From Pseudonocardiales bacterium (lineage in GTDB: Bacteria; Actinomycetota; Actinomycetes; Mycobacteriales; Jatrophihabitantaceae): a stretch of DNA of 35,973 nucleotides. The stretch lies in the NCBI GenBank assembly GCA_030840445.1, contig JAVEEN010000075.1, forward strand, positions 1 to 35,973, given 5' to 3'. The position numbers and the translations under genes are program-made. Positions 1-35,973 of this stretch are shown here, piece by piece (position 1 is the stretch's first letter; the number at the start of each line of letters is the position of its first letter). Under the pieces are notes generated by a model. The model did no database searches. It had not been told where the DNA came from and saw only the letters and a list, made by a program, of their open reading frames with translations.

Positions 1-72
1 GACTTCGGTGACGAGTTCGAGTTCGGACTCACCCTGATCCTTGACGCGCTGGCTACCTTGATCCGAGTTTGA
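1..72 (+). CDS. C-terminal tail of TetR-family regulator (partial, truncated by window start)
   Basis: Frame 1 reads DFGDEFEFGLTLILDALATLIRV*; the FEFGLxLILDxL pattern is typical of TetR C-terminal domains. Not in the ORF track because it is 5'-truncated. Confidence 0.6.
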   Translation, partial: DFGDEFEFGLTLILDALATLIRV

Positions 73-233
73 GTAAATTCACTAAACACGGCAGAGGTTC
101 GCAGCGCCCGACTAGGCGAGGAAATTAGCGGCTTTGGTCGACCTATTTCCGTTGCCCGCGATTCGGCCAGCAGCCTGCCACCTCCGCTACCGGTGCAAGA
201 CAGCCGCTGAGTTGCGCACTATTGCGCTCCCAT

Positions 234-249
234 CACTAAACGTTTAGTG
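234..249. promoter_or_regulatory. 16-bp perfect palindrome CACTAAACGTTTAGTG, probable LacI-family operator
   Basis: Perfect palindrome with central CG, 48 bp upstream of the LacI-family start codon; a half-site CACTAAAC recurs at 80-87. Confidence 0.7.
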
Positions 250-284
250 TCTGGCACCGGTGTCTGGCACCGATGCCAGACACC
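247..284. repeat. Tandem 13-bp direct repeat (GTGTCTGGCACCG x2) followed by an inverted copy (TGCCAGACACC)
   Basis: 247-259 equals 260-272; 260-269 is the reverse complement of 274-283 (10-bp arms, 4-nt spacer). Confidence 0.8.
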
Positions 285-297
285 AGATGGAGGCGAA

Positions 298-1344
298 ATG
301 GTAACCCTCGCGCAGGTGGCGGTCCTCGCGCAGGTTTCGACTACGACTGTCTCACGCGTGCTGTCCGACGACCCGGGACTATCGGTACCGGAACTCACGC
401 GCCAGCGGGTCGAGGACGCCGCGCACACGCTGGATTACCAGCCGAGAGCTCGGCGCGGACCCGCGCACGCGCACCGAGGTGGCCGTGGCCGCTCGGTCCT
501 GCATACGGCGGCTGTTGTCTACAGCTTCTCGCCTGAGGAAGAGACTCGCGACCCCTATTACAGCGCCATCCGCCTGGGCCTCGAACGGGAAGCGCACCAA
601 CAGGGAATCATCCTTCATACCGTGCCATTCCAGCGCGGCACCGGGCTGCGGCTACCTGATGAGCCACATCTCATTGCCGTTGGTCGGGTCGCAATCGACG
701 CCACGGTTGCTTCGATGTCCGCCAAGCAGGTACTCATCACGGTCGATGACGAACCCGCCGGTGGCGGTGTCGACTCCGTAACCGTTGACCTTGCTGCAGC
801 AACGAGAACCGTGCTCGACCACTTGCTGACGCGCGGACATCGACGGATCGGCTTCATCGGCGGCGCAGCGGATGGTCTCGTGGACGCTCGTCAGGCCGAG
901 TTCGAGCGCTACATGTCCGCGCACGGTCTCCTCGACGCCAGCTGTGTCCTCATCGGCCAGTGGTCGCCGGAGTCACCGCAGTCTGGGTACGACCTGATGG
1001 CTCAAGCGATCGAGAGAGATCTCCGCTGCAGCGCGTACTTCATCGCCAGCGACCCCCTTGCCGCGGCCGCTATGAAGGCACTCGCAGACCGCGGCATTGG
1101 CGTTCCCGCGGACGTCGCGATTATCGGCTTCGACGACAATCCGGTAAGCGCCTGGCTGCACCCCGCATTGACCACGGTCGCCGTCCCGTCAGCGCAAATG
1201 GGCAGATCGGCAATCGATCTGCTTCGCCAACGCCAAGAGGGTCGGAAAGTTCCCCTGAAAATCATTGTTCCAACGACCCTGATTATCCGAGATAGCTCGG
1301 GTCCAAAGGATCCGCCTAACACGCCTGCAGGAGGCCGAAGGTGA
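298..1344 (+). CDS. LacI-family transcriptional regulator
   Basis: N-terminal HTH MVTLAQVAVLAQVSTTTVSRVLSDDP, periplasmic-binding-like C-terminal domain; start ATG 298 preceded by GGAGG. The upstream GTG at 247 would place repeats in the coding region. Confidence 0.93.
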   Translation: MVTLAQVAVLAQVSTTTVSRVLSDDPGLSVPELTRQRVEDAAHTLDYQPRARRGPAHAHRGGRGRSVLHTAAVVYSFSPEEETRDPYYSAIRLGLEREAHQQGIILHTVPFQRGTGLRLPDEPHLIAVGRVAIDATVASMSAKQVLITVDDEPAGGGVDSVTVDLAAATRTVLDHLLTRGHRRIGFIGGAADGLVDARQAEFERYMSAHGLLDASCVLIGQWSPESPQSGYDLMAQAIERDLRCSAYFIASDPLAAAAMKALADRGIGVPADVAIIGFDDNPVSAWLHPALTTVAVPSAQMGRSAIDLLRQRQEGRKVPLKIIVPTTLIIRDSSGPKDPPNTPAGGRR

Positions 1345-4172
1345 CGTCCAAGTCAGCAAGCATCGCACGTGCGAGATTTCGTCTGCTGTGTTTGGCCGCC
1401 CTCGTGGCGCTCATTGTCGTGGGTAGCCAGACTGTTTTGGTCACCACGCAGGCTCATGCTGCGCTACCGACGTTAGCTAACCCCGGATTCGAAAGCGGGC
1501 AGAGCGGATGGAGCTTCGGCCCCAATGCAGGCGTGACCGGCACCAACGTTCACTCCGGGCGCCAGGCTGGGTACATCAACGCTGGAGGAGGTTCGATCTC
1601 TCAGACGCTCACGGCCGACGCCGACCGGGTCCTAGAGGTAAGCGCTTGGGTTTCGACGAGCGGACCGGGCGCTAGCCTCAGTGCCGCTGTCGGATCCGCC
1701 GCACCGGCGCAGCAGGTCCTTGGCGTCCAGTCGACCTACCAACAGATCAAGCTCGCCGGCATCAACGTCAAGAAGGGCGAGACCGTCACGGTGGCGTTTG
1801 GCGCGCCGACTGGCGGAGCAATCACGATAGATGACGTACAGCTCGACCGCGACGGTGCGAGCGCAATTCCCAACCCCGCCCTGGTCATCGGAGCAGTACG
1901 CATCGCGGCCAGCAGCGGAGGTTGCATCGACGGCGGGTCTACCGATAGCCGGCCTGCCCCCGTGCGGCTGGCAAGCTGCGGCCTAGTATCACCAACGCAG
2001 TTATGGCGCGTCCTCAACACCTCCGCGACACCTCGCGCGACCGGCGCCGCGCAGCAGTTCCTCAACGTCGGTACCGGACGCTGTCTTGCTGTAGCCGGCA
2101 GCAGCCCGTCGCCGGGCGCGCGGATGGTCACCACCTCCTGCCAGCCCGCAGCGTCACCTGAGCAGCTGTTCACGGCCGCGACTATCGGCGACTTCGGTCA
2201 GGTGATGCCGGCCAACAGCACTCTCTGCGTCGATGCGAAGGGAACCGGTCTTACGCAGCAGGCGTGCTCAGACAGCGCGGCTCAACAATGGCGCCTCGAT
2301 GACGGCGGCCTCTCGCTGGTGAACTCCGGCTTCGAGAACGGAACGACGGGATGGACATTCACCGGCAACACCGGCGTGGTTGCGATCAATGCTCACACAG
2401 GTCACGGAGCCGCCGAGCTCGCTTCCGCGGCAGACAGTCTCGACCAAACCGTGACCTCCGTCGGCGGCGTCCTGCAGCTCGCCGCTTGGATATCTAGCAC
2501 CGGTCCGGATGCGAATATGACCGTACGGGTCAATGGAAGCGTTGCCGCGGCACTGCGCATTCCGACTTGGAACGGGTACCAGCGCTACTCCGTTGGAGGC
2601 ATCGATACCCGCGCAGGAGACCGCGTAGAGGTTCAGTTCAGCGGCGCATCCAGCGGTCGGACGGACATCGACGACGTATACCTCGATGCCGACCACGCCG
2701 AGATTACCGTGAGTTCGTCGGATCAGACCGCAACCGATCTCTTCACCTGGGCAAAGGCCCAGGCAAACAACTGGGTGATTCAAGACGGCGCGTCCGGACC
2801 CCTGAACGTCGACGAACGCAACCCCTCAGGCACGGGCACCGGCACCTACCGGGCCAGTTACTGGGCCGGATACAAATATCGGACCGGCTTCTACGGCCGT
2901 GACACAGCGCATCAAGTCATCGGCGCACATCTGCTCGGCCTCGATCTCGAGAACAAGAACATGCTTCGCGCGCTCATCGCCTCGGCGACCCCGGCTCGGG
3001 GCGGATATCCGGTCTGGTCGATAAACTTCGACACCAGCACCCCGCTTGCCATCGACTACAAATCCGACACGAATTTCGTCCGCGAACTGCCGACCGTGTT
3101 TGAACTCGTTCAGAAGAGTGATGAAGCCTTCCAATGGACGGGCGATAAGGACTATGTCCTGAGCAACACGATGTGGAGCTACTACCTCAACGCAGTCTCA
3201 GCATTCATCGCTAGCCACAACGGACGGATCCCTAACGGCCAAGTTCAGGTTGCCGAAGGCACCGACGGGAACATCTTCGACTCCGTAGCGAGTTACAACG
3301 AAAACGGCGCCACTCTCATTGAGGCCGGCGACGCGATCGCCTCTCAATACCAGGCTTACCTCTCGTTCGCCGATCTCGCCGCAGCTCGCGGCGACCTGGC
3401 GACCTCGAGTACGTACAAGGCACGTGCGGGTTCGCTGCGGGTCTACTTCAACAGTTCATGGAGCAAGTATCCGGGAACGACTGATCTGGTCCGGGGCTAC
3501 CAGCTCGCGAACGGACAGCCCGTGGCTGTCCTGGGGTGGGGCAAGGAGAACAGCATCTTCATGCCGCTCAAGGGCATCGTTGCCGCAGGCTCCGGTCTCG
3601 ACTCGTACCTGGCTGCCATCGACGCGAACGAGACCGATCCGGCCCAGCAGTCCCCGAACATCGAGGCCCTGACCTACTTGCCCGACACCTTCTTCGCCAA
3701 CGAGCAAAACGACCTGGCCTGGAAGTGGATGCAGTACATCTACGCCCACCGTGCCGCGCCCCATGTGAACGCCCGACAAGGAGCGAACGGCACGTATCCA
3801 GAAGTGTCCTTCACCCTCGTATCCCAGACGATTACGGGACTGCTCGGTCTTACTCCCTCAGCGTCGGCAACCAGCTTGACCACGCAATCGCGTCTACCGA
3901 GCGGGATGTCATGGTTGAAAGCCGATAACGTCCCCATCGGTGCGGATCGCGTATCCGTCCGCCAGGAACAATATGATCGATCCACCCTGACGAACTCTTC
4001 CGGGCCCACCACACTGTCCTGGACCGTACGTTTCGATGGCGCACATCGAACCATCGACATCAATGGTTCACACATACCGGCCCGGCAGACACGACTCGGC
4101 GACGGGACCCTGGTCTCGGAGGTGACGGTCTCCGTGGGACCCGGCCAGTCGGTTACCGCAGTGGCACGCTGA
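1341..4172 (+). CDS. Secreted multidomain glycoside hydrolase: signal peptide, CBM-like module, ricin-type beta-trefoil, second CBM-like module, (alpha/alpha)6-barrel-like catalytic region
   Basis: Sec signal ending AHA-A; repeated (L)xNxGFExGxxGWxF modules; QxW/C-rich trefoil; six-hairpin-glycosidase-like C-terminal half. GTGA overlap with the LacI stop. Confidence 0.8.
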   Translation: MTSKSASIARARFRLLCLAALVALIVVGSQTVLVTTQAHAALPTLANPGFESGQSGWSFGPNAGVTGTNVHSGRQAGYINAGGGSISQTLTADADRVLEVSAWVSTSGPGASLSAAVGSAAPAQQVLGVQSTYQQIKLAGINVKKGETVTVAFGAPTGGAITIDDVQLDRDGASAIPNPALVIGAVRIAASSGGCIDGGSTDSRPAPVRLASCGLVSPTQLWRVLNTSATPRATGAAQQFLNVGTGRCLAVAGSSPSPGARMVTTSCQPAASPEQLFTAATIGDFGQVMPANSTLCVDAKGTGLTQQACSDSAAQQWRLDDGGLSLVNSGFENGTTGWTFTGNTGVVAINAHTGHGAAELASAADSLDQTVTSVGGVLQLAAWISSTGPDANMTVRVNGSVAAALRIPTWNGYQRYSVGGIDTRAGDRVEVQFSGASSGRTDIDDVYLDADHAEITVSSSDQTATDLFTWAKAQANNWVIQDGASGPLNVDERNPSGTGTGTYRASYWAGYKYRTGFYGRDTAHQVIGAHLLGLDLENKNMLRALIASATPARGGYPVWSINFDTSTPLAIDYKSDTNFVRELPTVFELVQKSDEAFQWTGDKDYVLSNTMWSYYLNAVSAFIASHNGRIPNGQVQVAEGTDGNIFDSVASYNENGATLIEAGDAIASQYQAYLSFADLAAARGDLATSSTYKARAGSLRVYFNSSWSKYPGTTDLVRGYQLANGQPVAVLGWGKENSIFMPLKGIVAAGSGLDSYLAAIDANETDPAQQSPNIEALTYLPDTFFANEQNDLAWKWMQYIYAHRAAPHVNARQGANGTYPEVSFTLVSQTITGLLGLTPSASATSLTTQSRLPSGMSWLKADNVPIGADRVSVRQEQYDRSTLTNSSGPTTLSWTVRFDGAHRTIDINGSHIPARQTRLGDGTLVSEVTVSVGPGQSVTAVAR

Positions 4173-4223
4173 GCTTGCAGATCCTCCCGCCGGCCGTTCC
4201 ACTCACCACCACCCGCCGCGTAC

Positions 4224-5072
4224 TCAGCCCAGCACACGCAAGTTTGACGGTGCCTGGGCCGGCGGGCCCGCTGCAACCGTGGCGGCGATCGAATCGACGG
4301 ACCAGTCCGGCGGCGTCTGCAGCGCGACCGGGTGTGCTATCTGCAGCACTTCGAGGGTGGCGCCGTCGAAACTCAGAACCTGGCCGTTCAAAGCCGCCGA
4401 TCGATCGTCGAGCAGATACTCCATCAGCGGCGCGATTTCCTCCGGTGATCGGGCGCCGGGCTTCGGCGTTCCGCGCACGACGCTCATCCGGGTCATGGCC
4501 CGAGGGCGGATGCAGTTGACGCGGATCCCGGTGCCCTCGACCTCGATAGCCCAGCTGTAAGTCAGTGACAGGATCGCGCCCTTGGTAGCCGCATAGACCG
4601 ATGAGCCTCCTAGACCCTGGGCCGAACTCGAGGTGGTCGTGATCAGCACACCCGCGCCGGCCTTTCCGAAATTGCGAAGCGCATGGATCCCGACATGCAT
4701 GGTGCCGATCAGATTGCTGTCGACGCTGATCCGGATCGGCTCCGGCGTTTCATCCACCACCGGGGTGATGTGATAGACGCCCGCATTCGAGACCACACCG
4801 TGCAGCCAGCCGTACTCGTCGACGGCTCTGGCTATCAGCTGCTCGGCGAAGTCCCAGTCGGTGACCGAGCCGACGACCGCGATCGCGGTGCCGCCCGCGG
4901 CCAGGATCTCCTCGCGCACCTCCGTTACCACCTCGTCGCAGTCGTTGACGACCATGTTGGCACCGAGTCCGGCCAGATGAAGGGCGTAACTGCGGCCCAA
5001 TCCGCGGCCGGCGCCGGTGATGACGATCGGCTTGCCGCGCAGGCCATCCTGTTGTGCGGGTCGAGACATCAT
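4224..5072 (-). CDS. SDR-family NAD(P)-dependent oxidoreductase
   Basis: GAGRGLGR Rossmann motif, SNAG, YAATK active site. Confidence 0.93.
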   Translation of the reverse strand: MMSRPAQQDGLRGKPIVITGAGRGLGRSYALHLAGLGANMVVNDCDEVVTEVREEILAAGGTAIAVVGSVTDWDFAEQLIARAVDEYGWLHGVVSNAGVYHITPVVDETPEPIRISVDSNLIGTMHVGIHALRNFGKAGAGVLITTTSSSAQGLGGSSVYAATKGAILSLTYSWAIEVEGTGIRVNCIRPRAMTRMSVVRGTPKPGARSPEEIAPLMEYLLDDRSAALNGQVLSFDGATLEVLQIAHPVALQTPPDWSVDSIAATVAAGPPAQAPSNLRVLG

Positions 5073-6244
5073 GCTCCTCCGGAACGGTGTCGACGGACGG
5101 CGGAATAGGCGGCCTCGACGAGGGCCACGATGCTGGGATCGTTCCAGCCGACGGCGGTCATCCGGCTACGCGTAACGGCGAAGCCCGCGCCGAGGTCGGC
5201 GTCGGCCCAGGCGATCGAGCCGCCTGCTCCCGGGTGACCGAAGCGACCAGGCCCGCCGTCCAGGGGCGGACCGAGCGGCGCCTCGGTCGAGCCGGAAACC
5301 CAGAACCCGAGTCCGCGAGCCACCGCGCGGCCGGTAACCGTGTCGGTCCGCTGCTCCCACACCTGACCCGCCCGGCGCGCCCAGCTGCGCTGGTCCAGCA
5401 CCGCCAGCCTCCCGTAGATGCGTGCCATAGCGGCAGCGGTGCCGATGCCGCCGGCACCCGGCAGGCATGCCTGCCGGACGTCGGACCTGCCGTACACCTC
5501 GGGGCCGGTGTCCAGGTGAGCTGGAATCGCCAGCCGGAACAGGCCCATGTCCTCGCGTGGGGCAGCATCCACCATCGCGACGAGCGATACCACGCGATCC
5601 TCGATGTCGACCGGAATCCCGAGCCAGAAGTCCGTCCCGCCGGCCGGTTCGCAGACCAGCCGCCGCACGAGGGTTGCGACGTCCTCGCCTGTTCCGGCGG
5701 CTAGTTTCAAGGCCTGGCCGGCCAGCCAGCCGTAGGTGTATGCGTGATAGCCGACCCTGCTGCCTGGTTCCCACATCGGCGCCATTGCGGCGAGGGCCCG
5801 CACCATGTGGTCCCAGTCGCACATCTGCTCGACGGTGGTGTCAGGCGGCATCTGGGGCAGTCCAGCGGTGTGCGTCAAGACGTGTCGCAGGCTCACCCGT
5901 GACTTGCCCGCGACTGCGAACTCCGGCCACAGCTTCGCGATCGGCTCATCGAGGCTGAGCGCACCGGTTTCCAGCAGCTCCGCGCAGGCCGCGGCGACGA
6001 CACCTTTGGTCGCCGAGAACAGCGGAAACAGGGATCTAGAATCCACCGGTCGCTGCCGTGCGATATCGGCCCAGCCGGCCGCAACGTCCACGATCTGCTT
6101 GCCGTCGACGACGGCGCTGACCTGCAGGCCGAGTTCACCGAACGTGCGGATACCCTTGCGCGCGGCTGTTTCGACGATGCCGTCCACATCGGCCAGCACG
6201 TCGGCGGGTACGGCATCCAGCTCGGCCTGCGTCATCGGCTGCAC
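5069..6244 (-). CDS. Serine hydrolase, class C beta-lactamase/EstB-like
   Basis: SATK (SxxK) motif, YGWLAGQ, HPGAGGS; ATGA overlap with downstream SDR. Confidence 0.9.
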   Translation of the reverse strand: MQPMTQAELDAVPADVLADVDGIVETAARKGIRTFGELGLQVSAVVDGKQIVDVAAGWADIARQRPVDSRSLFPLFSATKGVVAAACAELLETGALSLDEPIAKLWPEFAVAGKSRVSLRHVLTHTAGLPQMPPDTTVEQMCDWDHMVRALAAMAPMWEPGSRVGYHAYTYGWLAGQALKLAAGTGEDVATLVRRLVCEPAGGTDFWLGIPVDIEDRVVSLVAMVDAAPREDMGLFRLAIPAHLDTGPEVYGRSDVRQACLPGAGGIGTAAAMARIYGRLAVLDQRSWARRAGQVWEQRTDTVTGRAVARGLGFWVSGSTEAPLGPPLDGGPGRFGHPGAGGSIAWADADLGAGFAVTRSRMTAVGWNDPSIVALVEAAYSAVRRHRSGGA

Positions 6245-6361
6245 ACCGCTCCTGCGGTCATGCGAGTCGGCACCGGCTGCTCGCCGATGCCGGTGAACTG
6301 TTGCCGCACTTGCTCAATGTTCCTCCATCTGTGCCACCTGTGGCGTGTGCCAACTGCTGAA

Positions 6362-8107
6362 CTATTTGCCGATCGCCATCTCCTGCGCATTGGGATTGCC
6401 GATGGCGAGCCCGGATGTCAACTTCGAGAAGATGGCCAACGCGGCGCAGGCCATCGCGACGATGATGACGGCGAAGGCACCGGCCTCACAGATCGAGCCG
6501 TACTGCCATCTGTTGAACATGACCGGCGTCGCGACCTGGTAGCCGGGCCCGGACAGGAATACGACGAGCGACAGCTGCCGGATCGTAGCGAGAAACACGA
6601 ATGCGCCGCCTGCCAGCACTGTGGGCCACATGAGCGGCATGAGGATGCGTCGCAGCACCGTGGACTGGTTCGCCCCCGCAACTTGCGCAGCCTCCTCAAG
6701 CTCTTGGTGCAGGGCCACCACCCCGGCCTGGCCGTAACGCATGCCGTACGGCAGGTAGTGCACCACCAGCGCCAGCAGGACGATGTACTGGGTGCCATAG
6801 ATCCCGATGTTGACCGTCAAGTAGGTGCGCAACACCGCAAGGCCCAGCACGATAGCGGGAATCACGAGCGGCAGCGTTACCAGGAAGTCGACCGCACGGG
6901 TCAGCCCGCTACGCCGGCGCACCAGCAACCACGCGGCGAGGACCGTGATCAGCATGACGCAGACGGCGGATCCCACCGCGAGCACCATGCTGTGCCACAG
7001 TCCGTCGGTCACGTTCGGATCGTGCAGTACCGCCGAATACGTGCTCGTCGTGATGTGCTTGAACCCATCCAGACTCGGAACCTGGTACGCCTTGAGCAGC
7101 GAGGCCCACGCGATCATAGCGAGCGGGACGACCACCAACACCGGCACCGCGACCGCGAAGACGGCCGCCGGAAAGCGCCAGTTGCCCAGGTCCAGACGCG
7201 TCGGACGGTACGCCTTGCCACGGATCGTCCCGTAGCGCTGCGAGCGGGCAGTCGCCCGCTGGTAGTTGATCAGCCCGAGGACCGTGAAGATCATCATCAT
7301 GATCGAGAATGCGGACGCCGAGCCGTAGTCGGTGAAGCCGCTGTTGATGCGCGAGTAGATCTCGGTGCTCAGGACGCTGATATGGGCCGGCGAGCCGACC
7401 AGGGCCGGCACCTCGAACGACTCGGCGCTGATGATGAAGGACAGGAAGAGCGCCGCCAATAAGGCTGGGCGGATCAGCGGCAGGGTCACCTTGAAGATTG
7501 TCTTCGCGCGCGAAGCGCCGCTCATGGCCGCGGCCTCTTCGAGCCCGGGATCGGCCGCCCGCATCGCCGGAGCGATCAGCAGGAACATCACCGGCAGCAG
7601 CGTCATCGCCTGGATGAACACCATCGACCCCATCGTGTAGATCGGGAACTCCGAATCTCCACCGAAGACTCCGTGCCACATGGTGTTCAGCAGGCCGGAA
7701 CCCGGGCCCAGGAACAGCAGCCAGCCCATGCCCTGGATGAAGGTCGGCACCGCAAAGGACACGATCAGCAGTCCATAGACCGCCTTGCGTCCTGGCGTGT
7801 TCGTTCGTTCAACCAGCCACGCCAAGCCGGTCGCGAGCAGGACCGCAACTGCCGACGAGCCCACCGCAAAGATCGCGGTGTCCTTGAGCGAAAGGTAGGT
7901 GTATTTGTCGGTGAGGATGCCTCGGAAGTTCTCCCAGGTCGCATGACCGTCCTGCAGCGTCCGCCCGCTGGCGAACGAGGAGATGATCAGGATGACGACC
8001 GGCGGTATGACGAGCACCGCGATCAGCAGCAGCAGGACGAGCGCGAAACCCTTGGCCTTGATCGTGTTGACCAGCAGCGATCGGCGCCTGGCCATGGTGA
8101 TGGTCAT
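6362..8107 (-). CDS. ABC transporter permease, fused two-domain (ferric/thiamine/AEP type)
   Basis: Two repeats of membrane domain with EAAxxxGAxxxxxxxxIxLPLxxP loops (EEAAAMSGASRAKTIFKVTLPLIRP and EEAAQVAGANQSTVLRRILMPLMWP). Confidence 0.93.
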   Translation of the reverse strand: MTITMARRRSLLVNTIKAKGFALVLLLLIAVLVIPPVVILIISSFASGRTLQDGHATWENFRGILTDKYTYLSLKDTAIFAVGSSAVAVLLATGLAWLVERTNTPGRKAVYGLLIVSFAVPTFIQGMGWLLFLGPGSGLLNTMWHGVFGGDSEFPIYTMGSMVFIQAMTLLPVMFLLIAPAMRAADPGLEEAAAMSGASRAKTIFKVTLPLIRPALLAALFLSFIISAESFEVPALVGSPAHISVLSTEIYSRINSGFTDYGSASAFSIMMMIFTVLGLINYQRATARSQRYGTIRGKAYRPTRLDLGNWRFPAAVFAVAVPVLVVVPLAMIAWASLLKAYQVPSLDGFKHITTSTYSAVLHDPNVTDGLWHSMVLAVGSAVCVMLITVLAAWLLVRRRSGLTRAVDFLVTLPLVIPAIVLGLAVLRTYLTVNIGIYGTQYIVLLALVVHYLPYGMRYGQAGVVALHQELEEAAQVAGANQSTVLRRILMPLMWPTVLAGGAFVFLATIRQLSLVVFLSGPGYQVATPVMFNRWQYGSICEAGAFAVIIVAMACAALAIFSKLTSGLAIGNPNAQEMAIGK

Positions 8108-9279
8108 GCTGTTGCCAGCCCCAACTCGTCCTCGACGTTGCTGCTCAGCGCAAGCGTGCGGTCATCACGCAACACGAGGCAGCGACGTGAGGATATGTCC
8201 AGCGCCACCGAACTCTTGGGCCGGTAGGGGGCCGAGTCGGCCGGGACCCGGATGCGCAGTTCACGGCCGAGCGTCTCGACTAGCAGATCGACCGATTCGC
8301 CGAGAAAGATGCGGGCGCGCACCGTGCCGATCAAGTGGCCCTCCGGCGCGCGTTCGTCCTCGGCCAACGGGGTCGTCTTGACGCTCTCCGGACGGACGAC
8401 CAGAACCACCGGGTCACCTTCGGCGAGATCGCAGGTTGCGCTGCCCGAGGCGCGCACTCCGCCTTCGAGTTCCACCTCGATCAGGTCACCGACCCGGCCG
8501 GCGACCTGGCAGGTGCCGAAGACCAGGTTGGCCGAACCGATGAAGTCGGCGACGAAGTCGGAGCCGGGCTGGTTGTAGATGTCGTTCGGATTGCCCTGCT
8601 GCACAATGACTCCGTCGCGCATGATCGCGATCTCGTCCGAGAGCGCCAGTGCCTCGCCCTGATCATGTGTCACGTAGATGGCAGTGACACCCAATTCGGT
8701 CTGCAACCGCTTGATCTCGAATCGCATTCGCTCGCGGAGCTTGGCATCGAGGTTGCTCAGCGGTTCATCGAGCAGCAGCAACTTCGGCTTGCCGACGATC
8801 GCACGGGCAAGCGCGAGCCGCTGCTGCTGCCCACCGGAGAGCGCGGTGGACGGCCTCTGGGAGTAAGCGCCCATGCCCATCAGCTCCAGCGCCTCATCGA
8901 CCAGTCGGGTGCGTTCCTTGGCTGCTAGCCGGTGGCGGCGGGCAACCACCGTCAGCGGAAACTCGACGTTCTCCCGCACCGTCATGTGCGGCCAGATGGC
9001 ATACGACTGGAAGACCATCCCGATCGCCCGGCGGTAGGCCGGTACCAGCACACCGGTCGTGTCGTCGAACACGTCCGCGCCATCGATGGTGATCTTGCCG
9101 AAGTCCGGATGTTCGAGGCCGGCAATGCATCTCAACGTGGTGGTCTTGCCGCATCCGGACGGACCGAGAAGCGTGAAAAGCTGCCCCGCTGCGACTTTGA
9201 ACGAGACATCGCTGACCGCGGTGATCCTCTCACGCTCATTGCCTGAAAAGGTTTTGCGGAGATTCTCGATTCGCAGCAT
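8104..9279 (-). CDS. ABC transporter ATP-binding protein
   Basis: Walker A GPSGCGKTT, LSGGQQQR signature, Walker B LLLLDEP, TOBE-like C-terminus. Start placed at ATG 9279 (MLRIENLRKTF); the longer ORF N-terminus looks non-coding. Confidence 0.93.
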   Translation of the reverse strand: MLRIENLRKTFSGNERERITAVSDVSFKVAAGQLFTLLGPSGCGKTTTLRCIAGLEHPDFGKITIDGADVFDDTTGVLVPAYRRAIGMVFQSYAIWPHMTVRENVEFPLTVVARRHRLAAKERTRLVDEALELMGMGAYSQRPSTALSGGQQQRLALARAIVGKPKLLLLDEPLSNLDAKLRERMRFEIKRLQTELGVTAIYVTHDQGEALALSDEIAIMRDGVIVQQGNPNDIYNQPGSDFVADFIGSANLVFGTCQVAGRVGDLIEVELEGGVRASGSATCDLAEGDPVVLVVRPESVKTTPLAEDERAPEGHLIGTVRARIFLGESVDLLVETLGRELRIRVPADSAPYRPKSSVALDISSRRCLVLRDDRTLALSSNVEDELGLATA

Positions 9280-9382
9280 GTGAAAGTCCCAGCTGTAGAC
9301 GGCGTGATCGATCGGACCGAAACCAATAGCGTCGGCCGGCGTGCACTTGCGCCACGCCAGCCGACACCAACCTTGGAGTTGT

Positions 9383-10519
9383 TTACTTTCGGATGAACTG
9401 GTTGCGGAAGTCGACTGTGTACTTTGCGGCCGCTTCGCGGTAGGTGCTGAATTTGTCGACGATCGCCGGGTCAGCAGACTCGACGAGCTTCCAGGTGCTC
9501 GGGTCGGTGCCCGGGATATCGAAGGGAACCAACTTGGCCGTGCTGAACGGCGAGGTGTCACCGTGCGATGCCCAGGTCTGCTGGCCACCGCCGGCCTTTT
9601 GGTCCAATGACCAGTCCAGCAGCAACGTCGCGGCGCACGGGTGTGGTGCGTGCGCCGAGACCGAGTACGTCGAGTAGAACGAGACCATCGGGCTCAACGG
9701 GATGAACTGGAAGGGCGCGCCTTTGGCGATGCCGTCCGCCTTTTGGTAGCTGTCGGGGACACTCCACGCGATCGGGAACGTACCGGCCTCCATCAGGTCG
9801 CCGACGCCGCGGGCCGAGACACCCTCGGTGACCTTGACGTTGGCGGCGAACTTGTTCATCAGGTCGTTGCCGATCTGGGACTTGACCACCTGGTAGGAGA
9901 TCGGCGTGCTGGTGTCGAAGCCACCCGCGATCTTGCCCTTCCACTTCGGATCAGCCAGATCCTGGTACGACTTCGGGGCATCCGCGGCAGAGACAAGTTT
10001 CGTGTTGTATGCAGCACCCATCACGAAGCCGTTGACGCCGAAGTAGTAAGGGTTGTTCTGCGCAGGGTACAAGCCAGTGCTGTTCGGCGAGCTGATCCGG
10101 GCGAAGTACTTGCTGGTCCGCTCCAGGTTGCCGTAGATGTCACCGTAGACATCGAAGATGTGCTTGCCGGCGTCTTCTTCCTCCGTCAGGTGCTGGACGA
10201 GGTCAGTCGTGCCGACGTAGGGGGTGAGTGTCACGCCCGGGTACTTCTTCTCGAACGCGGGCTTGATGTAGGTCAGGATCGCCGACGAGCTCGTGTACAG
10301 CACAACCGAGCCCTCAGTCTTGGCGCAGCTGTACAGGTACTGCTCGCGGTCCGCGCCGGTGTATTTGGTGACCTTCTCGACCGCGCTGAGAGGCGCGTTT
10401 GACCCCGAACCACCCGCGCCGCCCGGCGAGCCGGCGCTGCTCGAACTGCCACAACCAGCCGCGAGCCCGGCAACGGCGAGCAACGCAATCACCGGCCGCG
10501 ACCTGTGGAATGTCCTCAT
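9383..10519 (-). CDS. Extracellular solute-binding lipoprotein (iron/thiamine/AEP-type ABC SBP)
   Basis: MRTFHRSRPVIALLAVAGLAAGCGSSSS lipobox; VVLYTSSS...GKIAG pattern; start ATG 10519 with AGGAGAG upstream. Confidence 0.92.
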   Translation of the reverse strand: MRTFHRSRPVIALLAVAGLAAGCGSSSSAGSPGGAGGSGSNAPLSAVEKVTKYTGADREQYLYSCAKTEGSVVLYTSSSAILTYIKPAFEKKYPGVTLTPYVGTTDLVQHLTEEEDAGKHIFDVYGDIYGNLERTSKYFARISSPNSTGLYPAQNNPYYFGVNGFVMGAAYNTKLVSAADAPKSYQDLADPKWKGKIAGGFDTSTPISYQVVKSQIGNDLMNKFAANVKVTEGVSARGVGDLMEAGTFPIAWSVPDSYQKADGIAKGAPFQFIPLSPMVSFYSTYSVSAHAPHPCAATLLLDWSLDQKAGGGQQTWASHGDTSPFSTAKLVPFDIPGTDPSTWKLVESADPAIVDKFSTYREAAAKYTVDFRNQFIRK

Positions 10520-10637
10520 TGAAATGTCCTCTCCTGGTTCTATGGCGCCACGGATGACGGCCCTCGCAGTTAGCGCGACCAGCCGGCCCGGCGCGCCTCG
10601 GTGGCCGCATCGAACCTGTTCTACGTTGTGAAACGAG

Positions 10638-10760
10638 CTACCCGCCAAGAGGCGAGTCAACGATCGCGCGCAGGAACTGTGGTACCTGTGAGCGCGATTG
10701 GTAAAGGACCTCGGCGGGCAGCAACCCTTGCCAACGCGGCAAGTTCTCCCCAGTGAGCAT
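10638..10760 (-). other. Possible small ORF (40 aa) upstream of the SBP gene: MLTGENLPRWQGLLPAEVLYQSRSQVPQFLRAIVDSPLGG*
   Basis: ATG preceded by GGAG; protein-like composition; below the length cut-off of the ORF track. Could be a remnant. Confidence 0.3.
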
Positions 10761-10822
10761 GAAGTATGGGTCTCCAGCGCAGACTCGGCAAGATCTTGAC
10801 ACCCCCCTGTTCTGGTCATAGA

Positions 10823-10840
10823 GTCAACGCATCCGTTGAC
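10823..10840. promoter_or_regulatory. Operator site 1: GTCAAC-GCATCC-GTTGAC
   Basis: Perfect dyad, 40 bp upstream of the CaiB start; one of four GTCAAC-N6-GTTGAC sites in the window. Confidence 0.8.
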
Positions 10841-10880
10841 GAGGTGGTTAGGCTTTCACTATGCGAATTCGCGTGCACTG

Positions 10881-13397
10881 ATGCCGCCCGATGCGGAAAC
10901 GAACCAGGTATTTTCCGGCGTGCGGGTCCTCGACCTGTCGCGGTGGGTGGCCGGTGAGTTCGCCACCAAACTGCTGGCGGACTTCGGCGCCGAGGTCATC
11001 AAGGTCGAGAAGCCGCGAACCGGAAGCCTCACCCGTCAATGGGGGCCGTTCCCCAGGGATGTCCAAGATCTGGAATGTAGCGCGCTGTTCCTTCATCTGA
11101 ACACCAATAAGCGCTCAATCGCGCTTGACCTGACCGGCGCCGAAGACCGCGAGTTGCTGCTACGGCTCGTGGCGGGCTCAGATGCCCTGGTCGAATCCTT
11201 CCGACCAGGCCAACTCGAGCGACTGGGGCTCGGTCCGGACGTGCTGCACGCGGTGAACCCGCGGCTGGTCGTCACCCGGATCAGCGCGTTCGGCCAGGAC
11301 GGACCGTACCGGGACCGCGAAGCGACCGGCCTGGTGTTGCAGGCGATGGGAGGCCCGATGCATTCGACCGGCGACGCACACCGGGCGCCGCAGCGAAAAC
11401 CTGGCAATCTAGAGAACTATTCGATCGGTCGCGCGGCCGCCGAGGCGACCTTGGCGGGATTGATCTACACCCGACGAGCCGGCACCGGATCGATCATCGA
11501 CGTTTCGGGCCAGGAGGTACTGCTGTCAGGAGGGGATCGTCGAGCCTCCTACCTGCTGGCAGCTTCCTACGCCGGCACCGATGCACCGCGTGGCATTCGC
11601 AGTGCCCACCGCGGCCAGTCGAAGTTCACCGGCCCGTTCAAGACCAAGGACGGGTACGTGGTCATCTACATAACCAACCAGGCCTTCTGGGATCGCTTCG
11701 TGGACCTGATCAGCAGCCCGGATTCGGACTTTCACCAGAAGTATTTCGGCAAGCAGATCATGCTGGAGGATTGGCAGGAATTCCGGAAGTACGTGGCGGA
11801 CTGGTTCGCCCAGCGTCCCAAGCTGCAGGTCATGGAGGACGGCGAGGCCGCCCGAATCCCAGTGACGGCATTCCTGGAAATGCACGAACTGCTAGCGCAC
11901 CCCCACTTCCGCGAGCGCGGCGTATTCGTCGCCGCCGACCATCCGGTTGCCGGCACGCTGGAATACATCGGCGCTCCCTGGCGAATGGCCAACGGCTACC
12001 GGCTTCGGCATACCGCGCCGTTGCTAGACCAGCATTCGAGTCAGATCCGGGCCGAGCTGGACCGCAGCGCGCCGGCAACGCCGCCGAGCACTATCAGCTG
12101 GCCTTCGCCGAAGCCAGGAACAGCCAGTCGGGCACCGCTGGAAGGGATCCGAATCGTGGATCTCACGGTCGTGTGGGCCGGCCCCGGTGGCACGGCACTC
12201 CTCGGCGATCTCGGTGCCGAGGTGATCCGTATCGAGGGGAACAACCGGATCGCGCGGCAGGCTTCGGCCAGCCAAACCAAGGAGTCGATGGCCACAACCG
12301 GCTATAGCGCGGCGATGTTCCCCGATCGCGAGCCACAGCCACGGCCTTATGACCGCAGTGCGATCTTCAACTGGCACTCGCGCAACAAGCTGGCCGCCAC
12401 CGGCAATCTCGAGACACCCGAGGGCCACCGGGCCATCCTCGAGCTGATCAAGATCAGCGACGTGTTCATCGAGAACAACTCCAACGGAACCCTGGAAAAG
12501 CTCGGCCTCGGGCACGAACAGCTAATGGAAATAAATCCACGGCTGATCGTCGTTCGGATGCCGCCGATGGGCATGACGGGTCCGATGAGCACTTACCTCG
12601 GTTACGGTCCGAACTTCAACGCGCTGGTCGGCATCGCCGCCATGGACGGCTACGAGGGCGAGACGCCCGACACCGCCGGAGACAACTATCACATGGACGA
12701 AGCCACGCCCACGGGAGTCGCGATCGCCGTCCTGGCCGCACTCTGGGACCGCGAACGAACCGGCGAGGGCGGCCTGGTCGAATTTGCGCAGTCCGAGAAC
12801 GTCATGCAGGACATCGGCGAGTTCGTCCTGGACAGGCAGCTGAATCAGCGCAATCCCAGGCTGCTCGGCAACGCCGATCCGTACCTGCTACAGGATGTAT
12901 TTCCCTGTCGGGAGGACGACCGGTGGATTGCGATCTCGATCCGGAACGACCAGGACTGGGCGGCGGTTCGCTCGGTCATAGGTGCTGCGGACTGGCTGGC
13001 TGACGGCGACACCGCCGAACTACGGGTGCGCAATTCCGTCCCGTTGCGGCGCCATCTCACCGACTGGACGCGGGATCGGCCATCCGAGGCCATCCTTGCC
13101 GCGCTGCATGCGCTGGCCGTGCCCGCCGGAGAGGTCATGTCAGAGCTGCGCCTGCTCAGAGATCCGCATCTGGCTGCGCGGGACTGGTTCAAACTCCGGT
13201 CCCATCCCAACGTGGGTACCCACCGCTACCCGGGCCATCCATGGCGGGCCCAAGGATTCGACACGATGTTCGGTCGTCCGGTGCCGGCTTTCGGCGAGGA
13301 CAACGAATACGTCTACAAGCAGTTACTGGGTTATTCCGACGCCGAGTACGACTCCCAGGTCGAGCGCCGGTTGATCAGCGACGAGCAGTTTGCATGA
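10881..13397 (+). CDS. Tandem (two-domain) CaiB/BaiF family III CoA-transferase
   Basis: Two consecutive CaiB domains: GVRVLDLSRWVAGEFATKLLADFGAEVIKVE and GIRIVDLTVVWAGPGGTALLGDLGAEVIRIE. Start ATG 10881 preferred over TTG 10836, which lies inside the operator. Confidence 0.92.
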   Translation: MPPDAETNQVFSGVRVLDLSRWVAGEFATKLLADFGAEVIKVEKPRTGSLTRQWGPFPRDVQDLECSALFLHLNTNKRSIALDLTGAEDRELLLRLVAGSDALVESFRPGQLERLGLGPDVLHAVNPRLVVTRISAFGQDGPYRDREATGLVLQAMGGPMHSTGDAHRAPQRKPGNLENYSIGRAAAEATLAGLIYTRRAGTGSIIDVSGQEVLLSGGDRRASYLLAASYAGTDAPRGIRSAHRGQSKFTGPFKTKDGYVVIYITNQAFWDRFVDLISSPDSDFHQKYFGKQIMLEDWQEFRKYVADWFAQRPKLQVMEDGEAARIPVTAFLEMHELLAHPHFRERGVFVAADHPVAGTLEYIGAPWRMANGYRLRHTAPLLDQHSSQIRAELDRSAPATPPSTISWPSPKPGTASRAPLEGIRIVDLTVVWAGPGGTALLGDLGAEVIRIEGNNRIARQASASQTKESMATTGYSAAMFPDREPQPRPYDRSAIFNWHSRNKLAATGNLETPEGHRAILELIKISDVFIENNSNGTLEKLGLGHEQLMEINPRLIVVRMPPMGMTGPMSTYLGYGPNFNALVGIAAMDGYEGETPDTAGDNYHMDEATPTGVAIAVLAALWDRERTGEGGLVEFAQSENVMQDIGEFVLDRQLNQRNPRLLGNADPYLLQDVFPCREDDRWIAISIRNDQDWAAVRSVIGAADWLADGDTAELRVRNSVPLRRHLTDWTRDRPSEAILAALHALAVPAGEVMSELRLLRDPHLAARDWFKLRSHPNVGTHRYPGHPWRAQGFDTMFGRPVPAFGEDNEYVYKQLLGYSDAEYDSQVERRLISDEQFA

Positions 13398-13413
13398 CCC
13401 GAACGGAGTTGAT

Positions 13414-13938
13414 GTGAGCGAAACCGAGACCGAGTCCCTGATAGGTGACGAGGCACGCGCGGCGATCGGTTCGGAGCTGGGCCGCGCCGTCGGCACGGTC
13501 GTCAAGAAGGAATTCCAACGTTGGGCCGCGGCGGTCGGTGACCGCAACCCGCTGTATTTCGACGAAAATTACGCCCGTGCCAACGGATACCGCGACGTGG
13601 TCATGCCACCCATGTACCTCGCTCACGTCACCGGAGGAGTGGTGGACCTCGACGAGCTTCGGCCTGACGGAATCCCGATCAGGTCCGGCGGCTCCGGTTC
13701 TGTCCAGCTACCCAGGTGCCCGCGCCGAATGGCGGGCGGTGATGACATCACGTTCCTCGAGCCGGTTCACGCCGGCGATGTCATCACCTCGGTCCGATCG
13801 CTGGCGGGCCTGGAACAGAAGTCCGGTCGATCGGGTGATTTTGTCCTGATGCACTTTCGCACCACATACACGCGAGATGACGGGGTACTGGTCGCCGAGA
13901 CCGCCAGTTCGTTGATCGCCCGACCAGCCAATTCCTAG
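13414..13938 (+). CDS. MaoC-type hydratase, FAS1-like N-terminal dehydratase domain protein
   Basis: FQRWAAAVGDRNPLYFDENYARANGYRDVVMPPMYL; GTG start at 13414. Confidence 0.85.
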   Translation: MSETETESLIGDEARAAIGSELGRAVGTVVKKEFQRWAAAVGDRNPLYFDENYARANGYRDVVMPPMYLAHVTGGVVDLDELRPDGIPIRSGGSGSVQLPRCPRRMAGGDDITFLEPVHAGDVITSVRSLAGLEQKSGRSGDFVLMHFRTTYTRDDGVLVAETASSLIARPANS

Positions 13939-13949
13939 ACGGGACGACG

Positions 13950-14387
13950 ATGGCTGAGCAGATCTACTTCGAAGACGTCAACGAGGGCGACGAGATACCG
14001 AGCCTGTCGCTCGAGGTCGACCGCGTACAGATGTTCTTCTTCAGCGCGGCGACGTACAACGGGCACCGCATTCACTACGACCAGAGCTGGGCGCAGGGTG
14101 TCGAGGGGTACCAGGACATCCTCGTTCACGGTCCGTTGCAGGTGGCGCTGCTGGCTCGTGCCATCACCGATTGGGTCGGCGGTCGCGGCAGGTTGGTGAA
14201 CTACGCCGTCCAGAATCGTGCCACCGCGTTCCCAGGCGAAGAGCTCCGGTTCAAGGGCACCGTGACCGGCAAGCGGGAAGAGGGCGAAACCTGCCTGGTC
14301 GAGCTGAAGGTACACGGCGAAAAGGGTTCAGGGCAGATCCTGATGCCTGGTACGGCAACCGTGCGCCTACCCAGGCGAGGTCGGTGA
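13950..14387 (+). CDS. MaoC-like dehydratase / hotdog protein
   Basis: IYFEDVNEGDEIPSL...ATYNGHRIHYDQ...ILVHGPLQVALL hotdog pattern. Confidence 0.88.
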   Translation: MAEQIYFEDVNEGDEIPSLSLEVDRVQMFFFSAATYNGHRIHYDQSWAQGVEGYQDILVHGPLQVALLARAITDWVGGRGRLVNYAVQNRATAFPGEELRFKGTVTGKREEGETCLVELKVHGEKGSGQILMPGTATVRLPRRGR

Positions 14388-14389
14388 TC

Positions 14390-15589
14390 ATGGGCCTTCG
14401 CGGCGAAGCCGCGATCATCGGCATGGTCGAACTTGCCCCGCACCGCAAGCCGACCCGTACGCCGCGCTTTTCCATCGAGCAGTGGGCCTTGCTGTCGGCC
14501 TCGGCTCTCGCCGACGCAGGCATCGACGCGAGCAGCGTGAACGGACTGATCAGCAGCGGCATCTCGGAGTCGGACAAGTTCGCGCCGGCGACCCTGTCGG
14601 AATACCTCGGCATTCCGATCAATTATGGTGAGGTCGTCGATCTCGGCGGCGCCACGGCAGCGGGAATGGTTTGGCGCGCGGCCGTTGCTGTCGAACTCGG
14701 GTTGTGCGACTCGGTGTTGGTCATGTTGCCCGGCTCGCGAGACTTTCCGACTTCGAGCCGACGTCCGGCCGCCGACCGCGGCTACTCCGGCGCGTCCAGC
14801 AACAACTTCGGTTCGCCTCAAGCCGAGTTCGAGATCCCCTACGGCAACCTCGGCCAGAACGCCCCGTACGCCCAAATCGCCAGGCGTTACGCCAGCACGT
14901 TCGGTTATGATCCGCGCGCCACCGCCAAGATTGCGGTCGACCAGCGGACCAACGCATGCGCAACACCGGATGCCGTCTTCTACGGCAAGGCGATCACGGT
15001 CGAGGACGTCCTCGCGAGCCCGATGGTCGCCGATCCGATTCACATGCTCGAGATGGTGATGACCTGCCACGGCGGCGCCGGAGTCATCGTCGCCAATGCC
15101 GAGGTGGCGAAACGGAGCCGCAATCGACCGGTCTGGATCAAGGGCTTCGGTGAGCGAATCTCCTACAAGACCCCGACCTACGCCGAAGATCTGCTCCGCT
15201 CACCGATCTCCCAGGCCGCGCAGACAGCCTTCGGCATGGCGGCCATCGGGCGGGACGAGGTAGACGTCGCTTCCATCTATGACTGCTACACGATCACGGT
15301 GCTCATGAGCCTCGAGGACGCCGGCTTCTGTGAGAAGGGCAAGGGGATGGAGTTCGTCAGTTCGCACGATCTGACTTTCCGCGGTGACTTCCCGCTCAAC
15401 ACAGCGGGGGGCCAGTTGTCCTTCGGCCAGGCCGGCATTGCCGGCGGCATGCACCATGTGTGCGACGGCGCGCGCCAGATCATGGGCCGCGCGGGTGCCG
15501 CCCAGGTCCCAGACTGCAACACCGCCTTCGTATCCGGCAACGGCGGCATCATGAGCGAGCAGGCCGCGCTCATCCTCCAGGGCGACTGA
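14390..15589 (+). CDS. Thiolase/SCP2-like (lipid-transfer) protein, non-canonical active site
   Basis: GEAAIIGMVE..., VDVASIYDCYTITVLMSLEDAGFCEKG, NTAGGQLSFGQAGIAGG. ATG 14390; longer upstream ORF rejected. Confidence 0.9.
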   Translation: MGLRGEAAIIGMVELAPHRKPTRTPRFSIEQWALLSASALADAGIDASSVNGLISSGISESDKFAPATLSEYLGIPINYGEVVDLGGATAAGMVWRAAVAVELGLCDSVLVMLPGSRDFPTSSRRPAADRGYSGASSNNFGSPQAEFEIPYGNLGQNAPYAQIARRYASTFGYDPRATAKIAVDQRTNACATPDAVFYGKAITVEDVLASPMVADPIHMLEMVMTCHGGAGVIVANAEVAKRSRNRPVWIKGFGERISYKTPTYAEDLLRSPISQAAQTAFGMAAIGRDEVDVASIYDCYTITVLMSLEDAGFCEKGKGMEFVSSHDLTFRGDFPLNTAGGQLSFGQAGIAGGMHHVCDGARQIMGRAGAAQVPDCNTAFVSGNGGIMSEQAALILQGD

Positions 15590-15599
15590 TGGAGCACTC

Positions 15600-16007
15600 G
15601 TGACCAACAAGCCGATGCCTGAGCCGACCCCGGTCAGCGCACCGTTCTGGCAGTCCCTCCGCGAGCACCGGATTCGCATCCAGTACTCGCCAGCTGCCGA
15701 GCAGTACGTGTTCTATCCGCGCATCCTGGCGCCGCGCACACTGGCCGACGACCTCGAATGGCGTGATATATCCGGCCACGGGACCCTCTACACATTCACA
15801 GTCGGCGACCGGCCGACCGCACCGCCGTGGAGCGACTCGCTGCCTCAATTGCTTGCCGTGGTCGAGTGGGACGAAGGTCCCCGCGTGAGCACCGAAATCG
15901 TCAACGCCCAGCCGGGCGAGCTGAAAGTCGGCATGCGCGTCCAGCCGGTCTTCTGCGACTACCCGGACGATGGCATCACCCTGCTGCGCTACGAGCCGGA
16001 GAACTGA
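15600..16007 (+). CDS. DUF35 OB-fold protein lacking zinc-ribbon cysteines
   Basis: SAPFWQSLREHRIRIQYSPAAEQYVFYPRILAPRT...GHGTLYTFTV...PQLLAVVEWDEGPRVSTEIVN; the QC-xx-C positions are replaced. Confidence 0.87.
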   Translation: MTNKPMPEPTPVSAPFWQSLREHRIRIQYSPAAEQYVFYPRILAPRTLADDLEWRDISGHGTLYTFTVGDRPTAPPWSDSLPQLLAVVEWDEGPRVSTEIVNAQPGELKVGMRVQPVFCDYPDDGITLLRYEPEN

Positions 16008-16009
16008 CT

Positions 16010-17614
16010 ATGCAAGATTCTGCTGACAGTCACGATGTTGTGGTCGTGGGTGCTGGTTTTGCCGGGTTGTACGCGGTGCAGCATGTGCGGTCGTTGGGGT
16101 TTTCGGTGCAGGGTTTCGAGGCCGGTAGCGATGTCGGTGGAACCTGGTATTGGAATCGGTATCCCGGGGCGCGTTGTGATGTGGAGAGTGTGGATTATTC
16201 GTACTCGTTCTCTGAGGAGTTGCAGCAGGAGTTCGAGTGGACCGAGCGGTTCGCTGGGCAGCCGGAGATTCTGCGGTATATGCAGCATGTGGCGACCCGG
16301 TTTGATCTGTACCGCTCGATCCAGTTCGACGCCCGGGTGGTCAAGGCCCGCTATGACGAGCAGGGGCGGCGGTGGCAGGTGGAGCTGGAATCGGGGGCGA
16401 TGTGCTCGGCCCGGTTCCTGGTGTTGGCGACCGGGCCGTTGTCGGTGCCGCTGGTGCCCGAGGTCGCGGGCATGTCGACGTTTGAGGGGTCGGTGTATCA
16501 GACCAGTCAGTGGCCCAAGACCGAGGTCGATTTCACCGGCCAGCGGGTGGCGGTGATCGGGACCGGTTCCTCGGGGATCCAGTCGATTCCGGTGATCGCC
16601 GAGCAGTGCGATCAGCTGTATGTTTTCCAGCGGACCGCGAACTTCAGCATCCCCGCCCAGAACAGCGCCCTGACCCGCGAAGCCCTCGACCAGATCAAAG
16701 CCAACTACCCCGAACGCCGCCGACTGGCCCGCGAGGACCGGATCGGGACCCCATACCGGTATCGGCCCTATGGCGTGATGGAGGTGGATGAACAGGAGCG
16801 GGCCAGAGCCTTCGAGGAGGCTTGGCAACGCGGCGGCACCCACTTCACCAAGTCGTTCACCGACATCGTGCGCAACGAGGACTCCAACAAGTACGCAGTC
16901 GACTTCGTGCACCGCAAGATCAAGGCCATCATCGGTGATCCAGAGCTTGCCGATGCGTTGCTGCCGAAGGACCACCCCCTGGGCAGCAAACGAATCTGCG
17001 CCGACACCAACTACTACCAAACCTACCTCCGCGACAACGTCACCCTCATCGACCTCCAACGCACTCCCCTGGTCCAGCTGTATGACACCGGCATCCGCAC
17101 CACCACCACCGACTACCCCATCGACAGCCTCGTACTCGCCACCGGATTCGACGCCCTCACCGGCTCATTCCTCGCCATCAACATCACCGGCCCCCGCCAC
17201 CAGACACTGCGCGACACCTGGCGCGGCGGCCCCCGCACCTACCTCGGCCTCGCCGTCGCCGGCTACCCCAACCTTTTCTTGCTCTCCGGTCCCGGCAGCC
17301 CCTCAGTACTGGCCAACATGGTCGCCACCGCAGAACAACAAGTCGACTGGCTCGGCAACCTCCTCACCCACTTACGCCAACACCACCTCACCACCGCCGA
17401 AGCCGACCCCACCGCACAAGACCAATGGGTCGAGCACGTCAACGAACTCGCCTCCCACACCCTCTTCATGAAAGCCGACTCCTGGTACCTCGGCGCAAAC
17501 GTCCCCGGCAAACCACGAGTTTTCATGCCCTACGTCGGCGGGCTGCACGCGTACCGCACGTTATGCGACGACATCGCCGCGTCGGACTATCGTGGTTTCA
17601 GCTTCACGGGATGA
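16010..17614 (+). CDS. FAD-dependent type I Baeyer-Villiger monooxygenase (PAMO/CHMO-like)
   Basis: GAGFAGLY, GGTWYWNRYPGARCDVES, FEGSVYQTSQWP fingerprint, GTGSSGIQ, GSKRICADTNYY, ATGFDALTG, NVPGKPRVFMPYVGG. ATG 16010. Confidence 0.93.
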   Translation: MQDSADSHDVVVVGAGFAGLYAVQHVRSLGFSVQGFEAGSDVGGTWYWNRYPGARCDVESVDYSYSFSEELQQEFEWTERFAGQPEILRYMQHVATRFDLYRSIQFDARVVKARYDEQGRRWQVELESGAMCSARFLVLATGPLSVPLVPEVAGMSTFEGSVYQTSQWPKTEVDFTGQRVAVIGTGSSGIQSIPVIAEQCDQLYVFQRTANFSIPAQNSALTREALDQIKANYPERRRLAREDRIGTPYRYRPYGVMEVDEQERARAFEEAWQRGGTHFTKSFTDIVRNEDSNKYAVDFVHRKIKAIIGDPELADALLPKDHPLGSKRICADTNYYQTYLRDNVTLIDLQRTPLVQLYDTGIRTTTTDYPIDSLVLATGFDALTGSFLAINITGPRHQTLRDTWRGGPRTYLGLAVAGYPNLFLLSGPGSPSVLANMVATAEQQVDWLGNLLTHLRQHHLTTAEADPTAQDQWVEHVNELASHTLFMKADSWYLGANVPGKPRVFMPYVGGLHAYRTLCDDIAASDYRGFSFTG

Positions 17615-17633
17615 GCCGTTGGCCGGCTTCGGA

Positions 17634-18827
17634 TCAGCGGAATGCGTCCAGGCCGGTGAGTTGTGCACCGAGTACGAGGGTGTGCACCTCGTGGGTGCCC
17701 TCATATGTGTAAACGGTTTCGAGGTTGACCGCGTGCCGCAGGACGGGGTACTCGGTGGTGATGCCACTGCCGCCGAGGATAGAGCGCGCCTCGCGGCAGA
17801 TGTCCAGGGCCGCGCGCACATTGGCGAACTTGCCGAAACTGATCTGATGCGGCTTGATCTGGCCGGCATCCTTGAGATCGCCCAGCCTCCGCGCGACGAG
17901 TTGCGCCTGGTTCAACGAGACCGCCATGTCGGCCAACTTCTTCTGCGTCAATTGGAAACCTGCTATCGGCCTACCGAACTGGGTGCGGGAGCAGGCGTAA
18001 TCGATCGTCGCGGCGAGCGCATCCCGGGCCGAGCCCGCGACACCCCAGATGATGCCGTAGCGGGCTTCGGTCAGGCAGCCCAGCGGCCCGCTCAGCCCCC
18101 GTGCGCCGGGCAGCATCGCATGAGCGGGCAGCCTGACATCGTCGAGGACCAGCTCGCTGGTCACCGAGGCGCGCAGCGACAGCTTGTGGTGAACGTCGTG
18201 CGCGGTGAAGCCGGGTGTACCGCGCTCGACAAGGAAGCCCCGGACGCTGCCTTTCGTGCCGTCGGCCTCGTCCTCGGTGCGGGCCCAGACGACGGCCACA
18301 TCTGCGATGGAACCGTTCGTGATCCACATCTTCGCGCCGTGCAGGATCCAGTCCGTTCCGTCGCGTCGCGCTCGGGTGCGCATCGAACCCGGGTCAGAGC
18401 CGGCGTCGGGTTCGGTCAAGCCGAAGCACCCGATCAGCCTCCCCTCGGCCATCCCCGGGAGCCAGCGCTGCTTTTGTTCCTCGCTGCCGTAGGCATGAAT
18501 CGCATACATCGCGAGGGAGCCCTGCACGCTGACCAGCGAGCGCAGGCCAGAATCGACCGCCTCGATCTCAGCGCAGACGATCCCGTACTGGGTCGCGGTC
18601 GAACCCTGGCACCCGTAGCCCTCCAGGTGCATACCCAGCACACCCAGCGCACCGAATTCCTGCGCCAGGTCGCGTGCCGGCAGCTCGCCGCTCTCGAACC
18701 AATCGCGAATATTCGGCCGCAGCCGATCATCAGCGAATTTGCGAACCGTAGAACGCAGCAGCCGATTCTCATCTGCAACGTCGTCCTCGAGATCCAGCAA
18801 GTCAAGGCGGCCGCGCGCGTCACTCAT
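17634..18827 (-). CDS. Acyl-CoA dehydrogenase, glutaryl-CoA dehydrogenase-like
   Basis: GYGCQGSTATQYGIVCAEIEAVDSGLRSLVSVQGSLAMYAI, TYEGTHEVHTLVLGAQLTGLDAF (catalytic EGT). ATG 18827 (MSDARG) favoured over upstream GTG. Confidence 0.92.
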   Translation of the reverse strand: MSDARGRLDLLDLEDDVADENRLLRSTVRKFADDRLRPNIRDWFESGELPARDLAQEFGALGVLGMHLEGYGCQGSTATQYGIVCAEIEAVDSGLRSLVSVQGSLAMYAIHAYGSEEQKQRWLPGMAEGRLIGCFGLTEPDAGSDPGSMRTRARRDGTDWILHGAKMWITNGSIADVAVVWARTEDEADGTKGSVRGFLVERGTPGFTAHDVHHKLSLRASVTSELVLDDVRLPAHAMLPGARGLSGPLGCLTEARYGIIWGVAGSARDALAATIDYACSRTQFGRPIAGFQLTQKKLADMAVSLNQAQLVARRLGDLKDAGQIKPHQISFGKFANVRAALDICREARSILGGSGITTEYPVLRHAVNLETVYTYEGTHEVHTLVLGAQLTGLDAFR

Positions 18828-18860
18828 AGGCCGGATGGTACCCACATGGCGCTTGCCGTT

Positions 18861-18878
18861 GTCAACACTCTCGTTGAC
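18861..18878. promoter_or_regulatory. Operator site 2: GTCAAC-ACTCTC-GTTGAC
   Basis: Perfect dyad between divergent ACAD (-) and FMO (+) genes; right half forms TTGACA. Confidence 0.85.
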
Positions 18879-18965
18879 AGAGCGGCCTGGACTCCGGTTG
18901 AATGAGCAGCGTGGCGCCGCTCGCCAATCAGAGAATGTAGCGTTTCCTTCAGGGGAAGGACTGCA

Positions 18966-20759
18966 GTGACCGGTCGCGAGATGCCGAATTCGACAGCTGC
19001 CGACGACATCTTCGGCGCGTGGCTGACCAGGTTCGGAGCAGCCCTCGCGGACGGCAGTGTTGACGGAATCGTCGAGCTGTTCGTCGCCGACGGTTACTGG
19101 CGAGATATCCTCACGTTTACCTGGACCTATCAGACCTTCGCCGGACCTGCTGAGATCGCCGCCAGCATGAACTCGCGCCTGGACAGGGTAAAACCACGTC
19201 TGGTCCGGCCGGCAGCCGACCGCACCGCCCCCAGAATCGTGAGGCGTTCAGCCAAGACAGTCGTCGAAGCCTATTTCGATTTCGACACCGAGGTAGGTCG
19301 ATCCACCGGCTTCGTCCGACTGCTGCTCGACAACGACAATCCGTGCGACTCCAAGGCATGGATTCTGCTGACGGCGCTTCAGGAGTTACGCGGTCACGAG
19401 GAGCGAATCGGCGAGCGCCGCCCCACCGGCATCGAGTTCTCCCAGACGTTTGCGGGTGACAACTGGCTCGACCAGCGCGTCAAGCAGAGTCAGTATCTGG
19501 ATCGAGATCCCGAGGTGCTCGTTATCGGCGCCGGCCAGTCCGGCCTGATCCTGGCCACCCGGCTCGGCCAGATGGGCGCTGACACCCTTGTGCTGGAGCA
19601 GAAGCCACGCATCGGCGATGGCTGGCGAGATCGCTACCACTCGCTGACGCTGCACAACGAGGTCTGGGCAAACAGCATGCCGTACATGCCATTTCCTCCG
19701 ACCTGGCCGACGTTCGTCCCGAAGGACAAACTCGCAGGCTGGCTCGAGACCTATGCCGAAGCCATGGAACTCAATGTGTGGACCGGGACCGAATTCGTCG
19801 GCGCCAGCTACGACAAGGCCACCCGTACCTGGCTGGCCGAATTGCGGGGACTGGACGGCACGGCACGCACGGTTCGGGCCAAGCACGTGGTCCTGGCGAC
19901 CGGGGGCGCCGCTGGCGCACCTCACGTGCCCACCTTGTCGGGACTCGACACATTCACCGGCACCGTTATGCACTCCAGCCAGTTCACCAGTGGCACCGAC
20001 TATGCCGGCAAACGCACCATCGTGATCGGAACGGGCAACAGCGGACACGACGTCGCCCAGGACTTGCACGCCAACGGCGCCGCCAGCGTGACCATGGTCC
20101 AGCGCAGCCCCACCTGCGTACTGAGCCTGGTTCCGAGTGGAACCATGATCTACGCGCTGTACTCGGAGCATCAGGCCATCGAGGACCTCGACCTCATCAC
20201 CGCGGCGATCCCCTATCCGGTGCTCAAGGAGACCTATCAGTGGATCACGCGCAAGACCTGCGAGCTGGATGCGGAGCTCCTCGATCGCCTGCACGCCATT
20301 GGATTCGAGACGGACTTCGAACCGGACGAGACCGGTTTCTACATGAAGTACCTTCGTCGCGGCGGGGGTTACTACATCAACGTCGGCTGCTCCGACCTGC
20401 TGGCCAAGGGCGAGATCGGGTTGGTCCAAGCCCGCGACATCAACCGATTCACCCCCGACGGCTTGCTGCTGAACAACGGCGAGCAGCTCGATTGCGACCT
20501 GGTGGTCCTGGCCACGGGGTATGAGAACCAGCAGGAATTGGTGCGCCGGCTGCTGGGAGACGAGGTCGCCGATCGGGTCGGGCCGATCTGGGGTTTCGAC
20601 GAGAACTACGAGCTTCGCAACATGTGGCGGCGTACCAACCAACCAGGATTCTGGGTCATGGGTGGCAACCTGCTCGACTCCCGGATGCACTCGAAGTTCC
20701 TTGCGCTACAGATCAAAGCGGACCTGATCGGCGTACTGGACGGGCACCGGTCCGAGTGA
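18966..20759 (+). CDS. Flavin-containing monooxygenase with N-terminal SnoaL/NTF2-like domain
   Basis: N-terminal GVDGIVELF-like NTF2 region (FGAALADGSVDGIVELFVADGYWRD), then VIGAGQSGLILATRLGQ, FTGTVMHSSQF, VIGTGNSGHDVAQDL, LATGY. Confidence 0.9.
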   Translation: MTGREMPNSTAADDIFGAWLTRFGAALADGSVDGIVELFVADGYWRDILTFTWTYQTFAGPAEIAASMNSRLDRVKPRLVRPAADRTAPRIVRRSAKTVVEAYFDFDTEVGRSTGFVRLLLDNDNPCDSKAWILLTALQELRGHEERIGERRPTGIEFSQTFAGDNWLDQRVKQSQYLDRDPEVLVIGAGQSGLILATRLGQMGADTLVLEQKPRIGDGWRDRYHSLTLHNEVWANSMPYMPFPPTWPTFVPKDKLAGWLETYAEAMELNVWTGTEFVGASYDKATRTWLAELRGLDGTARTVRAKHVVLATGGAAGAPHVPTLSGLDTFTGTVMHSSQFTSGTDYAGKRTIVIGTGNSGHDVAQDLHANGAASVTMVQRSPTCVLSLVPSGTMIYALYSEHQAIEDLDLITAAIPYPVLKETYQWITRKTCELDAELLDRLHAIGFETDFEPDETGFYMKYLRRGGGYYINVGCSDLLAKGEIGLVQARDINRFTPDGLLLNNGEQLDCDLVVLATGYENQQELVRRLLGDEVADRVGPIWGFDENYELRNMWRRTNQPGFWVMGGNLLDSRMHSKFLALQIKADLIGVLDGHRSE

Positions 20760-20772
20760 CGTGCTAAACCAG

Positions 20773-21426
20773 CTAGGCGGGATCGTTGCGCAGGCCGTTA
20801 ACCAAAGTGTCCGCGAAAGCGGCGCCGATCGCGCCGGCGTCCGGCAGCGTGCCATCCTTGTCCCGGTACCAGCGGTGAGTCCAGTTGAGCATGCCGATAA
20901 TCCCGTAGGCGACCACCCGCGCCGGGGATACCGCACGGAGGCTGCCGTCATCCATACCTGACTGCACGATACCGATGACTGCGTCGTCGAAACGTCTGTT
21001 GATCTTTCTCATCTCGCGTGCCCAGCCGGATTTGCCATCGCCGAGGCGGTTCAATTCCTCCTGAATGTATACGAACAGGTAGGGGTAGTACTCGGCGTAG
21101 GAGGCCATCACGGACGCGATCAACAACTCGAGCTTGTGCGGTGCGGCGTCATCGAGGTCTCGAATCTCCTCCGCGCGACGCACGTTGGCTTCCGCGGCAT
21201 CGCGGACAACGTCCTGGAAGAGATCCTCCTTGCTCGCCACGTAGTAATAAAGCGAAGCCCGGTCGGTGCCAAGCGCTTCGGCTATGTCGCCCAGACTCGT
21301 GCCGCCATATCCCTTCGCCCGGAATACCCGGGCGGCAGCGTCCCGGATTTCACGACGCCGCTCCGTGTAGCTGGCGCTGCTGTCAGCAAGTGCCGCGGCG
21401 CGGCGGCGGCCGATACCGCTAGCCAT
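20773..21426 (-). CDS. TetR-family transcriptional regulator
   Basis: RRREIRDAAARVFRAKGYGGTSLGDIAEALGTDRASLYYYVASKEDLFQDVV. Confidence 0.95.
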   Translation of the reverse strand: MASGIGRRRAAALADSSASYTERRREIRDAAARVFRAKGYGGTSLGDIAEALGTDRASLYYYVASKEDLFQDVVRDAAEANVRRAEEIRDLDDAAPHKLELLIASVMASYAEYYPYLFVYIQEELNRLGDGKSGWAREMRKINRRFDDAVIGIVQSGMDDGSLRAVSPARVVAYGIIGMLNWTHRWYRDKDGTLPDAGAIGAAFADTLVNGLRNDPA

Positions 21427-21461
21427 GTCGACGCTCCGATCTGCTCAGGACGAACTGCCGC

Positions 21462-21483
21462 CCGAGCCCGGGGCGAGGCTCGG
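21462..21483. repeat. Inverted repeat CCGAGCC-N8-GGCTCGG between DUF35 and tetR
   Basis: 7-bp perfect arms, 8-nt loop, in the 93-nt gap. Confidence 0.7.
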
Positions 21484-21507
21484 CCAGCCAAGTGTAGAGC
21501 AGGCCGA

Positions 21508-21522
21508 TGACCAGCCTGGTCA
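21508..21522. repeat. Palindrome TGACCAG-C-CTGGTCA overlapping the DUF35 stop codon
   Basis: 7-bp perfect arms around one central base. Confidence 0.7.
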
Positions 21523-21975
21523 GAACAATGTGAACATGAAGTCCGTGATCCGGCCCTGGGGTTCGTCGACGAAGCAGGCGCGGACCCTTGGCCGTGCCTG
21601 CAACCTGTCCGCGGCGTCGGAGATGTTGCTCAGGTCCAGCCCGGTGACGACATTCAACAAGGCGGTGTCAGCGCCGTCGAATGTGACATAGGCAATAACC
21701 ACGGGCGGCTTGGGCATGCCCGCGAACGTCGCCGTCAGGATGGTGAACGTCTCCACGACTCCTTCCGGTCCTACCTCCACCCAATCCTCGGTCCGTTGAA
21801 AGCACACGTCGCAGAACGAGCGCGCCGGGACCAGCACCCGCTTGCAGGACGGGCAGCACACTCCCATGATCCGTCGATTGTCCTTCAGCTCACCGAAGAA
21901 TCTGCTTGCAGCCTCGCCTGCGAAGTACGTGTAGTCGAACTCCCAGCGTCCGGGAATCGTAATCAGCTCAGTCAT
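21520..21975 (-). CDS. DUF35 Zn-ribbon/OB-fold protein
   Basis: CCPSCKRVLVPARSFCDVCFQRTEDWVEVGPEGVVETFTI; intact CxxC...CxxC ribbon. Confidence 0.92.
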   Translation of the reverse strand: MTELITIPGRWEFDYTYFAGEAASRFFGELKDNRRIMGVCCPSCKRVLVPARSFCDVCFQRTEDWVEVGPEGVVETFTILTATFAGMPKPPVVIAYVTFDGADTALLNVVTGLDLSNISDAADRLQARPRVRACFVDEPQGRITDFMFTLF

Positions 21976-22005
21976 TCTGTCCGGCTTTCTGCTTGGGAGG
22001 TCGTT

Positions 22006-23172
22006 CTATTCGGGAGACTCGGCGCCGAGTACGCACACCGTTGAAAACTGGGTGGCACCACCCTGACCGGTTGCCACTGCGCGTACGACATCCGGCACCT
22101 GACGCTCACCGGCGAGACCGCGGACCTGCAACGCACACTCAGCGATCCGGACCATTCCCGTCGCGCTGACCGGGTTGGCGGCCTGTGGCCCGCCGGAAGG
22201 ATTGAAGACCGGAAGGCTGACATCGTCAAGCTGTTCTTGCACGAAGCGCGGGCCGTCCTCCGGCGCGCACATTCCTAGCGCGGGATAAGTCATCGCTTCG
22301 GCACTCGAGAAGGGCGAGTAAAGCTCGATGACGTCGACCTGCCGGCGAGGGTCGGTGATTCCGGCATCGGCGTAGGCACGGCGGGCCGACAGCTCCAGGG
22401 TCAACAGGTCCACCAGCGAACCCGCGGGCCGGTTGATCCGATCCCCCATCGCGTAGCTGTCGGTCATCGAGGACAGGCCCTGGATCCAGGCAACGCTTCG
22501 CGACCCGACGACATCTCCGGCGGCAAGCACCATCGCGCACGCACCCTCGGACATCGGACAGGCCTCGTATCGGTGAATCGGCCAGGCCAGCAGGGGTGAG
22601 TTCATGATGTCCTCGACCGTGACATCGAGCTTGAGGTGGGCTAGCGGATTGCGAAGCGCATTGCGATGGTTGCGGGCAGCGATTTCAGCCCAATCCCTGG
22701 ACGTGTAACCGTATACCCGCATCGACATGGACGCCCTGAGCGCCGCCATGGTGATCGTCGTCAACGGAAAGTCTTTCTCGTAAATGGGATCGAAGACCGT
22801 GTTGAACACGTTCTGCGATGAGGTCGCCTGTCCCATTCGCTCGACCCCGACGACGAGTGCCATCTTCGCTCGTCCGGAAGCGACATAGTCAGCCGCCGCG
22901 AACGTGGCCGACGAGCCGGTCGCGCCACCGGTGTTGACCCGAAGGAACGGCTTGCCGCTGCCGAGAACGGCGGTCTTCTCGACACCGTTCTCACCGGACA
23001 GGGCATCCGGTGCGACGCCGGCGATGATGACGTCGATCGCATCGATGTCGACGTTCGCGTCGCGGAGCGCCTCATCCACGGCCGCCCAGATCAGCTCAGC
23101 CGAGCTCAGCTCCGGATGAGCCCGCTTGTAGGGCGTCTGCCCGATCCCGATGATGCCGACCCGCGCGCTCAT
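22006..23172 (-). CDS. Thiolase/SCP2-like family protein
   Basis: VGIIGIGQTPYKR, RVNTGGATGSSATFAAADYVASG, NPSGGPQAANPVSATGMVRIAE. ATG 23172, ATGA overlap with upstream gene. Confidence 0.9.
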   Translation of the reverse strand: MSARVGIIGIGQTPYKRAHPELSSAELIWAAVDEALRDANVDIDAIDVIIAGVAPDALSGENGVEKTAVLGSGKPFLRVNTGGATGSSATFAAADYVASGRAKMALVVGVERMGQATSSQNVFNTVFDPIYEKDFPLTTITMAALRASMSMRVYGYTSRDWAEIAARNHRNALRNPLAHLKLDVTVEDIMNSPLLAWPIHRYEACPMSEGACAMVLAAGDVVGSRSVAWIQGLSSMTDSYAMGDRINRPAGSLVDLLTLELSARRAYADAGITDPRRQVDVIELYSPFSSAEAMTYPALGMCAPEDGPRFVQEQLDDVSLPVFNPSGGPQAANPVSATGMVRIAECALQVRGLAGERQVPDVVRAVATGQGGATQFSTVCVLGAESPE

Positions 23173-24248
23173 GCTGCCTCGACAACAATGGCGGTGTGGG
23201 TCTGGCCGGCAACCGTGGATGACCCGGTAGCCATGGCCCGTCTGGCTCCGGCCACTTGGTTGACACCGGCCTCTCCGCGCAGCTGCAGGATGCTCTCGAC
23301 GATCCTTACGAGCCCCATGGCGGGTGGGCAGTAGCCGGCCGCACCGCCTCCGGATGGGTTGCACCGTGGATCATCGGCCAGCTGCTCGAGCCCCTGCCCG
23401 GCCGCGGCGAACCCGATCGATTCCAGGCCCATGGCTTCATCGATGAGTGTCAAGCCGTCGACCTCGACCACATCGAGCTGCGAGCTGGTTGTGCCTGCCT
23501 GCGTCATCGCACGACCAGCCGCCAGCTGGAGCCCTTGTAGGGCACGGAGATTGCGGTCACCGAGCGCGTAAGGCTCTGACGACTGGCCCGCTCCGATAAC
23601 CCGGATCGGCGCCGGCTCGACGGACAGGATGAGGGCAACCGCGACATCCGCCCAGAGCGGTAGGTCCGCTGGCACCAGTGGATAGGGCGCCGCCGATTGG
23701 TATCCGCCGCTCTTGAGCGCCCGTGGATTCGCTCGAGCGGCCTCGTCGCGACGCAGTGACGCTCGTGTTCGCTGCTCCTTGTGGTGGTCGGTCGCCAGGT
23801 ACAGTTGGGCCCGCATCGCGGAAAGAACGAACTCGTTCAAGCCGATCGGCCGCCCGTAGATCGGATCGAACAATGTCTGCGAAAACTGGTCATAGTTGTA
23901 CTCGCTCGACCTGCCCCATGCCGCGACGACCGATCGTCGGGCCCGGCCGCTTTCGAGCTTGGTCATGGCGCCGACGAGAGCACCGGCCGCGTCGTCGGAG
24001 AAGCGGATCTCCTCGCGAAGATACGCTCCTGCGGCCGGAGCGGTGACCATGCTCGACAGCGAGCGGCCATCCACCAGGTCGTGGGCGGCCAACACCACCG
24101 AATCCACCGCGTCTATGGATTGGTCCGCGTCCTCGAGCGCCAGAGTGACGGTGTCGAAGATGAGTTCTGAGAGGTCCTTCGTCGCATCGTGCCAACCGAT
24201 ATTGAGCGCGATTCCTTCGATGTAGACAGGGGTATCGACGACTGTCAT
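23169..24248 (-). CDS. Divergent thiolase-like protein, no recognisable active-site Cys
   Basis: Thiolase-like N-terminal repeat, VDSVVLAAHDLVDGRSLS, DVVEVDGLTLIDEAMGLESIG, CNPSGGGAAGYCPPAMGLVRIVESILQLRGEAG. Confidence 0.85.
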   Translation of the reverse strand: MTVVDTPVYIEGIALNIGWHDATKDLSELIFDTVTLALEDADQSIDAVDSVVLAAHDLVDGRSLSSMVTAPAAGAYLREEIRFSDDAAGALVGAMTKLESGRARRSVVAAWGRSSEYNYDQFSQTLFDPIYGRPIGLNEFVLSAMRAQLYLATDHHKEQRTRASLRRDEAARANPRALKSGGYQSAAPYPLVPADLPLWADVAVALILSVEPAPIRVIGAGQSSEPYALGDRNLRALQGLQLAAGRAMTQAGTTSSQLDVVEVDGLTLIDEAMGLESIGFAAAGQGLEQLADDPRCNPSGGGAAGYCPPAMGLVRIVESILQLRGEAGVNQVAGARRAMATGSSTVAGQTHTAIVVEAA

Positions 24249-25405
24249 CAGCTTTCCAACTCACTCGGGACGGCTTGCATGGCCTTGACCAGCGTCGACG
24301 GGTCGCCGACGTAGTTGGCGATGGACTCGAGGAACGTCGCGGGCTGAACCCCGTCGACGATTCGGTGATCGATGCTGAACGAGATCTCTAGCAGGTCCGC
24401 GATGATCAATTGTTCTGCTACTACCCACGGGCGGCGGTTCACCCTCCCGACCGCCAGGATCACGCACTCGGGCGGGTTGAGCATCGGCACGCCCGGCCCT
24501 ACATTTGCCTTCGCCCCGATGTTGGTGATGGTGGCGGTTCCCCTCGTCACATCAGCCGGAGTGCACTCACCCCGGCGAGCCTTCTCCACCAGCTCGCGAA
24601 TGGCGCCACCGAGCGCCGGCAGTGACATCGTCTGCGTCCGCTTCACATTCGGCACGAGCATCCCCCGCGGTGAGGCGGTGGCTATCCCGAGGTTCACGTC
24701 CGAGTGCAGCAGGATGTCATCGGTATCGCTGTCCCAAGATGAATTCATGATCGGCTGTTCGACCAGGGCCTGAGTCATCGCCGCGGCAATCACGGTCAGG
24801 ATATTTATCCGCGACTCCGGCGTAGCCTCAGCGTTGGCATCCTGCACGAACTGGAGCGTCGGCGTCACGTTCACGGTGGTCCAGGTGCCTGCCTGCGGGA
24901 TCTCACGCATGGCTCGGACCATCCGCGCCGCCGTGCCGCGCCGCAGCGAATCAGCGTGAATGCGACTCGTGGCGTAACCCGAGGACTCGGGCTGCGCGGC
25001 CGCCACGATCGGTTCAGGCGGGGCGGCGGTCGCGGGTCGTGGTCGGCGCCGACGGACAGCGAAATCTAGATGCGGTCCGGAACCCACCAGCATCGTGCTG
25101 CCGTCGTCGCTGGACGTGTCGGTCTCGCGAGTTTGAGGATGCTCCTGATCATCGGGGGAATTCGGATCCACCACGTCGACGAGAACGGTGCCGACGTCTA
25201 CCGTCTGATCTTGGGCAACAAAGAGTGTGCGCACGGTGCCTGAGTAGGGCGACGGCAACTCCACGCTGGCCTTGGCCGTTTCCACGACCACTAGTGGCTG
25301 GTTCAGTTCGATGGTGTCGCCCTCGCTGACCAGCCACTCGATCACGGTTCCCTCGGTGAGCCCCTCACCGAGATCCGGCATCAGGAAACGCTGAACGAGA
25401 CTCAT
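24248..25405 (-). CDS. 2-oxoacid dehydrogenase E2 (dihydrolipoamide acyltransferase), lacking an evident peripheral subunit-binding domain
   Basis: Lipoyl domain MPDLGEGLTEGTVIEWLVSEGD...VETAKASVELPSPYSG; catalytic FSIDHRIVDGVQPATFL. Confidence 0.93.
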   Translation of the reverse strand: MSLVQRFLMPDLGEGLTEGTVIEWLVSEGDTIELNQPLVVVETAKASVELPSPYSGTVRTLFVAQDQTVDVGTVLVDVVDPNSPDDQEHPQTRETDTSSDDGSTMLVGSGPHLDFAVRRRRPRPATAAPPEPIVAAAQPESSGYATSRIHADSLRRGTAARMVRAMREIPQAGTWTTVNVTPTLQFVQDANAEATPESRINILTVIAAAMTQALVEQPIMNSSWDSDTDDILLHSDVNLGIATASPRGMLVPNVKRTQTMSLPALGGAIRELVEKARRGECTPADVTRGTATITNIGAKANVGPGVPMLNPPECVILAVGRVNRRPWVVAEQLIIADLLEISFSIDHRIVDGVQPATFLESIANYVGDPSTLVKAMQAVPSELES

Positions 25406-26382
25406 GTCGTGACCCCATATCTCAACGACGTGTCGACCGCATCCACGATCCGGTCCATGCCGGGCAGGTACTCGTGTTCGAGAGCGGCCGCGGGATAAGG
25501 CGTGCTCATGGCGCCGACCCGAAGCGGTGGGGCCTTCAGAGCCGCGAAACAGTCACCCGCCACCCGTGCGACGAGTTCGCCACCGAACCCACCGAAGACG
25601 GGAGCTTCGTGGACCACCACCATCCGACCGGTCCTGGTCACCGAGCCGACCAGCATGTTGATCTCGAGCGGATTCAGCTTGAACAGGTCCAGCACTTCGA
25701 TGCTGACCCCTTCCTGCGCGAAGTACTCCCGCACGGCCAGGCACAGCTTGACGGTCGGCCCGTAACCGACCAGGGTCAGATCGCTGCCCTGGCCGGCGAT
25801 CCGCGCACCCGGCGCGTCCGGCTCCCGCTGCGCGAGTTCGCACTCCTCTTTCACCCAGTAGTCGTGCTTCGGTTCGAAGAAGATCACCGGATCGTCATCC
25901 TCGATCGCCTCACGCAGCAGCGCGTACCCCTGCGACGGCGTGGAGGGCGTGAACACCTTGAGCCCCGGGGTCGGGATGAAATACGCCTCAGGCGAATCAG
26001 AATGATGCTCGGCGGCACCGATGTTGCCGCCATAGGGCACTCGGATCACGACCGGCATGGTCTGCTGGCCACGCGAGCGGTACCTGAACCGCGATAGATG
26101 CCAAGTGATCTGTGCGAATGCCGGATAGACAAACGAATCGAATTGCATCTCGACGACCGGCCGATAGCCACCCATCGCAAGTCCCACGGCCGCGCCGACC
26201 AGCGTCGACTCCGAGATTGGAGTGTTCAACACGCGGTCTTCGCCGAATTGTGCGATAAGGCCATCCGTGACCCGGAAGACGCCACCCAGGTCGCCGACAT
26301 CCTCGCCCATCAACAGCACTCGGGGGTCTGCCTTCATCGAGTCGCTGAGTGCGGCGTTGAGCGCGGTCACGAATGTAGTCAC
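25402..26382 (-). CDS. 2-oxoacid dehydrogenase E1 beta
   Basis: LMGEDVGDLGGVFRVTDGL...TPISESTLVGAAVGLAMGGYRPVVEMQF; GTG start 26382 overlapping the E1alpha stop. Confidence 0.93.
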   Translation of the reverse strand: MTTFVTALNAALSDSMKADPRVLLMGEDVGDLGGVFRVTDGLIAQFGEDRVLNTPISESTLVGAAVGLAMGGYRPVVEMQFDSFVYPAFAQITWHLSRFRYRSRGQQTMPVVIRVPYGGNIGAAEHHSDSPEAYFIPTPGLKVFTPSTPSQGYALLREAIEDDDPVIFFEPKHDYWVKEECELAQREPDAPGARIAGQGSDLTLVGYGPTVKLCLAVREYFAQEGVSIEVLDLFKLNPLEINMLVGSVTRTGRMVVVHEAPVFGGFGGELVARVAGDCFAALKAPPLRVGAMSTPYPAAALEHEYLPGMDRIVDAVDTSLRYGVTT

Positions 26383-27458
26383 GAAGTCGCCTGCGTTTCC
26401 TCGTTGAATGCGAGCCAGGCGCGGCGTTCGGCTTCCAGATGCTGAGGCCGGGTTCCGTAGACGTGATCGAAGATCTGTTCCGGCTGCACCGGTGGCGGAT
26501 CTGCGACGCACGCCGCCCGAACCGCGGTTGCGCAGACCTCGGCCTCCTGGTCGATGGCGTCGAGGTCCGACCGGGTGACGAGGCCCGCGCCAAGCACGAA
26601 ATCACGCATCCGGATGATCGGGTCCCGAAGTCGCCAGGTCGCAACCTCGTCCGCCTTGCGGTAGCGATCTGGATCATCGGAGGTCGTGTGCGGCCCGATG
26701 CGATAGGTCAACGCTTCGACCAGGGTCGGGCCCTCGCCAGCGCGGGCCCGCCGGGCCGCCCTGGCCGTTACCGCGTAACAACCCAGCACGTCATTACCGT
26801 CTACCTGCACACCCGGAAGGCCGAAGCCCTCGGATCGTCGATACAACGGAAGCGGTGCCGACCTCTCGACCGGGTTGGAAAGCGCGTACTGGTTGTTCTC
26901 GCAGAAGAAGACTACCGGCGACTTGTAGAGCGCGGACCACAGGAGAGACTCGTGGACGTCGCCGGTACCGAACGCGCCATCGCCGAGGTAGGCGATAACG
27001 GCGGCGTTCTTCTGATCCCGCCGCAAGGCCATGCCGTATCCGACCGCATGCGGGGCTTGGCTGCCGATCGGGAACGTGTAGAGCGCGATGCCACTTGCTT
27101 CGACACTCCAGCCGCCACCCTGAATCTCGCCGCGCCAGACCGAGAGCATCTCAGCGGGATCGATACCGACGGTCAGGCCGACGCCGAATTGCCGGCCCTG
27201 CGGGAAGGCCCGATCACCTGGCTGCAGCGCAGCGGCACTGCCAACCTGTGCGGCCTCTTGCCCGAACACCGGGCCCCAGAGCTTGAGGTATCCCTGTCGC
27301 TGCAGGTTTATCGCCTCGACATCGGCGCGACGCACGAGAATCAGCCGTCGGTAGAGCCCGATGATGTCCGCGTCACTGAGACCCAACGGGTAGTCAGGGT
27401 GCTCGGTAAACGTCCCATCCTCACTGAGAAGTTGGACGGCGGACGGGTCTAATTCCAT
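26379..27458 (-). CDS. 2-oxoacid dehydrogenase E1 alpha
   Basis: ThDP motif GDGAFGTGDVHES...CENNQYAL; TYRIGPHTTSDDPDRYR. ATG 27458 chosen over TTG 27494, which lies within operator site 3. Confidence 0.92.
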   Translation of the reverse strand: MELDPSAVQLLSEDGTFTEHPDYPLGLSDADIIGLYRRLILVRRADVEAINLQRQGYLKLWGPVFGQEAAQVGSAAALQPGDRAFPQGRQFGVGLTVGIDPAEMLSVWRGEIQGGGWSVEASGIALYTFPIGSQAPHAVGYGMALRRDQKNAAVIAYLGDGAFGTGDVHESLLWSALYKSPVVFFCENNQYALSNPVERSAPLPLYRRSEGFGLPGVQVDGNDVLGCYAVTARAARRARAGEGPTLVEALTYRIGPHTTSDDPDRYRKADEVATWRLRDPIIRMRDFVLGAGLVTRSDLDAIDQEAEVCATAVRAACVADPPPVQPEQIFDHVYGTRPQHLEAERRAWLAFNEETQATS

Positions 27459-27487
27459 GTTCCCCAGTGAACCAATCTTGATCTGTG

Positions 27488-27509
27488 CTGTCAACAGGCA
27501 TGTTGACAG
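27488..27509. promoter_or_regulatory. Operator site 3: CTGTCAACA-GGCA-TGTTGACAG (core GTCAAC-N6-GTTGAC at 27490-27507)
   Basis: 9-bp perfect arms; rightward TTGACA (27503-27508)-N17-TACAAA (27526-27531) promoter-like element. Confidence 0.9.
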
Positions 27510-27543
27510 ACGTGCTTGTGCATGTTACAAAGCGCGATGGAGA

Positions 27544-27960
27544 ATGCTGGGACTGCACAGAACGTTAGACCGTGAAGGAGAGAATCCCATTTCCGCTCCG
27601 GAGAATCATCGCGAGCTCATCGAATTCTATTTCGACCGGGTGGACAACCATGATGTCGACGCTCTCATGACCGTCTTTCACGAAGAAATTGTCTATCACC
27701 GCCCGGGTTACGAGCCACTCCGAGGTGCGGCCAGGATGCGGCAGTTCTACCAGGACGAGCGGGTCATCGACGTCGGTCGGCACTCTGTTGATCGAGTTCT
27801 ACTGGACGGCGACTATGCAGCCGCCTACGGCACCTTCGAGGGCACGTCACGGCAGGGCGCCGCCCTAGCGATGACATGGTGCGAGATCTACGGCTTCCTC
27901 GGTGACAAGATCAATTATCGGCGAAGCTACTTCTTCACCCCAGCAGCCATCCAGATCTAA
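27544..27960 (+). CDS. SnoaL/NTF2-like protein
   Basis: HRELIEFYFDRVDNHDVDALMTVFHEEIVYHRPGYEPLRGAARMRQFYQ. Start uncertain: ATG 27544, or a possible ATT at 27589 with AAGGAG 8 nt upstream. Confidence 0.8.
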   Translation: MLGLHRTLDREGENPISAPENHRELIEFYFDRVDNHDVDALMTVFHEEIVYHRPGYEPLRGAARMRQFYQDERVIDVGRHSVDRVLLDGDYAAAYGTFEGTSRQGAALAMTWCEIYGFLGDKINYRRSYFFTPAAIQI

Positions 27961-27982
27961 CAAGCCCGCCGGCGCGCACAGA

Positions 27983-28210
27983 TCAAACCGGTACCAATGC
28001 GCCGGTGACCGCCGGCATCACCTCATCGACGAACAGTCGCATCGACCGACGCACCGCGGCTGCGTAGTCGACGGGCAGACCAGGAGACAACCAGCATGCG
28101 GGTTCGCCAACGCCGAGGTCGCCCAGATGGAAGCGCAATTGGGCTACCGGCGCGCGCCTGCGCAGGTAGCCGAGCCAGCCCGACGAAGGTGCCGCGTCGC
28201 CCGAAGGCAA
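27983..28210 (-). pseudogene. Truncated C-terminal remnant of an LLM-class (luciferase-like) oxidoreductase
   Basis: VAQLRFHLGDLG...RRSMRLFVDEVMPAV resembles LLM C-termini (compare MQLGAIPHEKVLESIKLFGSEVIPNV in the intact gene at 33444); no upstream catalytic barrel. Confidence 0.45.
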
Positions 28211-28243
28211 CCAGCGCCTGACCAGCGCCTGACCAGCGCCTGA
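28211..28243. repeat. Tandem repeat, 3 x 11 bp (CCAGCGCCTGA), followed by a CCG-rich trinucleotide run
   Basis: Direct reading: three exact consecutive copies, then CCGCCGCCGCCGCCGG. Confidence 0.9.
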
Positions 28244-28259
28244 CCGCCGCCGCCGCCGG

Positions 28260-29399
28260 CTAGATCAGACCGCTCTCGCGCTCCAACCAGAGTGCCGCGG
28301 TATCGGTGGTACCGCCCTGTAGTTCGGTCAGCTTCGCCCGCGACGACCACAGATGAAGATCGGTGTCGAGGACATAACCCATCCCGCCTTGTAACTGATG
28401 ACAGTTCAGGGTGGCCCACTTGTAGGCCTCGTTGCATTTCATCTTCGCGATCGCGACCGCGCGGTTGGCGATCTCGCCGCGGCCAGTCCACCACGCGGCC
28501 TGGGTCGCCGTCAGCCGGGCAGCGTCCAAGGCGATCCGCATGTCCGCGACCAGGTGCTGAACCGCCTGGAAGCTGCCGATCGGCCGACCGAACTGCTCGC
28601 GCACCTTCGTGTACGCCACGGTCTGCTCGATGACGGCGGCAGTGCCACCGACCATCTCCATGCATTGCAGGGCAATCGCGGAATTTGCCAGCCATGCCAG
28701 GTCGCCCTCGGCCAAGCCGGTGCCGTCCGGCCCGGTCAGCACGGCGTCATCGGCGACGAAGTAATCGCTCAGTACCACCTCGCTCTGCTGGTCGTGCGCG
28801 ATCGTCATGAGCGCCCGCGCCAACCAGCCTGCGCCACCAGGCTGGATCAGGAATCCGTAGGTGCGCTGCGGTTCACGATGGACCGATGTTCGCGCGGTCA
28901 CCATCAGCACGTCCACCGCTTGAGCGTTCTGGACAAACAGCAGCCTCCCGCTCAGCAACCAGCCATCGGCCACCCGAAGCGCGCTCAACCGAGGACGGAG
29001 ATCGGCGGCATTGGATGGATTCCACGTCGCATGGCTTGCGCGGAGCCGACCCTCGACCAAGTCGGGCAGGTACCGGGACTTGAGTTGATCACCACCGAGC
29101 CGAGCGACGCCGAGGCCGAAGACCATGGTCGAGTACACGATTGTGGGGCACAGAGCACGTCCAGCCTGTTCGAAAACCAGACCGAGTTCGTACTGGCCGG
29201 CACCGGCGCCACCGTACTTCTCCTCGAACGGGATGCCGAAGATCCCGGCGCTCGCCAGGGCCTGCCACAAGGTGGGCGCAAGCCCGTCGGATCCCGGTTC
29301 GCGCAGTCGCCGCACGAGCGAGGTCGGGCATTCTCGCGTGAAGAGCGAACGCGCGACAGCGCCTAGTTCCAGCTGTTCGGCCGAGTGGGTGAGATCCAT
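28260..29399 (-). CDS. Acyl-CoA dehydrogenase, divergent C-terminus (probable partner subunit)
   Basis: ACAD fold motifs (YGGAGAGQYELGLVFEQAGRALCP, REQFGRPIGSFQAVQH, HQLQGGMGYVLDTDLHLW). Confidence 0.9.
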   Translation of the reverse strand: MDLTHSAEQLELGAVARSLFTRECPTSLVRRLREPGSDGLAPTLWQALASAGIFGIPFEEKYGGAGAGQYELGLVFEQAGRALCPTIVYSTMVFGLGVARLGGDQLKSRYLPDLVEGRLRASHATWNPSNAADLRPRLSALRVADGWLLSGRLLFVQNAQAVDVLMVTARTSVHREPQRTYGFLIQPGGAGWLARALMTIAHDQQSEVVLSDYFVADDAVLTGPDGTGLAEGDLAWLANSAIALQCMEMVGGTAAVIEQTVAYTKVREQFGRPIGSFQAVQHLVADMRIALDAARLTATQAAWWTGRGEIANRAVAIAKMKCNEAYKWATLNCHQLQGGMGYVLDTDLHLWSSRAKLTELQGGTTDTAALWLERESGLI

Positions 29400-29438
29400 C
29401 CGTGGTGCCTCTCAGGAGTAGTCCGTGCTGGCTGGGGG

Positions 29439-30617
29439 CTAGCGGCCCAGCCGGGGCATCGTGTACCCGCGCTGCGCGATCACATCGCGCAACACCTCGT
29501 TCGTGCCGGCGCCGAAGCGCATGAGCGGTGCGTTGCGGTACAGCTTCTCGTACCTGCCTGCCGCCGGTGCGGCCGGATCAGCTGTACTCAGCGCGCCAGC
29601 CAGCCCGAAAATCCTGGTGCCCACGTCGGCAATCCGTTGCCGCAACTCGCTCGTGAACACCTTGGCCACAGTTACCGTGATCGTCGGCATCTCCCCGATC
29701 TCCAGCAGGGACGCCGCTTCCAACCCCATCAGCACGGCGGCCTCGACATCGGCGTCGAGCTGGGCGATCGCGCGCCGCACCTCCGCGTTATCGACGGGCC
29801 GGGTGCCGTCCTCCAGCGGTAGCCGTACCAGCTCCTTGAGCTCGTCGACGTGCCTGCGAAAATCACCGGCGTTGGTGAGCGCGCCACGTTCGAGGGACAG
29901 CGCGCCTGTGATGTACTGCCAACCCTCGTTCAGCTGGCCGATCAGGTTCGTGCGCGGTACCCGAACATCGGTGAAGAACGTTTCGTTGGTGCGGTAGTCG
30001 GCCCACGTGATGAGCGGGCGGACCTCGACGCCGGGAGTGTCGATAGGGACGATGATGACGGAGATCCCGCGGTGTTTGGGCGCCTCCGGGTCCGTCCGAA
30101 CGCACAGCCACTCGTGGGTGGCCACGTGCGCCTGGCTGTTCCAGATCTTGGACCCGTTGATAACCCATTCCTCGCCGTCGAGTTCGGCGCGAGTCTTCAG
30201 GCTGGCGAGATCGGTTCCGGCGTTCGGCTCGGAATAGCCCACGGCGTAGCGGACCTCGCCGCGCGCGATCGGTGGCAGGAATTGCTCGCGATTCTGCTGC
30301 GTGCCATGCCGCATTATCATCGGGGCCACCGACGTCACGGTGAGATCGGGACCCTGGACGCCCCAGTATTCGAACTCGTCCATCAGGATGTGCTGGTAGA
30401 TCGGACCGAGACCCATGCCGCCGAATTCCGCCGGCCAGTTCAAGCCGAACCAGCCCTTGGCGCCGATCTTCTTACGAAACGCGGCGACCTCGCCACCTAA
30501 CAGCGTGGTGCGGTGCTCACCAACCTCGGCCAGGAGTTCGGGCGTGACGTTCTCGCGAAGAAAGGCGCGCACTTCATCGCGCCAGACAGATTGGGCGGCG
30601 TCCAGTTCGAAGTTCAC
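29439..30617 (-). CDS. Acyl-CoA dehydrogenase (FadE-like)
   Basis: AVGYSEPNAGTDLASLKTRAELDGEEWVINGSKIW, RFGAGTNEVLRDVIAQRGY; GTG start 30617. Confidence 0.92.
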   Translation of the reverse strand: MNFELDAAQSVWRDEVRAFLRENVTPELLAEVGEHRTTLLGGEVAAFRKKIGAKGWFGLNWPAEFGGMGLGPIYQHILMDEFEYWGVQGPDLTVTSVAPMIMRHGTQQNREQFLPPIARGEVRYAVGYSEPNAGTDLASLKTRAELDGEEWVINGSKIWNSQAHVATHEWLCVRTDPEAPKHRGISVIIVPIDTPGVEVRPLITWADYRTNETFFTDVRVPRTNLIGQLNEGWQYITGALSLERGALTNAGDFRRHVDELKELVRLPLEDGTRPVDNAEVRRAIAQLDADVEAAVLMGLEAASLLEIGEMPTITVTVAKVFTSELRQRIADVGTRIFGLAGALSTADPAAPAAGRYEKLYRNAPLMRFGAGTNEVLRDVIAQRGYTMPRLGR

Positions 30618-30700
30618 GCAGCGCAGTATGGGTGCCTCGACTGACCTCGGACAAGCGCCTTGACCACCCACCGGCACGGACAATTGCCGCACCTACCGAA

Positions 30701-30743
30701 TCGTGTAACGCTCGGCATCCCCAGGCTGCCGGTTGTTACACGA
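30701..30743. repeat. Two-tier inverted repeat TCGTGTAAC-gct-CGGCA-N9-TGCCG-gtt-GTTACACGA
   Basis: Outer 9-bp and inner 5-bp perfect arms with a symmetric 3x3 internal loop, in the gap between the ThDP enzyme stop and the ACAD start. Confidence 0.8.
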
Positions 30744-30753
30744 TCCAGGGTTT

Positions 30754-32394
30754 TCATGCATGCTGTCGCTGGTAGACCTCGCTCATTGGCGTCATCGCGA
30801 TCGAGACGTCCAGCAACCGCACCCCGCTCATCCCCAGCAGCTCGTTCAGGCCATCGCGCAACGAGGCAAGGTCCTCGGCTCGCCGTGCGGTAACACCTAG
30901 CGCCTGCGCGACGGCGACCAGATCGATCGCGTCTTCGAAGGTGCCCTCGCGGGTATCCAGATCGCCCAGTACCAGCTTGTGATACTCCGAGCCGTAGCCA
31001 CGATTGTTCATCACCAACACCAACAGGTCCCGACCGAAACGGACCGCGGACTGCAGCTCCTGCAGGTTCATCGCCATGCTGCCGTCACCTTCCAGGGCAA
31101 CGACCAACCCGCCCGGCTCGGCTACCGCCGCCCCGACAGCGAGCGGCAACGCCTGCCCAATCAGGGCAAAACCGCAGCCGAACTGAAACCGGCGGTGATC
31201 GTTCGTGCGCAGGTATGGCGCGAGGAAATACCAGAAGTGCCCGATGCCGACGACGAAGTAAGCATCCTCGGGCAGCACTTCGTTGAACACCGAGACCACG
31301 GCCCATGGGTTGGGCCCGTCCGGTTCTGGTGCAGCGATCAGCGCCTCCTGGCGGCTACCCTCGACCGCGAGCCGATCAAGGGTGGTCTGGGTTCGCAACC
31401 CCACGCGCGGCTCCGGCAACTGCTTCGCCAATGCCTGCACCAGATCAGCGGCATCACCGGTCAGGTGGACTACCCGCTCGGGCGCCGGATCCCAAAGCTC
31501 GGAGGGTGCGCGGTTGTCGATCCGGACGATCGAGGCGCTGCCGAAAGCCGCGCCTGCCTCGGTGTTGTAGAGGTCCAGCGCCGCCCCGACGATGAGCACG
31601 ACATCGGCCTCGGCGGCAAGCTCCCGGGCGAGGGGGGTGGCCATCCAGCCCGTCAGCTCCAGCCGGAAAGGCTCGCTGCCCAGGACACCCTTGGCGCCCA
31701 CCGTCGTGAGGAAGGCGGCGCCCAGACCACGTCCCAAGTCGAGCACCTCGGCGATGCAACCAGTGGCGCCGTGGCCCACGACAACCAGCGGAGCCCGGGA
31801 GCCGGCCAACAACCGGACGGCGGCATCGAGGTTCGGCTCATCCCGCGGCGCCACCGGCTTAATCAACGGCGCGGCTTGGGGAAGCTGCTCTAGTTCAGCC
31901 CCGAACACGTCGATGACGACCGAGAGGACGCATGGTGTGCCGCCACGGGCGATAGCCAGAGACCGAGCCAGCGCATCAGCCAGGTCGGCGGCCGAGTCGA
32001 CCCGGATGTAGATGGCACCGCACGCCTGGACCCAGGCGGCCTGCTCGGCGGACTGGGCCTGCCCCGGCGGGTACTCGCTGGTCTCGGCAGTGATCAACAA
32101 CACAGATCGGCGGGTTCGCACGGCGGCGGTCAGTGCGGCCAGCGACTGTGCCAGACCCGGTCCCATGGTCACGGTCGCGACGCCCACATCGCCGAGCGCC
32201 GCGGCGTAACCGTCGGCCATGCCCAGCGCGCCGGCTTCGTGCCAGGCGGGGCACCACAGGGTGCCCGGCAGTCGGTTATAGGCCGAGATCCAATGCATAT
32301 TCCCGTCGCCTATAACTCCAAAGACCACGCTGACGCCGTGGCCTGCTAGCAGCGCGGCGAACGCCTGGTAGGCCTTCACTGTTGCCCCCTTCAT
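30754..32394 (-). CDS. Thiamine pyrophosphate-dependent enzyme (acetolactate synthase/benzoylformate decarboxylase superfamily)
   Basis: WHEAGALGMADGYA (HExxA), EGDGSMAMNLQELQSAVRFGRDLLVLVMNNRGYG ThDP motif; start ATG 32394 (MKGATVKAYQ) or 32418. Confidence 0.92.
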   Translation of the reverse strand: MKGATVKAYQAFAALLAGHGVSVVFGVIGDGNMHWISAYNRLPGTLWCPAWHEAGALGMADGYAAALGDVGVATVTMGPGLAQSLAALTAAVRTRRSVLLITAETSEYPPGQAQSAEQAAWVQACGAIYIRVDSAADLADALARSLAIARGGTPCVLSVVIDVFGAELEQLPQAAPLIKPVAPRDEPNLDAAVRLLAGSRAPLVVVGHGATGCIAEVLDLGRGLGAAFLTTVGAKGVLGSEPFRLELTGWMATPLARELAAEADVVLIVGAALDLYNTEAGAAFGSASIVRIDNRAPSELWDPAPERVVHLTGDAADLVQALAKQLPEPRVGLRTQTTLDRLAVEGSRQEALIAAPEPDGPNPWAVVSVFNEVLPEDAYFVVGIGHFWYFLAPYLRTNDHRRFQFGCGFALIGQALPLAVGAAVAEPGGLVVALEGDGSMAMNLQELQSAVRFGRDLLVLVMNNRGYGSEYHKLVLGDLDTREGTFEDAIDLVAVAQALGVTARRAEDLASLRDGLNELLGMSGVRLLDVSIAMTPMSEVYQRQHA

Positions 32395-32440
32395 GCCCTG
32401 AGTCGGGGTCGCCGGCACGCGCGACTGGGCGCAAGGCTAA

Positions 32441-32463
32441 CCGGCAAAGTGCCGGAACGGCAC
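32441..32463. repeat. Overlapping, mutually exclusive inverted repeats CCGGCA-AAG-TGCCGG and GTGCCG-GAA-CGGCAC
   Basis: Direct reading, in the divergent ThDP/SDR intergenic region. Confidence 0.75.
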
Positions 32464-32554
32464 TACGGTGCTTCGCGACAGGCCCCCTTGTGCGAACGCG
32501 GTGCAGGCCCGACGCTGTGCCACACAAGCCACCATTACCCGCAGGAGGAAGACG

Positions 32555-33340
32555 ATGTCCGCACGACTCAAGGGCAAGATCGCGATTGTCACCGGTGCTG
32601 GTTCAGGAATCGGCAGGGCTGCCGCGTTGCGGTTCGCCCTCGAGGGCGCGGTGGTCGTGTGCGCCGATGTGTCCGGTGAGAACGCCGACAAGACCGCCGC
32701 CGAGGCGAGCGCCGCGGGATACCAAGCCGTTGCCAAGCAGGTCGACGTGGCCAACGCGGAGCAAGTGCGGCGATTGGCTGACGAGACCGCCAGCGAGTTC
32801 GGCCGCATCGACGTTCTGTACGCCAATGCCGGCGTCGGCGGGGTCGGCACCGCGATGGACACCGACGAGGCCGAATGGGCCCGGGTGATCGGCATCAACC
32901 TGACCGGGGTCTGGCTCAGTGCGAAGTACGTCCTCCCGCACCTGCTGGCCGCAGGCGGCGGCTCGATCGTCAACCAGGCCAGTATCGGCGGGCTGGTCGG
33001 GGTACCAGCGGTTGCGGCATACGCGGCGGCCAAGGCCGGGGTGATCGGGCTGACCCGCCAGATGGCGCTCGACTACGGGGGCGCCGGCATCCGCGTCAAC
33101 GCGATCGCGCCGGGAACCGTGTCGACCCCGCTCGTGCAGGGCATCTGGGAGAGCGGCGCCGGCTTGGTCAGCGGCGGAGACCTCGCGGCGCGCGAGGCAG
33201 CGGCCGCGGCGATCTACCCACTCAAGCGCATCGGCACCCCGGATGACATAGCGAACCTCGCACTGTTTCTCGCCAGCGACGAGGCCAGCTGGATCACCGG
33301 CGCGGTTTACGTCGTCGACGGTGGCAAGACGGCGAGCTAG
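32555..33340 (+). CDS. SDR-family oxidoreductase
   Basis: GAGSGIGRAAALRFA, NAGVGG, YAAAKAG; ATG 32555 with GCAGGAGG upstream. Confidence 0.94.
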   Translation: MSARLKGKIAIVTGAGSGIGRAAALRFALEGAVVVCADVSGENADKTAAEASAAGYQAVAKQVDVANAEQVRRLADETASEFGRIDVLYANAGVGGVGTAMDTDEAEWARVIGINLTGVWLSAKYVLPHLLAAGGGSIVNQASIGGLVGVPAVAAYAAAKAGVIGLTRQMALDYGGAGIRVNAIAPGTVSTPLVQGIWESGAGLVSGGDLAAREAAAAAIYPLKRIGTPDDIANLALFLASDEASWITGAVYVVDGGKTAS

Positions 33341-33357
33341 CGTCCGACCTCACCGTC

Positions 33358-33375
33358 GTCAACTCCAACGTTGAC
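33358..33375. promoter_or_regulatory. Operator site 4: GTCAAC-TCCAAC-GTTGAC
   Basis: Perfect dyad with right half forming TTGACA, upstream of the LLM monooxygenase. Confidence 0.85.
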
Positions 33376-33402
33376 AGACGGCGTCCGGTCATAAATGCTA
33401 CG

Positions 33403-33418
33403 GCTACGTATACGTAGC
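33403..33418. promoter_or_regulatory. 16-bp perfect palindrome GCTACGTATACGTAGC
   Basis: Perfect dyad between operator site 4 and the LLM start codon. Confidence 0.75.
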
Positions 33419-33443
33419 ACTCTCGGTGCCAATAGGAGGAACC

Positions 33444-34532
33444 ATGGACTACGGACTGTTGTTCGAGATGGGTATCCCCAAGCCTTGGACGGCCACCACC
33501 GAGGCAACGGCGTACTGGAACAGCATCGAGCAGGTGAAGGTCGCCGAGCAGTCCGGCTTCACGCACGCCTGGGCCGTCGAGCACCATTTCCGCGAGGAGT
33601 TCTCGCATATGGGCGCGCCCGAGATCTGGCTGGCGGCTGCCGCCCAGCACACCGAGACGATCCGGCTGGGCCACGGCATCGCGCTGTTGCCGACACCGTT
33701 CAACCACCCGGTCCGCGTTGCCGAGCGCATCGGCGCCCTGGACATCCTGTCCCATGGCCGCATCGATTTAGGCACCGGTCGTTCGATCGCCGAGCACGAG
33801 ATCGACGGCTTCGGCATCGATCCCGGTGACACTCGCGGGATGTGGGCCGAATCCGTGGAGCTGATGCAGAAGCTGTGGACGCACCGTGACGAGAACGTCA
33901 GTTTCGACGGGCAGTACGTGAAGCTGCCTCCGCGCAAGGTCTTTCCGCGTCCCGTGCAGGATCCGCATCCACCGATGTGGCTGGCCGCCACCAGCCCGCC
34001 CAGCTACCAGTTGGCTGGGGAGTACGGGCTCGGCGTGCTCGCATTCGGCATGGCTATCGACAAGGACGCGATGGGCCGCCGGCTGGCGGAGTGGCGCGCC
34101 GCCATGGCGACGACAACCCGCGACGTCTCGATGAAGAACGAGCAGGCGGCAATTTTCATGATGTCCTTTTGCGCTCCGACCGACGACGAGGCGATCGCGA
34201 CCTGCGAGCAGGCCTTCGTCGAATACCTCGACGTCACGATCGACCATTTCCTGCGCTGGGGCGAGAAGCGCGAACTGCCGCCGGGCTATGAGTGGTACGC
34301 CAAGGCGGTGAAGCAGGGCGCCCAGTCCGGAAAGGCCAAATTCGAGTACCTCATCGAGAACGGCATGGTGCTCGTCGGCTCGCCGGCCACGATCACAAAG
34401 ACCATCGAGGAGTTCAAGGACACCGGAGCGACACAGATGCTGGTCGCGATGCAGTTGGGCGCGATCCCGCATGAGAAGGTGCTTGAATCCATCAAGCTGT
34501 TCGGCAGTGAGGTCATCCCCAACGTCGGGTGA
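33444..34532 (+). CDS. LLM-class (luciferase-like) flavin-dependent oxidoreductase
   Basis: HAWAVEHHFREEFSHMGAPEIWLAAAAQHTETIRLGHGIALLP...NHPVRVAERIGALDILSHGRIDLGTGRS; SD TAGGAGG. Confidence 0.94.
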   Translation: MDYGLLFEMGIPKPWTATTEATAYWNSIEQVKVAEQSGFTHAWAVEHHFREEFSHMGAPEIWLAAAAQHTETIRLGHGIALLPTPFNHPVRVAERIGALDILSHGRIDLGTGRSIAEHEIDGFGIDPGDTRGMWAESVELMQKLWTHRDENVSFDGQYVKLPPRKVFPRPVQDPHPPMWLAATSPPSYQLAGEYGLGVLAFGMAIDKDAMGRRLAEWRAAMATTTRDVSMKNEQAAIFMMSFCAPTDDEAIATCEQAFVEYLDVTIDHFLRWGEKRELPPGYEWYAKAVKQGAQSGKAKFEYLIENGMVLVGSPATITKTIEEFKDTGATQMLVAMQLGAIPHEKVLESIKLFGSEVIPNVG

Positions 34533-34578
34533 CGACCTGATCGGTGCGGCGTCCATCCACGACAAGAGGAGGCATGGC

Positions 34579-35781
34579 GTGACCACGGCAACCGTTCCCG
34601 GTCCGCTGGCGGACCTGCGGGTGCTCGACGCGTCCAACCTCATCGCCGGGCCGTTGACGACAATGCTGCTTGCCGACCTTGGCGCGGACGTCATCAAGCT
34701 CGAGCATCCCCGCGGCGGCGACTCGCTGCGCACCCACGGCGCGCAGAAGGACGGCCATGGCCTGTGGTGGAAAGTGCTCGGGCGGGGCAAGCGCAGTGTC
34801 ACGCTGAATCTCAGCCATCCCCGCGGGCAGGAGGTCTTCCGGCAGCTGGCCGCCAACGTCGACCTCGTGGTGGAGAACTACCGGCCCGGCACCATGCAGC
34901 GGTGGGGGCTTGGTTACGACGTGCTCAGTGCCGCCAACCCGGGTCTGGTGATGGCCCACGTCACCGGCTTCGGACAGACCGGGCCGCTGTCGGCCAACCC
35001 CGGCTTCGGGACTCTGGCCGAGTCGATGAGCGGGTTCGCCAACCGCAACGGAGCGCCGGACGGCCCCCCGACGCTGCCTCCGTTCGGGCTGGCCGACACC
35101 GTTGCCGGTATCACCACCGCGTTCGCCGTCATGACGGCACTGTGGGCGCGGCGGATGACCGGGCACGGACAGGAGGTCGACATCTCGATCATCGAGCCGC
35201 TGCTCACCGTGCTGGAACCGCAACTGATCGAGTACGACCAGATGAACACCGTGATGGGCAGGATGGGCAACCGTTCACCCGTCAATGCGCCGCGGAACAT
35301 GTACCTGTCACGCGATGGCCGCTGGGTCGCGATCTCGACCAGCACCCAGTCCACCGCGGACCGTCTTCTCGTACTGGTCGGGCGTGCGGACTTTCTCGAG
35401 CAGGCCTGGTTTCAGAACTCCCACCAACGCGCTCAACACAGCGATGAGTTGGACGAGGCGGTCGGTTCGTGGGTACTCACCCGCGACGCCGACGAGGTCC
35501 TCGCGGCCTGCCGCGAAGCGGGTGCACCGGCCTCTGTGGTCTTCACCGTGCCCGATATTCTGCGCGATCCTCAGTACGCGGCCATCGGCGCCATCGCCAC
35601 AGTCGAGGATCCGGACCTCGGCCCGCTGCGAATGGCCAACACCCCGTTCAGATTGTCGGCAACGCCGCCGCGCATCCGGTGGTCGGGTCCGCGGCTGGGC
35701 GAACACACCGACGAAGTGCTCGGCAAGCTCGGTCTGAGTGCCGACGAACTGAGCGAGCTGCGCGGGCTCGGAGTGCTGTGA
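34579..35781 (+). CDS. CaiB/BaiF family III CoA-transferase (single domain)
   Basis: LADLRVLDASNLIAGPLTTMLLADLGADVIKLEHPRGGD; GQEVDISIIEPLL; GTG start. Confidence 0.93.
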   Translation: MTTATVPGPLADLRVLDASNLIAGPLTTMLLADLGADVIKLEHPRGGDSLRTHGAQKDGHGLWWKVLGRGKRSVTLNLSHPRGQEVFRQLAANVDLVVENYRPGTMQRWGLGYDVLSAANPGLVMAHVTGFGQTGPLSANPGFGTLAESMSGFANRNGAPDGPPTLPPFGLADTVAGITTAFAVMTALWARRMTGHGQEVDISIIEPLLTVLEPQLIEYDQMNTVMGRMGNRSPVNAPRNMYLSRDGRWVAISTSTQSTADRLLVLVGRADFLEQAWFQNSHQRAQHSDELDEAVGSWVLTRDADEVLAACREAGAPASVVFTVPDILRDPQYAAIGAIATVEDPDLGPLRMANTPFRLSATPPRIRWSGPRLGEHTDEVLGKLGLSADELSELRGLGVL

Positions 35782-35973
35782 GGACAGCACCAGGCTGGAC
35801 AACGCAGAGCGTGGCCGAGTTCGAAGTACTAACCGCTGCGCTCAGCAATTGGGGCAGATGGGGGGCCGACGACGAGTTGGGCACCGTCAACCTGCTCACG
35901 CCAGAACGTGCCGCCGCTGCGGCGGCAGGGGTTCGCTCGGGTGTGACGGTCGGCCTCGGCCGGACCTTGACCA
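35778..35973 (+). CDS. Cyclase/kynurenine-formamidase-like family protein, 5' end only (runs off window)
   Basis: GTGA overlap with CaiB; translates VRTAPGWTTQSVAEFEVLTAALSNWGRWGADDELGTVNLLTPERAAAAAAGVRSGVTVGLGRTLT. Not in the ORF track because it lacks a stop. Confidence 0.75.
   Translation, partial: MRTAPGWTTQSVAEFEVLTAALSNWGRWGADDELGTVNLLTPERAAAAAAGVRSGVTVGLGRTLT

Follow-up and report, generated by a model that had tools for sequence, protein, structure and literature searches.

Absence of the E1/E3-binding domain from an E2 acyltransferase encoded with its E1 genes in a Pseudonocardiales bacterium

The window, the whole stretch of 35,973 nucleotides that was analyzed, carries on its minus strand a closely packed set of genes for a 2-oxoacid dehydrogenase complex. 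The E1 alpha subunit (26379..27494; 371 aa) matches PF00676 (3e-68) and TIGR03181, the latter with 362 bits, which is under the cut-off of that model. The E1 beta gene (25402..26382; 326 aa; PF02779/PF02780) begins with a GTG that overlaps the E1alpha stop (GTGA), and this start was set by homology, as the alignment to PDB 1um9_B begins at residue 2. The E2 acyltransferase gene (24248..25405; 385 aa) starts within the E1beta stop (ATGA), and ends in a stop that overlaps with the beginning of the gene for a thiolase/lipid-transfer-like protein (23169..24248; PF22691, 7e-16), which has no N-terminal PF00108 match. All of these overlaps are of 4 bases or fewer, and the genes E1alpha, E1beta, E2 and thiolase look translationally coupled. 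On the same strand follow a second thiolase-domain protein (22006..23172; PF00108 and PF22691; PRK08313 subfamily, under cut-off) and a ChsH2-like OB-fold/zinc ribbon protein (21520..21975; PF01796, PF12172). The tandem thiolase-like pair and the ChsH2-like protein 3' of E2 presumably resemble steroid side-chain retro-aldolase/thiolase sets. Upstream of the E1/E2 operon, positions 28260-32418 of the same strand encode two acyl-CoA dehydrogenases (weakly similar to the small and large pimeloyl-CoA dehydrogenase subunits) and a thiamine diphosphate (TPP) enzyme of the acetolactate synthase/2-hydroxyacyl-CoA lyase superfamily. These genes suggest a 2-oxoacid/acyl-CoA catabolic island.

The E2 protein consists of a lipoyl domain (residues 7-77; 25175..25387; PF00364, 1.1e-20; AF2 pLDDT about 90-98), a linker (residues 80-144; 24974..25168), a catalytic acyltransferase domain (residues 146-372; 24290..24970; PF00198, 1e-61) and a C-terminal tail (residues 374-385; 24251..24286). 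By its motif, K45 within an intact ETAKA (ETAKAS) is the predicted lipoyl lysine, and the catalytic motif DHRIVDG is likewise intact. The first-pass annotation had described both motifs as preserved and the protein as probably active but apparently devoid of the peripheral E1/E3-binding domain (PSBD). A significant PF02817 match in the linker or a three-helix PSBD in a predicted structure had been named there as evidence to the contrary, and neither was found. A Pfam search at E<=10 returned only the lipoyl and 2-oxoacid_dh domains above cut-off and no PF02817 match even at that threshold. This search has power because the same Pfam library detects PF02817 in 32 of the 36 aligned E2s, the four exceptions being the window E2, its orthologue and two betaproteobacterial proteins. 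In a six-frame search of the whole genome, four PF02817 copies were recovered, none of them on the window contig. When a local PSBD HMM was applied with maximal sensitivity and no filters, nothing beyond chance appeared in E2 or in any frame of the window; its best score there (E 0.05) fell in an unrelated TPP enzyme, compared with 1e-17 to 1e-19 for PSBD-bearing controls. Residues 86-142 were modeled by AF2 from the alignment of 36 sequences with pLDDT below 50 and no helix, next to a confidently predicted lipoyl domain and core, in a monomer model, which could miss a strongly diverged docking helix if it folded only upon binding. In the same alignment the PSBD columns hold 4 residues of the window E2 versus about 39-46 of its relatives. 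That a diverged PSBD persists below detection is highly improbable: residues PIV (132-134) line up with the beginning of the PSBD and could be a weak remnant, but the first catalytic strand follows after only about 10 further residues, where the domain needs about 35, and both the helix-free model and the silent HMM stand against it. The absence of the PSBD from the window E2 is thus confirmed, and such a loss is unusual for bacteria.

The region between the two remaining domains is not featureless. It had been annotated as a low-complexity linker of residues 81-150, and its coordinates, its peptide and its lack of a PSBD proved exact; however, the true linker spans approximately residues 80-144, while residues 145-150 form the first strand of the catalytic domain. 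Moreover, the element MLVGSG...RRRRPRP (residues 105-124; 25034..25093) matches a motif, LVG[Y/S]G and then a stretch rich in arginine, which is common to all 27 members of the clade discussed below (one of them reads LIGYG) and precedes the PSBD in the relatives. The window E2 keeps it as LVGSG...RRRRPR with a single Y to S change. In each of the 25 clade members that have a PSBD (L003-L040 subset), LVGYG-x(n)-RR lies between the lipoyl domain and the PSBD. No function for the LVGYG motif was found in the literature searched, and this conserved linker element of BkdC-type E2s deserves attention.

A tree built on the lipoyl and catalytic columns places the window E2 and its orthologue, on a branch of 1.47, inside an actinobacterial clade of 27 sequences (support 100/98; placement within the clade 94/85), all other 25 of which have kept the PSBD. 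By this tree, the window E2 belongs to the BkdC clade, a name that rests on the match to the Mycobacterium tuberculosis cores 3l60 and 6zzn. The simplest reading is that the PSBD was deleted from a BkdC-type actinobacterial E2 between the linker motif and the catalytic domain, with a junction predicted from the alignment and the column counts at residues 131-147 (24965..25015). In the 24 genomes of the family, a PSBD lies just upstream in 63 of 70 non-OdhA matches to the E2 catalytic domain; the seven matches without one comprise the two members of the window pair, four fragments that start or end at a contig end and are therefore uninformative, and a single protein that consists of the catalytic domain only. 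This last one, on G141:C317 (L090), is encoded at 897-1754 as a stand-alone E2 catalytic domain, with neither lipoyl domain nor PSBD, divergent from an E1alpha-like gene. L096 was short enough to be taken for another PSBD-less E2, but it has a clear PSBD. A mobile origin was also considered and rejected, as no close plasmid match was obtained (best 44% identity, the listed matches each falling into two pieces).

A search of 24 genomes of the family and 299 of the order, together with samples of 395 genomes from the class and 397 from the phylum, yielded only one close relative of the window E2, a 95% identical protein from one other genome of the genus (L012/L041), which has the same linker and also lacks the PSBD. 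Between the two loci, dN/dS is 0.139 for E2, 0.089 for E1alpha and 0.134 for E1beta, and within E2 it is 0.118 for the lipoyl domain, 0.239 for the linker and 0.122 for the catalytic domain, all from small counts; since the branch is long, selection specific to the pair was judged from this one pairwise comparison with few changes. Even without its PSBD, the E2 gene is apparently intact and under purifying selection, and with its motifs preserved the encoded protein is probably active, as had been proposed. Both genomes with this E2 are draft assemblies of hundreds of contigs each, and both betaproteobacterial loci described below come from MAGs as well, which might raise the suspicion of an assembly artefact or of a decaying gene. 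An error or pseudogene is nevertheless most unlikely, because the 95% identical orthologue shares the gap and dN/dS is about 0.14; the identical architecture in two genomes, the open reading frame, the intact motifs, the low dN/dS across the operon and the exact 4-base overlaps with the neighboring genes all speak against it.

A second case was encountered in two MAGs of Betaproteobacteria (L045 and L068), whose E2s combine lipoyl and catalytic domains with no PF02817 match. The genes are arranged in the order E1alpha-E1beta-enoyl-CoA hydratase-E2 (3186-6990 in L045; 3032-6791 in L068), and the L068 locus also contains acyl-CoA dehydrogenase, AMP ligase and ETF genes. As in the window, a PSBD-less E2 is found beside E1alpha and E1beta in an acyl-CoA catabolic locus, but these proteins form a separate lineage in the tree, have no LVGYG motif and are encoded in a different gene order. 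They constitute an independent case because at least two state changes have to be placed on the tree. A search at E<=1e-70 in 299 other genomes of its order did not recover the short betaproteobacterial E2 again.

The first-pass annotation had also remarked that no dihydrolipoamide dehydrogenase (E3) gene is encoded nearby, and TIGR01350 indeed detects none on the window contig. The single bona fide E3 of the genome (C231:18125-19480; 472 bits, above the curated cut-off) adjoins another E2 gene. A distant E3 is nonetheless ordinary, because the other contigs with E1/E2 genes (C384, C388 and C297) have no E3 match either, even though their E2s possess PSBDs.

How such a complex might work can be sketched from these data. 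In other complexes the PSBD is linked to the recruitment of E1 and E3. The reading that we favor, and hold to be rather probable, is that of a functional BkdC-type E2 which has undergone PSBD deletion, in a complex that runs without PSBD tethering and draws on an E3 in trans. The lipoyl arm would visit the E1 that is translated from the same operon as well as the single housekeeping E3 of the cell, and the acyl-CoA product would pass to the co-transcribed thiolase and acyl-CoA catabolic enzymes. Contact between E1 and E2 would be weak, probably made through the basic linker, core helix 1 or the lipoyl domain, or would amount to simple encounter. A point against this proposal is that, with the PSBD recruiting E1 and E3 in other complexes, lower efficiency would be expected of an untethered one. 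From the DHR motif to the end, the window E2 has 40 residues and the pair 40-41, versus 29-33 in all other relatives, so that the tail of the window E2 is about 10 residues longer. C-terminal elements govern trimer-trimer contacts in actinobacterial E2p (PMC10415282), and the longer tail may therefore affect core assembly and keep the core of the window E2 trimeric rather than cubic. Two features of E1beta were discarded as signs of lost PSBD docking: a C-terminal extension (RYGVTT) is no such sign, as the PSBD-paired E1betas of L013 and L004 are tailed too, and the 24 of 105 conserved positions at which the window E1beta deviates are scattered along its length and are not diagnostic without an interface structure.

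Two other ways of bringing E1 and E3 to the core have to be weighed against untethered operation. E1, and through it E3, could bind the linker and core helix 1 directly and form a tight assembly, as proposed for mammalian E2o. Eukaryotic E2o has an unstructured Ala/Pro loop in place of the PSBD, and E1o has been reported to bind linker and core (PMC9681731, PMC9974300). The linker of the window E2 is of similar appearance (PRPATAAPPEPIVAAAQPESS), and linker and helix 1 are very basic (RRRRPRP, RRGTAARMVRAMR). However, E1o is another type of E1, the N-terminal region of which is reported to bind E3, and no such extension is present in the window E1alpha or E1beta; the basic motif, being ancestral among the PSBD-bearing relatives, is no new adaptation; and the genome contains no MRPS36/Kgd4 (PF10937). 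Direct docking appears possible but doubtful. Docking could alternatively be borrowed from a PSBD-bearing E2 through hetero-oligomers or a supercomplex, in the way that OdhA relies on the PDH E2, which we regard as unlikely. A mixed PDH/ODH supercomplex has been proposed for actinobacteria (PMC10415282), and the genome encodes four PSBD-bearing E2s and an OdhA-like protein. Yet OdhA lacks a lipoyl domain of its own, which the window E2 has, the window E2 shares no more than 26-39% identity with the other E2s in the genome, and contacts that prevent the mixing of E2 types have been described (PMC9681731). Beyond untethered operation of this one complex lies a broader and quite improbable conjecture, namely that PSBD-free, untethered E1alpha-beta/E2 complexes serving acyl-CoA catabolism have arisen repeatedly among bacteria and that, in the actinobacterial case, LVG[Y/S]G-x(n)-RRxR, which outlasted the PSBD, acts as a further docking or regulatory element that has not been described before.

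The window E2 complex represents a variation on a well-known type of enzyme complex. With 2-oxoacid dehydrogenase E2s in general it shares a lipoyl domain with a predicted lipoylatable lysine, an HxxxDG catalytic domain and E1 genes in the same operon. BkdC-type complexes use branched-chain 2-oxoacids and are built on a cubic 24-mer core. The CAT-fold core of the window E2 is shared with BkdC of M. tuberculosis (Foldseek matches 6zzn and 3l60, the BCKDH E2 core, and sequence match), and the lipoyl domain, the LVGYG...RR motif and the neighboring E1 genes are common to it and its aligned actinobacterial relatives; unlike these, it has no PSBD and bears the extended C-terminal tail. The actinobacterial OdhA/Kgd resembles it in having an E2 catalytic domain without a PSBD and an E3 encoded elsewhere (PMC10415282), but OdhA is fused to E1o and has no lipoyl domain, whereas the window locus has separate E1 and E2 genes; the OdhA-like protein of this genome is a separate one, encoded on contig C389. 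A text search of the literature for PSBD-less E2s returned only papers on plastids and photosynthesis. The nearest working model is the eukaryotic E2o, which has the same lipoyl-linker-core layout with a disordered Ala/Pro-rich linker for the PSBD (PMC9974300, PMC9681731), although it belongs to other E2 and E1 families and its loss is independent. The 2-oxoglutarate dehydrogenase complex of eukaryotes uses the adaptor MRPS36/Kgd4, for which the window genome has no PF10937 match. E2p and E2b have been described to keep the PSBD in all three kingdoms, while eukaryotic E2o lost it (PMC9974300), and a bacterial E2b-like protein without the domain is a counter-example to its retention in all E2p and E2b. 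The window E2 also offers a natural test, free of the eukaryotic adaptor, of whether such complexes need stable tethering of E1 and E3.
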